In this document: in pieces, positions 1 to 54,588 of the stretch
How positions within the stretch are numbered: the first letter of the stretch is position 1
How the letters are laid out: every line of letters begins with the position of its first letter
Origin: a virus
Direction: 5' to 3' (one strand)
IMG/VR virus record: IMGVR_UViG_3300034072_002231
Location: 1-54,588 of that record
Length of the DNA: 54,588 nt
Translations under genes and position numbers: made by a program
The notes under the pieces: model-generated
Database searches by the model: none
Told to the model about the DNA's origin: nothing
What the model saw: only the letters and a program-made list of their open reading frames with translations

Positions 1-225
1 ATGAAAAAGAACATAGACCTTGCCACAATCAAAAAATTTATCCTTGCCAACGCACTTACCGATAATGTTATGCTGATGCTTCACCCGTCTAATTTTGACA
101 AGCTGGTGGCAAACAGCGCTAAAAAAGCAAAGTCGCTTTGTATATCGGGTATTAATATTATTGCCGATGATAACGACGAGATAAGCGAGGATGAGATTGA
201 CGTACTTGAAGTTAAATTTAACTAA
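1..225 (+). CDS. small hypothetical protein, paralogue of the next gene
   Basis: A 74-aa protein I do not recognise. It aligns with the following 79-aa protein: basic start, a helix ending in YIL/FIL, then an 'LHPxDYD/LHPSNFD' motif (residues 27-33) and an acidic C-terminal half. No signal peptide or membrane segment is visible. The start codon is the first base of the window, so its promoter and any leader lie outside. It is separated from the next gene by 9 bp and is probably co-transcribed. Function unknown; the layout (two small genes, terminator, AT-rich cargo gene) resembles the two-gene cassettes at 10988 and 42938, although the proteins are not obviously related. Confidence 0.6.
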   Translation: MKKNIDLATIKKFILANALTDNVMLMLHPSNFDKLVANSAKKAKSLCISGINIIADDNDEISEDEIDVLEVKFN

Positions 226-234
226 GCTGTTACT

Positions 235-474
235 ATGAGACGTCACATTTGCCTAGATATGCTGCAGGAGTACATACTGGAGCACAACCTATCTGAATAT
301 GAAACCATTATACTTCACCCCGATGACTATGATGTTATTGCAGCAGAGTTTTTTAACGAAAATGAGCTGATGATATTCAGGCCGGTTGAAGTGCTGGGCA
401 CAAAAATAACCGAAGACACACACGGCGATGTAAGGCGAAACCAGGTTATTGTTTTACCTGCCGTAGCTTCGTAA
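235..474 (+). CDS. small hypothetical protein, paralogue of the preceding gene
   Basis: A 79-aa soluble protein with the 'LHPDDYD' motif at about residues 27-33, matching 'LHPSNFD' in the upstream gene; the two look like a tandem duplication. It ends 19 bp before a strong terminator (493-525), so the pair forms the end of a transcription unit. No function recognised. Confidence 0.65.
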   Translation: MRRHICLDMLQEYILEHNLSEYETIILHPDDYDVIAAEFFNENELMIFRPVEVLGTKITEDTHGDVRRNQVIVLPAVAS

Positions 475-492
475 ATTGTAATTAATTGGTTT

Positions 493-525
493 AAAAAGCC
501 GCACCTGTACAGGTGCGGCTTTTTT
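493..525 (+). terminator. Rho-independent terminator
   Basis: Perfect dyad GCCGCACCTG/CAGGTGCGGC with flanking A-run and T-run, directly after the 235-474 gene. Confidence 0.9.
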
Positions 526-538
526 GTTTTGGCAAATA

Positions 539-568
539 TTTAACATTTAGATTTTTTTTGTAGATTAG
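539..568 (+). promoter_or_regulatory. promoter, TTTAACATTTA class
   Basis: TTTAACATTTA (539-549) is followed, 22 bp from its start, by TAGATTAG (561-568), a variant of the Bacteroidota -7 box. The same arrangement with the same 22-bp spacing precedes the 41856 gene (41799-41828). The CDS begins 20 bp after the box. Confidence 0.5.
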
Positions 569-587
569 TACTTAAATCCAACTAATT

Positions 588-1484
588 ATGAACACTGAAC
601 AAGAAATAATAAAGAAACAAGAAGATATAATTAAAGTTCTTGAAAATAGGATCATTCAAGCTACGGATACAATAAATAATCAAAATGCAACTATCTCTTC
701 ATTCAGTACAGCATATACTGTTGCCGGTTGGTTGTTAGGTATATTGGCATTTATATCAACTTTTGCTATTTATTTATTTGGTATAAAACCTTCGGAGGAA
801 GCAATTGATAACCTAGAAAATACAATGGATGGGAAAATCATAGAATATTTTAATGACAAGCATACTGAAGACATGAAATACGCTATTAATAACTTGGAAT
901 CAGATAATGTTCAAAATCAAAATAAAGGTTTATATTATTTACAATTAAACTTATATGACTCTATACCGGAAGATAAATTATATAGAATTGTAAACATTGC
1001 TAAATCAAATAAATTGAATGAACAGCAATTTTATGCATTAACTCAATATCTATATTATTCAGATTCTAAAATTGTTAAAGAATATTTTGAATACATACTA
1101 ACTACTAATAGTTATAATGTTAGCGTAAAAAATATATCTGCTAATTATTTTACGAAACCTAGTCAAATATTAAAAGGACTAGAGACTATAAAAAATTATG
1201 TAATCAATTCAAAAGATGCTTCAAATGATTTTTCTGACTTAATAAGAAATTTCATAGAAACAAATAATAAGGAAGCGGTAACTTTTCTTATTAATGATAT
1301 AGCTATAGTTAAAGCAGTAAAAGAACATGGAGAATCGCTTGGAATGACATATGATGAGTTTCGTTACTATTTATATATTAATCATTTAGGTGGTATTTTT
1401 GAAATGAATGAGCTAAAAAAAACTTACATGTATAAAAACTTTAACGACAAACTTCTCGAAAATATTACAGGAACAGATGATTAA
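588..1484 (+). CDS. coiled-coil membrane protein (accessory cargo)
   Basis: 298 aa. Residues about 4-38 form a coiled coil, a single membrane helix lies at about 45-66, and the rest is a soluble, Asn/Lys-rich, mostly helical domain. There is no signal peptide. It is clearly more AT-rich than the phage structural genes, has its own promoter and is bracketed by terminators, which is the pattern of a horizontally acquired moron. Its plan (coiled coil, one membrane helix, cytosolic-looking helical domain) and promoter resemble the 275-aa gene at 41856 without obvious sequence identity. A membrane-linked defence or superinfection-exclusion role is possible but not shown by any motif. Confidence 0.7.
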   Translation: MNTEQEIIKKQEDIIKVLENRIIQATDTINNQNATISSFSTAYTVAGWLLGILAFISTFAIYLFGIKPSEEAIDNLENTMDGKIIEYFNDKHTEDMKYAINNLESDNVQNQNKGLYYLQLNLYDSIPEDKLYRIVNIAKSNKLNEQQFYALTQYLYYSDSKIVKEYFEYILTTNSYNVSVKNISANYFTKPSQILKGLETIKNYVINSKDASNDFSDLIRNFIETNNKEAVTFLINDIAIVKAVKEHGESLGMTYDEFRYYLYINHLGGIFEMNELKKTYMYKNFNDKLLENITGTDD

Positions 1485-1495
1485 TTATCATAAAC

Positions 1496-1530
1496 AAAAA
1501 ATCCCGCAACAGTTATGTTACGGGATTTTA
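1496..1530 (+). terminator. Rho-independent terminator
   Basis: Hairpin CCCGCAAC/GTTACGGG (one mismatch) flanked by AAAAAT and ATTTTA after the 588-1484 gene. Confidence 0.75.
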
Positions 1531-1537
1531 TCTTTTT

Positions 1538-1642
1538 CGTAGCGAAGACGGGATTTAATCATCTTCAAACTATTAGCCTTTCTTCCTGAATTTCAATTAA
1601 CTTACTACTTATATAATGCTATATTTGACCCAAAATTGACCC
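1538..1642. other. possible phage attachment region
   Basis: Read on the minus strand, 1556-1538 (AAATCCCGTCTTCGCTACG) resembles the 3' end of a tRNA, i.e. the 3' half of a T-arm followed by an acceptor strand. About 70 bp away are two direct copies of TTGACCC (1625-1631, 1636-1642) with an 11-bp period, the kind of repeat bound by integrase arms. It lies between cargo and the repressor, a usual place for an att site. No second core copy is visible inside the window. Confidence 0.3.
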
Positions 1643-1650
1643 GGGCGAAA

Positions 1651-1968
1651 CTATTTTTTTTTACTTATAAAATTAGCCTTCAAAATTGAAAGCTTGTGCT
1701 CAATATCTTCTATTACAGCTAAACTATTCGGATATGTCATTTCAGTTTCAACTACTGAACTAATACCTTTTTCTTCTTTCTTAAACAAATGGTTAAAGTC
1801 CACGTCAGGATACGCCTGATAGAGCTTTAATAAAAACTCCATATTCGGGTTTCTACCGTTCAGGTACTGGCTCATGGAACTTTTACTGTATCCCATTTTT
1901 TCGGCAGCAGCTACCTGGCTTTCTCCTTTAGCTTTAAAAAATAATTTAAGCTTGTCGTGAAACTCCAT
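1651..1968 (-). CDS. XRE-family phage repressor (CI-like)
   Basis: 105 aa with an N-terminal helix-turn-helix at about residues 16-38 (QVAAAEKMGYSKSSMSQYLNG), followed by a short linker and a C-terminal helical tail likely used for dimerisation. There is no peptidase domain, so inactivation would need an antirepressor or another route rather than LexA-like self-cleavage. It is divergent from the early operon starting at 2061, and the shared 92-bp intergenic region holds candidate operators. It is the only obvious lysogeny repressor in the window. Confidence 0.8.
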   Translation of the reverse strand: MEFHDKLKLFFKAKGESQVAAAEKMGYSKSSMSQYLNGRNPNMEFLLKLYQAYPDVDFNHLFKKEEKGISSVVETEMTYPNSLAVIEDIEHKLSILKANFISKKK

Positions 1969-2016
1969 AGTTTAGAATTATTATAAATTATATACTTATT
2001 TGTAATTTATTTTTAT

Positions 2017-2089
2017 CAAAAGTAAACAATATTGTAAACTTTGATTAAGTTTGTGACACAATGATTAATGCTGTGACAAAAGTAAACAA
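2017..2089. promoter_or_regulatory. divergent switch region with candidate operators
   Basis: CAAAAGTAAACAA occurs twice (2017-2029 and 2077-2089), exactly 60 bp apart. Between them is the 10-bp palindrome ACAATATTGT (2026-2035). On the minus strand 2024-2017 reads TACTTTTG, a -7 box for the repressor; on the plus strand TAAGTTTG (2046-2053) can serve the early operon. The second repeat is already inside the 2061 gene. Confidence 0.55.
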
Positions 2090-2372
2090 AAAAACAAAGT
2101 CTGTAGATGTGCAGATGCACATAAAGTCATCATTCGACTTTATAAATGACCATCTTCCAGATGTTTATGCAGAAAAGGTACTTAAAAAGCTAAAGTATAT
2201 GGGTATTACAAACATTTCTGCAGGCACGATAAGGAATGTAAAAATGCGCGGAGCAGAAAAATGTAATAATATTCCTGTTCTTACGGCTTTACTGGAAGTA
2301 GCAAAAGAAAATAAGAAAGTAAAAGAAGATCTTCTAAGTGCACTTTCTGAAATAAAATCAACTAAAAGTTAA
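2061..2372 (+). CDS. small early protein, probable DNA-binding
   Basis: 103 aa, first gene of the early operon and divergent from the repressor, the position of Cro-like or other early regulators. The segment 'ISAGTIRNVKMRG' followed by 'IPVLTALLEVAKENK' looks like a recognition helix plus a packing helix, but the family is not recognised with certainty. The likely -7 box ends only 7 bp before the ATG, so the mRNA may be nearly leaderless. A downstream Met at residue 19 is an alternative start. Confidence 0.6.
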   Translation: MINAVTKVNKKTKSVDVQMHIKSSFDFINDHLPDVYAEKVLKKLKYMGITNISAGTIRNVKMRGAEKCNNIPVLTALLEVAKENKKVKEDLLSALSEIKSTKS

Positions 2373-2377
2373 CATAT

Positions 2378-2941
2378 ATGTCAGGTTCAACACACAAAGT
2401 TTATCCTGGTTTGCTTTGCAATTCGATTGAATTTTTTAATGACGGACACAACTTAAAAATTTTATCTGGTGGAAAAGTTAAGCCCTTTGATGAACTATCA
2501 TTTATGCATATTCAAATCATTAGCGAAGCTATCCAGGCAAATCCTGAAATTGAGAAGGAACTTAAAAGAATGCATCCGGACTCCGAAATGAAAAGGATAG
2601 AGCAATTTGCAATATGTAATTTCTCAGGTCTTGATTATGTTCCGGATATTCAGAATTACGTATTGCAGGAAGGTGAATACTGGGATTGCCCCAAAAAAGG
2701 ATGTTGTTTAGGCGAAGGGATAATATGCAAGCCATTGATGTATAATGGCAATAAGATCATAGGGCAGGAAATAATGCTGATAAAATTGCTTACCACAGAT
2801 AAAACAAATGAAGTTATTGCATCAGAATTATCCATGCCAATGGGTACTTTCCACTTCCTCAAAAAGAATCTGTATCAAAAACTGAACGTTTCCACAAAAC
2901 AGGAAATTACAATTATTGCCATACATCTGAATATTATATAA
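2378..2941 (+). CDS. LuxR-type HTH regulator with Cys cluster
   Basis: 187 aa. The C-terminal portion (about 125-185) has the LuxR/GerE pattern: 'EIMLIKLLTTDKTNEVIASEL' continuing into 'MGTFHFLKKNLYQKLNVSTKQE'. Upstream is a cysteine group C104, C109, C110, C117 in 'WDCPKKGCCLGEGIICKP', possibly metal-binding or redox-active. It starts 5 bp after the previous gene. As an early-expressed regulator it is a candidate activator of the GTTACA-type late promoters, which is inference only. Confidence 0.7.
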   Translation: MSGSTHKVYPGLLCNSIEFFNDGHNLKILSGGKVKPFDELSFMHIQIISEAIQANPEIEKELKRMHPDSEMKRIEQFAICNFSGLDYVPDIQNYVLQEGEYWDCPKKGCCLGEGIICKPLMYNGNKIIGQEIMLIKLLTTDKTNEVIASELSMPMGTFHFLKKNLYQKLNVSTKQEITIIAIHLNII

Positions 2942-2975
2942 GTACTGCACTCATAATAAACACATCACTTACAAT

Positions 2976-3188
2976 ATGGATTTTAAACAAATACAGTCAA
3001 AAATAAATCTGCTTAATGCCCAGCTCAGGCAGCTTACAGATTCAGGAATTTTCTCGGCTGCAGAAGTAGAGAGGCTTTCATTCCCAATAAATTTAGAGCT
3101 GAAGTCCCTAAACTTTCAGTTAGAGCAATTATTGCCTGCCGACGGAGTAAATGAAATTAATGTTGCGTTTCCCGAAATAGTATCATAA
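2976..3188 (+). CDS. small hypothetical early protein
   Basis: 70 aa, predicted to be mainly two helices with heptad-like leucines ('INLLNAQLRQL', 'ELKSLNFQLEQLL'), suggesting a short coiled coil. It lies 2 bp upstream of the primase-helicase and is probably translationally coupled to it. Function unknown. Confidence 0.6.
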   Translation: MDFKQIQSKINLLNAQLRQLTDSGIFSAAEVERLSFPINLELKSLNFQLEQLLPADGVNEINVAFPEIVS

Positions 3189-3190
3189 TA

Positions 3191-6049
3191 ATGGCATACG
3201 TAAAAGATACAGATATACTAGATGTTACAAATGGAGGTTTAGAAATTATCCTTTACTACTATCCGGATGCAGGCAAGGTAATTCATAAGTCCGCTAGGAG
3301 GTTTAAGATTCGGCAAAGCGAAAAAACTGCATCAGCATCTCTCAAACAGCTTGAAAATGGTGTTTGGGTAGTTACAGATTTTGGCGGAGACTCAAAGCCC
3401 CGCAATGGTATCCATGTCTGCGCGCTTGAAGAAGGCATTAGCTATGCAGAGGCCTGCAATGTATTGGGTGTACGCTACAATATAAAGGGTGCAGGAATTG
3501 AACCGGTAAAGCCCCGTATAGTAAAACGTCCGCTTGAGTCGCATGAATCTTCAGGAGATTTTTTGTTCGAGGCTAAAGACTTTACAAAACAAGAGCTTGC
3601 ACTATTAGGTCCGCGGGTAAATGCAGTTCATTGCAAAGAGTACAGCTTGGTTTCGCTTGCCTCAGTTACCTATTGTAAAGAAAACGAAGCCACAGTAATA
3701 TATTCAACTCCGGAATATCCAATATTCATGTTCGATTTTGGCACCTGGCAAAAAATATATCAGCCAAATGCATCAGAAAAGCGTTGGCGGTTTCAGTATG
3801 CTGGGGTTAAGCCTTCACGGCACATGTTCGGTCTGGATATTTTAAAGCGGGAGTTTGCCGATACCAAAAAAAAGCAGGAAGAAGAAAGCCTTGACGATAT
3901 TGATGAAGCACAGGACAATAAGAAAAAGAAGAAGGATCCAAGGCTTGATGCAGTTTTCCTTTGCTCCGGTGGCAGTGATGGCTTAAACTTAAGAAGTTTT
4001 GGCAAAATTGCCATTTGGTTCAATTCAGAGTCAGAGCACTTAGAATATGCAGAGTATAGGGATATAAAGCGGATGGCAAAAGAAATCTACTATGTGGCCG
4101 ATATAGATAGTTCCGGCATTAAGCAGGCGGTTGCCCTCGGCCTTAAGTACCTCGATATAAAATTACTTTGGCTGCCGGAAAAGCTTAAAACATTCAGGGA
4201 CAAGCGGGGCAATCCGCGAAAGGACTTTAAAGACTATGTAGAAATATACTACAGGCACGAAGAAAAAACCCTCGTGTTCCAAAATGGCTTTAATAAATTA
4301 ATTGATAATGCATTGCCGCTCCAGTTCTGGACAGAGCATTATGATAAAGAAGGCAAGCTCAAATTCAATATATCCAATACAAGGCTGTATCATTTTTTAG
4401 AAATGCTGGGCTTTGGGCGATATGAAAGCGACAACTTTAAAGATGGTTACATCTATGTTCGCAAAGATGGCAACATCGTTAAGATACTTGAGCCATATCA
4501 AATAGCAAACTTTATACATTACTTCCTGGCAGATAGGGGCATGTCTCCGGACTTGCGAGATTACGTTTACAGAAGCCCGCAGCTAAATGAAAAGAGCTTC
4601 TCTAATCTGCCGGCAATAACTATAGATTTTACAAGTGCATACAAGCACACGCAGTATCAGTTCTATACAAATAGAATTTTAAAAATTACCCCTCAGGGGA
4701 TAGAAGAGCTCAGGCATGGCGATATAGATAATTATGTTTGGGAAGACAAAGTAATAGACTTTAACCTCCGGCTGTCAGAGCCGCACTTTGATATTAAGGT
4801 AGATAAAGACGGCGATATGGATATAAAAATCCTTAAGCACGACAATATGTTTTTTAACTTCCTGATAAATGCCAGCCGAATCCACTGGAAACAGGAACTG
4901 GAAGAAGCCTTTGAAGGCAGACCGCAAAAAGAAGCCGATGAATATTTTGCAGCCAATAAATTCAATATTGCAGGGCCAAATTTAAGCGCCGATCAGCAAT
5001 TAGAGCAAAAGCTGCACCTGATAAATAAGATATACTCAATAGGCTACCTACTGCACAATTATAAAAACTATAACAAGCCCTGGGCAATCTTTGCCATGGA
5101 TAATAAAATATCAGAGCTTGGCGAAAGCCATGGCGGTTCCGGTAAATCGTTATGCTACTCGTTCCTTAATAAAGTGCTCAAGCGAAGGCATTACCTAAAA
5201 GGGCGCGACCCCAAGCTCACACAAAACGAATTCATCTATTCCGGGGTAACAGAAGATACAGATTACATAATGGTAGATGACTCTACCCAGTACCTAAACT
5301 TCGATTTTTTCTTTTCAGAAATTACAGGTTCGCTAAAGGTAAACCCTAAAAACAAAGACCCTTATGAAATACCTTTCGAAAAGTCACCCAAGTTTGTATT
5401 CACTTCAAACTTTGGAATGCGCAATATGGATCCCTCAACATTCCGAAGGCTGCTCATAACAGTATTTTCAGATTACTATCACTCCAGCCAGGATAATGAC
5501 GAGTACAAGCAGGCGCGCAAAGTATCAGACGATTTTGATGGCCGCAACCTTTTTACAGACTTCAGCGAAAGCGATTATAACGATGTGTACAACTTTTGGG
5601 CACAGTGCATAAAGTTTTACCTGAGCCATGAGCAAAAAGTAGATCCGCCTATGGATAACGTTACAAAAAGAAACCTGCAGGTAGAAATGGGCGATGCCTT
5701 TATGGGCTGGGCAGATGCATTTTTTGATACAGAAGATGTTACAGGCCACAAAAAATACCTCGATGCCTTTTTTAGCAAAGAAGCTGCCTTTGATGAGTTT
5801 GCCAGGGCAAGCAAAACAAAGTGGACGGCCAACAAGTTTAAAAAAGCCATGAAAGCATACTGCCACTGGAACAACTGGGTGTTTAACCCAAAAGAATACC
5901 AAAACACACAGGGGCGCATTATCCAGAAGATAGAGGGCAAAAGCCAGGAAGCATTCTACATCGGTACATCGCTACACTCGGCGCTTGCCAATGTGCACAG
6001 GGCGCTAAAAGATGATGAAGACGATGGTACAACAGTTTTTGACAGATAA
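3191..6049 (+). CDS. phage primase-helicase (TOPRIM-like plus SF3/D5-like ATPase)
   Basis: 952 aa, the replication protein. The N-terminus (about 10-110) resembles a primase zinc-binding domain fold ('TASASLKQL', 'WVVTDFGG') but lacks the CHC2 cysteines. A TOPRIM-like region follows: 'CSGGSDGLNL' near 258 and 'DIDSSG' near 304. The C-terminal half is a superfamily 3-type helicase with Walker A GGSGKS near 647, Walker B IMVDD near 694 and a sensor-1-like TSNF near 737. The acidic residue expected in TOPRIM motif 1 appears as Gly, so the primase site may be altered. It should prime and unwind phage DNA in the cytoplasm. Confidence 0.85.
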   Translation: MAYVKDTDILDVTNGGLEIILYYYPDAGKVIHKSARRFKIRQSEKTASASLKQLENGVWVVTDFGGDSKPRNGIHVCALEEGISYAEACNVLGVRYNIKGAGIEPVKPRIVKRPLESHESSGDFLFEAKDFTKQELALLGPRVNAVHCKEYSLVSLASVTYCKENEATVIYSTPEYPIFMFDFGTWQKIYQPNASEKRWRFQYAGVKPSRHMFGLDILKREFADTKKKQEEESLDDIDEAQDNKKKKKDPRLDAVFLCSGGSDGLNLRSFGKIAIWFNSESEHLEYAEYRDIKRMAKEIYYVADIDSSGIKQAVALGLKYLDIKLLWLPEKLKTFRDKRGNPRKDFKDYVEIYYRHEEKTLVFQNGFNKLIDNALPLQFWTEHYDKEGKLKFNISNTRLYHFLEMLGFGRYESDNFKDGYIYVRKDGNIVKILEPYQIANFIHYFLADRGMSPDLRDYVYRSPQLNEKSFSNLPAITIDFTSAYKHTQYQFYTNRILKITPQGIEELRHGDIDNYVWEDKVIDFNLRLSEPHFDIKVDKDGDMDIKILKHDNMFFNFLINASRIHWKQELEEAFEGRPQKEADEYFAANKFNIAGPNLSADQQLEQKLHLINKIYSIGYLLHNYKNYNKPWAIFAMDNKISELGESHGGSGKSLCYSFLNKVLKRRHYLKGRDPKLTQNEFIYSGVTEDTDYIMVDDSTQYLNFDFFFSEITGSLKVNPKNKDPYEIPFEKSPKFVFTSNFGMRNMDPSTFRRLLITVFSDYYHSSQDNDEYKQARKVSDDFDGRNLFTDFSESDYNDVYNFWAQCIKFYLSHEQKVDPPMDNVTKRNLQVEMGDAFMGWADAFFDTEDVTGHKKYLDAFFSKEAAFDEFARASKTKWTANKFKKAMKAYCHWNNWVFNPKEYQNTQGRIIQKIEGKSQEAFYIGTSLHSALANVHRALKDDEDDGTTVFDR

Positions 6050-6061
6050 ACAGCAAGCACT

Positions 6062-6262
6062 ATGGCAACAACAAATGCATATACGCTAAACGAGATACGA
6101 AAAATATTTGAAGCCTGCACAACGCATGACGAGATAGATAAAGCCTGCCTTGCCTTCCGGTGGCTCATACAAAACAACTTTCAGCAGCGCAGCCATCAGC
6201 TGCAGGCCATATCGCTTATCAGGTTTAGCCAGATAATAAAAAAGAGCGATGGAAACAATTAA
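6062..6262 (+). CDS. small hypothetical early protein
   Basis: 66 aa, helical, with no recognised motif. It sits between the primase-helicase and a 157-aa gene that overlaps it by 14 bp, so it belongs to the same operon. Confidence 0.55.
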   Translation: MATTNAYTLNEIRKIFEACTTHDEIDKACLAFRWLIQNNFQQRSHQLQAISLIRFSQIIKKSDGNN

Positions 6263-6722
6263 AATTATGGCAACACTGGTGCCTGCAAAAAAAGAAGACC
6301 TGTACTTTCCTACCGGAGAGGTAAAAGAATCTACAGTGGTTTTCGAAAAGTCAGCTAAAGACGGGAGATTTAGCGGGCCGCATTTCCTCGAGGTGCACAG
6401 CCTCGGGGCAATTGTGTGCCTTGCCTGCCGCGACTGGTTTTATATAATAAAGCGCGGGCACAACTACACTGCCGGAGAGGTTACCTTTAAGCTTGCCCTG
6501 CGCCGGGCAGAAGTTAACGATTTTAGGTGGTCGCCCTACTACCCCCGCTGGGGCAGGCTCTACTATACAAGTACAGATAAGGCTATGGTATATGGCCCCC
6601 ACTACCTTACCGAAGATACCGATAAAAAGCAGCTTGCCGCACAACTGCAGGACGGGCATATATGGGTGCCGGCAGAGGGGCAGCAGTTTTATGCACAACA
6701 CTACACAGCCTTGGCATCATGA
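6249..6722 (+). CDS. hypothetical early protein
   Basis: 157 aa soluble protein, beta-rich in appearance with many aromatic residues; an in-frame ATG at 6267 is an alternative start. It overlaps the genes on both sides (14 bp upstream, ATGA downstream), which supports coexpression. Family not recognised. Confidence 0.6.
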   Translation: METIKIMATLVPAKKEDLYFPTGEVKESTVVFEKSAKDGRFSGPHFLEVHSLGAIVCLACRDWFYIIKRGHNYTAGEVTFKLALRRAEVNDFRWSPYYPRWGRLYYTSTDKAMVYGPHYLTEDTDKKQLAAQLQDGHIWVPAEGQQFYAQHYTALAS

Positions 6723-6901
6723 CGCGGCTGCAGCGCCTGCAGTTCCTGCTGGGGGCATTGCAGGATATTGCCCGGATAGATAATGCCGGTAAGGTTATTT
6801 ATATAAATTGGAATGTGCAGCTAAGCCCGGTGCATGCCCATGACATTGCCGAGCTTAAAGCGGAATATTTGTATAGGGTGCAGTATGAGATTACATGCTG
6901 A
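6719..6901 (+). CDS. small hypothetical early protein
   Basis: 60 aa starting at the ATGA overlap with the upstream stop; this start is preferred over the longer reading frame opening at 6662, which would lie inside the previous gene. Contains 'RLQRLQFLLGALQDIARID' as an amphipathic helix. Last gene of the early operon. Unknown function. Confidence 0.55.
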   Translation: MTRLQRLQFLLGALQDIARIDNAGKVIYINWNVQLSPVHAHDIAELKAEYLYRVQYEITC

Positions 6902-6953
6902 ATCTAAATGAAAAAACATAACTGAAGTAGTTATTACAACTAAGTAAAATAAC

Positions 6954-6986
6954 TTGGCCACAAGTAATTTTTATTATATATTTTTG
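6954..6986 (+). promoter_or_regulatory. promoter of the methylase-ParB-nuclease module
   Basis: TTG at 6954-6956 and a -7 box TATTTTTG at 6979-6986 fit the Bacteroidota consensus. The methylase ATG follows 45 bp downstream. The module therefore has its own promoter and need not depend on phage induction. Confidence 0.5.
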
Positions 6987-7031
6987 CAACTAATTAATAC
7001 CTTTAAGTAATTATACTTGAATTAGTCGCAA

Positions 7032-7928
7032 ATGGCCAGCAAAAAATCAAATAGCCCCTTAAGATATCCCGGAGGCAAAGCGTGTCTTACTGATTTTATT
7101 ACGAATCTGGTAGAGCGGAATAACCTTACTGGGGGTACATACTTAGAGCTATATGCAGGTGGAGCTGGTGCAGCCTTAAATCTCCTTTTTAATAAAGTTT
7201 TTGATAGAATTCATATTAATGATTTTGACTATCACGTTTATTGTATTTGGGATTCGATATTAAATGATACAGAAAATTTTATTCGTCTGATTAATGACAC
7301 TCCTATTACCATAGCTGAATGGCATAGACAACAAATTATTTTTAAGCAAGGAAGAAATGTTGACAATCTTTCGTTAGGATTTGCGACTTTTTTTCTCAAT
7401 AGGACTAATAGATCAGGCATAATTTTTAAGGCAGGCCCAATCGGTGGATTAAATCAAGAGGGAAATTATTTAATTGATGTACGCTTCAATAAGTCTGATT
7501 TAATTAAAAGAATTATAAAAATTGCAGATTACGGTAATTCTATAATTTTAACAAACCATGATGCGGTAGAAATAATAAATAATATTGGTGGTTTTGAGTA
7601 TAATCTTGATGATTTATTTATTTATCTCGATCCTCCATATTATAATAAAGGAAAGCAACTTTATTTAAACAATTATGCACATGATAATCATTTAGTTTTA
7701 GCTACTTCAGTTGAAAATTCTTTACATAATTTGCGTTGGCTTATATCCTATGATAATGTTGAACCTATTAAAAAAATGTATAATAGATTTAGGATGTCAA
7801 CATTTGATCTTAACTATACATTGCAAAGTAAAAAGTTCGGGAGTGAACTATTAGTCTTTTCTGATAATTTAGATTTGCCTGACTCAATCACAGTTAATAA
7901 CAGAAATAATCTACTGACATTAATTTAA
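7032..7928 (+). CDS. Dam-like DNA adenine N6-methyltransferase
   Basis: 298 aa, D12/Dam class. 'SPLRYPGGKA' at 7-16 and 'YLELYAGGAGA' at about 38-48 form the S-adenosylmethionine site, and the catalytic motif 'YLDPPYYNKG' lies near 197. It methylates adenine in DNA; the target cannot be told from sequence. It is AT-rich relative to the phage core and starts a tight three-gene operon (1-bp and 3-bp gaps) with a ParB-like protein and a nuclease-like protein, consistent with the modification arm of a restriction-modification-type defence. Confidence 0.85.
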   Translation: MASKKSNSPLRYPGGKACLTDFITNLVERNNLTGGTYLELYAGGAGAALNLLFNKVFDRIHINDFDYHVYCIWDSILNDTENFIRLINDTPITIAEWHRQQIIFKQGRNVDNLSLGFATFFLNRTNRSGIIFKAGPIGGLNQEGNYLIDVRFNKSDLIKRIIKIADYGNSIILTNHDAVEIINNIGGFEYNLDDLFIYLDPPYYNKGKQLYLNNYAHDNHLVLATSVENSLHNLRWLISYDNVEPIKKMYNRFRMSTFDLNYTLQSKKFGSELLVFSDNLDLPDSITVNNRNNLLTLI

Positions 7929-7929
7929 T

Positions 7930-9051
7930 ATGACTAACCCAATTGAACATATCAGTCCAGATCAGTTACATTTTGATTATAGAAATCCAAGGATAGCTGA
8001 ATTTGGCGTGAGTATTGACGACCCCGAACAAGATATTATTAAAATATTATGGGATGTAATGGATGTGCAGGAAATTGTTCTTTCCATTAAAGCTAGTGGA
8101 TTTTTTACACATGAACCATTAATTGTCATTAAAGAAAATGACAAGAATATTGTTATAGAGGGTAATCGAAGGTTAGCAGCAATAAAATGTATTGTAAATC
8201 CTGATATTGCAGATTATATTGGAATTAATGGTAATCTTTTACAGGTTGACGAAGGAATTAGAGGACAACTTCAATCTATTCCAATTATTTATGTTGATGA
8301 TAGAAAGGAAGCTTGGAGATATATTGGCTTTAAACATATTAATGGCCCTGCCAAATGGGGCAGCTACGCGAAGGCTCAATATATTTCAGAGATAAAGAAT
8401 GAGTTCAACATTCCACTAAGTCAAATTGCAATACAAATAGGAGATACTCATAATACTGTACAAAAACTTTATCAGGGCTTACAAGTAATTGAACAAGCTG
8501 AAAGTGTAGGTATTTTTGACAGAACTGACATAACAGCCAATCGATTATATTTTTCGCATTTGTACACTGGATTAGGGTATGAAGGATTTAAAGATTTTCT
8601 TGGTTTAAAAAATATCTCAGAAGAAACAGAAAATCCAGTCCCTGCTGATAAAATTGAAAATCTTGGGGATTTATTAACATGGATGTATGGTAGTAAAAAA
8701 CGAGAAATACCGGCGGTCATAAGATCTCAAAATCCAGATTTAAGAAATCTTGAAGAAGTAGTTAAAAATAAAGAATCTTTATTTGCTTTAAGAGATGGTG
8801 TTTCGCTTGCGCAAGCACTGGAAATTAGCAAACCTAAAACTCAGACATTTGAACAGAGTTTATTAGAGGCAAAAAGAGCTCTTCAGAGAGCTCAAACATA
8901 TTTCACAGAAGGATTTGATGGTAAAGATGAAGCTCTATTAAAACAGGCAGGTACTATAGCTCAAATTGCTGATGATTTATATGAATCAATGGTACAGAGG
9001 CATCGATTAATATTGAATAACGGAAAAAAAGATCGCGAATTCAAAGAATAG
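7930..9051 (+). CDS. ParB/Srx-fold domain protein
   Basis: 373 aa. The N-terminus has the ParB nuclease-like pattern: 'ISPDQLHFDYRNPRI' near 8-22 and the phosphate-binding 'VIEGNRRLAAIK' near 75-86. The central part looks like a helix-turn-helix ('SQIAIQIGDTHNTVQKLYQG') as in KorB/ParB, and the C-terminus is a coiled coil. In canonical ParB this fold binds CTP and a DNA centromere; here, between a methylase and a nuclease, it more likely acts as DNA-binding or NTP-dependent sensing subunit of the module. That role is inference. Confidence 0.75.
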   Translation: MTNPIEHISPDQLHFDYRNPRIAEFGVSIDDPEQDIIKILWDVMDVQEIVLSIKASGFFTHEPLIVIKENDKNIVIEGNRRLAAIKCIVNPDIADYIGINGNLLQVDEGIRGQLQSIPIIYVDDRKEAWRYIGFKHINGPAKWGSYAKAQYISEIKNEFNIPLSQIAIQIGDTHNTVQKLYQGLQVIEQAESVGIFDRTDITANRLYFSHLYTGLGYEGFKDFLGLKNISEETENPVPADKIENLGDLLTWMYGSKKREIPAVIRSQNPDLRNLEEVVKNKESLFALRDGVSLAQALEISKPKTQTFEQSLLEAKRALQRAQTYFTEGFDGKDEALLKQAGTIAQIADDLYESMVQRHRLILNNGKKDREFKE

Positions 9052-9054
9052 TCT

Positions 9055-9990
9055 ATGTTCAAGATACCAGATAAAATTCCTACTCGTCGATCGTCCGCTC
9101 AAGAATGGGCAGATTATGCAGAATTCAAATCGATTATAAATCAATCTCCTATTTCGTTGCGGGTTTTGATAAAGAATCCCTTGCTTATTTCAGATGAAAC
9201 TGACAATGAGGGAGCACAGGATGAAACAGATAGGTTTATAGCTTTTGTTGATGATATATCTTCTGAGATCAATTATAGAATTAGTATATCAAACGGAGGA
9301 TATCCTTTTATATTAACTAATAACGATTATGTCCTAGAGTACAACTCAACTGGAAATCAATACGATATAATATATAAGTATTTATTGTTGGCTACTAGAC
9401 ATAAAATGACAACTACTAATAGAATCCAAAATGGAATTGACGGAGCACTTCTTTTTGAATCATTATCTGCTGAAGTTGCAAGAAATTTTTTTGGTAATAG
9501 AGCTGAAGTAGATGTGTTTGGTACAAGTAGATCTAATGAAGGTGGATTTAGAGAGAAACTTACAAATACATTTAGAAGAGTTGGTGAAGGTGGTGCACTA
9601 AGAACACATCCCGCTTACAGGCCTCAAGATGATAAAGTGGATGTAATTGTTTGGAAAGGTTTTAGTGATTTAAGAACTTCAAAAATGATAGGTCTTGGAC
9701 AATGCAAAACAGGGACTAGTTGGCAGGCCAATACAGGAGAATTAAATGTTTCAAGTTTTTGTAAAACATGGTTCACCGAATCAATTGTAGTTGATCCACT
9801 AAAAATGTTTTTTACTGCTCAGGATTTTCCGAGAGAAATTTGGGATGCAAGGGCGTATCAAGCCGGTTTAGTATTCGACAGATTTCGGATAATTGATTAT
9901 TTGCCAGACCCACTCGACCCTAATTTATTAAATGATATAGCAGAATGGACTGCCGGAGCTGAATTTTTTATTCCTCCCCAAAACTCATAA
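9055..9990 (+). CDS. probable PD-(D/E)xK-like restriction nuclease
   Basis: 311 aa. Residues about 193-220 read 'DKVDVIVWKG', a variable segment, then 'GLGQCKTG'. An Asp before a beta strand followed by Q-x-K matches the Mrr-like variant of the PD-(D/E)xK active site. No transmembrane segment is visible. Third gene of the methylase/ParB operon with a 3-bp gap, so the most economical reading is the cleaving component. The family is not recognised with certainty. A terminator follows directly. Confidence 0.6.
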   Translation: MFKIPDKIPTRRSSAQEWADYAEFKSIINQSPISLRVLIKNPLLISDETDNEGAQDETDRFIAFVDDISSEINYRISISNGGYPFILTNNDYVLEYNSTGNQYDIIYKYLLLATRHKMTTTNRIQNGIDGALLFESLSAEVARNFFGNRAEVDVFGTSRSNEGGFREKLTNTFRRVGEGGALRTHPAYRPQDDKVDVIVWKGFSDLRTSKMIGLGQCKTGTSWQANTGELNVSSFCKTWFTESIVVDPLKMFFTAQDFPREIWDARAYQAGLVFDRFRIIDYLPDPLDPNLLNDIAEWTAGAEFFIPPQNS

Positions 9991-10012
9991 GCCCAGTTAA
10001 CCTGGGCTTTCT
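9989..10012 (+). terminator. terminator of the defence-like module
   Basis: AAGCCCAG/CTGGGCTT with a 5-nt loop followed by a T-rich run. Lies between two convergent genes and may act in both directions. Confidence 0.8.
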
Positions 10013-10732
10013 TTATTTTTCGTGCCGATTAATAAATCCCGCTTCTTTAGAAGTTACTTTACCAGAAGCATATCCCTTAATTAGAGCAATTGTAAGCAAT
10101 ATTGAAATTAGTAAAGAGAAGATGATTGAATAGTCGGGTGCACAGTCTTTACATATATGATTTTGCAAAAATTCTGCAATTAGTCCAATCCACACTAAAA
10201 TTATTGCAATAGACATTAACTCATTAAGTTTAGATACTGAATAAATTGGAGTTTTCAGGCTATATACTGTCTTATACAAGGGACCGGTTATAAAGTCTTC
10301 TAAAGTGTCTATGTGCATTTCCCAATTTTCTTGCCACCTCTTACTTCCTTTAATATTTAACCACCATGTAATTGAGAATAAAAGCCCAAGTAATAACAAG
10401 TACAGATCTATATTTTTTGGCATTTTAATGCATGGGTCGGCAGTAATGACTGATATATATCCCCCAAATGTCAAAACTATAAATCCCCAAAAATATGTTG
10501 CCCGGGTCCAAAATTTATCTATTTCAAAGTTTCTTGTTTCCCATGCCTTTTCGTAAGCCAATTGTAGTTTATTTCTATGTTTCTTCTTGACAAAATATTT
10601 TTCTTTTTTTTCATCGTACTTAATTCCAAATCGCTCATAATATTGATTAGTATCTAATACTTTATAAGTATCCATTTTTCTCCAAAAATATTTATGGAAA
10701 ACTTCCTTGAAATACTCTTTTATTTTTTTCAT
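10013..10732 (-). CDS. RipA-like four-helix membrane protein
   Basis: 239 aa with four predicted membrane helices (about 76-96, 109-126, 171-190, 201-219) and a charged cytosolic N-terminus. 'GSKRWQENWEMHIDTLEDFITG' between helices 2 and 3 matches what I recall of the RipA family of octameric inner-membrane proteins (up to 20 residues of it quoted as the core GSKRWQENWE). It is AT-rich, monocistronic and convergent with the nuclease gene. Possibly an accessory protein of the neighbouring module or an independent moron. Confidence 0.65.
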   Translation of the reverse strand: MKKIKEYFKEVFHKYFWRKMDTYKVLDTNQYYERFGIKYDEKKEKYFVKKKHRNKLQLAYEKAWETRNFEIDKFWTRATYFWGFIVLTFGGYISVITADPCIKMPKNIDLYLLLLGLLFSITWWLNIKGSKRWQENWEMHIDTLEDFITGPLYKTVYSLKTPIYSVSKLNELMSIAIILVWIGLIAEFLQNHICKDCAPDYSIIFSLLISILLTIALIKGYASGKVTSKEAGFINRHEK

Positions 10733-10831
10733 ATTCTTAATTGGCTTATGGAAAATTAATAAATAAACATTGTAAAATCACAACCTGTCACAAAATTTTC
10801 TTCATTTCCCTTAACTATCCTTTATTTTTCC

Positions 10832-10839
10832 TAAGTTTG
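10832..10839 (+). promoter_or_regulatory. -7 box of cassette A
   Basis: TAAGTTTG fits TAnnTTTG. It ends 4 bp before the first TGCGAAA box, the same offset as in cassette B, so transcription should start inside or at that box. Confidence 0.65.
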
Positions 10840-10842
10840 TAG

Positions 10843-11001
10843 TGCGAAATACCAATTTTACTTCTATGTTTTTTAAATTCTCACTAATAATATCCCACAG
10901 CAAGGAAGGGGTTTGGAGCCCTATCCCTCGAGTAAAATCTGGTGTTTCGCAGTCCTTGTTTGTGGGTCTTTTAAATTCACTAAGATTATGCGAAACACCA
11001 G
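10843..11001 (+). ncRNA. structured leader RNA of cassette A (three-strand pseudoknot switch candidate)
   Basis: Segment M (10939-10951, CTGGTGTTTCGCA) is perfectly complementary over 13 nt to 10989-11001, which holds the start codon of the first gene. Its 3' 12 nt also pair with 10843-10854 at the predicted 5' end of the RNA, with one G-U pair. The two pairings exclude each other. A further 12-bp helix, CCCACA-g-CAAGGA (10894-10906) with TCCTTG-tt-TGTGGG (10953-10966), interleaves with either pairing, giving a pseudoknot. A small hairpin AGGG/CCCT follows its 5' strand. The same architecture occurs at 42793-42950. No known RNA family was recognised. Confidence 0.65.
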
Positions 11002-11266
11002 TGAAAACAAAGTTACATCCGTTCAGGATGTGTTGCCGGCAATAGCAGCCTTATTGCAGCGGCACGACAAAGAAACATTTACAAATGCCCCGGCAGTAAT
11101 CAGGCAAATGTTTGACGACATTCTTGATACAGATTCCGGAGACAACATGCAGTACCGGCAGGAAATTCTCATTACCCTGCGCGCCATTACAGATTTAGGC
11201 ACAACACTGCAGCCCTTTCCACAGGAAATTATCTGGCAACTGCAAAACCCTCCCGCAAATGGATAG
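10988..11266 (+). CDS. cassette A gene 1 (92-aa protein, paralogue of 42938 gene)
   Basis: 92 aa. The start at 10988 is chosen because the homologue at 42938 has exactly the same length and begins with the same MRNT, and because the ATG lies inside the leader's complementary box. Shared features are 'QDV(L/I)PA' near 13-18, 'MF(D/N)D' mid-protein, 'QYR' and 'DLG(T/N)TL' near 69-74; predicted all-helical. No signal peptide. It overlaps gene 2 by 8 bp. Function unknown; I see no toxin, nuclease or HTH signature. Confidence 0.75.
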   Translation: MRNTSENKVTSVQDVLPAIAALLQRHDKETFTNAPAVIRQMFDDILDTDSGDNMQYRQEILITLRAITDLGTTLQPFPQEIIWQLQNPPANG

Positions 11267-11660
11267 CGTGGGCACAATTATCGTAATGTACCCCAATGGT
11301 ACAGCGGTAAGATATGAAAACAGCACCATAAGGTTTGCGGCCGCCCAGCTCATAGCAATGAATATGCCCGGAAACGAAGCTCCGCTCTACCTGCAGCGCG
11401 AAGGGTCAGAAAACAAAATATACTACCTGGAGAGTGCACTAAAGCGCTACATAAAAGGCGAAAGCAGCTATCAGGACACTATGGTAGCCCTGCTGTGCAA
11501 TGGCCTGTACCGCAACAAGGCCGACATTACCGTTAATGGCCACGAAATAGATGCCGGCAGCCTGTGGTTCCGCCACAACAATAAGCTCGTGCTGTGCAGC
11601 GCAGATGAGTATGCCTCCCTGCACCTGACCGGTAATGAAGATAAATTTACAGAGTTGTAA
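11259..11660 (+). CDS. cassette A gene 2 (133-aa protein, paralogue of 43227 gene)
   Basis: 133 aa soluble protein. It shares with the 43227 product the N-terminal beta strand plus 'AVRYENSTI', a central 'YY..(A)LKRYIKG..SY', 'CNGLYRN(K/N)A' near residue 87, and 'SLWFRHNNKLVL' towards the C-terminus. Translation is coupled to gene 1 through the 8-bp overlap, so the leader RNA probably governs both. Family unknown. Base composition is like the phage core and not like the AT-rich cargo. Confidence 0.75.
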   Translation: MDSVGTIIVMYPNGTAVRYENSTIRFAAAQLIAMNMPGNEAPLYLQREGSENKIYYLESALKRYIKGESSYQDTMVALLCNGLYRNKADITVNGHEIDAGSLWFRHNNKLVLCSADEYASLHLTGNEDKFTEL

Positions 11661-11665
11661 TAAGC

Positions 11666-11696
11666 AAAACTCCCCGCAATAGCGGGGAGTTTTTTA
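11666..11696 (+). terminator. terminator of cassette A
   Basis: Perfect stem ACTCCCCGC/GCGGGGAGT, 4-nt loop, T-run; the far side serves the convergent HNH gene. Confidence 0.9.
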
Positions 11697-12578
11697 ATTA
11701 TCCCATATTTTTAGTTTTTTTAATTCCCAGTAAAATCCAATTTGGCATTCTTCAATTTCACATTCTCTACAGCGCATACAGTCGTAAAATGCTATATCGC
11801 ATCTTTTTGCCTTTGCCCCGCGAATATCAATTTGGCTTTGGTCATACCCTCTTGCTGCCGTGCCACATTTATTAATAGACTTGTCAAGGACAATAACCCC
11901 TCCTTGTGACTTCGAAATAGTATTGTTGCAGATATAAACATTGTTACCAAATGAAATCCCTCTATCATCAAGAACAATTTTATTATTTAATCCAATATCT
12001 ATTTTAGCATATACAATTACTGCATCATTCTTGTTTAAAGTCAGGTTTAATAATATGTCTCTAGCTTTCTCGCGAAGTATATATGAAGTACCGGATACTT
12101 CCACATCCCAAATATCAGACGTGTGAGAAAGTTCATTATCAATAATTGAAAATACTGTTTTTCCTTTCCTCTTAGCAATAAAATTAATCAGAAAATCATC
12201 ATTTTCAGTTTTCTTTAAAGTCATGTAGAGTTCACCTAAAAAATTACAGATAATGCTCGCGCCAGTAAATTCTGAAATTTCATTATTCCCTAATATAATT
12301 TTAAGTGGTTTAAGCATAAGTTCCTGTGAGGCGGTCCATCCTTTCGAGTCAAAATTTTTAATTTTATCAAGTAAAAACTGCTTGCTTAAACTTCCTTTGT
12401 GTAGCATTTCGTGATGGTTAGGGCACAGAGGTACAAGATTTTCTAATTTATGCTCTTTTACAATTGCATATTCCTCAATGTGATGTATTTGATAATGTGG
12501 AATACCACAAATCACACATTTAAATCCATACTTTTGGCGACACTGTCGCCTCATTTCGGCTGGAATGATTTCTCTCAT
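11694..12578 (-). CDS. HNH nuclease with C-terminal beta-solenoid-like region
   Basis: 294 aa. The N-terminus is a classical HNH: C21-x2-C24 with 'IHHIEEY' (His32/33) and 'PLCPNHHEMLH' (C52, His55/56/60), giving a metal-binding, DNA-cleaving site. The C-terminal third contains repeated short strands with Asn/Cys ladders ('GISFGNNVYICNN', 'GGVIVLDKSINKC', 'IDIRGAKAKRCDIAFYDC'), which suggests a parallel beta-helix. It is AT-rich and 32 bp downstream of a multispanning membrane protein on the same strand. The pair looks like an effector nuclease with a membrane partner, which is inference. Confidence 0.75.
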   Translation of the reverse strand: MREIIPAEMRRQCRQKYGFKCVICGIPHYQIHHIEEYAIVKEHKLENLVPLCPNHHEMLHKGSLSKQFLLDKIKNFDSKGWTASQELMLKPLKIILGNNEISEFTGASIICNFLGELYMTLKKTENDDFLINFIAKRKGKTVFSIIDNELSHTSDIWDVEVSGTSYILREKARDILLNLTLNKNDAVIVYAKIDIGLNNKIVLDDRGISFGNNVYICNNTISKSQGGVIVLDKSINKCGTAARGYDQSQIDIRGAKAKRCDIAFYDCMRCRECEIEECQIGFYWELKKLKIWDN

Positions 12579-12610
12579 TATGTTTAATAATTAGTTAGTA
12601 TATAATATTC

Positions 12611-13447
12611 TCATTTACAATCGCTGTTAAGCAATTCTTCAAATTTCAGTACTTTATACTTTATAATGGTGTCCTTTGCCCTGGCAATTTTTACTTCAGC
12701 AAAAATATAAGCATCATTAAAATAAGCTATTTCATAAGAGAGCTTATCCGGGGTGTCAAGAATCTTACTCTTAAGGTTGTCGAGGTTTGTAAGATTCTTT
12801 GGGATTTTATTTCCTTGATACATTCTTGTCATTCCTATAGCAAAAAATGTAATAAAACACAAAAGAAAAAATGTAGTTAATGAATATTCCAAATTCTTTA
12901 AAAACTTTTCTTTAAACCTAAAGAAAGGGGGAAGAGCAAAAAATAGTCCCGCAGAGATAAACAAAAATAGCTGGCTAAAAAAGAAATTAGATACTACTGA
13001 CCTGATATCTAAACTAATATACAAATCAATAACAGAACTTATGCAGAGATATGAGAACATTATAACCAACAATATAAAACAAACAAGTAGAAATATTCTA
13101 AAACCACCATTAGCCTTACCAATGATTTCAGCAATTGTTTCTTTTGTGGGTTCTGTGTTGTCCAGTTCAATTTCGTCAGGTAAATATTTATTCACATTAG
13201 GAGCTTTCTCATGAATTACTAGCCAATAGAACCCCAGTATAGGTACAAAGAGAAATAACAATAATACAAGTATAAAAAGTCCATCTGCAATCAACTGAGA
13301 GAGAGAGAAAAATCTTATGTAAGGCGCAGACATTCTAATAAGCATCATAATTTGGTATATGCCTCCTAACACAGTTGGTACTAACAATGATGCCGTAACA
13401 ATATCTTTTATTTGATTAGCTTTTACAGATAGGTATTCAATATTCAT
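12611..13447 (-). CDS. five-helix membrane protein, partner of the HNH gene
   Basis: 278 aa with membrane helices at about 17-37, 50-77, 117-140, 155-175 and 189-207 and a soluble C-terminal tail of some 70 residues. No signal peptide or recognised family. First gene of a two-gene minus-strand operon with the HNH nuclease. AT-rich relative to neighbours. Confidence 0.7.
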   Translation of the reverse strand: MNIEYLSVKANQIKDIVTASLLVPTVLGGIYQIMMLIRMSAPYIRFFSLSQLIADGLFILVLLLFLFVPILGFYWLVIHEKAPNVNKYLPDEIELDNTEPTKETIAEIIGKANGGFRIFLLVCFILLVIMFSYLCISSVIDLYISLDIRSVVSNFFFSQLFLFISAGLFFALPPFFRFKEKFLKNLEYSLTTFFLLCFITFFAIGMTRMYQGNKIPKNLTNLDNLKSKILDTPDKLSYEIAYFNDAYIFAEVKIARAKDTIIKYKVLKFEELLNSDCK

Positions 13448-13936
13448 CCAAGTAATTTTTAAGTTGTTGATTATGCTTTGTCTACTCCCCCTGCCGGTTC
13501 TGTGGCAGGTATAACATCATGCTCCCGGTACTGCATGGCCACAAAGCCCGGGGTACAGCCAAATGTACACATTTCCCCCTTTCCCCCATATAATTATTAA
13601 GCTGCTAAAAAACTGTAACTTTGTAACCAATGCCGCAAACTCCTGAAAATTATACTACTTAAAGGTTACACTTTATATATTTTTATGTAACCAGAGTTAC
13701 AAAAAAATTGTAACCAAAATAGTGGTTACAATTTTACAGATACAGCCCAAAAACAGGTTACAAAAAAATTGTATTACAAAACAATTTGATTATCAAGTAC
13801 TTACATACATAAAAACACGCGGTTACAGAGTTACACTTTTTTAGAGTATTTTTTATACTACCTTATAATAAACTTTACTAATAAAAAGTTAACATATAAG
13901 TTTATTTTTATACTTTAGCCGATACATCACCTCACT
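13448..13936. promoter_or_regulatory. long noncoding control region with a GTTACA motif cluster
   Basis: About 490 bp without a gene, between the divergent membrane-protein gene and the first late operon. From 13614 to 13835 there are about ten copies of GTTACA or its complement (near 13614, 13622, 13664, 13686, 13695, 13709, 13724, 13756, 13821 and 13829). Some form dyads: TGTAAC-n4-GTTACA (13686-13701) and TTGTAACC-n8-GGTTACAA (13708-13731). A hairpin CCTGCC/GGCAGG lies at 13490-13509. A box TACTTTAG (13911-13918) with GTTAACATATA 23 bp upstream may start the late operon. It may be an activator array, a replication origin or both. Confidence 0.6.
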
Positions 13937-14440
13937 ATGTCAAATCTGTTAAATAAAGTAAATACGCTTCCGTCTATTTGCGGTATAGAGCTGGCCACTG
14001 CCGGCACTATGCTGCCATCTGCTATAGAGGGCTACCAGCGCTTTGCAAATGCCATACCTCAGGATACTGATTTTGCTGCTGCCTACTTTGGCCGTGCTTC
14101 CGTTACCTTTTCGGAGGAAAGCGTTTCAGGCAGGCCCGGCACTTCCTTTAAGCAAAAGCTTATAATACAGTTCCCGGTATCCGACAGCCGCAGGTCAGAA
14201 CGCCTGGCGCTTATGCACAGGGTAAAATACATAAAGGTGCGCCTTTCCAACGGCAGGGATTTGCTCATTGGCCGTAACGACTTTGAGCAGAATACAGCCC
14301 CGCTCATTACCACAAGAACTGATGAAAGGCTTGGGCAGGCTGAATTTGAAACGTTTTCAATTTTTCCCACAGGGTATACCCCGGCATTTGATGCAGCGGG
14401 TATGCCTGAAATATTTCCAATAAGTTTTATTCCTGATTAA
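13937..14440 (+). CDS. phage late structural protein, hypothetical
   Basis: 167 aa, first gene of the late operon downstream of the GTTACA array. The Ala/Gly-rich N-terminus and beta-rich remainder ('SFKQKLIIQFPVSDSRR', 'IKVRLSNGRDLLIGR') suit a virion component. It is followed 1 bp later by a fibre-like gene, so a tail-tip, fibre-attachment or baseplate role is possible. Not recognised by family. Confidence 0.6.
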   Translation: MSNLLNKVNTLPSICGIELATAGTMLPSAIEGYQRFANAIPQDTDFAAAYFGRASVTFSEESVSGRPGTSFKQKLIIQFPVSDSRRSERLALMHRVKYIKVRLSNGRDLLIGRNDFEQNTAPLITTRTDERLGQAEFETFSIFPTGYTPAFDAAGMPEIFPISFIPD

Positions 14441-14441
14441 T

Positions 14442-14987
14442 ATGGCTGTTGTATTTCCTTTACCTATAGAAAATAAAGTAGACCATCCGTCACTGGTGGC
14501 AATGGTGCAGGCCTTTGGTTCTATGTATTTCCTGAATGCGGAAGAATTTATGATGCTGCGGGATGGGCTAAATGAGCTGCATGCAACATTCCAGGAAAAT
14601 GCAGGGCTTGTAAATGATGCTTCGCCAACAGAGAGGGGCATACTAAAATTAGCGGGCGACCTTGCCGGTACCGCCGATGCGCCAACGGTTCCTAACAAGC
14701 TTAACAAGCCGCAGCTCCCGGCAGAGCTTGCATTAATAAGCTATGGCCCCGATGGGCAGACAGGTACATTAGTGGCAAAAGAATTTGATATTTTTGACGA
14801 TACCATAACAGAATATGCCACAATAAACGAGCTTGTTACCATAGGTGGCTACAGCCAGGATAACGGCTACACCAAAGGCACAAGGGTAATTTGCGGCAAG
14901 CTTCAGCCTCCGGTCATATACCATAAGTACGACAATACAGACACAGCCTGGATAAAAGTACAGGCAGCAGCAATACCACAGGGATGA
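14442..14987 (+). CDS. tail-fibre-like protein
   Basis: 181 aa. The centre carries 'SPTERGILKLAGDLAGTADAP', whose core LAGDLAGTADAPTVP matches the repeat unit common in phage tail fibre and collar proteins. The C-terminus resembles a small beta-domain ending 'WIKVQAAA'. It overlaps the next gene in an ATGA arrangement. Probably part of the host-recognition apparatus. Confidence 0.65.
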   Translation: MAVVFPLPIENKVDHPSLVAMVQAFGSMYFLNAEEFMMLRDGLNELHATFQENAGLVNDASPTERGILKLAGDLAGTADAPTVPNKLNKPQLPAELALISYGPDGQTGTLVAKEFDIFDDTITEYATINELVTIGGYSQDNGYTKGTRVICGKLQPPVIYHKYDNTDTAWIKVQAAAIPQG

Positions 14988-16591
14988 TTTTAAAACGATT
15001 CGATAATGCCATAAAACGTATAGACGGTTTTGTACCCGTTGTGCAGGAAGAAGGTGAAATTATTTTCAGCTTCCGCACTTACGGCACCTGTTTTCCTGTT
15101 CGCAGTGGGATCAGGCCTGCACAGTTATGGTTTTATTCGGAGCCTGGTGTAGATAATGCCATTTCGATAGACTATGCCGATGGTACCGGCTGGCACACCT
15201 ATACGTTCAGGGGCTTTAACCAGGATAAGATTATCAGGTTCTACTGCGGCACAGGCAGCAACCCTGCTACAGTATCGGGCCCCGCTGTTTATGATGTAAA
15301 GCCAAACGATGGCTTAGGTGGTGGCACCTATGGCATCCACTTTTATCAGGATCTTGACAATCCTACAAAAATCAATACGGTTGACCATACCTATCCGCAG
15401 GAGCGTGTTGTACGGGTAAAGTTTGCAGAGCGAAGCTATATCCGCACGATCCGTTTTATTGATGCCGGGTTTAAGGGTGAGTTTCCTTCACTGGCCAAGA
15501 TACGCAATCTCGAATGGCTGGAGCTGTCCTACCTAATGACATTATCGTCATTCAACAATCAGGCGCTGCGCACGCTCCTCAAGAAAATTACACTTGCATC
15601 GCTTGGCTTCAACTCTTCTGTGTTGCCATTGTGGATAAGGCAAAGCCCAACAGAAGAGCTTGACCTGAGCGATTTTATTATCCTCAATTCGGCTTCTGAT
15701 TTTGCACAGACCGTATTACCGGTTAAAGGCACACTCAAAAGGCTAATCCTTAACAATGTCAATATTAACTATGCCCTTCCGGATGCCTTTATACAACTCG
15801 AAGAGTTAGTAGAGTTCCAGTCAAGGGAAAACGTTTTTCCGGCTCCCGATTTTACATTTCCGCAGGATTTAAGCAACCTGGTAAATTTTACCACGCTTGA
15901 TGTTCAGGGCAAGGTAAGCTTTCCGCTATCACAGATAAAGCGCTTCATTCAGGAAGTGCCTTCAGTGCAAAAAAGCCTTAACCTGCGTGCTTGGGGTGCT
16001 ACCACTACATCAAAAGATATTGTGCTGGATGCAGATGATTATTCAGTGGAAACTTTTAACGGCGCTTACGGCCGCTGGAACAATGGCGTGCCGCCAACGT
16101 GTGTTAACCAGATGCGTAATTTAAAAACGCTGATAATTTATAAGCCAAGCAACCTCACGACCAACACTGCCTTAACAGGTTGGGGGAATTTTTCAAATGC
16201 AACGGAATTGCAGACAATTGAATTCTATAGGCAGCGCTATATGGACCTTACGCTACCCGCGTGGTTCCCTGTGCTTACCAAATTAAAAAGGCTGACTGTT
16301 TACGGTTGCTTCGATAGCCAGGAAAAAGCCGACAATTTTGTAAACAGCGTTTACAGTATGGTTACGGCAAATGCTTCGATGGTTACCGGTAACACAGCCT
16401 TCCGGCACATGACCTTAGAGCTGTGGGGTTCCGGTTCTACAACAGCAGATTCCTTCCGTCCGTCAGGAACCTATCAGCAGCCCTCCGGTTATGTGCAGGG
16501 CAGCCAGAACGGTACTGCCGACACGCCTTTAAAAAAAATCTGGGTACTAACCAATCAATACGCACACACATGGCTGCTACCACCTTCCTAA
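14984..16591 (+). CDS. leucine-rich-repeat-like receptor-binding protein candidate
   Basis: 535 aa. Residues about 1-140 form a beta-rich domain; from about 150 to 480 there are irregular leucine-rich repeats ('IRNLEWLELSYLMTLSSF', 'LVNFTTLDVQGKVSFPLSQI', 'MRNLKTLIIYKPSNL', 'LTKLKRLTVYGCF'). LRR folds are used for binding, and the position after a fibre gene suggests a host-surface adhesin. The first codons overlap the upstream stop. Family-level assignment is inference from the repeat pattern. Confidence 0.65.
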   Translation: MILKRFDNAIKRIDGFVPVVQEEGEIIFSFRTYGTCFPVRSGIRPAQLWFYSEPGVDNAISIDYADGTGWHTYTFRGFNQDKIIRFYCGTGSNPATVSGPAVYDVKPNDGLGGGTYGIHFYQDLDNPTKINTVDHTYPQERVVRVKFAERSYIRTIRFIDAGFKGEFPSLAKIRNLEWLELSYLMTLSSFNNQALRTLLKKITLASLGFNSSVLPLWIRQSPTEELDLSDFIILNSASDFAQTVLPVKGTLKRLILNNVNINYALPDAFIQLEELVEFQSRENVFPAPDFTFPQDLSNLVNFTTLDVQGKVSFPLSQIKRFIQEVPSVQKSLNLRAWGATTTSKDIVLDADDYSVETFNGAYGRWNNGVPPTCVNQMRNLKTLIIYKPSNLTTNTALTGWGNFSNATELQTIEFYRQRYMDLTLPAWFPVLTKLKRLTVYGCFDSQEKADNFVNSVYSMVTANASMVTGNTAFRHMTLELWGSGSTTADSFRPSGTYQQPSGYVQGSQNGTADTPLKKIWVLTNQYAHTWLLPPS

Positions 16592-16752
16592 TCACATATT
16601 ACGAAAAAGAAATCATCTCTGTATCGCCTTTTACAGGCGGTACTGTGATGGGTAGCAGCTACGAGATCATGACCCTGGAAGATGCGCACGCGCATTTTCA
16701 GGGCTACACAGGTATAGAAAAATTAGATTTTTATGAAAAGGCAGAAATATGA
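16570..16752 (+). CDS. small hypothetical late protein
   Basis: 60 aa from the ATG at 16570, overlapping the LRR gene by 22 bp and the next gene by 4 bp. The longer open frame from 16423 lies inside the LRR gene and is not credible. No recognised motif. Confidence 0.55.
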   Translation: MAATTFLITYYEKEIISVSPFTGGTVMGSSYEIMTLEDAHAHFQGYTGIEKLDFYEKAEI

Positions 16753-17303
16753 GTTACATTGTACCGGTTCAAATCCGAAAGCACCTGATCCCGTTCTTCT
16801 TCAAAGAGTTTGAAGGAGAGCAACAAACCTATCTCGAAAAAGAGGTAACAGCTATTAAAATTTCTTCAAGAAGCTCACTTGGCAAGCTGATAAGGATGTT
16901 TACCATTAAGGCAGAAACCCCGGCACAAACACGTTTTTATCAGCTCTACCTCTCGGTAGAGGAAACACCGGAAGGCAAAGTACTGGAGGGTACGGCCTAT
17001 TCATTTGAATCAGGCACAAACAGTTTCCTCCAGTTGCCGCAGGATGCCACAAAAGTCATCAATGAACTGATGGAGGATATCTTCAGGATATCCTTTATCT
17101 ACTATGTGGATGGCTATATGAAAGATGACAGCTCGCGCCTGAGCGATGCCATCTACAAATTTATAGATATGTATGACCTGCTGGAGTGTGGCTTCGACTT
17201 TGAAGCCATGCGCCAGCTCTACTACCGCGAAAAAAAAAAGGACTGCAAGCTGAGCAGGCTACAGATACGTACCGCAAACCGCGTGTACAATAACGAGCAA
17301 TAA
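16749..17303 (+). CDS. hypothetical late protein
   Basis: 184 aa soluble protein, alpha/beta, ending in a basic helix (near 'REKKKDCKLSRLQIR'). It overlaps the preceding 60-aa gene by 4 bp. Situated between receptor-binding genes and the lysis cassette. Family unknown. Confidence 0.6.
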   Translation: MSYIVPVQIRKHLIPFFFKEFEGEQQTYLEKEVTAIKISSRSSLGKLIRMFTIKAETPAQTRFYQLYLSVEETPEGKVLEGTAYSFESGTNSFLQLPQDATKVINELMEDIFRISFIYYVDGYMKDDSSRLSDAIYKFIDMYDLLECGFDFEAMRQLYYREKKKDCKLSRLQIRTANRVYNNEQ

Positions 17304-17305
17304 AT

Positions 17306-17343
17306 CATATTACATCCTAAGTTTTTTATTGCCATTAAGTTTG
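17306..17343 (+). promoter_or_regulatory. late promoter before the lysis cassette
   Basis: CATATTACATC (17306-17316) matches 9 of 11 positions of the late element CATGTTACAAC, and TAAGTTTG (17336-17343) starts exactly 30 bp downstream of its first base, the spacing found in the other three late promoters. The holin ATG is 22 bp further on. Confidence 0.6.
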
Positions 17344-17364
17344 GGGCATCTAATACTCCAGGCG

Positions 17365-17940
17365 ATGAAATTTTTAAACTATATCCTGAAAGCATTTGGC
17401 TATTGCGATGCACAAGACTTCAGCACAACTGTTTTCAAACTGTTTTATTTTGACAACCTCAAGATAACGTTACCCATAATTGTTTCGCTTGGCACAATAC
17501 GCGAATTTGTAGAGGTAAGTACAGGGCTTAACCTTGCAGCTCTCATCGCATTCGTTTGGTTATGCTCAGCAGAATTTTATACCGGTGTTAAAGCTGCAAT
17601 TATAAAAAAGAAAGAAAGAATCCAGAGCCGTAAGATGGGCCGGATGATACTGAAAATAGGTGTTTACATTCAGATACTTTGGCTTCTTAATTCTTTCGCT
17701 GTAAACGTTGAAAACAGGGAAATCATAGGCTTTGAGATAAATCCGTTCGGATGGCTCTATTATATAGTGCTTGTAGGTATAGTATTCCAGATGGTAATCA
17801 GCTATTTGGAAAATCTCTCTATACTCGGATATTCAGAAGCAAAAGGCCTGCTTGGTGTGATACTTAGAAAATTCAACACCTGGTTTGAATTTGATGGCTC
17901 TAAAAATGCAGATAATTTTAAATCCGATAACAATGAGTAG
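17365..17940 (+). CDS. phage holin family protein
   Basis: 191 aa from the ATG at 17365; the upstream TTG frame overlaps the promoter. It has a short N-terminal cytosolic part and hydrophobic segments at about 33-46, 56-77, 92-110 and 130-147. The conserved acidic/Gly centre 'EFYTGVKAAII' followed by a basic loop 'KKKERIQSRKMG' is typical of the TcdE/phi29-type holin superfamily. It would form the inner-membrane lesion that releases the amidase. Its stop overlaps the amidase start. Confidence 0.8.
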   Translation: MKFLNYILKAFGYCDAQDFSTTVFKLFYFDNLKITLPIIVSLGTIREFVEVSTGLNLAALIAFVWLCSAEFYTGVKAAIIKKKERIQSRKMGRMILKIGVYIQILWLLNSFAVNVENREIIGFEINPFGWLYYIVLVGIVFQMVISYLENLSILGYSEAKGLLGVILRKFNTWFEFDGSKNADNFKSDNNE

Positions 17941-18478
17941 TAACATGAGTTTCCCCAGTGCCGGGCACCACAGGCATGATCCGGGCGCAGTGGCCAATGG
18001 CTATACCGAATCCGCGCTTATGGCAGGTTTCCGGGAAAAGATTGAAGCCGAATTTGAGAAAAGAAAGCACAGCTTTATTTCCGACTATGATGCTGAGAAC
18101 AACAGAGAGTACCAGAAGCGCATTAAGCCCAGGACAGGCGATGTAATTGCCGACTTCCATATGAATGCCGCTGCGAATAAAAGCGCATCAGGTGTTGAAG
18201 TGTTTATTTCCAACAATGCAGACCCCGACAGCAAGGCACTTGCAAAAGAGCTCGTTGACGGGCTTGCTGCAATAATGGGCATTCCCAACAGGGGTGTTAA
18301 GACTGAGAAGCAGTCGCAGCACAAGCGCATTGGCATACTTAATAAGCCCGGTACCGCCGTGTTGATAGAGTTCTGCTTTATTACCAATCCGGGCGACCTG
18401 AAGGCCTTCCTTGACAATGAAGATAAAATTGCGGCTTTCGTGGCTGAAAAAATTATCAAGTATGATAAAAACAAGTAA
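17933..18478 (+). CDS. endolysin, N-acetylmuramoyl-L-alanine amidase (Amidase_3)
   Basis: 181 aa from the ATG overlapping the holin stop; ATG 17945 is an alternative. The zinc site is seen as His12 in 'GHHRHDPGA', Glu26 in 'YTESAL' and His76 in 'DFHMNA', with catalytic Glu146 in 'LIEFCFITN'. It cleaves the amide bond between muramic acid and the stem peptide. There is no signal peptide or cell-wall-binding domain, so export depends on the holin. Compact single-domain size is usual for Gram-negative phages. Confidence 0.9.
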   Translation: MSSNMSFPSAGHHRHDPGAVANGYTESALMAGFREKIEAEFEKRKHSFISDYDAENNREYQKRIKPRTGDVIADFHMNAAANKSASGVEVFISNNADPDSKALAKELVDGLAAIMGIPNRGVKTEKQSQHKRIGILNKPGTAVLIEFCFITNPGDLKAFLDNEDKIAAFVAEKIIKYDKNK

Positions 18479-19025
18479 GCTATTACTGTTAGGGCTTTGC
18501 ATGGTAGCTACATCATGCGGCAGCCGCAAAAAAGAAGTGCACCGGCAGGAGAGCCGCTTCAGCTTCAAAAGTGATATTGATACAAGCGCTTCCTTCAGCT
18601 ATAATACTACCGATTTAAAAACATTCGCGTGGGAGAATACCGCTTCACAAAACAGCCTGGTAATTGAATATACTGGAGAGAATGGCGATTCTATCTCTAT
18701 AGTCAACTTTGGCGCAGATGGCAAAATTGCTTCAGGTACCACCATAAAAGGCAAAGGCAGGATAAATGTTTCCTCCGGGAACAGCACTGTCAAAACTTCC
18801 GGAACCGGTTCTGAACTCAAAGAATCGGAAGGCGATTTTAAAGGCAGCAGCCACACTAAAATCAACGGTGAAGGCAGTTCAGAAACACTGGATAAAAAAG
18901 CAGAGCGAAAAAGCAACTGGCTTTGGCTATGGCTGCTTTTGGCGCTCATAGCTGCCGGTATTGTGTGGTACATAAAAAAACACACCAATTGGTTTGCCAG
19001 GCTAAAAAATCATGTTACAAAGTAG
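18462..19025 (+). CDS. unimolecular spanin (u-spanin) candidate
   Basis: 187 aa from ATG 18462, overlapping the amidase by 17 bp. The N-terminus is a lipoprotein signal ('LLLLGLCMVATSC' then Gly, lipobox Cys near residue 19). The body is a Ser/Gly/Thr-rich, beta-leaning linker, and there is one C-terminal membrane helix (about 157-174, 'WLWLWLLLALIAAGIVWYI') with a basic cytosolic tail. Outer-membrane lipid anchor plus inner-membrane helix in one chain, directly after holin and endolysin, is the definition of a u-spanin such as T1 gp11. Confidence 0.7.
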   Translation: MIKTSKLLLLGLCMVATSCGSRKKEVHRQESRFSFKSDIDTSASFSYNTTDLKTFAWENTASQNSLVIEYTGENGDSISIVNFGADGKIASGTTIKGKGRINVSSGNSTVKTSGTGSELKESEGDFKGSSHTKINGEGSSETLDKKAERKSNWLWLWLLLALIAAGIVWYIKKHTNWFARLKNHVTK

Positions 19026-19052
19026 GATTTAAACAATAAGCATCTTCGCACT

Positions 19053-19931
19053 ATGAAATCAAATCCACTTTTAAATGATATCGCAAAAGGCGTATGGGCC
19101 ATGAGTTTCGACGGCTTTTCGTTCTGGGTACCCATTGCTGATAAGCTTATGACAGGTGAGCAGATTAAACTGGATATTAATGCCGGTTCATTACTGACTG
19201 TAATTGATAAGGAAGATAAAGAGGTTATGCCCTATGAAGAAGGTAAATATGAAGTACCTGAAGGCTCTGTGGCAATTATAAATATGGTGGGGGTTCTCAT
19301 TAAGCATGGCGACTGGTGCGTGTATGGCGCTGATGATATAGTGAGGGCTTTGGAGTTTGTTGAAGCAGAGAAAAATTTTATTGGTGCTGTAGCTTATATA
19401 GACGGCCCCGGTGGCGGGGTTTCGGCAATACCCCCTTTTGTAGCTTTCGGCAAAAGGAAACAAAAATCATATGTAGGGCTGTATGACCAGAACTGCTCGG
19501 CGCATCTTTACTCTTCACTTTCTTTTGTAGATCACATGATGGCTGAGAATGATATTTCAGCCACAATAGGTTCCTGCGGCGTAGTGCTTTCCTTCCGCGA
19601 TAACAGGAAGTACCTGGAAAGCCTCGGATGGAAATCACATGAAATATATCCGGAAGAAAGCGAAGATAAAAACCTAGCCTTCAGGCTGGCACTGGAAGGT
19701 AAGTATGAGAAGATAAAAAAAGAAATGCTTTCTCCCCTTGCTGTCAAGTTCCAGAATGCAGTGAAAGCGGCAAGGCCAAGGCTTAAAGCTAATGCGCCGG
19801 GTGTGCTGACAGGCAAGACTTTTTTTACTGAAGAAGCCATTGAAGTAGGGCTTACCGATTCAATGGGTACTATGCAGGATGCCATCAACAGGGTGAGGAT
19901 GCTGCATGAAATGAAAAATTATAAAAAGTAA
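19053..19931 (+). CDS. S49/ClpP-like capsid maturation protease
   Basis: 292 aa. S49-type signature 'YIDGPGGGVSA' at about 115-124 and the nucleophile region 'QNCSAHLYSS' near 146-155; a later Lys as in SppA is expected within 'GLTDSMG' surroundings but not assigned. It lies directly before the major capsid gene, the usual position of the prohead protease that removes the scaffold domain. Start supported by 28-bp spacing from the spanin gene. Confidence 0.75.
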   Translation: MKSNPLLNDIAKGVWAMSFDGFSFWVPIADKLMTGEQIKLDINAGSLLTVIDKEDKEVMPYEEGKYEVPEGSVAIINMVGVLIKHGDWCVYGADDIVRALEFVEAEKNFIGAVAYIDGPGGGVSAIPPFVAFGKRKQKSYVGLYDQNCSAHLYSSLSFVDHMMAENDISATIGSCGVVLSFRDNRKYLESLGWKSHEIYPEESEDKNLAFRLALEGKYEKIKKEMLSPLAVKFQNAVKAARPRLKANAPGVLTGKTFFTEEAIEVGLTDSMGTMQDAINRVRMLHEMKNYKK

Positions 19932-19958
19932 ATTTTTAACACTTAATACTAATTAGAA

Positions 19959-22169
19959 ATGGCACAGAAACAAATGTTTGCCGGGCTAAAGAAGACCATA
20001 GCAGGTATGATGGCCCTCTTCAACTTCAAGGCGGAAAGCGACATCCCCATTGATGCTGAAAAAAAAGAACTCAACTTAACCGATGAACAGGTCGCGAAGC
20101 TTAAGGAGCATTTTGGCGAAGATTACGCCACTACAATGCTCGAAACAGTTAACGGCGAGATTAAAGCCTATCTCGAAAATAACCTTGACGTTAAAGCCAT
20201 ACAGGATGAGCTTGATGCCATCGTAAAAGAAAAAGACCTTAAGAAAAAGCAGCTTGAGGGTGCAAAGCAAGAGGGGGGCGATGAAACTACACTCGCTGAA
20301 AAGCTAAGGTTACTGAATGAAGCGCATTCAGAAGAAAAAAAGAAAAGGGAAGAGCTGGAAGCTACGGTTCAGAAACTGATGAAAGAACCTGAAGGTGATT
20401 CCCCGGCAGTAATTATTAATGGAAAAGAAGTAAAAACAGGAATGAAACATTCAGGTACCCACTTGTTTGCAACGGGTAAACAGTACGATGCTTTTGATGG
20501 CCGCCCATGGAACGCCAGGTTCAGGGATGGTAGCGTAAAGGCTACGGATTTCAGCAGTGATTCAAACATCCCTACACTCCAGGGCGACCTTGAGCATTTT
20601 GTAAGGGAGAATCCAACAGCAATCAATTCATTATTTAATGATTTTGATGACCTGCCGGCAGAATGGAGCCGAAGGACAGGCGTGCTTGACCGCGTTTCTG
20701 ATGGCTATGTTATAGCTGCTGAAATCGTACAAGGCAGGCAAAAAGGCTGGTCACCAAAAAACAGGTTCAGGTTCTCGGTTGAAGAAGGTAAAGTATTCCG
20801 TAAGAAGATTGATATTACTTTCGGCGGCTACGAGCTTCAGGAAATTGAGAATACCTGGTTACGCATCAAAAATAGTGACGGTTCACATCCGTGGAAAATG
20901 TCATTTATCGGCTTCCTTCTATCAGAGCTTGTAAAAAGGCAAAAGCAGGATGACAGGAAAGCCCAGATAAGGGGTATATATGTACCTACGCCTGATGGAG
21001 ATAATACTCCGGGTAAAGCAGAGAACTCACAAAATGGCTTACTTTTCCTTTGGTGGTACTACAGGGATGTACTAAAAAAATTCAGGCCGTTTACTACAGG
21101 TTTACCTGCCGGAGTGCCAACCGAATCCAATATAGTAGATTATATTGAGGAGATGATTATGGGCATACCTGAAGATTACAGGGGTATGGAAGGCTTGGAA
21201 ATCCAACTTTCAGAAAAATGGGAGAAAGCGTACCGTAAAAGGGCTGCTGAAGGCTATGCACATCATTACAGTACCGATTTGGGTAAAAAAGAGTATTCAC
21301 TTATGCACCCGATTGACAGGCCAAACTATAAGTTCCAGGTGCTAAAGGATATGACCAAAACTGATTTTATAGGTATAACCTTTTCAAGCAATGTGCAGAT
21401 CCTTGACTACAATGTGGATGAGAAAGGTAAGTTTACCATAACCCAGGACAGGAGGGATACACACATATTCGCCGATTACAGGCTTGGCATCAGGTTCATC
21501 TTCGTAGGTAATAAGCTGGCTGAAGGCGCACCCGACGAGCTGGAGGCGCAGTACCTATGGTGTAATAATGTACCGGTATTCGGCAGCGATGTTAAAGTAC
21601 CAGCTTTTGATGACAGGACCGGCATACTAAAAATGCCTTACCCGTCAATCCAGATTGATGAGAAATGGGTAACGGATATTGCTGATATTGAAGGCAACCT
21701 TGTTCCCGGACAAATTGTAAGGATAACCGGTAACCCTGCTTTAGCAGGCGTTAAGAACCTGAAGGATAATGCAAAATTCGATTTGCAGGGTGATTACCCA
21801 CTAAACACAGCCGGTACCATTACACTTTTTGTGAATGAGGATAAAACCTTAAAGGAAATAGAAAGGACAACAACAGCGCCTACAGCAGTTTCAACAGATG
21901 TTGAATTTGACACTCCTGCAATAGATGCTAATGAAGGCACAGTATTCAGGTACACCGGAGCATCAGATTCAATGGAGAATATCCTTAACGGTGTTGAAGG
22001 TAAATCCATAAGGATCTACGGAAGTAATACAGCCGATGTAGTGCTTACACTAACAACTGCCGGAAACATCACAATGTCTGCTGATGCTTTACTGGCATCA
22101 AGTGCAGATTACGTACAGCTAACCCGTATTAACGGTTACTGGAGAGATACCAAACGTGTAATAGCTTAA
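19959..22169 (+). CDS. major capsid protein with fused N-terminal scaffold domain (candidate)
   Basis: 736 aa. Residues about 20-165 are charged and coiled-coil forming ('EKLRLLNEAHSEEKKKREELE'), as in an HK97-type delta/scaffold domain. About 175-550 is a Trp/Tyr-rich alpha/beta core, and 560-736 is a Thr/Ala-rich beta domain, perhaps a surface-exposed Ig-like decoration. It directly follows the S49 protease, which fits cleavage of the N-terminal part during maturation. It is longer than most capsid proteins; homology was inferred from position and domain plan. Confidence 0.65.
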   Translation: MAQKQMFAGLKKTIAGMMALFNFKAESDIPIDAEKKELNLTDEQVAKLKEHFGEDYATTMLETVNGEIKAYLENNLDVKAIQDELDAIVKEKDLKKKQLEGAKQEGGDETTLAEKLRLLNEAHSEEKKKREELEATVQKLMKEPEGDSPAVIINGKEVKTGMKHSGTHLFATGKQYDAFDGRPWNARFRDGSVKATDFSSDSNIPTLQGDLEHFVRENPTAINSLFNDFDDLPAEWSRRTGVLDRVSDGYVIAAEIVQGRQKGWSPKNRFRFSVEEGKVFRKKIDITFGGYELQEIENTWLRIKNSDGSHPWKMSFIGFLLSELVKRQKQDDRKAQIRGIYVPTPDGDNTPGKAENSQNGLLFLWWYYRDVLKKFRPFTTGLPAGVPTESNIVDYIEEMIMGIPEDYRGMEGLEIQLSEKWEKAYRKRAAEGYAHHYSTDLGKKEYSLMHPIDRPNYKFQVLKDMTKTDFIGITFSSNVQILDYNVDEKGKFTITQDRRDTHIFADYRLGIRFIFVGNKLAEGAPDELEAQYLWCNNVPVFGSDVKVPAFDDRTGILKMPYPSIQIDEKWVTDIADIEGNLVPGQIVRITGNPALAGVKNLKDNAKFDLQGDYPLNTAGTITLFVNEDKTLKEIERTTTAPTAVSTDVEFDTPAIDANEGTVFRYTGASDSMENILNGVEGKSIRIYGSNTADVVLTLTTAGNITMSADALLASSADYVQLTRINGYWRDTKRVIA

Positions 22170-22179
22170 TTATTTTATC

Positions 22180-23001
22180 ATGTATATACCAATAAACATA
22201 ACCAAGCCCAAGGGAACATCTCCCGGGGCTGCTACTCCCAAAGACCCGAATATTACGATCGTCCTTGTGGATGATATCCTTACTCATCCTTTGCGTGATG
22301 CAGGTGGTGTAAAGATGCTGGGCAACATTGTAATGAAACCTGGTACAAAAATGTATCAGCTTTATCAATCGCCTTCAAAATTCAAGGGATCTTATGAACC
22401 TGAAGGCGACGAAGACACAGTAACCTACAAGCAAAAGGTAGAGATGGAGCACCCGGGCGACAGCCTTGAGATAAACGAGTTCATTACGAACTGGACCGGT
22501 AAAAATGTACTTGTAATCTTTGGTAGTTGCTCCGAAAACTTCCGTAAGGTATACGGTACCAAATGCGCACCCCTACAGGTTAAGGCTACAAGCCAGGATG
22601 ATAACGACGCGAGGAAGAAAATGCTTGTTTTTGAGCAATATGCTAAATCAGCCTTCCTTCCGGGCCACTACACAGGCGAGCTCGTATTCGACGAGCCATT
22701 TGCCCCGGCTACAGCAGCATTTGATGTAACTGAGGCTAACGGCCATCAGTACCGCATACCAGCGCTTGATGTTACAGCCGATATCTCATTTACTGCACTG
22801 TCATTGCCACATGGCAGCACAGTAACGCTTATCGGTTCAGGTGGTGAAGATCCGGCAACGCTGACTTCAGCCGTTGCAGGCCAGGCTACAGTAATATTAA
22901 GTGCCGGTTCTGACTGGACTGCGCTTTTAAACGCTACCATTCAGCTACAGGTATTTGATGCCGGCGCAACAAAATACCTGATAGAAGTGGCAAGATCTTA
23001 A
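22180..23001 (+). CDS. virion protein, capsid-associated or tail-tube candidate
   Basis: 273 aa. The first ~180 residues look like a globular beta-rich domain; the last ~90 (from 'ALDVTADISFTALSLPHG') form a Thr/Ala/Gly-rich Ig-like module similar in style to the C-terminus of the capsid protein. It follows the capsid gene by 10 bp and closes this transcription unit before a terminator, suggesting an abundantly made structural protein such as decoration or tail-tube protein. Confidence 0.55.
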   Translation: MYIPINITKPKGTSPGAATPKDPNITIVLVDDILTHPLRDAGGVKMLGNIVMKPGTKMYQLYQSPSKFKGSYEPEGDEDTVTYKQKVEMEHPGDSLEINEFITNWTGKNVLVIFGSCSENFRKVYGTKCAPLQVKATSQDDNDARKKMLVFEQYAKSAFLPGHYTGELVFDEPFAPATAAFDVTEANGHQYRIPALDVTADISFTALSLPHGSTVTLIGSGGEDPATLTSAVAGQATVILSAGSDWTALLNATIQLQVFDAGATKYLIEVARS

Positions 23002-23021
23002 CCGGGTTTATTCTAATCATA

Positions 23022-23050
23022 ATAAGGCACGCCTGCGGGTGTGCCTTTTT
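23022..23050 (+). terminator. terminator merged with a late promoter
   Basis: AAGGCACgCC/GGgTGTGCCTT with T-run; the T-run continues directly into the CATGTTACAAC promoter element at 23052. The same join occurs at 44641-44680. Confidence 0.85.
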
Positions 23051-23051
23051 T

Positions 23052-23089
23052 CATGTTACAACTTTTTTTTTCAGGCTGTTCCATCTTTG
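23052..23089 (+). promoter_or_regulatory. late promoter of the packaging unit
   Basis: CATGTTACAAC (23052-23062), 19-bp spacer, CATCTTTG (23082-23089). Element-to-box distance is 30 bp, as at 17306, 34996 and 44670. ATG follows 27 bp after the box. Confidence 0.75.
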
Positions 23090-23116
23090 GAAAAAGTTTA
23101 ATCAAATACTCTTGTC

Positions 23117-23962
23117 ATGACAAAAAATGATGTAATTAACTTCTTCCGCGCTTTGCCTGCAGCAGAGCCGGAACAATTCAACAGGGCGCTGGAGATGTAC
23201 CGCAAAAGTCCTGCCCACAATGCCGGCCTTGTGCGCCAGTACAACGCTTCAGGCTACAGCAAAACCACACTCGCCAACCTTTTATACGACCTGCAACAGC
23301 TATGGGGCATAAAGGATGTAGAGAAACTACCGGTAAAGAAAAAAGAAGCGGTACAGGATGAAACCCAGGAGCCGCCACAAGGCGATTCAGGAAACGCTGA
23401 TACCGGTTCAGATGATACCGGTTCCGATAGTACCGGCACAGGCAGCGATACTGGTAAAGAACCTGAAGCAGATGATAAACTTAAGTTCCGGGATGAATAC
23501 CCCTTCCTGAAGCTGGAGAGCTGCCCTGCCGAACTTAAGATACTTGCTACGGATAAAATCACAGCTTATAATTCATACCAGGAGAAGCACGCACTACTTG
23601 CACAGATAGCAGACGGAACAGTCCAGGTAACGGAAGATGAAAAGGCGGCAATTGCAGCAGCGGCTGTTGCTGAGTATGAAAAGGGCGAAGCAATTAAGGC
23701 AGAGTTCGACTATTACCGCGACACTAATCAAGTTTTAGGTAAACACCCTGTATTTGCAGATCTGGCGCTTAAGCGTGAGATTGACAGCTTGAGCATAGAA
23801 GAATGCCATAAGGAAATCAAAAACGCAGCGCCTTACATTTCTAAAAAGAAAAAATCAATTGCCAAAGCCAAGTCAGAAGAGGAGAAAGCAAAGCTACAGG
23901 CCGAGCTGAAGGCAAGGGAAGAAAAACTGAAAAAGGTTAAGGAGAAACTGGGCATACAGTAA
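23117..23962 (+). CDS. hypothetical late protein with low-complexity linker and coiled coil
   Basis: 281 aa. An N-terminal helical domain (1-80), then an Asp/Gly/Ser/Thr-rich spacer with short repeats of TGSD type (about 92-118), then an extended Lys/Glu-rich coiled coil (about 200-281). The composition suits a scaffold, internal or bridging protein. First gene of the packaging unit; the stop codon overlaps the start of the next gene region. Confidence 0.6.
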   Translation: MTKNDVINFFRALPAAEPEQFNRALEMYRKSPAHNAGLVRQYNASGYSKTTLANLLYDLQQLWGIKDVEKLPVKKKEAVQDETQEPPQGDSGNADTGSDDTGSDSTGTGSDTGKEPEADDKLKFRDEYPFLKLESCPAELKILATDKITAYNSYQEKHALLAQIADGTVQVTEDEKAAIAAAAVAEYEKGEAIKAEFDYYRDTNQVLGKHPVFADLALKREIDSLSIEECHKEIKNAAPYISKKKKSIAKAKSEEEKAKLQAELKAREEKLKKVKEKLGIQ

Positions 23963-24558
23963 TGAACCGCTTTTTTGATTACAGGGAACTCCAGGTTAAA
24001 AAGGAAGAAGATGAAGAATTTTCGAATAAATGGGAATCAAAGTATTTGAATTTTCATTTTGAGAAAGTGGCCAGCCTTCAGGAAGACCTTACCAGGCTAC
24101 CAACGCCGGGCGAAATCTTTTTCCTGCTTTCCGAGGGTTCCTTTAATGCCTTTACGTTCATTCCCCTGATTGCAAAGCGTTTCCCGGTTAAGGAATTGTT
24201 TGCAAGCACTTACAGTATCAGCCGCAGGGTGGTTGAAGCTGTAATAGAAATGCACGATAAAGGCATGATAGAACAGGTAACGCTCCTTGTTTCAGAAAGC
24301 ATGATAAAGCGTAACCCTGTAACCATCGACAACCTTATGGCAATGGCAAAGGACAGGCCTAACGTAAACGTTCTTTATGCATGGGTGCATGCTAAAGTTT
24401 GTTTACTGCGCACACACGAGTTTCATTATGTCATTGAAGGCTCAGGCAACTGGGCCGAAAATGCACAGTATGAACAGTATTTGCTTGCCAATGACAAAGG
24501 GTTGTACGATTTCCGCATGAACCTATTTACCACATCTAAATTAAAGAAATACCCATGA
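23962..24558 (+). CDS. phospholipase D-like domain protein
   Basis: 198 aa. One HKD-type motif is visible at about 140-165: 'HAKVCLL' followed by 'EGSGNWAENAQYEQY', where His, Lys and Asn/Glu are positioned as in PLD superfamily half-sites. Members act on phosphodiesters as nucleases or lipases, often as dimers, so a single motif is compatible with activity. Its place just before terminase suggests a role in DNA packaging or repair of DNA ends. Confidence 0.7.
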   Translation: MNRFFDYRELQVKKEEDEEFSNKWESKYLNFHFEKVASLQEDLTRLPTPGEIFFLLSEGSFNAFTFIPLIAKRFPVKELFASTYSISRRVVEAVIEMHDKGMIEQVTLLVSESMIKRNPVTIDNLMAMAKDRPNVNVLYAWVHAKVCLLRTHEFHYVIEGSGNWAENAQYEQYLLANDKGLYDFRMNLFTTSKLKKYP

Positions 24559-24731
24559 TACTGATAGAGATTTTCATAATGATCGTGCTGCTTGTAACCA
24601 TCGTGCTGCAGGTGTTGCAGCTTACAGATTTTAAGGAATGGAGGAGCCACGTTATCGAGGGCTTTTACCTGGCAGTTATTGTGGCGCTGCTGCTGACCGG
24701 TGATTTGCTGCAGCACTTAAAATTCTGGTAA
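24555..24731 (+). CDS. mini membrane protein
   Basis: 58 aa, starting in an ATGA overlap with the PLD-like gene and stopping 1 bp before the next ATG. Two hydrophobic helices ('LIEIFIMIVLLVTIVLQVLQL' core and 'GFYLAVIVALLLTGDLL') joined by a short charged loop. The tight fit between neighbours supports a real gene. Function unknown. Confidence 0.6.
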   Translation: MILIEIFIMIVLLVTIVLQVLQLTDFKEWRSHVIEGFYLAVIVALLLTGDLLQHLKFW

Positions 24732-24732
24732 T

Positions 24733-25047
24733 ATGGTTTTGTCTGAAGAGCAAATAAAAGCTGTTGAAGATCTTGCCGCCGCTAACTATTCCCCGGAGAA
24801 GATAGCGCTGTATCTCGATGTCAACAAAGCGGAGTTCCTGAAGGAATGGTACGACCACCACAGCGATATCCGCACGGCCTACGACAGGGGGCAGCTTCAG
24901 GCAGAGTTCCTGATAAACGAAAAGCAGCTCGACCTGGCAAAGTCAGGCAATATTACTGCTGCACAAATTTTCCTGAAGGAGGCCGAAAGGGTAAAAACCG
25001 AAAATATTCGAAACCGCATACTGTTTGGAGATGAAACTAACGATTGA
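24733..25047 (+). CDS. terminase small subunit-like HTH protein
   Basis: 104 aa. The N-terminus (about 15-40, 'YSPEKIALYLDVNKAEFLKEW') forms a helix-turn-helix like those of small terminases, followed by helices with 'QLDLAKSGNITAAQIFLKE'. It sits two genes before the large terminase. It would bind the packaging site on phage DNA; homology inferred from HTH and position. Confidence 0.6.
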   Translation: MVLSEEQIKAVEDLAAANYSPEKIALYLDVNKAEFLKEWYDHHSDIRTAYDRGQLQAEFLINEKQLDLAKSGNITAAQIFLKEAERVKTENIRNRILFGDETND

Positions 25048-25663
25048 AGATATCGACCTTAAATATATCAAGAACTATATAGAGAATGGGCCGGGCGGCG
25101 ATGCCCCGGAAGCTGTGAACCGTTACCTGAGCCTTATGGATATGGTAAGGGGCATGCACAAGCGCATAGATAAATATGGCAGCCCTGAACCTATCATTAA
25201 GCATTTAATGACAACAGAGAAGCTGTCCCGGAAAAAAGCAAAGCAGATCTATGAAGAAGCGCTTGATTATTTCTATTGCGATAACTATATATCAAAACAG
25301 GCATGGAAGAATATCTATGCCGAAAAAATTGATATGCTCATCAATTTCAGCATGCTGGTAATGAAAGATGTCAGCGATGCGGCCAAGATTGCCAAAACCA
25401 TTATGGATGTGTGGAAAGTCAGGGAGCTTGACAAAGCCGAGGGGCAGGATATACCGGGAGAACTACTGGCAAAGCCGTTCAAGGTATATAATGCCAACGC
25501 TGAAGCTCTGGGTATGCCGCGGATTGACCGTAACAAACTGAAGGCACTCATTGATGAGAATGTGCCCGGACTTACGGAAGTACAAAAACAGGCGCTCTAC
25601 AGGGAAGCCGATATTGACGGAATGTTTAAAGCCTTTTTAGATGAGCAGGAAAACCCGCGTTGA
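25031..25663 (+). CDS. hypothetical packaging-operon protein
   Basis: 210 aa from ATG 25031 (a TTG at 25025 is in frame). It overlaps the upstream gene by 17 bp and the large terminase by 23 bp, so all three are translationally linked. Largely helical, with a central 'SMLVMKDVSDAAKIAKTIMD'. It could be a second small-terminase component. No family recognised. Confidence 0.6.
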   Translation: MKLTIEDIDLKYIKNYIENGPGGDAPEAVNRYLSLMDMVRGMHKRIDKYGSPEPIIKHLMTTEKLSRKKAKQIYEEALDYFYCDNYISKQAWKNIYAEKIDMLINFSMLVMKDVSDAAKIAKTIMDVWKVRELDKAEGQDIPGELLAKPFKVYNANAEALGMPRIDRNKLKALIDENVPGLTEVQKQALYREADIDGMFKAFLDEQENPR

Positions 25664-27341
25664 TTTAAAAAGCGAGCTTGTAGAGCAACGCTATGCCACA
25701 AAGGTACAGATGGTAATTGATGCCGTGTCGCCAAAGAACCTTGCCATTATTGGCGGTCGTGGTACGGCAAAGACTACCATTTTCATGGCGCGCCGCTCTA
25801 TGGATATTATTCAGGATATGCCCGGTGCATACCTGGCATTGGTAACTGACACCTATACCAATGCAGAAAAAAACGTTGTGCCTACCCTTGTTGACGGATG
25901 GAAGCGCGAAGGCTGGATAGAAGGCGTACACTTTGTAATCAACAAAAGACCGCCGGCACATTTTAAAGATCCTTACAAGCCGCCGCTTACTTTTAAAAAT
26001 ACTATTTCCCTCTACAACGGTACAATCATTATCCTGGTAAGTTTAGACCAGCCAAGCAGCGCTGCCGGTAACTCCTACCAGCACATTTTTGGCGACGAGG
26101 CCAGGCTGTTGAAGTTTGAAAAGCTGAAAAGGCTGAACCCTGCCCTGAGGGGTGAAGCGGAACGATTCGGCCACTCTGTTTACTACCGCGGCAGGACTTT
26201 CATGACCGATATGCCCAATATCCTCTCCGGAGATGAAGACTGGATATGGGACATGAAAAAAGAAATGGATAATGAAAAGGTACAGCTCGCGTTTCAGGCC
26301 GGCATGGTGCTGAATGAAATAAAAATTGAGTTTTTAAGCGCGGTAGAGAAAAAGGATAAAACCGAAATGCTTCGGCTCAAAAAGCAATTCAAGAACTGGT
26401 ATGCCACATGGGTTTCTGCCCGGTTTGACCTTACCATGTTCTATGTAGTTTCCACACTGGCCAATGCCGATATTTTGACAGACGGCTACATTGCAGACCA
26501 GCTCGCATCACTCGGGCCCGAAGAATTTAAATCGGCAGTGCTATCCCTGAAACCGGATATTAAGCAGGGAGAGAAGTTTTACGGCCATTTGGGAGAGCAT
26601 CATTTTTATGATGATGGTATATTGCCGGCATTTTACGAAAAGTACAGCATTAACGATGATGTTAAGGCAAGCAGCCTTGCGCTGCGGTATATTGACCATA
26701 ATGCGGCAATTGATGTCGGGGTTGACTTTGGCGATATGTGCAGCATGGTAACAGGCCAGCATATTGGAAACTACCTTTACCTGCTCAAGGAATTTTACAC
26801 CCTTGCCCCGGAAAGCTCCGCGGCGCTTGCTGCAAAATTCCGTGATTTCTATAAAGACCATAATAAAAAGGTAGTGAATATGTACTATGACCGCTCCGGG
26901 AACCAGTACAGCAAAGTCAACCGCGACTGGGCATCAGAACTAAAAGGCTTTATTGAATATGATAACGGGGTAAGCACAGGCTGGTACGTCAACCTGATAA
27001 GCCGTAACCAGGCTACCATTTTACAATCTGAAGAATACAAATTTGCCGAGCAGCTTATGGGGGAAACCCATAAAGGCCTGCCGAAGCTGAAGATTGATAA
27101 ATTTGGCTGTGAATGCCTGAAGAGCAGCCTTGAGTTGACAAAAATAATTATAAAGGTAGACCGGAAAGGAAGCAAATCAATCCATAAGGACAAATCATCA
27201 GAAAAGCTGCCTTTAAAAAAGCGGCCAAAGTTCTCTACTAACTTTTCAGATGCATTTAAATATTTTATTTATAGATCAGAATATACTAGATACACAACTG
27301 ATAGGCAATCCTTTAGAGCCTTCGAAATAAGTGTTTTCTGA
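25641..27341 (+). CDS. terL: terminase large subunit
   Basis: 566 aa. Walker A 'GGRGTAKTT' at 38-46 and Walker B 'IFGDE' at 149-153 define the packaging ATPase. The RNase H-like nuclease starts with 'DVGVDFGD' near 359 and has 'YYDRSGNQYSK' near 413. It drives DNA into procapsids through the portal and cuts the concatemer. The portal gene is not adjacent but at 35343: a 7.7-kb accessory block lies between the two. Confidence 0.9.
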   Translation: MSRKTRVDLKSELVEQRYATKVQMVIDAVSPKNLAIIGGRGTAKTTIFMARRSMDIIQDMPGAYLALVTDTYTNAEKNVVPTLVDGWKREGWIEGVHFVINKRPPAHFKDPYKPPLTFKNTISLYNGTIIILVSLDQPSSAAGNSYQHIFGDEARLLKFEKLKRLNPALRGEAERFGHSVYYRGRTFMTDMPNILSGDEDWIWDMKKEMDNEKVQLAFQAGMVLNEIKIEFLSAVEKKDKTEMLRLKKQFKNWYATWVSARFDLTMFYVVSTLANADILTDGYIADQLASLGPEEFKSAVLSLKPDIKQGEKFYGHLGEHHFYDDGILPAFYEKYSINDDVKASSLALRYIDHNAAIDVGVDFGDMCSMVTGQHIGNYLYLLKEFYTLAPESSAALAAKFRDFYKDHNKKVVNMYYDRSGNQYSKVNRDWASELKGFIEYDNGVSTGWYVNLISRNQATILQSEEYKFAEQLMGETHKGLPKLKIDKFGCECLKSSLELTKIIIKVDRKGSKSIHKDKSSEKLPLKKRPKFSTNFSDAFKYFIYRSEYTRYTTDRQSFRAFEISVF

Positions 27342-27405
27342 TTAAAATAAGAAAAAACTATTATGTTAAAGTTTTAAATAAATTTTTCTTATAAAACTGA
27401 ATTTC

Positions 27406-27413
27406 TATATTTG
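27406..27413 (+). promoter_or_regulatory. -7 box for the lipoprotein gene
   Basis: TATATTTG fits TAnnTTTG. The 5' UTR of about 150 nt holds a potential ACCT/AGGT hairpin and a 14-codon ORF (27521-27565, MRTTNDYLITKKLI) ending just before the lipoprotein ATG, perhaps a leader peptide. Confidence 0.45.
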
Positions 27414-27567
27414 TCAAGAATGTTTTTTTAAAACATTATTTAAATATTAACTATAAAAATAATAATTTGGTAAATTATCGGGGCTTACCTTCCTAAAAAA
27501 CGTCCAAAGTAGGTGGTGTTATGAGAACCACAAATGACTATTTAATTACTAAAAAACTAATTTAAAA

Positions 27568-28464
27568 ATGAAAAAGCTTAGTTTAATTGCTTTATCAATC
27601 TGTACATTTATTGCATCTTCATGCAGTAATAACGAAGAAAGTGTAGAAAATACACCCAACCTAAAATCCAATCCAGTAACACGTTATGTTCCCGAAGATT
27701 TTGAAATATTTGGAATCAAACATAATGAAGGTCTAGATTTTTTCTATGACAAATTCAAAAATTCTACAGCTAGTACACCTGGAGAATTTAAAGAACTTAT
27801 GATTACTAGCACAACCGAATATGTAAAAGATTTCGCGCTAGAATTAGATCCAAACGCAGACACTTCCTTTGCAACTAATCTGACTCAAAATTATGAAATT
27901 GAGCTAATGAATTTCGATAAGGACTTTTACACTAATGTGCCTGACGCAGATCAAATAAGCACTAATGCAAGAGTTTATTTAGACAAGCTGCATAATGTCT
28001 TGTTTGATATTCCTGAAACTGCTACGCTTGTGGATGTAGTTTCGAATATAAAGTCAATTGAAATGGAGGCTTATGATAATGTTAAATTAGATAATAAAGA
28101 TCTAACTTATGTTTTTACTGCCTCAGCTATTGCAAGACATTCATTAGCATATTGGAATGACAATTATGATGCTTGGGAAAATGTTTTTATCAACAATGGA
28201 TTTTTCAATGGACCTAGCCAGAATGGCGGTGGTAACACTACAATGGGTGCAGGAAGTCAAACTTTGAGAGGTGTTGGAATTGTTGTTGGTATGGATGTTG
28301 CCGGAGGGGTAGTAGCTGCCGGTGCTACATGGGCAGTAAATGTGTTCATCCCGCCTCCAGGAGGTCAGGCAGCTTATGGAGCAGCAATCTTAGGAGGTGC
28401 TATCAGAGGCTCAGGAATGGCTGCAGCAGGTTTAATATTAAATGCAATGTTTGATTTGTGGTAG
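27568..28464 (+). CDS. lipoprotein with Gly/Ala-rich hydrophobic C-terminus
   Basis: 298 aa. Lipoprotein signal with Cys19 ('LIALSICTFIASSC'). A helical, acidic middle region follows. The last ~75 residues are strikingly Gly/Ala rich and hydrophobic ('GVGIVVGMDVAGGVVAAGA', 'AAYGAAILGGAIRGSGMAA'), like glycine-zipper peptides of class II bacteriocins or surface pore-formers. It is AT-rich, has its own promoter, and is followed by a 44-aa two-helix membrane gene. A contact-toxin role is a guess from this layout. Confidence 0.7.
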   Translation: MKKLSLIALSICTFIASSCSNNEESVENTPNLKSNPVTRYVPEDFEIFGIKHNEGLDFFYDKFKNSTASTPGEFKELMITSTTEYVKDFALELDPNADTSFATNLTQNYEIELMNFDKDFYTNVPDADQISTNARVYLDKLHNVLFDIPETATLVDVVSNIKSIEMEAYDNVKLDNKDLTYVFTASAIARHSLAYWNDNYDAWENVFINNGFFNGPSQNGGGNTTMGAGSQTLRGVGIVVGMDVAGGVVAAGATWAVNVFIPPPGGQAAYGAAILGGAIRGSGMAAAGLILNAMFDLW

Positions 28465-28484
28465 GATATAAACTGAAAGTTATA

Positions 28485-28619
28485 ATGCTTTCGCTAATAA
28501 TTCATTTAGCAGCAGCATTAATTATATATAAAGTATTTGATTATAATGCTTTTATAATTTTTACTATATCGGCTATATTTTTTTCTTTATATATTTTTAA
28601 ATTTATTAAGAAAAAATAG
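28485..28619 (+). CDS. mini membrane protein, possible immunity partner
   Basis: 44 aa: two hydrophobic stretches ('LIIHLAAALIIYKVF' and 'FIIFTISAIFFSLYIF') and a KKK end. It starts 20 bp after the lipoprotein and precedes the shared terminator. Small membrane partners downstream of hydrophobic toxins are often immunity proteins; here that is inference only. Confidence 0.5.
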   Translation: MLSLIIHLAAALIIYKVFDYNAFIIFTISAIFFSLYIFKFIKKK

Positions 28620-28642
28620 TAGATGCCAAAAGATTAATCTTC

Positions 28643-28675
28643 AAAGCCGCTAATTAGCGGCTTTGTTACTTTTAA
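28643..28675 (+). terminator. Rho-independent terminator
   Basis: Perfect AAAGCCGCTAA/TTAGCGGCTTT palindrome followed by a T-rich stretch, after the lipoprotein unit. Confidence 0.85.
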
Positions 28676-28694
28676 ACAACTAACTTACAAACTT

Positions 28695-28737
28695 ACACTA
28701 ATCGGAGGAGTAGCCTCTCAGGTGGGGATATTAGTGT
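28695..28737. other. small structured noncoding hairpin
   Basis: ACACTAAT (28695-28702) pairs perfectly with ATTAGTGT (28730-28737); inside, GAGG (28705-28708) can pair with CCTC (28714-28717). Not followed by a T-run. The remaining 28738-28797 shows only a short GCGCG/GCGCG repeat. Confidence 0.4.
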
Positions 28738-28797
28738 GCATTAATTCGCCGGCCATTCCATTCAGCCGAGCGCGAAGCGCGAGAAAATTTTTAAAAA

Positions 28798-28818
28798 ATG
28801 CCCTCATCAGGAGGGCAT
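28798..28818 (-). terminator. hairpin at the end of the methylase-like gene
   Basis: ATGCCCTC/GAGGGCAT stem; the stop codon of the minus-strand gene lies in the loop, and on that strand the stem is followed by T-rich sequence. Confidence 0.65.
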
Positions 28819-29460
28819 ATACATGAATATTACGGGGGTTTTGTGTTTCCAAAACTCGTAGTTTACCATAAAGCTAAAACGCGGCTCTGTCTGCCTTAAA
28901 ACATCCCTGCAATGCACTTCTCCCCTTATATGATGAAAGCATAAATTTATAGCAGTCATTTTTGCGCAAATCGGGTCAAGGTCTTCACATATATAATAAT
29001 TTCCTCCCGCAACTTTGTTACCTGCTAAAACCAGCCTGCCACTACCCGAACAGGGTTCGTTAATATTTTTGCCCCATTCATTTGATGTAATGGTAAGCTG
29101 CGCCATCAGGTCGCAAACGTGCTTAGGTGTGAAGAACTGCCCGAAATTAGATTTTTTATAATTACTTGCCAATGCTTCGTAATATTCCCCGAGAGGGTCG
29201 CACCAATCATCGTTTAGCCTTGCATCCTCGTATAATTTTACAAGCTCTGCAAGCATTTTAGGGAAAGTATTAAGTTCTTCTTTGCTGTACTTCTTAATAG
29301 TTTCAAAATACAGCTTTTCGTTAGTTCCCCTGCCCATACAGCAGATAATAATTGTAAGCAGGTCATCAAATACCGTACTTATATCGTGCCTGTACTGTAG
29401 CGTGCCAAAAAGCGCGTTAAACGGTCTTAATTCGCTTTTAATTTCAGTTGTTTTCAGCAT
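28807..29460 (-). CDS. N6-adenine methylase-like protein lacking the catalytic motif
   Basis: 217 aa from the ATG at 29460 (a TTG further upstream is in frame). It has 'FGQFFTPKHVCDLMAQL' and the SAM-binding 'NEPCSGSGRLVLAG', then 'EDLDPICAKMTAINL', as in HsdM-type methylases. The catalytic (N/D)PPY/F motif expected afterwards is absent; the chain ends with 'FWKHKTPVIFMYMPS'. It may be truncated, or a SAM-binding regulatory version. It overlaps the ArdC-like gene by 17 bp. Confidence 0.7.
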   Translation of the reverse strand: MLKTTEIKSELRPFNALFGTLQYRHDISTVFDDLLTIIICCMGRGTNEKLYFETIKKYSKEELNTFPKMLAELVKLYEDARLNDDWCDPLGEYYEALASNYKKSNFGQFFTPKHVCDLMAQLTITSNEWGKNINEPCSGSGRLVLAGNKVAGGNYYICEDLDPICAKMTAINLCFHHIRGEVHCRDVLRQTEPRFSFMVNYEFWKHKTPVIFMYMPS

Positions 29461-29821
29461 TGTTAATTGGTTCAACTTGGTTATTGGAAAAAAGATAGCA
29501 TACAGGAAAAAATTTATATCCGTTCGCTTCGTCGCTCTCTGTGTTGGTTTCGGTTTCAGCTTCTTTTTTACTGCTCCTTTTCCTGCCCCATATTAAAAAT
29601 GCCTTTTCGCCTTTCTTTACTTTATAGCCCTTATACTTCCAATCCCAAAAAGTATGAAAAACTGTATTTACTTCATCGGTGTAAAATTCATCTATCAGTA
29701 TTTCGTTAATGCTCATCCCCTCGCAATCGCTTTCCTGCCTCATTTTCGCAACCTGCGAAAGTTCGATTAATTCCTGCCTTTTAGTCTTTATAGTGGCTTC
29801 TGTTGTGGTTTCTGTACTCAT
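29444..29821 (-). CDS. ArdC N-terminal-like single-stranded-DNA-binding protein
   Basis: 125 aa. The middle ('TFWDWKYKGYKVKKGEKAFL') and the following 'YKFFPVCYLFSNNQV' match the N-terminal domain of ArdC-type antirestriction proteins; the C-terminal metalloprotease part is not present. ArdC N-domains bind ssDNA and protect entering DNA. Part of a minus-strand operon with the methylase-like gene. Confidence 0.6.
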   Translation of the reverse strand: MSTETTTEATIKTKRQELIELSQVAKMRQESDCEGMSINEILIDEFYTDEVNTVFHTFWDWKYKGYKVKKGEKAFLIWGRKRSSKKEAETETNTESDEANGYKFFPVCYLFSNNQVEPINNAENN

Positions 29822-29863
29822 TTTTGTAGTGTAAATAGTTATTGAATATTCGGCTTGATGGAT

Positions 29864-30082
29864 TTAAAATATATAGTCGTGGTAATCGCTTACGGTAAAG
29901 CAATTATCATCTATAAATAAATCTGCTATTGCCTGGGCTTTGTTAAAGGCTTTGTTTGCCTGTCTTTTGAAGTAATTAAAATCTTCCTCATTAAAGATTT
30001 TAGAAAGCCCTTTTTCGTGAAGTATAGATTTGACTTGTTGCGCCAACAAATTATTGTTAGCTTTGCGTGTATTTTTCTGCAT
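29864..30082 (-). CDS. small hypothetical protein
   Basis: 72 aa, helical, basic N-terminus ('MQKNTRKANNNLLAQQVKS') and acidic end. Lies upstream of the ArdC-like gene on the same strand with a 42-bp gap. Function unknown. Confidence 0.5.
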   Translation of the reverse strand: MQKNTRKANNNLLAQQVKSILHEKGLSKIFNEEDFNYFKRQANKAFNKAQAIADLFIDDNCFTVSDYHDYIF

Positions 30083-30105
30083 GCCGTAGATAAATATATT
30101 TTTTG

Positions 30106-30142
30106 AAAAAAGCCCACAGCTTCCACCTTGTGGGCTTTTTGT
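30106..30142 (-). terminator. bidirectional terminator
   Basis: AAAAAGCCCACA/TGTGGGCTTTTT stem with a 10-nt loop, just downstream of the 30153 gene on the minus strand. Confidence 0.75.
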
Positions 30143-30152
30143 TTAAAGATGA

Positions 30153-30629
30153 TTAAAAATTAAAGGTTGCAATATCCTTTTGTGTTTCGCTGATTTTTGT
30201 CTCTACCTGATTACGCAACAGTTCTAATACTTCATGTATTATTTGCGTATTGGTAACTTCAAACCTAAACCCCGAAGCGTTAGATAATACAATGCTTTCT
30301 TTTGTTCCCTCATTGGAGATTTCAAAAGTGTTAAGTTCATCCTGCTTGTTTTGCAGCCATGTTAATTTGGCATCTAACTGGTTTAATTGTTTTAGGCTTC
30401 GCCTGCGCTGCTCTGCTGTAAATACAGCATCAACTGTTTTAACTGGCTCTACCTCTACAGGCTCTTTTTGTGGCTGTGCTTGGGGTTCTGCCTTTGCTTG
30501 TGCTTCTGCTTCTGTCTTTTGTTCGGTTTTTACCTCTCTCGGGTCGAATTTCCCGTTTTCTGTTGCATTCCTTGCAAGTTCTTTTTTCGCGTTCATTGTT
30601 GCTGTGTGGCTTTTCGATTTTGTTGTCAT
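30153..30629 (-). CDS. hypothetical Glu/Lys/Ala-rich protein
   Basis: 158 aa from ATG 30629; the longer TTG/ATG frame from 30674 would start inside the transposon end. The N-terminal half is low-complexity (Glu-Ala-Gln-Pro repeats 'EAEAQAKAEPQAQPQKEP'), and the C-terminal half is helical. Its original promoter was separated from it by the transposon: joining 30640 to 34622 restores a normal-looking upstream region with a TATCTTTA box. Confidence 0.55.
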   Translation of the reverse strand: MTTKSKSHTATMNAKKELARNATENGKFDPREVKTEQKTEAEAQAKAEPQAQPQKEPVEVEPVKTVDAVFTAEQRRRSLKQLNQLDAKLTWLQNKQDELNTFEISNEGTKESIVLSNASGFRFEVTNTQIIHEVLELLRNQVETKISETQKDIATFNF

Positions 30630-30640
30630 AATAATATAAT

Positions 30641-30667
30641 TGGCACTCACATATAATGTTACACTAA
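30641..30667 (+). repeat. left terminal inverted repeat
   Basis: 27 bp, perfect inverted match to 34589-34615; preceded by TATAAT. Confidence 0.9.
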
Positions 30668-30685
30668 GTGCCACTTAGTTTTAGT

Positions 30686-30994
30686 TTAATTTTCGCTTAA
30701 ATCTTCTGCTTTCTCTCGTTCTAAGTTCAAGTTTTCGTGAGAAGATGCCAGTTTCTCAAACACCATGTTGTAAGCATCGTTATCGTCCTGGCACTTACTC
30801 ATGAGTTCTTTTATTTCCACCTTCTCATCATTATTATATCCGAAACCATCAATCAGGTCGTAGTTCATAACGACCAAGTCGAGTATTTTACGGAGTTTGT
30901 CAGCGTTACCCTCGGGTAAATCAATCGCAAGTGAACTGTCCTCACATAATTTCAGGAATTCTGCCTCATGCTGTAATACATTCGTAAGTTTCAT
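30686..30994 (-). CDS. hypothetical passenger protein
   Basis: 102 aa from ATG 30994 (an in-frame TTG at 31015 is less likely). Acidic and helical, with 'ILDLVVMNYDLIDGFGYNNDEK' in the centre. Ends 19 bp from the left inverted repeat, so it is a transposon passenger. Function unknown. Confidence 0.55.
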   Translation of the reverse strand: MKLTNVLQHEAEFLKLCEDSSLAIDLPEGNADKLRKILDLVVMNYDLIDGFGYNNDEKVEIKELMSKCQDDNDAYNMVFEKLASSHENLNLEREKAEDLSEN

Positions 30995-31048
30995 ATCTGT
31001 AAGTTTTAATATCAAATCAATAAGGTTTACCCTATGTACTTTTTTAGA

Positions 31049-31079
31049 TAAACAGGCCGGTTCTCCGGCCTGTCTTCTT
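31049..31079. terminator. hairpin terminator
   Basis: ACAGGCCGG/CCGGCCTGT stem with 4-nt TTCT loop. Serves the divergent small genes inside the transposon. Confidence 0.7.
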
Positions 31080-31149
31080 TGTTAGAAAGATTGTTGAAAA
31101 CTTGGTCTCAAGAAATCCTCTTTTTCCCAAATGGCGGGATAAATAGCCC

Positions 31150-31269
31150 ATGAAAAAACGTACCAAAAAGAAACACAGAGACTCGGAGAAGTCTCGGTTT
31201 CGCAGAAATTTGATGCTATTCGCTGTTAAAGCCATTTGGGAATGCATCAGGTACTACATGGAGATGTAG
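31150..31269 (+). CDS. short basic ORF, possible gene or structured RNA
   Basis: 39 aa, strongly basic N-terminus ('MKKRTKKKHRDSEKSRFRR') then a hydrophobic/aromatic helix. Its start is bracketed by an 11-bp perfect inverted repeat, TCCCAAATGGC (31125-31135) and GCCATTTGGGA (31231-31241), with a further GAGACT/AGTCTC hairpin inside. A terminator CGCCCG/CGGGCG follows at 31281-31298. It may be a small protein with an RNA switch, or a noncoding RNA. Confidence 0.4.
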   Translation: MKKRTKKKHRDSEKSRFRRNLMLFAVKAIWECIRYYMEM

Positions 31270-31278
31270 AACCCTAAG

Positions 31279-31305
31279 GACGCCCGTTACAGCGGGCGTT
31301 CTTTG
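31279..31305 (+). terminator. terminator after the basic ORF
   Basis: ACGCCCG/CGGGCGT stem, 6-nt loop, then TTCTTTG. It separates the small ORF from the convergent transposase. Confidence 0.7.
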
Positions 31306-31331
31306 TTATATATCCTGCGGACTAAACTGAA

Positions 31332-32267
31332 CTAAGCTGCGGTCAGCTGACCATAGCTAAGTATGCAGTCCTTAATATTTGAAATCAGTAGCATAAACCT
31401 ATCCCTTGGGGTCAGCTTTCGTGTGTTGTGCCTGAATACGAACTCATCGACATACTTTTGCAGATGCTTCCTTGAGATAACCCTATACACGCCTATGATG
31501 CCACGCTTGAGGTTACCCCAAAAGTTTTCTATCGAATTGGTGTGGGCATTACCGTCAACGTACTGCCTCTTGCCGTGGTTCACAATTTCATGGTTGTACA
31601 ATTTGCTCAACTCATTGTATGCCTTCCATTCATCTGAGTAAACCGCTGTCGTTCCGATATAATCGACACCTCTCATTATTATGGGCTCCAATTCCTCTGT
31701 GGTGGTCGCTGCGACAACACGGGCGATAACCTTGCCCTTGCGTTCAATCATGCCAAACACAGGAACCTTATCTACTGCGCTACGACCCTGCGAGTACTTG
31801 AATTTCTTGTTCGAATGACGGTTCTTGTTTTTGCCGCCAATATAAGTTTCATCGACTTCAATTTCGTTCGACAATACATGGTTGTTTTCGAATTGACTGC
31901 ACGTCCTGAGGCGTTGCAGTATGAACCAAGCCGTCTTCTGCGTGATACCAAGCTCTCTCTCTAATTGCATGGAGGACACGCCACCCTTGTGGCTTGAGTA
32001 CAGCCATATAGCTATGAACCAGTCCTGTAACTTGATGTTTGAGTTCTTGAAGATGCCGACGCTCCTCACGTTGAAGTACTTCCCAGTGTTGCGGCACTTG
32101 TACCTGTTATCCTTGCACTTGTAAACTTTGGAGGTCTCGTCAAATGGAGAGACTGGGTTCCCGTCCCATATTACTGCCTCAAGAAAATTAATGCATGTTT
32201 GTTCATCTGGGAATACATTTATCAGTTCCCTGATGGATTTAAATTTGAAATTGTCTATGATGTTCAT
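31332..32267 (-). CDS. IS1595-family (ISXO2-like) transposase
   Basis: 311 aa, full length. A zinc-ribbon-like N-terminus ('YKCKDNRYKCRNTGKYF'), an HTH ('MQLERELGITQKTAWFILQRL'), then the ISXO2-type catalytic core: Asp139 in 'DETYIGGK', Asp212 in 'SDEWKAY', and 'HTNSIENFWGNLKRG' near 242-256. The frame is intact, so the element may still move. On the minus strand the ATG is preceded at once by a hairpin (32268-32286) containing the likely ribosome-binding AGAAGG. Confidence 0.9.
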   Translation of the reverse strand: MNIIDNFKFKSIRELINVFPDEQTCINFLEAVIWDGNPVSPFDETSKVYKCKDNRYKCRNTGKYFNVRSVGIFKNSNIKLQDWFIAIWLYSSHKGGVSSMQLERELGITQKTAWFILQRLRTCSQFENNHVLSNEIEVDETYIGGKNKNRHSNKKFKYSQGRSAVDKVPVFGMIERKGKVIARVVAATTTEELEPIIMRGVDYIGTTAVYSDEWKAYNELSKLYNHEIVNHGKRQYVDGNAHTNSIENFWGNLKRGIIGVYRVISRKHLQKYVDEFVFRHNTRKLTPRDRFMLLISNIKDCILSYGQLTAA

Positions 32268-32286
32268 CCTTCTAATTGTTAGAAGG
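32268..32286 (-). promoter_or_regulatory. hairpin sequestering the transposase ribosome-binding site
   Basis: CCTTCTAA/TTAGAAGG with a 3-nt loop, directly abutting the transposase ATG. On the transcript AGAAGG would be paired, limiting translation, a common restraint on transposases. Confidence 0.55.
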
Positions 32287-32680
32287 TCTTATATCCTATA
32301 GAATATGAAATCTTAAATTGAATGCTGCTAAAGTTTCACAAAAAGTGTCTAAACATCACATTTTGCGAAAATTTAGCTTTAGCGGAAGGAAAATTCCGTT
32401 AAATTTGTCCTTAAGGTCGGTGCATCTCGATGCCTTGTCCAAAATATCGAAAAAGACAAACACAGGAAAGTGTTTAACTTATTTCTCTCTGACGAAATCT
32501 GGTAAATTTTAAGAGGAGAATGAGTAAACAGAACCTGCGCTATAAATCCTATGGCGTGGGCTGTTACTTATTTTACTCTAAGGTCTTACCAGAGCCCGTC
32601 AGATAGGATATGTTAGCAGTACCCACGCTTTCTTCTTATCAACCAATTACTTCTTTGGGTCTGGGAAGATATAATCTCCA
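32287..32680 (+). other. structured noncoding region before the passenger genes
   Basis: About 390 bp without a gene. Hairpin TTTAGCGGAA/TTCCGTTAAA at 32378-32403. Further on, ATCCTAT (32546-32552) can pair with ATAGGAT (32603-32609), while GCGTGGG (32554-32560) pairs with CCCACGC (32622-32628); these interleave and would form a pseudoknot. It may be a long 5' UTR or an RNA gene for the passenger operon. Confidence 0.45.
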
Positions 32681-33145
32681 ATGAAAAAATTTGTTATTGC
32701 GGCGTCCATGTTGGCGTTAGCACCATTGCCTGCTTTCTCGCAATCGAGAGAGGCAATCGGCTCCTCGGGCAATATTGCTGTAGTACAGGACTTAAACGTC
32801 AGGTGGAACATGGGTGGTATCGTCAACGGGCTTATGACCTCGGGAGGCGTGCAGTTGAGCAACGGCTACTACGTACAGCAGGAGCTACAGGCCCTCTCAG
32901 TTGAGCAGCCAGAAGTGGTTTCAAGAATAACCATGTACCCCAATCCCACAGAAAGCTATGTCAAGCTTACTATCGAAACAAACCTTACGGTCAGGATAAC
33001 CGACATGAATGGTCGGGAAATCAAGAGCGAACGACTAACACCTTCAAGAAATGCTGTCGATGTCTCGGGGCTTACACCGGGGACATACATAGTCAGCGTA
33101 CAATCAGACAACAAGACCAACACCTATAAACTCATCAAACAATAA
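32681..33145 (+). CDS. exported protein with T9SS type A sorting domain
   Basis: 154 aa. Signal peptide (about 1-21, 'LALAPLPAFSQ'). The last ~75 residues ('MYPNPTESYVKLTIE', 'VRITDMNGREI', 'LTPGTYIVSV', ending 'YKLIKQ') are a classic type IX secretion C-terminal sorting domain, so the product should be secreted or attached to the cell surface. The remaining N-terminal part is only some 55 residues. Transposon passenger, 9 bp from the next gene. Confidence 0.85.
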   Translation: MKKFVIAASMLALAPLPAFSQSREAIGSSGNIAVVQDLNVRWNMGGIVNGLMTSGGVQLSNGYYVQQELQALSVEQPEVVSRITMYPNPTESYVKLTIETNLTVRITDMNGREIKSERLTPSRNAVDVSGLTPGTYIVSVQSDNKTNTYKLIKQ

Positions 33146-33154
33146 CCAAACAAC

Positions 33155-33871
33155 ATGAAAAATTTCCTTATCTTAATATCATTGCTAACAGCATCAATCG
33201 TATTATCCCAGACCCCACAGGGCTTCAACTACCAAGCCGTTATCAGGAACTCAACGGGTCAAGCAGTAACAAACCAGTCTGTTTCTGTTAAATTCAACGT
33301 TATCCAAGGACAACCAACGGCAACACCCGTTTATGTTGAGCAACACACAACAAACACCGACGACCTCGGTACAGTAAACCTTGTTATTGGACAGGGAACC
33401 GTGAACTCGGGTGTATTCCAACAGATAGACTGGTCGCTCGGCAGCCACTACCTCGGGATAGAGGTTAACATCGGTTCGGGCTTCGTGAACATGGGTACTA
33501 CACAACTGTTGTCGGTTCCGTATGCCATGTATGCTGGAAAGGCTGGAAGTTCGTTTGGTATCGCGATAAATGCTACTCTCGAGAACAACGGTGGCGAGTA
33601 TTCTGTCAAGGTCAAGTACAGGGTGACCCCTAACCCAGACGACAATTATGTCCTTAGCGGGTATGTCATCGGTACTACCCCTAATGTTGAAGTTACCAAC
33701 GCTCTACAGAATTACGACACTTTTGGGGAGTTCTCATACAGCGATGACTTCTCCTTCACATCAGCGCAAGGTCTCCAAATGAATTCAACTTACTACATTA
33801 GGGGCTACGTCAAGAAGTCCGACAACACTTATGTTTATGGACAGCCAAAAATGTTCGTTGCTACTCCCTAA
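33155..33871 (+). CDS. exported beta-sandwich surface protein
   Basis: 238 aa with a signal peptide (1-18, 'LLTASIVLSQ'). 'TPQGFNYQAVIRN', 'SVSVKFNVIQG' and 'LLSVPYAMYAGKAG' match a family of exported Bacteroidota proteins with an N-terminal beta domain often followed by collagen-like or trimeric regions; here a second beta domain ('YSVKVKYRVTPNP') follows. No sorting domain, so it may depend on its neighbour. Transposon passenger. Confidence 0.7.
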   Translation: MKNFLILISLLTASIVLSQTPQGFNYQAVIRNSTGQAVTNQSVSVKFNVIQGQPTATPVYVEQHTTNTDDLGTVNLVIGQGTVNSGVFQQIDWSLGSHYLGIEVNIGSGFVNMGTTQLLSVPYAMYAGKAGSSFGIAINATLENNGGEYSVKVKYRVTPNPDDNYVLSGYVIGTTPNVEVTNALQNYDTFGEFSYSDDFSFTSAQGLQMNSTYYIRGYVKKSDNTYVYGQPKMFVATP

Positions 33872-33890
33872 GACATCACGATATTAACCT

Positions 33891-33930
33891 TGGGCATATC
33901 AGTAAAATGTACTGATATGCCCATTTTACT
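33891..33930 (+). terminator. strong terminator of the passenger operon
   Basis: 14-bp perfect stem TGGGCATATCAGTA/TACTGATATGCCCA, 5-nt loop, T-rich tail. Confidence 0.9.
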
Positions 33931-33978
33931 TTTTATCCCTGTTTTTATTATCTTTATGACTTTAAAAATCAACTTACC

Positions 33979-34344
33979 ATGAGATTATACCACCTATCAT
34001 ACGATACCATCGATTGTAAAAAACATTTTAAGGATGATTATGACGAGGCAAGGAGATACTTGCTATGTGTACTGGCACATACACCCATACAAGCTATCGA
34101 GTCATACTGTGAAAGCACAATAATACTCCATTATGAGGACAGTATCAAAGCAAAAAAGCTGTTCAAATATTTGCAAGATAATCTTTCCGAATACTTCTAT
34201 TTTTCAGTTTCTTTGGTTGCACGCAATGAGAATAACGAGCACTTTATACATCATAATCCAAATCATGAATTAGATAATAATTTAGCCGTTGAATGGGACA
34301 ATCTAAGTTGCAATAACCTTAAGAAGCACATCTCGGCATTCTAA
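33979..34344 (+). CDS. hypothetical passenger protein
   Basis: 121 aa. The N-terminus 'MRLYHLSYDTIDCKKHF' and the pattern of a first beta strand, helix, and 'STIILHYEDSIKAKKLF' loosely resemble small Cas2-like/SinR-like ferredoxin-fold proteins, but the match is weak. Ends 1 bp from a convergent gene. Confidence 0.5.
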   Translation: MRLYHLSYDTIDCKKHFKDDYDEARRYLLCVLAHTPIQAIESYCESTIILHYEDSIKAKKLFKYLQDNLSEYFYFSVSLVARNENNEHFIHHNPNHELDNNLAVEWDNLSCNNLKKHISAF

Positions 34345-34345
34345 A

Positions 34346-34540
34346 TTATTCTTGTTCGCAAATTTCGTAAGGTTCCGCATCTCTACACTGAAAAAAGACC
34401 AAGCGCCCATTAATGCGCACTAGGTCTTTTCTATCTGTCAATTCAATAGATTTCAGGAATTTACCATACCTTACAAGATAATCAAGCCAAATAAAGGCCC
34501 TCCAATATAAGTTAACCAACAACTGCTTTAGTTTTTTCAT
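34346..34540 (-). CDS. small hypothetical passenger protein
   Basis: 64 aa from ATG 34540 (upstream frame needs a TTG start at 34576). Basic aromatic N-terminal helix ('LLVNLYWRAFIWLDYLVR') and acidic tail. Transcribed inward from the right end of the transposon. Function unknown. Confidence 0.5.
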   Translation of the reverse strand: MKKLKQLLVNLYWRAFIWLDYLVRYGKFLKSIELTDRKDLVRINGRLVFFQCRDAEPYEICEQE

Positions 34541-34588
34541 AATATATAGCTTTAGTTTAGCTATATACTTGTTCAACTATAATATAAT

Positions 34589-34615
34589 TTAGTGTAACAT
34601 TATATGTGAGTGCCA
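34589..34615 (-). repeat. right terminal inverted repeat
   Basis: 27 bp, perfect inverted match to 30641-30667; followed by TATAAT. Confidence 0.9.
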
Positions 34616-34840
34616 TATAATTTACTGTTTTTCAATACTTAAAGATACAAAAAAGTAGTTATTTTGACAACATTTATATAGCCTTTTTTGTATAAATGAT
34701 TAAATAAATAATTGTTTGTAATCTTTCCAAATAGGTGGAAACTGCCAAAAAAAAGTTCAAAAAAAGACCTTTTTTAAACACTTCAAAAAATTAACTATCT
34801 GATAAATAGCTAACAAACCCTAAAAAGAACCTCTTTTTAG
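34616..34840. other. AT-rich intergenic segment with a displaced promoter
   Basis: No gene. On the minus strand it holds TATCTTTA near 34640, probably the original promoter of the 30629-28807 operon before transposon entry. An AT-rich hairpin CTAAAAAG/CTTTTTAG is at 34820-34840. Confidence 0.4.
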
Positions 34841-34964
34841 CTGTTTGTGTGTCTATGCACCCCGTCCCGCTAAGTTCGTGATTTGCGGTTGCCTGCGCGC
34901 CCCTGCGGGGGGATATATGAGTGGGGCACCACCCCCCGAGGGGGGTGCGCACCACCACAAACAG
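34841..34964 (+). ncRNA. GC-rich structured RNA candidate
   Basis: A closing stem CTGTTTGTG (34841-34849) with CACAAACAG (34956-34964) encloses 106 nt with strong GC hairpins: CCCC-TGCG-GGGG near 34900-34911 and CCCCC/GGGGG near 34932-34945. Its GC content stands out against AT-rich flanks. No coding frame is convincing. It lies just before the portal-unit late promoter; it may be an RNA gene, a transcription barrier, or a DNA site such as cos/pac. Confidence 0.45.
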
Positions 34965-34973
34965 CCCGCGAAG

Positions 34974-34990
34974 CCCCATATTTACTGGGT
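34974..34990 (+). terminator. weak hairpin before the portal-unit promoter
   Basis: CCCCAT...ACTGGG with loop TATTT, followed by TTTGTT, merging with the late promoter element as at 23022 and 44641. Confidence 0.4.
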
Positions 34991-34995
34991 TTGTT

Positions 34996-35033
34996 CATGT
35001 TACAACACATGGCAATTGCCTGTTGTAGTATTG
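34996..35033 (+). promoter_or_regulatory. late promoter of the portal unit
   Basis: CATGTTACAAC (34996-35006), 19-bp spacer containing GGCAATTGCC (35011-35020), then TAGTATTG (35026-35033). A second GGCAATTGC lies at 35042-35050 next to the start codon. The palindrome also occurs in the 44670 promoter. Confidence 0.7.
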
Positions 35034-35052
35034 CAATAAATGGCAATTGCAA

Positions 35053-35346
35053 ATGGATACAGGAAAAAACACCATAACACCACTGCAAGCCATCAAGCGA
35101 ATGCGTGAGCTTGATGCTGCTGGTGTACCTTTTTATTTTGAATACTTCAGTTACAACAGCACCAAGCATACCAGCGGCGGTGTAAAGCAGGTAAGACAGG
35201 CAACGCTAAGGCAGGGGCTGCGTAACGGCCAGAGCGATAAGGCAAGCATACTGATTGCCTATACCGACCACAGCGCAGGAGGCACCAGCAGGTTCTTTTA
35301 CCTACCATTATTGCTGAAGCTAAATAATATAACCGTTAAGCCATGA
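35053..35346 (+). CDS. hypothetical late protein preceding portal
   Basis: 97 aa from ATG 35053, 20 bp after the late -7 box; the TTG at 35047 is not needed. Basic and Ser/Thr/Gly rich with 'SGGVKQVRQATLRQGLRNGQS'. It overlaps the portal gene by 4 bp (ATGA). Probably a head-connector accessory protein. Confidence 0.6.
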   Translation: MDTGKNTITPLQAIKRMRELDAAGVPFYFEYFSYNSTKHTSGGVKQVRQATLRQGLRNGQSDKASILIAYTDHSAGGTSRFFYLPLLLKLNNITVKP

Positions 35347-36704
35347 GCATAGAATATGTAGGCAGGGATGCCATTGTACAGGCCGATACTGTTGCCTTTA
35401 CCTACCAGGTAAGTGAGAACCCCCGCGACTTTAACGAGTACCGCCCAAAGGAAGACCTGAAGTGGGATAACCGCCATAATGTTATTGGTGACTTTATCGT
35501 CTATCCGTATGGTAATAATAACGACCTGCCGGAGCAAATAAAGGATGTGGTACTAAATAACCATTCAGCGCCGGGCATACTGAATAAGAAAACCCAAATG
35601 CTTTGGGGAACTGGTCCAAAACTCTACAAGGAGGTGCTGATAGATAAAAGGAGAGTAGTAAGGGAACTGGAAGATAACCTTGATATTTTGCAATGGCTGG
35701 AGAGTTGGGATTACTTGGATTACCTACTGCGTATGTGTGTGGACTATGGCTATATGCAGGGGGTGTACACAAAGTTTGAGCAGGCAAGGGGCAGCAGGAT
35801 AGGCAAAAACTTTATTGCCCGGCTGGAACACGTTAGCGTGGATAAGGCGCGCCTGGCATCCTTACGCGCTGCTAACAGCAATAAGCCTACCCATGTAATA
35901 GTAACCGACTGGAGCTTTACAAACCCCAATGCGCTGGCAGAGTATAAGGCATACGATAAGTTTGATTTTTCCCGCCCTTTCGAGTTTAAGAACGCTATCC
36001 TCTACAGCAATATGTACAGCTTCTGTACAGAGTTTTATACAGTGCCGGAGATGTATGGACTTATGGAATGGCTAAGGCGTTCTACTGCGGTTCCGCTCAT
36101 TTTTAAAGCCCTCTCAAAGAATGGCATTAACCTGAAGTACCACATCATATCCCCGCAGCCCTATTGGGATGAAAAGCGGAAAGAGCTTCAGGAAAGATGT
36201 GTTGAGCGTGGGATTCCATATGAGGAGAAGATGCTGAAGGAATTGGAAGAAGAAACGCTGAATAAAATTAAGAAAGTCCTTTCCGGGGAAGAAAACACCG
36301 GCAAATTCCTCCATACTAAAAAAGCACTTGTTGTAGAAGGCAACAACCTGCTGGAGATGGGTTGGGAGGTAAAGGTAGTTGACCAGAACATAAAAGATTT
36401 TGTTGAGTCGCAGATATCCATTGCAGACCGCTCAGACAGGGCAATCAGCATCGGTAGCGGCCTGCATGGTTCACTTGGCAATGTGGCCGTAAATGGCAAA
36501 AGCGACAGCGGGAGTGAGCAGCTCTATGCCTTTAAAAACTTCCTTAATTCGGGTGTGAACATACCGGAAATGATAATCATGAAAGCCATTAACTACGCTA
36601 TAAAAGCCAATTTCCCGGGCAGCGGGTTAAAGCTGGGCTTCTTCCATGAAGTTGCAGAACGGGAGCAGGATGTAAATCCTGAAGACAGGGTAAAAAATAA
36701 TTAG
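35343..36704 (+). CDS. portal protein
   Basis: 453 aa. Size, the early 'YPYGNNNDLPEQIKDVVLNN' segment, a long central helix region ('EKMLKELEEETLNKIKKVLSG') and 'QISIADRSDRAISIGSGLHG' are what I expect of Bacteroidota phage portals. It forms the dodecameric vertex through which TerL pumps DNA. First large gene of the connector unit and followed by head-tail genes. Confidence 0.75.
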   Translation: MSIEYVGRDAIVQADTVAFTYQVSENPRDFNEYRPKEDLKWDNRHNVIGDFIVYPYGNNNDLPEQIKDVVLNNHSAPGILNKKTQMLWGTGPKLYKEVLIDKRRVVRELEDNLDILQWLESWDYLDYLLRMCVDYGYMQGVYTKFEQARGSRIGKNFIARLEHVSVDKARLASLRAANSNKPTHVIVTDWSFTNPNALAEYKAYDKFDFSRPFEFKNAILYSNMYSFCTEFYTVPEMYGLMEWLRRSTAVPLIFKALSKNGINLKYHIISPQPYWDEKRKELQERCVERGIPYEEKMLKELEEETLNKIKKVLSGEENTGKFLHTKKALVVEGNNLLEMGWEVKVVDQNIKDFVESQISIADRSDRAISIGSGLHGSLGNVAVNGKSDSGSEQLYAFKNFLNSGVNIPEMIIMKAINYAIKANFPGSGLKLGFFHEVAEREQDVNPEDRVKNN

Positions 36705-36707
36705 AAC

Positions 36708-37673
36708 ATGGAACTACTATTTGAAAAGGAGGGCGAAATCGGGGGCAAAGAGTTTAAAACACTGCTTGGCTTTGCGGATGCCGATATAAAATTCAGCAGT
36801 ATTAAAGCCGATATTATTACTGCCACAAACGAGATGATACGCTTTACCGGGCAGGAAGCCTATGATGCCGTACTGGAGGCGTATAAAGCAGCAGACCAAA
36901 ACCCAGCACAGCAGATGCTCGTGCATATGTACCGATACCCTATTGCAGTAAGGGCTTATGCCATGTTTGCCCCAAACAATGATGTGGCACACACCAACAA
37001 CGGGCGGCGTATGCGCATGGGCGATAACGAAAAGCAGGCTTTTGAATGGCTGCTTGACCGGGATAATGAAGCTACCGAAAAGCGTTTCTACCGGGCGATG
37101 GATGACCTGGTGCAGTATATGGATAAGAACCTTGAGGAATGGAAGGCTTCAGGAGCCTTTAAACGCTCTCATTCGCTATTCCTGCGCACAACATACGAGT
37201 TTGATGAGTACCTGCCCTTAGAGAGCCGCTATGTGCTCCTGAAGCTGGAGCCGGGCATAAGGCAATGTGAGCAAAACGAGATATTGCCGCGCTTAGGCAG
37301 GGTAAAGTTTGAGGCACTGAAGCAGGCGCTAAAAAGCAATACCGACATTACGGATGAAAAGGATACAGAGCTACTGGCGCTGATTAAAGAAGCCAGTTGC
37401 TATTATGCGATAGCATGGGGCATCACCAGGCTATCGGTAAATATATTCCCTGAAGGCGTATTGCAAAGTTATACTTCAGACAGGGAAACCACAAAAATAA
37501 AGCGGCCTGCACAAAAGCTGGAGGCAGAAGCTGCGCGGATGGCCTATGCCGGTGATGCAGAAAGAGTGCTGCTAAAAATAGAAAAGCTGGTAGCACCAGC
37601 GGTCCAGCCCACAGCCTGTACAGAGGGTGATATTATTAATATTATATCAGGAGACAACTTTTTATCAATATAA
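36708..37673 (+). CDS. head-tail connector-region protein (DUF6712-like)
   Basis: 321 aa, almost all helical. The position 3 bp after the portal gene and the opening 'EIGGKEFKTLLGFADADIKFS' suggest the DUF6712-type proteins found after portal genes in Bacteroidota phages. Likely an adaptor or head-completion protein. Confidence 0.55.
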   Translation: MELLFEKEGEIGGKEFKTLLGFADADIKFSSIKADIITATNEMIRFTGQEAYDAVLEAYKAADQNPAQQMLVHMYRYPIAVRAYAMFAPNNDVAHTNNGRRMRMGDNEKQAFEWLLDRDNEATEKRFYRAMDDLVQYMDKNLEEWKASGAFKRSHSLFLRTTYEFDEYLPLESRYVLLKLEPGIRQCEQNEILPRLGRVKFEALKQALKSNTDITDEKDTELLALIKEASCYYAIAWGITRLSVNIFPEGVLQSYTSDRETTKIKRPAQKLEAEAARMAYAGDAERVLLKIEKLVAPAVQPTACTEGDIINIISGDNFLSI

Positions 37674-37675
37674 GC

Positions 37676-37990
37676 ATGAAACGATTTTTAGCGAGCATTA
37701 AGGCATTTTTATTAAAGTTATGGCACTTCAGGAAGTACAGGCAGTTTGCCGGGTTTGAAAAAAGACTGGGCAAGGCGGTAACCGATCAGGAAGTGGACAG
37801 GTATATCCTGAAGAGCGAAATAGTGAAGTATATGGGCAAATACCTGCACGTTAACGCCAGGAGCAAATACATACCCAAAGACAGGAAGAATAAAGAAGAA
37901 TGCCGGCAGCAGGTTATTGGCGTTTTTGGCGACAGGATGAAAAGACTCGGCATAACTATTAACGACAAGCTGGAATTATGCACACCATAG
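37676..37990 (+). CDS. small basic late protein
   Basis: 104 aa, strongly basic, helical ('FLASIKAFLLKLWHFRKYRQF'). It lies 2 bp after the upstream gene and overlaps the next by 13 bp. Possibly a head-tail joining component; no family recognised. Confidence 0.55.
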   Translation: MKRFLASIKAFLLKLWHFRKYRQFAGFEKRLGKAVTDQEVDRYILKSEIVKYMGKYLHVNARSKYIPKDRKNKEECRQQVIGVFGDRMKRLGITINDKLELCTP

Positions 37991-38883
37991 AAATTCCGGA
38001 GAAAAACCGCAGGCTATATATGCCTGAGAACCTCTCACAATGCGACAGCGACCAGTATCTCGATATGTGCGAGCTGCTGTACCGGTACCAGTGCGGGCAA
38101 TTGCCATTTGACAGCCTGAAGGTGCAGGCCGTTTACCGCCTGCTGAACCTGAAGCCTACTAAAAAAGAATTGCTGATTCCGGAAGAGGAAGTGAAGTGGG
38201 CAAATGTGGCAAGGCTTGCCGAGCTGGCAGAATCGTTTTTTGAAGATAAGGACGGGCAGAAGGTTATTGCCATTGATTATACCCATAATCCTGTACCAAA
38301 GATAAAGCCGCTCCTGAAGTCATATTATGGCCCTCAGGACGGTTTTGCTAATGTAACCTTTGGGGAGTATACCGATGGCCTGCGGATATTCCTTGAGTAT
38401 TCCAGGACAGGAAATGAGGCACTGCTGCGTGAGCTGGCCGCAATATTTTACAGGCCTAAAAAAAGCCTGCACTGTATTAAGAAATTAAGCCCACGCTATA
38501 ATGGCGACATACGGCAGCCCTATAACCCCGTTAGCATAGAGAGCCGTGCTGAAGCCTTTAAATATTGCCATCCGGGTTTTGCTTATGGTTTCTTCCTGTA
38601 CTTTGCCAGTTTCCAAAAGTACATTACACAGGCTGTTATTCCCTGGGGAGGGCAGGAGCTTGACCTATCTATACTCTTTGATGGCAATTCTACTCAAGAA
38701 CCCGAAACGATTCCGGGCATTGGCATGGATGCGATTACCTTCAGCATTGGCGAAAGCCAGGTGTTTGGAAGTAAGGAGCAGGTGCGGCAGGTTAACCTCT
38801 GGGAGATGCTTGTTTACCTGTACAGCCTCAAGAAAAAAGACCTCGATAACAAGCAAAAAGAAAAAAGCAATGCTAAAAATTAG
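37978..38883 (+). CDS. hypothetical late protein
   Basis: 301 aa, mixed alpha/beta, no recognised motif. It overlaps both neighbours (13 bp and 14 bp), so all are coexpressed. By position it could be a head-tail completion protein or tail chaperone. Confidence 0.55.
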   Translation: MHTIEIPEKNRRLYMPENLSQCDSDQYLDMCELLYRYQCGQLPFDSLKVQAVYRLLNLKPTKKELLIPEEEVKWANVARLAELAESFFEDKDGQKVIAIDYTHNPVPKIKPLLKSYYGPQDGFANVTFGEYTDGLRIFLEYSRTGNEALLRELAAIFYRPKKSLHCIKKLSPRYNGDIRQPYNPVSIESRAEAFKYCHPGFAYGFFLYFASFQKYITQAVIPWGGQELDLSILFDGNSTQEPETIPGIGMDAITFSIGESQVFGSKEQVRQVNLWEMLVYLYSLKKKDLDNKQKEKSNAKN

Positions 38884-39331
38884 CCATCTAAAACAATACC
38901 TGCCTACGCTCGCAGCGGCAATACCCGAAGTTAAGCGGCACGAAATGGCGGTGACCAAAGATGACATTATAAAATTTATGAAAAGCCATGAGGAGGGAGA
39001 TAATATGCTCCTGATAGCCATTGTGCCGGAGCATGGTGTAAGTGGTGGCGAGAACAGCGCGCAATGGACGAACAGCGGCGGTTTTTTCGTTCTGGAGAAA
39101 ACAGACTACTCAGAACTGGAAGACGGCGGCTACCTTGATATTTTTGAAAGGACACAGGATGCAGTAGAGAAGCTGATTAATAAGCTGCTTCAGGATAAGG
39201 CTGCCGTTGCAGGCCCTATGTGCGGTTTTCTTGCTGACCTTGATGAAGACAGCATTGGAGCAAGCCCTATAGAAGCGCTGGAGAGCTGCAACGGCTACTT
39301 TGTGAGCTTCAGCATGGGGTCAAGATTTTAA
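38870..39331 (+). CDS. hypothetical late protein, tail-terminator-like position
   Basis: 153 aa from ATG 38870; the longer frame from 38546 is antisense-free but internal to the previous gene and rejected. 'ENSAQWTNSGGFFVLEK' and 'SCNGYFVSFSMGSRF' look like beta strands, typical of small tail-joining proteins. Family unknown. Confidence 0.55.
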   Translation: MLKISHLKQYLPTLAAAIPEVKRHEMAVTKDDIIKFMKSHEEGDNMLLIAIVPEHGVSGGENSAQWTNSGGFFVLEKTDYSELEDGGYLDIFERTQDAVEKLINKLLQDKAAVAGPMCGFLADLDEDSIGASPIEALESCNGYFVSFSMGSRF

Positions 39332-39363
39332 AAGTAGTATATTAGCCTGTAAACAAATGCAAA

Positions 39364-39564
39364 ATGACAGAAGAAGAAATAAGGGAGCTTTACAACGAAG
39401 TAATTAATCAGCGTGGCATTCATAATAAGCTGGGGCTTAGCCGGAGTTATATCTACCACCTGAGGAACGACGTCCCTCCTACTCTGGGCTTAATGCTCGA
39501 ACAGTTGCTTAAGCTGGGCAAAATAAAAGTGGAACTAAATGACGACAACCCGAAAAACACTTGA
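39364..39564 (+). CDS. small HTH-like protein
   Basis: 66 aa with a helix-turn-helix-like segment ('NKLGLSRSYIYHLRND', about 21-36) followed by a helix. It overlaps the next gene by 26 bp. Could be a late-gene regulator or a structural HTH; uncertain. Confidence 0.5.
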   Translation: MTEEEIRELYNEVINQRGIHNKLGLSRSYIYHLRNDVPPTLGLMLEQLLKLGKIKVELNDDNPKNT

Positions 39565-39910
39565 TGATATCCTTCAAGGCAGGTATGTAAAGCGCGTGAT
39601 GCAGGAGCAGTCAAAGGAAATAAACCTTGCCCAGGTAAAGTATATTTCCGGGCATAAATTTGGCAGCCCCCATTGGTTGGCCGCGCGTGGCTTTACTGCT
39701 AATGAAAGCGCCCTTGAATATGCCCACAAGTTAACCCACCGCTTTGTGGATATGAAGACCAGGCAGACCGATAAGGGCAAAAAGAAAAAGAAAGCACACC
39801 CGATACACAATAAGATAATTTGGGGCCATTACAACAACATTGTGCGCGAGCTGAGCTATGGCTACACCGAAGCGGTAAAAGAAGAGTTGAAAGGGCTGGA
39901 GGAAAAATAA
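39539..39910 (+). CDS. hypothetical late protein
   Basis: 123 aa, basic, with a Lys cluster ('DKGKKKKKAHPIHNK') and 'WLAARGF' and 'YAHKLTHRFVDMKTR' helices. The pattern is like small phage virion proteins binding nucleic acid. Last gene of the portal unit. Confidence 0.55.
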   Translation: MTTTRKTLDDILQGRYVKRVMQEQSKEINLAQVKYISGHKFGSPHWLAARGFTANESALEYAHKLTHRFVDMKTRQTDKGKKKKKAHPIHNKIIWGHYNNIVRELSYGYTEAVKEELKGLEEK

Positions 39911-39912
39911 AC

Positions 39913-40170
39913 TTACTTATTTAGCTTATCCCTATGCTCTTTTTCAAGTTTACCTTTAATATCCAAAAGACTTTGCCTAAATTCAGCAAGTTGCTCAGAA
40001 TATTCCCTTTTACGGTCAAGTGCTCTGGTTGCATCAATATCATGCAATGCCACTATAATCCTTTGTGGTAAATAGAACTTTTTAATGCCTTCATTAAAAT
40101 CTTGTTCGATTTCAAAAACCTTATGCCGTATTCTAACAACTCTATCTTCAATATGATAATCTGGTTTCAT
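39913..40170 (-). CDS. small coiled-coil hypothetical protein
   Basis: 85 aa, strongly charged, helical throughout the C-terminal half ('YSEQLAEFRQSLLDIKGKLEKEH'). Divergent from hicA, so the operators at 40202-40242 may affect it too. Function unknown. Confidence 0.55.
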   Translation of the reverse strand: MKPDYHIEDRVVRIRHKVFEIEQDFNEGIKKFYLPQRIIVALHDIDATRALDRKREYSEQLAEFRQSLLDIKGKLEKEHRDKLNK

Positions 40171-40201
40171 ATTGTAAAAATATACAACAAAAGAAAATAT
40201 T

Positions 40202-40242
40202 ATATAACATATTTGTTATGTAACAAAAATGTTATATATTTG
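40202..40242 (+). promoter_or_regulatory. hicAB promoter and operator
   Basis: Perfect inverted repeat ATATAACAT (40202-40210) and ATGTTATAT (40229-40237), with the -7 box TATATTTG (40235-40242) overlapping its right arm. HicB proteins with C-terminal DNA-binding domains usually repress their own operon at such dyads. Confidence 0.6.
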
Positions 40243-40328
40243 TCTTACCAACATTAACAAGAATAGGAACTTAATATTTAACATGATGAAAACGGAAAAA
40301 CGAAATTTAAACCTTAATTATTATCTGC

Positions 40329-40517
40329 ATGGCAAAAGTATCAGAACTTTTGAGACTATTGAAGAAAGATGGGTGGTACCTGTACAAAAACGGAGCTAAT
40401 CACGATTTATACAGGCATCCCTCGAAAAAAAATCAATTAACAGTACCGCGACATGGTAGCAAAGAGATGGCTACCGGTACATATAACAGTATACTTAAGG
40501 CAGCAGGATTAAAATAA
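40329..40517 (+). CDS. hicA: HicA-family mRNA interferase toxin
   Basis: 62 aa. The double-stranded RNA-binding-like HicA fold is indicated by 'LLRLLKKDGWYLYKNGANHDLYRHP' (first 20: LLRLLKKDGWYLYKNGANHD), the catalytic His in 'GANHDLYRHP', 'LTVPRHGSKEMATGTYNSIL' and the ending 'KAAGLK'. It cleaves mRNA independently of ribosomes. Toxin-first order, 29 bp from hicB. Confidence 0.88.
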   Translation: MAKVSELLRLLKKDGWYLYKNGANHDLYRHPSKKNQLTVPRHGSKEMATGTYNSILKAAGLK

Positions 40518-40546
40518 ACCTCTGTTTTTTTACTCACAGTATAACT

Positions 40547-40957
40547 ATGAATAAACCTTTTAATGTAACCGTTATAGTAGAAAAAACCGGGACGGGGTTT
40601 TCTGCTTACGCCAAGGAGATAGACGGTCTGGTAACGGTGGGCGATTCTATTTCCGAATTGAAGTCGAACTTTAATGAAGTACTTTATCATCACGTAGAGT
40701 ATCTACAGGAGCAAGGCGAAACTTCTTTAAAAGTCGACGACTTTGAGCTTAATTACGTTTTAGATCTCGAACAATTTTTCGAGTACTTCAATGTAATAAA
40801 CAAAACTGCCTTTGCAGAGCAATATGCAAAGGTTAACAGCAGCCTTTTCAGGCAATATACAAAAGGCTTAGCCCCACTTTCGGGAGATAAGCTAAAACAA
40901 ATATCAAAAGGGCTACATAAGCTGGCAGATGAAATTAACGATTTAAGCTTTGCATAA
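40547..40957 (+). CDS. hicB: HicB-family antitoxin
   Basis: 136 aa. N-terminal HicB fold ('VTVIVEKTGTGFSAYAKEIDG', core GTGFSAYAKEIDGLVTVGDS) is a partially degraded RNase H-like domain that covers HicA. The C-terminus (about 85-130, 'FRQYTKGLAPLSGDKLKQIS') resembles an HTH/XRE domain for autorepression. Typical length for the DNA-binding type. Confidence 0.85.
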   Translation: MNKPFNVTVIVEKTGTGFSAYAKEIDGLVTVGDSISELKSNFNEVLYHHVEYLQEQGETSLKVDDFELNYVLDLEQFFEYFNVINKTAFAEQYAKVNSSLFRQYTKGLAPLSGDKLKQISKGLHKLADEINDLSFA

Positions 40958-40968
40958 AATTTTGTAGA

Positions 40969-41757
40969 ATGAATGTATTTATAAGTTGGTCAGGCGAAAG
41001 AAGTAAAAGAGTTGCTGAATTACTGGATGAATGGCTTAAATGTGTTATTCAGGCAATAGATCCGTGGATGTCAAGTAAGGATATTGACAGAGGTGCACTG
41101 TGGTTTACAGAAATTTCAGGGCAATTAGCAAATACCTCTATTGGTATTGTGTGCCTGACTAAAGAAAATAAAAACAAGCCCTGGATATTATTTGAATCAG
41201 GTGCACTTGCTAAAGGAATATCATCAAATAGAGTTTTGACATTATTAATTGATTTGGCACCTTCGGATCTTGAAAGTCCGTTATCACAGTTCAATCACTC
41301 ATTCCCTGATAAAGATGGTATATATAAGCTTGTAAGTACAATTAATGCCTATTTGGGTGATAAGGCATTAAATAAATCAATTTTAGAAAAAGTTTTTGAA
41401 ACATACTGGTCTCAATTTGAGGAGAATTTTAATCAGATATTAAAAGATGTACCTGAAGGAGAAATTGAAGATAAAAGATCATCTAATGACTTGCTCAATG
41501 AAGTACTAATGTCTGTAAGAGCAATGGATAGTAGATTAAGAAACTTAGAAACAAAAAATCGTCCAATCAAAAAAGCAACAATAGAAAAGGTTTCTGACGA
41601 AAATTCAAAGGAACCAAGAAACATTACCATTTGGGAGAATATAGGAAATAAAGATTTACTGGAATATCTTCGTAATGCAACAACTCCTGCAACTGAATTT
41701 TCAGATAAATATATAGATATGCAAAAATTCATTAGAGATAACTTTAAGCCAGAATAA
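40969..41757 (+). CDS. TIR-domain protein with coiled-coil tail
   Basis: 262 aa. TIR/SEFIR-like N-terminus: 'NVFISWSGERSKRVAELL' (first strand and helix), and the catalytic-type Glu76 in 'PWILFESGALAKG', as in NAD-degrading TIR effectors. A helical region follows (about 170-200), and a C-terminal tail. It is AT-rich and starts 11 bp after hicB. TIR effectors deplete NAD+ upon phage sensing; no second sensor gene is adjacent, so it may be stand-alone or supported by the downstream membrane gene. Confidence 0.8.
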   Translation: MNVFISWSGERSKRVAELLDEWLKCVIQAIDPWMSSKDIDRGALWFTEISGQLANTSIGIVCLTKENKNKPWILFESGALAKGISSNRVLTLLIDLAPSDLESPLSQFNHSFPDKDGIYKLVSTINAYLGDKALNKSILEKVFETYWSQFEENFNQILKDVPEGEIEDKRSSNDLLNEVLMSVRAMDSRLRNLETKNRPIKKATIEKVSDENSKEPRNITIWENIGNKDLLEYLRNATTPATEFSDKYIDMQKFIRDNFKPE

Positions 41758-41762
41758 ACCAA

Positions 41763-41790
41763 CTCCCCGCCCGGTGCGGGGATTTTTATT
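41763..41790 (+). terminator. terminator after the TIR gene
   Basis: TCCCCGC/GCGGGGA stem, 5-nt loop, ATTTTTATTT tail. Confidence 0.85.
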
Positions 41791-41798
41791 TACTAAAA

Positions 41799-41828
41799 TT
41801 TAACATTTAACTTTTTTTCATAAATTGG
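41799..41828 (+). promoter_or_regulatory. promoter, TTTAACATTTA class
   Basis: TTTAACATTTA (41799-41809) and TAAATTGG (41821-41828), same spacing (22 bp) and same position after a terminator as at 539-568. Confidence 0.5.
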
Positions 41829-41855
41829 CAACTGATAATCAGTCAATCCAACTAT

Positions 41856-42683
41856 ATGAAAACCCTTCTCCCCCTGCTCCTGCTATTTTTTAACCTGATG
41901 CTGTTTGCACAAGAACCTAAAGACGTTTATTACCTAAACAAAATACAAAAGCTTGAAAAAGCTGTAGATTCTCTCAAATCAGAAAGGGAACTATACAAAG
42001 CTCATTATCAAGCCAGTTCTCATAACACAGTGACTAATGAAGTTAAAGATTTTTATCAAGACTCATTTGATAATTTATTGTGGTTATTAGGCGGGTTAAT
42101 TACAGTATTTGGTATCATAATTCCCTTCTTGAATCAATATTTCCAAAGAAAAAGTTTGAATGATCTTACCGGAAGAATATCTAATCAACTTACTGAGGCT
42201 TTTGAGCAAAGGCTTGAAGTCCTTAACCAAAACAGCAAGACTCAAATTGAAAGAATAAATAGTGCTTTTCAAAGTGAAATTGAAAGAATCAACAGTATAA
42301 TGAATGAAAAATTTATAGAATTTGATAAACTCAGTGAAGACTTTAAGTTTCAGATTAAAGGTATGATGTTTTATAGTCAAGGTAGTGCTAATGTAGCTGT
42401 ACTAAATACATATTTGGGTATCTTTAATTTTTTGTTTGCTGCTGAAGTATATTTAGACTTGCATGATACTGATAATTATGAACTATGTATTGCAAATATT
42501 TTTAATTTAGTAGATAGTATAGATAAGGAAACAATTAGTAATTTAGAATCACACTTGCAAGCTTATGATTATACAATTGATAAATTCATGCATAAATTTA
42601 TTAATAATTACACTTCAAATATAAATCTTCAATATTTAGAAGTAATACATCAAAAATTCAATGAATTTAAATATCCAATATAA
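41856..42683 (+). CDS. membrane-anchored coiled-coil protein (accessory cargo)
   Basis: 275 aa. Signal peptide or first hydrophobic segment (1-18, ending 'LMLFAQ'), a coiled coil (about 28-50), a membrane helix at about 74-93, a longer coiled coil (about 100-165), and a helical C-terminal domain. AT-rich, own promoter and terminator. Its plan resembles the 588-1484 gene. Role unknown; the position after a TIR effector makes a defence link possible. Confidence 0.7.
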   Translation: MKTLLPLLLLFFNLMLFAQEPKDVYYLNKIQKLEKAVDSLKSERELYKAHYQASSHNTVTNEVKDFYQDSFDNLLWLLGGLITVFGIIIPFLNQYFQRKSLNDLTGRISNQLTEAFEQRLEVLNQNSKTQIERINSAFQSEIERINSIMNEKFIEFDKLSEDFKFQIKGMMFYSQGSANVAVLNTYLGIFNFLFAAEVYLDLHDTDNYELCIANIFNLVDSIDKETISNLESHLQAYDYTIDKFMHKFINNYTSNINLQYLEVIHQKFNEFKYPI

Positions 42684-42743
42684 TAAAGTAGTTTTTCTAT
42701 AAAGGAAAATAAGTCTCAAAGTATAAAATTCTTTACAAACCAG

Positions 42744-42777
42744 AAATCTTGCACATTCGTGCAAGATTTTGCATTTT
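42744..42777 (+). terminator. Rho-independent terminator
   Basis: 11-bp perfect AAATCTTGCAC/GTGCAAGATTT stem, 4-nt loop, T-rich tail. It lies just upstream of the cassette B promoter. Confidence 0.9.
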
Positions 42778-42781
42778 ATAC

Positions 42782-42789
42782 TATATTTG
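42782..42789 (+). promoter_or_regulatory. -7 box of cassette B
   Basis: TATATTTG fits TAnnTTTG and ends 4 bp before the first TGCGAAA box, as in cassette A. Confidence 0.65.
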
Positions 42790-42792
42790 TAA

Positions 42793-42950
42793 TGCGAAAC
42801 ATAGTTGCCTGAAACTCTAAATCAGGGTAAATACTTTAATTAATAATATGGCGGAGTCCGGTAGCAGTAATGCCCGGAAAGTACTTCACTTAGGTGACTG
42901 TGTTTCGCAGCTCCGCCTCCATTAATTTATTCTTGTTATGCGAAACACAG
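42793..42950 (+). ncRNA. structured leader RNA of cassette B (three-strand pseudoknot switch candidate)
   Basis: Segment M (42898-42909, CTGTGTTTCGCA) is perfectly complementary over 12 nt to 42939-42950, holding the start codon, and pairs with 42793-42804 at the predicted 5' end with one G-U pair. A second helix GGCGGAG (42850-42856) with CTCCGCC (42911-42917) interleaves as in cassette A. Additional hairpins: CCTGA/TCAGG (42808-42826) and TCCGG/CCGGA (42857-42878). The distance between the 5' box and the start-codon box is 146 nt in both cassettes. Confidence 0.65.
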
Positions 42951-43216
42951 AAGTAAATGCAAAAGAAAACACATCTCCACAAGATGTAATTCCCGCCTTA
43001 GTGGCATTTTTAAACCGGTATGATATTACCGAAATTGCCACTACCTGCCCTGCCACAGTGCAGGAAATGTTTAACGACCTTATGTGCACAGAAGCTGCCG
43101 ATAGCGCCCAGTACCGCGAGCGCATGCGCTTTTCTCTGCTCATAATTGCCGACCTGGGCAATACCCTGCTGCCTTTTACAGATATAGATGCATCTGCCAT
43201 AAAACTGCCCGCATAG
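42938..43216 (+). CDS. cassette B gene 1 (92-aa protein, paralogue of 10988 gene)
   Basis: 92 aa, identical in length to its cassette A homologue and beginning MRNT because the leader box encodes these codons. Shared blocks: 'PQDVIPALVAFLNRYD' (A: 'VQDVLPAIAALLQRHD'), 'EMFNDLM', 'QYRERMRFSL' and 'DLGNTLLPF'. All-helical, soluble. Ten bp from gene 2. Function unknown. Confidence 0.75.
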   Translation: MRNTEVNAKENTSPQDVIPALVAFLNRYDITEIATTCPATVQEMFNDLMCTEAADSAQYRERMRFSLLIIADLGNTLLPFTDIDASAIKLPA

Positions 43217-43226
43217 CCCCTGCCCT

Positions 43227-43643
43227 ATGGATGCAAAGGCTACCGTTTCCGTACTGTTCCCCAAGAGCAGCGCGGTGCCCTACCACGAAGTTACAGTACT
43301 GGAAGTGGCAAAAACAATTATAGACATGAAGCTAACGCCCAAAACAGAGCCGCTGCTGCTAACTGTACAGGGGCAAAAAGAGCAGCTATACTACAACAGG
43401 TATATGTTTTGGCTGTATGCAAAGGGTAAAATAAGCTATGCCGACTTGCTGGCCTCGTGCTGGTGCCACGGGCTGTACCGCAACAATGCAGAGCTTGTTG
43501 GCCCCGCCGCCGAAACAGTAGATGCGCACAGCCTCTGGATGCTGCGCCACAACACACTTTTGCTTGTAGATGATAACAGGCACGTTACCCAAAGCTCGGC
43601 CACTATTGATGCGTTATTTTATAATGTAGAAAAAGTTCCGTAG
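43227..43643 (+). CDS. cassette B gene 2 (138-aa protein, paralogue of 11259 gene)
   Basis: 138 aa. It shares with the cassette A protein 'CHGLYRNNA', 'LYAKGKISYADL' and 'SLWMLRHNTLLLVD'. The C-terminus beyond residue 120 is not conserved. It likely acts with gene 1 since both copies keep the order. Family unknown. Confidence 0.75.
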   Translation: MDAKATVSVLFPKSSAVPYHEVTVLEVAKTIIDMKLTPKTEPLLLTVQGQKEQLYYNRYMFWLYAKGKISYADLLASCWCHGLYRNNAELVGPAAETVDAHSLWMLRHNTLLLVDDNRHVTQSSATIDALFYNVEKVP

Positions 43644-43691
43644 GTTTGTACCTTACATCTTGTAATCAGGATGATGTTAAATGAATTTTAA

Positions 43692-43730
43692 AAAGAAGCC
43701 CCGCTATTGCAGGGCTTCTTTGATTTTTAT
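43692..43730 (+). terminator. terminator of cassette B
   Basis: AAAGAAGCCC/GGGCTTCTTT with 10-nt loop and TGATTTTT tail. Confidence 0.85.
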
Positions 43731-43741
43731 GTTTATTTAAG

Positions 43742-44500
43742 TTACGGTACTCTTTTATAAGTTGATAAAGTTGTTGTACCTTCAAAAGTATTTTCTAATA
43801 GTAGCTCCTCAGCAGTAATCTTTTTAATAGTGTAGGTAACTCCATTCCCTATCAATTGAGGGGACTGAAGCGTATAATTAAATGATGTAGTATTAAAGGT
43901 TCCAACATTATCAATGCATTCATCTAATACAGTTTGTTCAACAATACCGTTTGGTAAAAACTCAACAACTAAATAATATGCGCAACCACTGTTGTTTACC
44001 ATCCATACTTGCCCATTAAACTTTTCACTGTACAAATACCATTTGTTATATATCAGATCAAGGTCTATCTCCCCCACAGGTGCATCGTCATAGTTGCTTG
44101 TAAATGTACTATTGGTAAAAGTACCGTCTTCATTATCTATTTTAATAACAAGCTCATCTTCGGTAAGTGTAACAATCTCAACTGTACCAATCCCGCCTTC
44201 GCTTGTAGTGGTTATAATGTTACCATTGCGCGCTACAGTATATTCAAACGAAGTAAAATCTTCACAGTTGGTGTAGAACCTTGAATAGCTGGAACCGTTT
44301 TCATTATATTCCATATGGTCTTTGGCACAGGTAAATTTGTTCTCGTGCATTACTGTAACCCCGTTCGTTTCCATAGAAACAAAATACCATTTTTTAAAAA
44401 TGCTTACTTCAGATGATGATACGCTGTTGTTGTCGTCAGACGAGCAAGAGGCTAACACAAAGGTTACTAACGAAAGGATTAGTAATAATTTAGATTTCAT
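43742..44500 (-). CDS. lipoprotein with tandem lipocalin-like domains
   Basis: 252 aa. Lipoprotein signal with Cys19 ('LLLILSLVTFVLASCSSDD' region). Two similar beta-rich halves follow, each starting with a Trp-containing motif ('FKKWYFVSMETNG' and 'YNKWYLYSEKFNG') and containing a Cys pair and a 'LTEDEL(V/L)IK / ITAEELLLEN' block, as in lipocalin-like domains of Bacteroidota lipoproteins. Lysogenic-conversion surface protein candidate; monocistronic and convergent with cassette B. Confidence 0.7.
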   Translation of the reverse strand: MKSKLLLILSLVTFVLASCSSDDNNSVSSSEVSIFKKWYFVSMETNGVTVMHENKFTCAKDHMEYNENGSSYSRFYTNCEDFTSFEYTVARNGNIITTTSEGGIGTVEIVTLTEDELVIKIDNEDGTFTNSTFTSNYDDAPVGEIDLDLIYNKWYLYSEKFNGQVWMVNNSGCAYYLVVEFLPNGIVEQTVLDECIDNVGTFNTTSFNYTLQSPQLIGNGVTYTIKKITAEELLLENTFEGTTTLSTYKRVP

Positions 44501-44640
44501 TTTTTTGTTTTTAAGATTAAAGCTGCAATAATAGTATATTTTTTTGAATAAACTTTATCATGATTTATCTGCTATGTTCTAACTTTACAACCATACTTAA
44601 GGGCCACTCACCCTTTTAGTTTTATAATTTTTAGTTGTAA

Positions 44641-44669
44641 ACCGCCTTCCAAAAGAGGGCGGTTTTTTT
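44641..44669 (+). terminator. terminator merged with the tail-unit promoter
   Basis: ACCGCCTTC/GAGGGCGGT (one G-U pair), 5-nt loop, T-run running directly into CATGTTACAAC. Confidence 0.85.
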
Positions 44670-44707
44670 CATGTTACAACTCTACTGCAAGGCAATTGCC
44701 ACATTTG
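44670..44707 (+). promoter_or_regulatory. late promoter of the tail unit
   Basis: CATGTTACAAC (44670-44680), 19-bp spacer containing GGCAATTGCC (44691-44700), CACATTTG (44700-44707). ATG is 17 bp after the box. Confidence 0.75.
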
Positions 44708-44723
44708 GAAAAAATTCCCGGCA

Positions 44724-47700
44724 ATGGCAAAAAAGCGAATTTCAGATGAGGAGATAAAACTATCCATCGTCATTAATGGTAATGAGGCACAGAAAGAGCT
44801 TTACGAACTTGAGAAAAATACACGTGAAGTAACTGCTGCCAATAAAGAACTGCTTGCAGAAAAGAAAAAGCTGGAGCGGCAGGGCAAGCAGGAAACTGCG
44901 GAGTATAAAAAACTTACTGCCGAGATTAAAGCTAACAATGCTGTACTCAGGCAAAACAAGTCCCGTATGGGCGAGCTTCAGAATGAAATCGGGCTAACAG
45001 GCTTAACACTTGCCCAGCTCCGTACAAAAGCCAATCAATTAAAACTTACCCTTAGAAATTTAATTCCCGGTTCTGCCGACTATAACAGGTATCAGGCAGA
45101 GCTGAAGCAGGTTTCTGCAAGGCTCGACGAACTGAATGGCAAAGCAAAAACCGCAGCCTGGAGCGTGGGCAATATTGCAGACCGGTTTAACCGTTTTGCT
45201 GCCTTGGGTGCAACTGTAATTGCTGCGGGTACCGGGGTGGTGCTTACCCTGCAAAAAATGATAGACTATAACGGCAAGCTTGCAGATGCGCAAAGCAACG
45301 TTATGAAAACAACCGGCCTTACCCGCAAAGAGGTTGACGAGCTTACAAAGTCTTTCAGCCAGCTCAGGACAAGGACATCGCGCATAGAGCTGCTTGGCAT
45401 TGCCGAAGTAGGTGGCCGCCTGGGTATAGCCAAAGAAGAGATAGCCAACTTTGTTAAGGTAATGGATAAAAGCGCCGTTGCCCTTGGCGATAGCTTTGAG
45501 GGCGGGCCCGAAGTGGTTGCCGAAAAACTTGGGCGTATAAAAGGGTTGTATGATGAGCTTAAAAACAGCAACGTTGAAAGCGCATTTGAAAGCGTTGGCT
45601 CTGCCATGAACGATTTGGGCGCGGCAGGAACTGCAAGCGAACAAAATGTTGCGGAATTTACTACACGCGTGGGTGCACTGCCGGCAGTTTTAAAGCCTAC
45701 TATTCAGGAAGCGCTTGGGCTTGGCGCCGCTTTCGAGGAAAGCGGGCTAAAGGCAGAAATTGCCGGTACCAACTATGGCAAGGTAATATCTATTGCAGCG
45801 CGGGATATTGGCAATTTTGCCACTGTTATGCGCAGGCCCAGGAAAGAACTTGAAGATCTTATCAATAATGACCCTACAGAATTTTTCCTTCAGTTTGCTT
45901 CATCATTAAAAGGGCTTGATGCCACAGAGCTTGCACAGGTGCTGGACTATCTGAAGCTGAATGATAATGAGGTTAAGATGGTGTTGGGTGCAGCTTCTCA
46001 GAACGTGGATATGTTCCGGGAGAAGATTGACCTTGCTTCAGAGAGCATGGCAGAGGCTACTTCACTGACTGACGAGTATAACATCAAAAACAACAACCTT
46101 GCTGCCACGCTGGAGCGGATCCAGAAAAAAGTATTCGGCTGGTTCAGTTCCGAAACGGTTGTGCAGTGGCTTGAGGATTTTGTAAATGGCTTTGCCAAGC
46201 TTATAGGCGCAGTAGAGGACAGCGAGGGCACTATGAATACTTTAAGGAATACACTTGTGTTTACAGCTAAAATCCTCGCTATTGTTGCCGCATCATTTAT
46301 TAGCTATGCCGCCGGTGCTAAACTGTCCACTATATGGAGCAACACACTCGGCAAGGCAACTGCATTCTCTAACTTAGTTTTTAAAATACAGTACGCCTTG
46401 CTCATAGCCAATGAGATAAAAACAAAGGCGCTTGCCCTGGCTAAAGCATTGCTTACAGGAAATATTACCAGAGCAAGGGCGGCATACCAGGCGCTTGCCG
46501 TAACTATGGGCCTTAACCCATTCGGGGTGCTGCTTGGTATCATCGGGGCTGTTATAGCAGCTTTTGCCCTCTTCAGGAAAGAGGTAGATGAAACCTCTAA
46601 AATACTACAGCAGCAGGCTGAAATACAAAAGCAGGTTCAGGAGCAGACCGGGCGCACAAAAAACAGGGTTGCTGACCTTGTGGCAACCCTTAAAGATGAA
46701 AACGCCACCTACGACCAAAAACAGCGGGCACTTGAACAGCTTCAGAAATTAGGCAGGGGGTATCTCGATACACTTACACTGGAGAATGCTCTTACAGCAG
46801 AAGGCGACAGGCTTGTAAAAGAGTATATAAAATCTATTGATAAGCTGGCTGAAGCTAAGGCAATGGTTGATGTACGCAGCAAGCTGATGGCACAGAAAAC
46901 AGAATCTGAAAATAAAATTTTAGCGCTCAGGAATGAAAAGGGAGCTACAGCTAATGAAGGTTTAAGCGATTTCTTTGGCGGCAGCGATGGCAAATTATTT
47001 GGCATAGGCTCGCGTAACCAAAAAGAGATACAGTCAGAAATTGATGAGGAAAACGAAAGGAAGCGGCTTATTGAATTGCAGCTTAATACAATTAATAAAA
47101 ATAGGACAGAGGAGCTTGAAAAATTATCATTAAGAATCAAATCAGGAAGACAACAGCTTGAAAAACTAAAGAAAAATTCCGATGAATATAAAAAGCTGCT
47201 GCGGGATATACTGAATGATGAAGAAACCTTTAATATCCTCTCCGGTATTACTGATGCTGCCGATAGTGCCCTGAGCGTTACCGGTGGCGATTTGTTCATA
47301 CCTGATCCGGATGCTGCTCAAAAGGTAAAACAAGCTGCTGAACTGCACAAAAAAAGAATGGAAGATATAAAGAAGCAGCTTGAGGATATTAAGGGTCTTT
47401 CCCGGAAAGCCATTGATGAGCGCCTGGAACTGATGGAAGAAGGGCTGGATAAAGAAGAAGCGCTTGAAGCCGAAAACCATAAGCGCAGGATAGAAGATTT
47501 AAAAGCACAGCTTACCAGTGAAGCTGATATTCAAGCAGCCGAAAAGAAAATGCTTAACCAAAAGTTAAGTGTACAGGAAAGGGATTACTGGAGCCGACAG
47601 GTGCAGGTATGGGTAAGCAAAAATGTGCATTTAAACGGACTGCTCCAGCTTGAGCAAGCAAGGCATCAGTATAAACTGGCAACTATAAGAACGAAAGGCG

Positions 47701-49067
47701 AGCAGGACAAACTGGAGAAGCTGCAACAGGCTTATGAGGATGAAACAAAGCTAAGGCAGACCAAACATAACTACGAGCTTGCCGCACTTGGTGATAATGA
47801 AGCCAAAAAAGCAAAGCTTCAGCAGCAGTTTGACAAGTCGGAACTGGAAAGACAACAAAAGCACCTCGAAAAGTTATTACAGGCACAATTAGATGTACTT
47901 GCAGATAAGAATAAAAAAATTGACCTTACCCTTCTTGATAAAGAACAAAGGCAGAAAATAGAACAGGATATAGCCGACCTGAAGCTGAAGATATCGGAAA
48001 TCGTAAAAGCAAAGGCAGAACTCTCCGGCAAGGGCGGTACCGATGATATGGCCAATGCATTTGCCAAAGCCTTTGGCGATGCGGATGTACTTGGCTTTAC
48101 AGCCCAGCAGTGGGGGCAAACCTTTAGTAGCCTTGATACGTTGTCGGAAAAGCTGGAGGCAACAAAGTTGGTAATCGGTGCCATGCAAAATGTGTGGGGT
48201 ACATTCAACGACTTTGTAGCTGTAAATGAAAATGCCCGTCTTTCGAGTTTTGAGCGAAATGCAGAACGCAAGAAGCGTAAACTGAAATGGCAGCTTGACA
48301 ATGGCTATTTAGACCAGGTACAGTATAACCGTGAGGTAGAGCGGATGGATGCTGAGCTTGATGTTAAGCGATCTGAAATTGAGTACAGGCAGGCCAAGCG
48401 GCAAAAGCAGATTTCAGCCATGAATATTATATGGAACACTGCCCAGGCCATTATGGGTATCTGGGCACAATTCCCAAAAGCTGACTTTGGTGCTACAGCA
48501 GCAATTATGGCAGGGGTTGTGGGTGCCCTGGGTGCAGTGCAGCTCGCCACTGTACTTAAAACCCCGCTGCCGGCAAAAGGATATGAACAAGGCCTTTACC
48601 CTGATTATGTAAAGCGTGAGCAGGATGGTAAATTATTCCGTGCCGGTTATGGCGGCAAAACACGCTCAGGCATGGTGAACAAGCCTACCTATTTCCTTAC
48701 GGGCGAGAATGGCCCTGAGATGGTAATTGACAACAGGGCATACCGTTCCCTCTCAGCCGAAACCCGTAATGCATTGCTCAGGGAGCTGAGGGGCATCAAA
48801 GGATGGGAGAATGGCTATTACTCTGACCAGGTTAAAGGGCAGCGCTTTGAAGTGCCTGCCTCTTTCACCAATACTGCCCCAATAAGTAATAATCAGGATG
48901 CGGACAGAGCATTGCTTATTGAAGTGGTGCGGCGCAACACAGAAGTAATGGAGAAGATCTACACAGACGGAATCATAAGCTATTTTTCCCGTGATCCGCG
49001 CGACCTTAAAAAGCTAATGGAAGATATGGAAAGGATTACCCGCAGTAAAGAAAAAGCCAAATACTGA
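44724..49067 (+). CDS. tail tape measure protein
   Basis: 1447 aa, the longest gene. N-terminal coiled coil ('NKELLAEKKKLERQGKQETAE', core KELLAEKKKLERQ), hydrophobic segments near 165-185, 515-530 and 595-615, long Glu/Lys coiled coils (860-1120), and a Gly-rich C-terminal part ('YFLTGENGPEMVIDNRAYRSL') common to tape measures. It sets tail length and ejects with DNA. First gene of the tail unit. Confidence 0.9.
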   Translation: MAKKRISDEEIKLSIVINGNEAQKELYELEKNTREVTAANKELLAEKKKLERQGKQETAEYKKLTAEIKANNAVLRQNKSRMGELQNEIGLTGLTLAQLRTKANQLKLTLRNLIPGSADYNRYQAELKQVSARLDELNGKAKTAAWSVGNIADRFNRFAALGATVIAAGTGVVLTLQKMIDYNGKLADAQSNVMKTTGLTRKEVDELTKSFSQLRTRTSRIELLGIAEVGGRLGIAKEEIANFVKVMDKSAVALGDSFEGGPEVVAEKLGRIKGLYDELKNSNVESAFESVGSAMNDLGAAGTASEQNVAEFTTRVGALPAVLKPTIQEALGLGAAFEESGLKAEIAGTNYGKVISIAARDIGNFATVMRRPRKELEDLINNDPTEFFLQFASSLKGLDATELAQVLDYLKLNDNEVKMVLGAASQNVDMFREKIDLASESMAEATSLTDEYNIKNNNLAATLERIQKKVFGWFSSETVVQWLEDFVNGFAKLIGAVEDSEGTMNTLRNTLVFTAKILAIVAASFISYAAGAKLSTIWSNTLGKATAFSNLVFKIQYALLIANEIKTKALALAKALLTGNITRARAAYQALAVTMGLNPFGVLLGIIGAVIAAFALFRKEVDETSKILQQQAEIQKQVQEQTGRTKNRVADLVATLKDENATYDQKQRALEQLQKLGRGYLDTLTLENALTAEGDRLVKEYIKSIDKLAEAKAMVDVRSKLMAQKTESENKILALRNEKGATANEGLSDFFGGSDGKLFGIGSRNQKEIQSEIDEENERKRLIELQLNTINKNRTEELEKLSLRIKSGRQQLEKLKKNSDEYKKLLRDILNDEETFNILSGITDAADSALSVTGGDLFIPDPDAAQKVKQAAELHKKRMEDIKKQLEDIKGLSRKAIDERLELMEEGLDKEEALEAENHKRRIEDLKAQLTSEADIQAAEKKMLNQKLSVQERDYWSRQVQVWVSKNVHLNGLLQLEQARHQYKLATIRTKGEQDKLEKLQQAYEDETKLRQTKHNYELAALGDNEAKKAKLQQQFDKSELERQQKHLEKLLQAQLDVLADKNKKIDLTLLDKEQRQKIEQDIADLKLKISEIVKAKAELSGKGGTDDMANAFAKAFGDADVLGFTAQQWGQTFSSLDTLSEKLEATKLVIGAMQNVWGTFNDFVAVNENARLSSFERNAERKKRKLKWQLDNGYLDQVQYNREVERMDAELDVKRSEIEYRQAKRQKQISAMNIIWNTAQAIMGIWAQFPKADFGATAAIMAGVVGALGAVQLATVLKTPLPAKGYEQGLYPDYVKREQDGKLFRAGYGGKTRSGMVNKPTYFLTGENGPEMVIDNRAYRSLSAETRNALLRELRGIKGWENGYYSDQVKGQRFEVPASFTNTAPISNNQDADRALLIEVVRRNTEVMEKIYTDGIISYFSRDPRDLKKLMEDMERITRSKEKAKY

Positions 49068-49068
49068 T

Positions 49069-49464
49069 ATGAAATATTCTGAAAATAAAATATTCGACGA
49101 CAGCAATGTCAATGCAATACTGGACAGGCTTTACTATCATGTTAATGCAAATTGCCCCGGTATAAATGTAATGGAATCCCTTGTCCTTAGCGGTGCGGGT
49201 GCAGCCATCATTCAGGGAGCAGCCGAAAAGCCTTTGCAAAATGTAATACTGGTAACCGATAACATGGAGGTGTTTGATTATGTGAGGAATGGGCTGTCAA
49301 AAGCATTGGCCGCTAAAGGGGCAATGTACTTCCAGGAAAGGGCGCTATTGTACTTTCAGGGGCTTTACCTTGAGGTGTGGCTTTCCCTCCAGCCCCTTAC
49401 AGTGGTTTACAGCAATAGCATTTCCCTTCAGCATATTAATGAGATAGATCCTGATTTATTATGA
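49069..49464 (+). CDS. hypothetical tail-region protein
   Basis: 131 aa, alpha/beta, 'INVMESLVLSGAGAAIIQGA' and 'NVILVTDNMEVFDYV' as hydrophobic strands. Overlaps the next gene by 4 bp. Small tail-tip or assembly protein by position. Confidence 0.6.
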   Translation: MKYSENKIFDDSNVNAILDRLYYHVNANCPGINVMESLVLSGAGAAIIQGAAEKPLQNVILVTDNMEVFDYVRNGLSKALAAKGAMYFQERALLYFQGLYLEVWLSLQPLTVVYSNSISLQHINEIDPDLL

Positions 49465-51578
49465 GTTTAGTTTTAAGTAACAATCAGCAGAACATTGTGG
49501 CCAGCAGTACCCCTGTACTGCAGGACTGGGGATTTACCCCCGGCAGTATCAATATAGACTATTACCAGGGTGCGCCTGCACCTGCACCGGTTGTAGTGGC
49601 CACAAAGATAAAAGATGTGCTGGGCACAAGCATTGTTAACGGCTATACCGATATCCGCTACAATATTTTACTGTCGTTTGGCAATACCAACAACATCGCT
49701 ATTGCCACCCTCTCCGGAGAAGTTGCCCCTGCGCCTAATACTACATTGCCAATAAATCAAAACGGAATACAAGGTAACAATACCTATACCTTCCAGAATC
49801 TTAACCTCCTTGCGCCCGGTGTTTATACCATTGATGCCTGGCACCGCATTTTGGGTACCAACAGTTCCGGGAGCAGTTCCATACTTTCCAATAAGATATT
49901 TAAGATTAAAGTAACTGTATTTCCTGCAACTGCCCCGGTTGTGAATCCGGCATCATTGAGCTATGTATGGCAGATTGGCCAGCAGGAACTCATGGTGCAG
50001 CCGCTAACGATAAATGCGCCCAATTGGAGTATGCGCGTACCTGCAAACTTTTTCCCCAGTGGTAACGGATTTACCATTGCAGCAATACCTGAAGGCAATC
50101 TTATAACCGGCAGTGGCGAAACTACCATTAACTTCCTGCTTTTTGATACCATAGAAACGTTCGACCTGCCAACAAATCCTTACACTTTCCAGATAGTGGT
50201 AAATGGCGGCATTATAAACATACCGGTACAGGTTACATTGGTGCAGAGCTCGGGGCTGTTTATTGCCAAAGACGAGCTTTATTTTGAAGCGTATAAGGGC
50301 ATAAGCAATGCCCCTCCCCAATACTTCAGCGCCTACTTTCCCGGGCAGTACGATTTCATTTGCCCTCCCTGGTTAACGGTTTTGCCGCACCCTGCCAGTT
50401 ACAGCAATAACTTAGGCTGGTGGGTTCTTGGCGCCGACAACATGGAGCCGGGGCTGTATGAAGCGGATGTAATCATCTTCAATACGGCCACCAACGAGCA
50501 GCTTGGCATTGTACGGGTGGTGTACAATGTTATTGGCAATATCAGCCTGCCGTATGGCGCGGGTGAGTTTGCCTACACGCTCGACAATAATTACATTACC
50601 TTCAGCTCGCTGCTTGATGATGCCTATTTTGAAGTGGCCATGAATGTAAGGGTGTACGAATTTTATACGAATGCATTTAAAGATTATGAAACCATAAACT
50701 TTAAAGTACCGCTGTACAACAAAAGCCAGAAGTTTAATATAGGGCAGACCATTGACAGGCTCATGCTCCGGATGGGCGACCTGTCCTATCATAATCAGTT
50801 CCCTTATCTTCCGGCAGAGGTTAGCCTTTCTGCCATAGAAAAAAGGTTTTCGGATCCGGAATATTCGCAGCAATACGCATTGCAGCCCATACAGTTTATT
50901 GCAGGCCTGCAACCGCAACTTTTTGCCGGCAGCGGTTTGCTGGATATATGCCCTTACCCATCAAGGCAAACGCCTGAGAGTTATGCTTACCTAAACCTTA
51001 TCATATCCAACTTCCCAAGTATACGGGTGCTTAAAAATGGCGGGGAGATAAATAATTTTGGCCTTTCAGCAGGAGTAAACTCACTTAAGATAGACTTTGC
51101 CAACCTTGGCGCAGCACAGGGCGACATCTTTGAATACAGGATAGAAACTGGCGCAGGTAACTTCTCAAAACTTTACAAAATTATCCCTCCCGGAAAGTTC
51201 TCCAACTACATAGTTTGGGAAAATGAATACAAGCTGCAATCGGTACTCGAGTTTACCGGAGAGTACGACCTGAAGTCGGAATTTGAGAACCGCAGCCAAA
51301 GCCTTATGGAAAACCTTGTGCAGGCGCTTACTAAACTGGAGAGCAGTAAAACCTGTAAGCTGACAATCAATACCGGTTACATCCTGAAGAGCGAAATACC
51401 GGCAGTAGAAAGCCTGTGCAGGGCAAAGCGGGCAGCGCTTATACTGGATGGCAAGGTAATCAACCTTGTACCGGTACAAAAGAACATGACCGGCATTGAC
51501 AGCCAGGCAGCGCTTATTGCCTATGATGTAGAATTTGAAATTAACCGCAAGTACAATGAGGAAGTTTATCTGTTCTGA
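49461..51578 (+). CDS. tail-associated protein with Ig-like/BACON-like domains
   Basis: 705 aa. The N-terminal ~380 residues contain several beta-sandwich repeats rich in Asn/Pro/Gly/Thr, e.g. 'VVNPASLSYVWQIGQQELMV' and 'PPWLTVLP', reminiscent of BACON/Ig carbohydrate-binding modules; the rest is a baseplate-like domain. It overlaps the next gene by 23 bp. Likely a distal tail or baseplate component that may contact glycans. Confidence 0.6.
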   Translation: MSLVLSNNQQNIVASSTPVLQDWGFTPGSINIDYYQGAPAPAPVVVATKIKDVLGTSIVNGYTDIRYNILLSFGNTNNIAIATLSGEVAPAPNTTLPINQNGIQGNNTYTFQNLNLLAPGVYTIDAWHRILGTNSSGSSSILSNKIFKIKVTVFPATAPVVNPASLSYVWQIGQQELMVQPLTINAPNWSMRVPANFFPSGNGFTIAAIPEGNLITGSGETTINFLLFDTIETFDLPTNPYTFQIVVNGGIINIPVQVTLVQSSGLFIAKDELYFEAYKGISNAPPQYFSAYFPGQYDFICPPWLTVLPHPASYSNNLGWWVLGADNMEPGLYEADVIIFNTATNEQLGIVRVVYNVIGNISLPYGAGEFAYTLDNNYITFSSLLDDAYFEVAMNVRVYEFYTNAFKDYETINFKVPLYNKSQKFNIGQTIDRLMLRMGDLSYHNQFPYLPAEVSLSAIEKRFSDPEYSQQYALQPIQFIAGLQPQLFAGSGLLDICPYPSRQTPESYAYLNLIISNFPSIRVLKNGGEINNFGLSAGVNSLKIDFANLGAAQGDIFEYRIETGAGNFSKLYKIIPPGKFSNYIVWENEYKLQSVLEFTGEYDLKSEFENRSQSLMENLVQALTKLESSKTCKLTINTGYILKSEIPAVESLCRAKRAALILDGKVINLVPVQKNMTGIDSQAALIAYDVEFEINRKYNEEVYLF

Positions 51579-53406
51579 TTTTGAAATTGACCTGTCTGTT
51601 TTGCAAATTACAGATACAGCCGAAAACCCTTGGTTTAATGGTAACTACTTTTCAAAGTACAGTTATCCCTTTAACCTTCCCCTAACCGACGAGCTGGATA
51701 TAGCGCTTGGCCATCTGAGCAATTTTAATTCAGCAGACAGTAAAACATTGTTTGAAGGCCTCTACGTGCATGGGGAAGTAATGGAGAAAGCGATACTGGG
51801 GATAGAGGAATGCGAGCAGGAACTCTCTGCTACCATACGTTACGGCCTGGATGATTTCCCCAACTTTAAAAAGAAGCTGGCAGAGCTTCAGCTTATACGC
51901 ATTGATGTGCCGGACATTTATGCCCATGCTGCCGGGGTAATTGCCCAGGCATGGCCTGCGGTTAATTACAATTTCCCCCAGGTGCATACCGACAAGATAG
52001 AACCGGAAGATAATGAAGTGTGGTTTGCCTTTGAGAAGATCATTAATAACTATAAGAACGGTGCTTTCCTGGTTAATGATGTTGAAACTGAAACAGGCAC
52101 TACCTATAACCGGAACATCATGCAGCCGCTGCCGTACCTGCTCTACCTGCTTAAAGCCGGTGTAGAGGATGCCGGTTATACCCTGCATGGCGACCTGCTG
52201 GAGCATCCAACGCTCAAAAAAGTGCTTTTATTTGCTGATGTGGATTATTTCCAAAACATCTCACAGGAGAGCCTTACTTTTCTTTTACTTGCCGATGATT
52301 ATGATCCTGCTACAGATGAGAAAACCCATGTTGATGGGCAGCAGTACAGGCTAAGGATGTCACGCGAGCTCGCAATTGTACAGCCCGGCAAATACAGGGT
52401 GCAGGGCAGTTTCAGGTTACGGCGTATAATTATCGGATTGCCTACGCGCTTCAGGATCTATTACAGGAACACGATAATTTATGAAGCCAGCTACAGTTTT
52501 ATTTATGATGCTGTGTCTTTCTTTGATTATGATTTTGATTTCGAGTTTGAAACTATTGCAGATGGTAACCCAGACTTTCTGCTTTTTTCAATAACTACAG
52601 GATATAATGAGGCCAATGCAGATGATATACTTGTGAATGCGGATATTAACCCGGTCTATCTCTTTAATGGGAATGGCCAGGTTATACCATCCATACTCAA
52701 CCCTAACAAGATTGAACTTAACAGGGCAGTGCCCGATATTGAGTTTGGCAGCCTGTTTAAGTTTGTTCTTGACCTTTTCAAATTTAACCTTGAAATAAAA
52801 GACAGGCAGGTATGGGTAAATTCAGTGGCAAGTGAGATGGCTTCCCGCTCGGTAATAGACCTGTCCGGGTTTGAAGTTAAATTTCCGAAGCGCACCTTCA
52901 GCAGGGGGAACTCGTTCCTGTTACGCTATCAGGATCCGGGAACTGAAGATTATACTTTTGCGGAAGTGTTCCAGGATGCTTCCGGAACCGCGACCACCGG
53001 CTTTATTAAAGATGATGAAAAGACAACTGAAACAGAAATTAATGCATTGCCGCTGCCGTTGCTCTTCAGGAATAATGTACAGACTGTACACGCCTTTTCT
53101 GCTGATGCCGGCAAGCCTTATTTGGTGTTGTATGATGGCCTGAGCAATAACCTTAACCTTGCTAAAGATCCTGCCGAGCTGCAAATACCTTATATCCATG
53201 AGAGGCACCATTACGACTGGAATTTAGCCAGGATTAATGGCACCTCTGTTACATGGAATTTCTTAGCTTATGAAGAACAGATAAGGGGGCTTAACCATAA
53301 AAGCCGCGTCCATGCCTACAGGCGCATACACCAGGTTAAATCACTTCAAAAAACTCAGGTAAGCCCAGGGCTTTATGAAGTGGAAATACAGACGGAAATT
53401 ATATAG
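51556..53406 (+). CDS. tail-tip/baseplate protein, hypothetical
   Basis: 616 aa from ATG 51556 (the TTG at 51535 is an unnecessary extension). Begins 'MRKFICSDFEIDLSVLQIT' followed by 'PWFNGNYFSKYSYPFNLPLT'; this opening is typical of Bacteroidota phage tail-tip proteins. Last gene of the tail unit; its stop codon abuts the convergent integrase stop. Confidence 0.6.
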   Translation: MRKFICSDFEIDLSVLQITDTAENPWFNGNYFSKYSYPFNLPLTDELDIALGHLSNFNSADSKTLFEGLYVHGEVMEKAILGIEECEQELSATIRYGLDDFPNFKKKLAELQLIRIDVPDIYAHAAGVIAQAWPAVNYNFPQVHTDKIEPEDNEVWFAFEKIINNYKNGAFLVNDVETETGTTYNRNIMQPLPYLLYLLKAGVEDAGYTLHGDLLEHPTLKKVLLFADVDYFQNISQESLTFLLLADDYDPATDEKTHVDGQQYRLRMSRELAIVQPGKYRVQGSFRLRRIIIGLPTRFRIYYRNTIIYEASYSFIYDAVSFFDYDFDFEFETIADGNPDFLLFSITTGYNEANADDILVNADINPVYLFNGNGQVIPSILNPNKIELNRAVPDIEFGSLFKFVLDLFKFNLEIKDRQVWVNSVASEMASRSVIDLSGFEVKFPKRTFSRGNSFLLRYQDPGTEDYTFAEVFQDASGTATTGFIKDDEKTTETEINALPLPLLFRNNVQTVHAFSADAGKPYLVLYDGLSNNLNLAKDPAELQIPYIHERHHYDWNLARINGTSVTWNFLAYEEQIRGLNHKSRVHAYRRIHQVKSLQKTQVSPGLYEVEIQTEII

Positions 53407-54588
53407 CTAAAAGGTGTTGCTGTTCCTGAAAATTTCTTCATCCCTATCATAATGCTTGTTTGAAATATATTTTTCGGTTTGACGCAACTCGCTATGTCTT
53501 GCTTGCTTTTGAACTTTATAGCTTGGATGACCCTTATCTAATAATTCCGTAATTCCAGTATCTTTTAGTGAGTAAAATTGAAAATTGGGAGGCAATTTTA
53601 ACTTATTTCGTATTTTATCCCATTCATCAGTAATTTTTTTTGGCTGAAGTTGGTCATAACCTGGCTGATAATTATTTGCTGAAAACAAATACATATCCTG
53701 CGATGCATTCTTTACATGATTTACCAGCAAATATATCAAAGCAATAGGTATAGTTACTGTTGCTTCTTTTTTACTTTTTTTTGCAGTACTTGTTTTTACT
53801 ACTATCAGAGATTTAGCTAAACGTAGGTCAGATACTTTTAATTTCGTCAATTCAGTTCTTCTGATAAAGCAATAGAAAGTCGTCATGCACAAGCATAAGT
53901 AAGAGGGATTATATTCTTCCAAATGTTTTTTTATAAGATCTCTGTAGGCAACAGGTATAATAACTCTTATTTTCTCATTCTCTTCAATCCTTCTTATGCC
54001 TAGCGCAGGGTTTGCAGGTATATAGTCTCTATCCAAAAAGTAATTTCCAATGTTTATTAGAAATTGCAGATAATTATTATGAGTGGCAGGAGAGTTATCT
54101 CTTTCATAATATATATAATCTAAAAAATCTGTTGTAAACCTTCTGTTATAGTCAATTATGAACATTTTGAGTTTACCTTCATGAGCAAGATATTTTTTTA
54201 TGTTATTTACATAAGAAGTATAAGCTCTTTTTGTATCGGCCCTAATGGCATTATCAAACTCTCTTTTATTAATCTTATATATAAATTCATCTAGACAATC
54301 TTTAAAAAGGCTATATGATTTTCTGCTACTATTAACTAAGTAAGGATTCCATCCTTCAGCTAATTTGCGGTTTAAGTTGATAATTATATCATTTGCAAAC
54401 TTTAGCCTAGCTTTTTTATTCGACATAGGTTTTACTCGTTTTCTAACCCTAACCAGTTTTTCAGATGATACATCTTTCACGTAAAAAACTATACGCCATT
54501 CATCCTGAGAGCCACGCTGTAGTTCTGCTGGTACATAATCAACACCATTTATATAAATTTTTGTACTTGATTTTTGAGTAGAGGACAT
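53407..54588 (-). CDS. int: tyrosine recombinase integrase
   Basis: 393 aa. N-terminal arm-binding and SAM-like core-binding domains (about 90-200), then the catalytic domain: Arg243/244 in 'FIRRTELTKL', Lys near 265-271 in 'KTSTAKK', box II 'YSLKDTGIT' (340s, Lys in place of Arg), His365 in 'QARHSELRQTEKY' and nucleophile Tyr374. It integrates and, with an excisionase, excises the phage. Convergent with the tail unit. Its start is the last base of the window, so its promoter and flanking att site lie outside. Confidence 0.9.
   Translation of the reverse strand: MSSTQKSSTKIYINGVDYVPAELQRGSQDEWRIVFYVKDVSSEKLVRVRKRVKPMSNKKARLKFANDIIINLNRKLAEGWNPYLVNSSRKSYSLFKDCLDEFIYKINKREFDNAIRADTKRAYTSYVNNIKKYLAHEGKLKMFIIDYNRRFTTDFLDYIYYERDNSPATHNNYLQFLINIGNYFLDRDYIPANPALGIRRIEENEKIRVIIPVAYRDLIKKHLEEYNPSYLCLCMTTFYCFIRRTELTKLKVSDLRLAKSLIVVKTSTAKKSKKEATVTIPIALIYLLVNHVKNASQDMYLFSANNYQPGYDQLQPKKITDEWDKIRNKLKLPPNFQFYSLKDTGITELLDKGHPSYKVQKQARHSELRQTEKYISNKHYDRDEEIFRNSNTF

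What the first reader, a model, noticed from the sequence alone, without database searches (positions are those of the whole stretch)
42782..42950. Second copy with the same topology and compensatory sequence changes (cassette B)
Cassette B repeats every element: -7 box 4 bp before TGCGAAACA, middle strand 42898-42909 complementary to 42939-42950 (12 nt, start codon inside) and to 42793-42804 (12 nt, one G-U), and an interleaved helix GGCGGAG/CTCCGCC in place of the A helix. Sequences differ (CCAG against ACAG ends; completely different second helix), yet pairing is kept. In both copies the 5' strand pairs slightly less stably than the start-codon strand, and both boxes are 146 nt apart. This argues for selection on structure.
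Basis: seen in the sequence. Interest (0 to 1): 0.9.

Follow-up and report, generated by a model that had tools for sequence, protein, structure and literature searches.

The report
C4-type antisense leader in Bacteroidota phage
Each of two small operons in this temperate phage begins with an RNA segment that can pair with the operon's own start codon and also with a copy of that sequence at the very start of the transcript; it looks like a relative of the C4 antisense RNA by which phage P1 keeps its lytic genes off, and it belongs to a large, mostly unannotated group of such RNAs in Bacteroidota phages and chromosomes.

Summary
Box plus 5' strand / antisense / start-codon strand occurs only twice in the window (cassettes A and B; shuffles average 0.017). 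In B the 5' strand pairs with the middle strand over 20 bp (4 G-U), not 12. Pattern scans gave 31 further distinct leaders of the same plan, a few of them weak. Beyond the 8-nt core, both alternative helices and the interleaved helix covary strongly (swap tests p<=5e-5). The best identification is a C4-type antisense RNA: Rfam c4-2 matches B over its full length below cut-off (27 of 41 bits); curated c4-2 RNAs in Bacteroidota genomes show the same copy/antisense/copy order, two with homologues of the 92-aa protein; phage P1 has the same order (a1b1, C4, a2b2, icd, ant). Genes behind the leaders include Bro-N, KilA-N, Rha and AntA antirepressor-type proteins and SymE toxins. Differences from known C4: one fused antisense block on the start codon itself, a target copy at the transcription start rich in U-G pairs, and two copies in one phage with different specificity segments. 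Release of a trans-acting RNA is inferred, not shown.

The parts
42782..42789 (+). Cassette B: Bacteroidota-type -7 box TATATTTG, 3 bp before the 5' strand
   Evidence: sequence; box present upstream of the relatives, also in the set whose search did not ask for it
42793..42812 (+). Cassette B: 5' strand (target copy 1, comparable to a1b1 of phage P1), expected at the transcript's 5' end
   Evidence: 20-bp pairing with 42890-42909, four G-U; covariation
42850..42857 (+). Cassette B: closing stem S2, 5' strand (GGCGGAGT)
   Evidence: pairs with 42910-42917; swap test over relatives
42858..42877 (+). Cassette B: hairpin P2 (CCGGTAGCAGTAATGCCCGG), matches the c4-2 hairpin
   Evidence: Rfam alignment; fold
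42846..42923 (+). Cassette B: stretch matched by Rfam c4-2 (RF02944), 27.0 bits, below the gathering score of 41
42890..42909 (+). Cassette B: antisense strand (variable extension, then core GTTTCGCA)
   Evidence: pairs with 5' copy or with start-codon copy
42910..42917 (+). Cassette B: closing stem S2, 3' strand (GCTCCGCC)
42939..42950 (+). Cassette B: start-codon strand (target copy 2), starts at the second base of the ATG
   Evidence: 12 perfect pairs with 42898-42909
42938..43216 (+). Gene 1 of cassette B, 92 aa (MRNTEVN...), icd-like position
   Evidence: ORF; 43% identical to gene 1 of cassette A; homologues behind curated c4-2 RNAs
43227..43643 (+). Gene 2 of cassette B, 138 aa, function unknown
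   Evidence: ORF; 31% identical to gene 2 of cassette A; phrog_38077 E 2.6e-6
10832..10839 (+). Cassette A: -7 box TAAGTTTG
10843..10863 (+). Cassette A: 5' strand (target copy 1)
   Evidence: 21 bp with one bulge against the antisense region
10895..10907 (+). Cassette A: closing stem S2, 5' strand (CCCACAGCAAGGA)
10939..10951 (+). Cassette A: antisense strand core and extension (CTGGTGTTTCGCA)
   Evidence: 13 pairs with the start-codon strand
10953..10966 (+). Cassette A: closing stem S2, 3' strand (TCCTTGTTTGTGGG)
10988..11266 (+). Gene 1 of cassette A, 92 aa; start codon and next bases are target copy 2
11259..11660 (+). Gene 2 of cassette A, 133 aa, overlaps the end of gene 1
   Evidence: phrog_38077 E 6.7e-12

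Best explanation
Cassette B (like A) is a C4-type antisense module of a temperate Bacteroidota phage. A promoter starts transcription at a first copy of the target sequence. The transcript then carries a C4-like RNA: closing stem S2, hairpin P2, and an antisense strand directly before the stem's 3' strand. The second target copy covers the start codon of a two-gene operon. C4-like RNA pairs with AUGCGAAACnnnn and blocks translation of gene 1 and, by coupling or premature termination, gene 2; in a lysogen it would also silence the same operon of a related incoming phage. The conserved core covers the start codon and the variable extension gives specificity, so A and B carry different specificity segments. 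In the primary transcript the 5' copy pairs with the antisense strand and keeps it from the start codon. Shown: anatomy, covariation of the three helices, relatedness to c4-2, gene context in relatives. Inferred: release of the RNA, trans action, translational block, immunity, and the role of the 5' copy.
For: Only A and B have the box-plus-triple in the window. 33 distinct leaders: extension pairing 6.0 nt cognate against 0.87 swapped (5'/antisense), 4.2 against 0.88 (antisense/start), S2 score 20.8 against 10.9, all p<=5e-5; covariation scores 0.462 and 0.309 against slid controls of at most 0.130 and 0.107. Rfam c4-2 full-length match in B, E 7e-4, and in L028 22.4 bits. Curated c4-2 RNAs in Bacteroidota genomes have the same copy/antisense/copy order with covarying copies; two of them, L279 and L282, are fused on the start codon and encode gene 1 homologues. 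P1 record: a1b1, C4, a2b2, icd, ant1 in the same order. Antirepressor-type genes (Bro-N, KilA-N, Rha, AntA) and SymE behind other leaders. The phage has an integrase and a helix-turn-helix repressor-like protein.
Against: B scores below the Rfam cut-off and A has no c4 match; most relatives give none either. One fused antisense block instead of separate a' and b' loops. Genes 1 and 2 match no antirepressor family. No expression data. Start-codon discrimination between A and B is modest (cross pairs -17.1 and -17.6 against -22.2 and -19.3 kcal/mol).
Confidence: 0.8

Rival explanations
1. A purely cis-acting translational switch: one mRNA toggles between 5'strand/antisense (start codon open) and antisense/start codon (closed), set by a ligand, protein or folding kinetics, with no released RNA.
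For: Two mutually exclusive helices of similar energy on the same transcript; minimum-energy folds of the leaders choose the 5' helix in B and the start-codon helix in A.
Against: Relatedness and identical order to c4-2 and C4, where the RNA is released and acts in trans in P1/P7; cassette-specific extensions, which a cis switch does not need.
Confidence: 0.15
2. A DNA-level element: inverted and direct repeats used for promoter inversion, recombination or protein binding.
For: Inverted and direct repeats with a promoter-like box are present.
Against: The extension is kept complementary through 37 U-G pairs in the 5' helix, which DNA pairing does not preserve; S2 has unrelated sequences in each leader but is always complementary; the strands are fixed relative to promoter and start codon.
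Confidence: 0.02
3. Chance, or similarity only because A and B are paralogous copies.
For: Genes 1 and 2 of A and B are homologous.
Against: Shuffles and swap and slide controls on 28-33 distinct leaders upstream of unrelated genes.
Confidence: 0.01

Closest known systems
c4-2 RNA (Rfam RF02944, clan CL00128)
   Same: Closing stem, hairpin (GGUAGC...GCCC in B), antisense before the 3' stem; box, copy 1, RNA, copy 2, ATG in the same order; two over-cut-off members encode gene 1 homologues.
   Different: Typical c4-2 has a variable loop plus conserved UAGGA aimed just upstream of the ATG; here one contiguous block covers the ATG and following codons. B 27 bits, A none, cut-off 41.
C4 antisense RNA of phages P1/P7 (RF01695), immI operon c4-icd-ant
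   Same: Promoter, target copy a1b1, C4, target copy a2b2, small first cistron, overlapping second gene (overlap in A only); antirepressor-type genes in relatives.
   Different: P1 has two separate short antisense segments and targets upstream of icd; a1 lies about 30 nt after the -10 box rather than at the transcription start. No sequence-level match to RF01695.
SymE/SymR type I toxin-antitoxin
   Same: An antisense RNA blocks translation of SymE (general knowledge); here SymE-family genes stand behind the same leader in several genomes.
   Different: SymR is made from the opposite strand (general knowledge); here the antisense lies upstream on the same strand and transcript. Cassettes A and B do not encode SymE.

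Membership tests
c4-2 RNA (RF02944) | Covariance-model score at or above the gathering score (41 bits) | tested here: not met
   B 27.0 bits, E 7e-4, full length; A no match
c4-2 RNA (RF02944) | Hairpin GGUAGC...GCCC inside a long closing stem | tested here: inconclusive
   Present in B, absent in A, which has another hairpin there
c4-2 RNA (RF02944) | Variable antisense loop followed by conserved UAGGA, aimed upstream of the ATG | tested here: not met
   A and B have one contiguous antisense strand over the ATG; over-cut-off members L279 and L282 do too
c4-2 RNA (RF02944) | Target copies on both sides of the RNA, covarying with the antisense (feature seen here, not part of the Rfam model) | tested here: met
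   for this group; for curated c4-2 loci
C4 antisense RNA (RF01695) | Rfam RF01695 match | tested here: not met
   No RF01695 match in either leader
C4 antisense RNA (RF01695) | Order promoter / copy 1 / RNA / copy 2 / first cistron / second gene | tested here: met
C4 antisense RNA (RF01695) | Antisense segment(s) between P2 and the 3' strand of the closing stem | tested here: met
   in P1 two segments, here one
C4 antisense RNA (RF01695) | Controls an antirepressor operon | tested here: inconclusive
   Bro-N, KilA-N, Rha and AntA proteins in relatives; genes 1 and 2 of A and B match none
C4 antisense RNA (RF01695) | Cut out by RNase P at the 5' side of the closing stem | not testable with these tools
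   needs RNA ends or an in vitro assay
C4 antisense RNA (RF01695) | Acts in trans to give immunity | not testable with these tools
   needs a genetic test

The most novel reading that the evidence does not exclude
The target copy at the transcription start makes the module a bistable memory. In a naive cell the nascent 5' copy captures the cis-encoded antisense and the operon is expressed. In a lysogen, C4-like RNA already present binds the 5' copy first, so each new antisense segment is freed, matures and keeps the operon silent. The U-G bias of the 5' helix would tune this exchange.
Probability: 0.25. Interest if true: 0.82.

Novelty: new variant of a known kind. Interest (0 to 1): 0.58.

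Why it matters
C4 antisense immunity is known in detail from P1/P7 and was predicted mainly in proteobacteria. These data show a wide Bacteroidota branch that Rfam does not call at its cut-offs, aimed at start codons in a phylum that makes little use of Shine-Dalgarno pairing (general knowledge), attached to several kinds of antirepressor-type genes and to SymE toxins, and present twice in one phage with different specificity segments. The conserved target copy at the transcription start raises a directly testable question: what the a1b1 copy, known only as a putative site in P1, is for.

Tried and rejected
Protein searches with genes 1 and 2 against phages, viral contigs and genomes found no relatives; DNA patterns of the RNA strands did. 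Rfam at gathering thresholds found nothing in the window, and twelve related loci gave no c4 match even in E-value mode, though L028 did when its leader was given alone. The 146-nt spacing and a second promoter box before the ATG were considered as functional and dropped, since relatives do not keep them. Structure of gene 2: confident model (pLDDT 88) but no significant match in PDB or viral models. Gene 1: low-confidence helical model. DNA inversion was considered and rejected because of the G-U pattern.

Full report
WHAT WAS CHECKED. The stated strands are at the stated places. The box is 3, not 4, bases before TGCGAAACA. A scan of both strands for a TAnnTTTG-type box, X (7 nt) 2-5 nt later, its reverse complement 60-130 nt on and X again finds only cassettes A (10832) and B (42782); 60 dinucleotide shuffles average 0.017 hits. 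The 5' helix is longer than reported: 20 bp with four G-U in B (-30.2 kcal/mol) and 21 bp with one bulge in A (-25.4), against -19.6 and -22.9 for antisense/start codon. The claim that the 5' strand pairs more weakly therefore fails once the whole helix is counted; in 30 leaders the 5' helix is the stronger one in 21.

RELATIVES. Proteins 1 and 2 found no relatives by tblastn or peptide patterns. A pattern holding only the antisense and start cores, scanned over viral contigs, returned many loci that also have TAnnTTTGnnnTGCGAAAC about 90-110 nt upstream, although this was not asked for. Patterns with the 5' and antisense cores over GTDB genomes and viral contigs added more. After filtering, 33 non-redundant leaders including A and B remain; a few (L193, L246, L175) are weak and may be chance. 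The genome loci whose titles were shown and that passed the filter are nearly all from Bacteroidota (Fulvivirga, Flavobacterium, Tenacibaculum, Muricauda and others).

COVARIATION. The 8-nt core was part of the search and says nothing. In the extension beyond it, cognate 5'/antisense pairing runs 6.0 nt against 0.87 for partners swapped between leaders, antisense/start 4.2 against 0.88, and the S2 helix score is 20.8 against 10.9; none of 20,000 permutations reached any of these. On an ungapped 28-row alignment the covariation score is 0.462 (5'/antisense; slid controls at most 0.130) and 0.309 (antisense/start; at most 0.107). In the extension the 5' strand pairs U-G 37 times and C-G 31 times, the start strand 2 and 36 times (Fisher p = 1.7e-7; the cells are not fully independent, and the start strand is also coding). 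Pairing kept through wobble is an RNA signature.

IDENTIFICATION. cmscan of the cassette B leader alone gives c4-2 (RF02944, in the clan of the C4 antisense RNA) over its full length, 42846-42923, 27.0 bits, E 7e-4, below the gathering score of 41. The near relative L028, which has B's RNA before a different gene, gives 22.4 bits. Cassette A gives no c4 match. Among sampled Bacteroidota genomes, 7 of 296 have c4-2 RNAs over the cut-off, usually several each. Read by eye, these have box, copy 1 (TCCTAA plus a variable segment) about 3-4 nt later, the RNA, copy 2 and ATG, and both copies covary with the variable antisense loop (7.4 against about 4.7 nt, p = 2e-4). Two over-cut-off members, L279 and L282, have instead a fused antisense on the start codon with other cores (TGACTAAA, TGCAAAAC) and encode homologues of the 92-aa protein (blastp 1e-6 to 1e-10 in a 25-protein set). 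These bridge curated c4-2 and the window cassettes.

PHAGE P1. The record annotates promoter P1c4, putative a1 and b1 sites, C4 RNA 48343-48419, a2 and b2 sites, icd and overlapping ant1. In the sequence, b' and a' lie between the P2 hairpin and the closing stem's 3' strand, as the antisense does here. In P1/P7, C4 is cut out by RNase P, b' covers the ribosome-binding site and a' gives specificity (PMC5320573); trans-acting c4 RNA represses Ant synthesis (PMC8546580). The order of parts in A and B is the same; in A gene 2 starts within the end of gene 1, as ant1 does in icd; in B a 10-nt gap separates them.

GENE CONTEXT. Directly behind, or one or two genes behind, other leaders are Bro-N proteins (L019, L200), KilA-N with KilAC (L027), KilA-N (L208, third gene), Rha (L029), AntA (L042) and SymE toxins (L151, L156). 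L208's second gene is a relative of gene 2 (24% identical to gene 2 of A). The window is a temperate phage with an integrase and a helix-turn-helix repressor-like protein.

MECHANISM. Shown: anatomy, covariation of three helices, relatedness to c4-2, operon order. Inferred from the P1 precedent: processing, trans action, translational block, immunity. The A antisense with the B start copy gives -17.1 and the reverse -17.6 kcal/mol, against -22.2 and -19.3 for the cognate pairs, so discrimination at the start codon is modest for B, and complete separation of A and B is not certain. The role of the 5' copy is open: it may sequester the antisense in the primary transcript, act as a decoy, or be a first target that gives the system a memory.

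LIMITS. Selection on TGCGAAAC means that relatives with other cores were missed, as L279 and L282 show. S2 was picked as the best helix, which is why only the swap test is quoted. Duplex energies ignore pseudoknot geometry. The original paper on c4-2 is not in the library, so what it says of the 5' copy was not checked; that Rfam's model (79 positions) does not reach the 5' copy is from the cmscan alignment.

Noticed in passing
L151, L156 (first gene after the leader); L168 and L184 similar by eye: SymE-family toxin genes (Pfam SymE_toxin, E about 1e-10) in Bacteroidota chromosomes stand directly behind the same kind of leader, so an antisense antitoxin may be encoded upstream on the toxin's own transcript.
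   Followed up: partly
L249-L277 and L281, about 20 nt after each c4-2 RNA: Curated c4-2 RNAs in Bacteroidota genomes stand before a multi-copy, mostly monocistronic 77-aa protein (MSTNTLSKETE...FYWLNELAEILNPYL) with no NCBIfam match.
   Followed up: partly
Leaders of L006, L017, L046, L098, L150, L151, L156, L176: The P2 hairpin loop reads TGNAAGT, which resembles a T-loop; it might bear on RNase P recognition.
   Followed up: no
40329-42683: Cargo next to cassette B: a HicA/HicB-like pair, a TIR-domain protein matching PADLOC TIR-TM (1e-63) and a membrane protein; a possible defence island in the phage.
   Followed up: no
10013-10732 (-): Membrane protein of the Pfam 8xMP family next to cassette A (E 2.5e-33).
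   Followed up: no
31332-32267 (-): IS1595-type transposase in the phage genome (E 2e-44).
   Followed up: no
L017, L046, L225 and cassette B: In several phages the leader cassette sits a short way upstream of a tape-measure-like gene, perhaps a shared insertion position.
   Followed up: no
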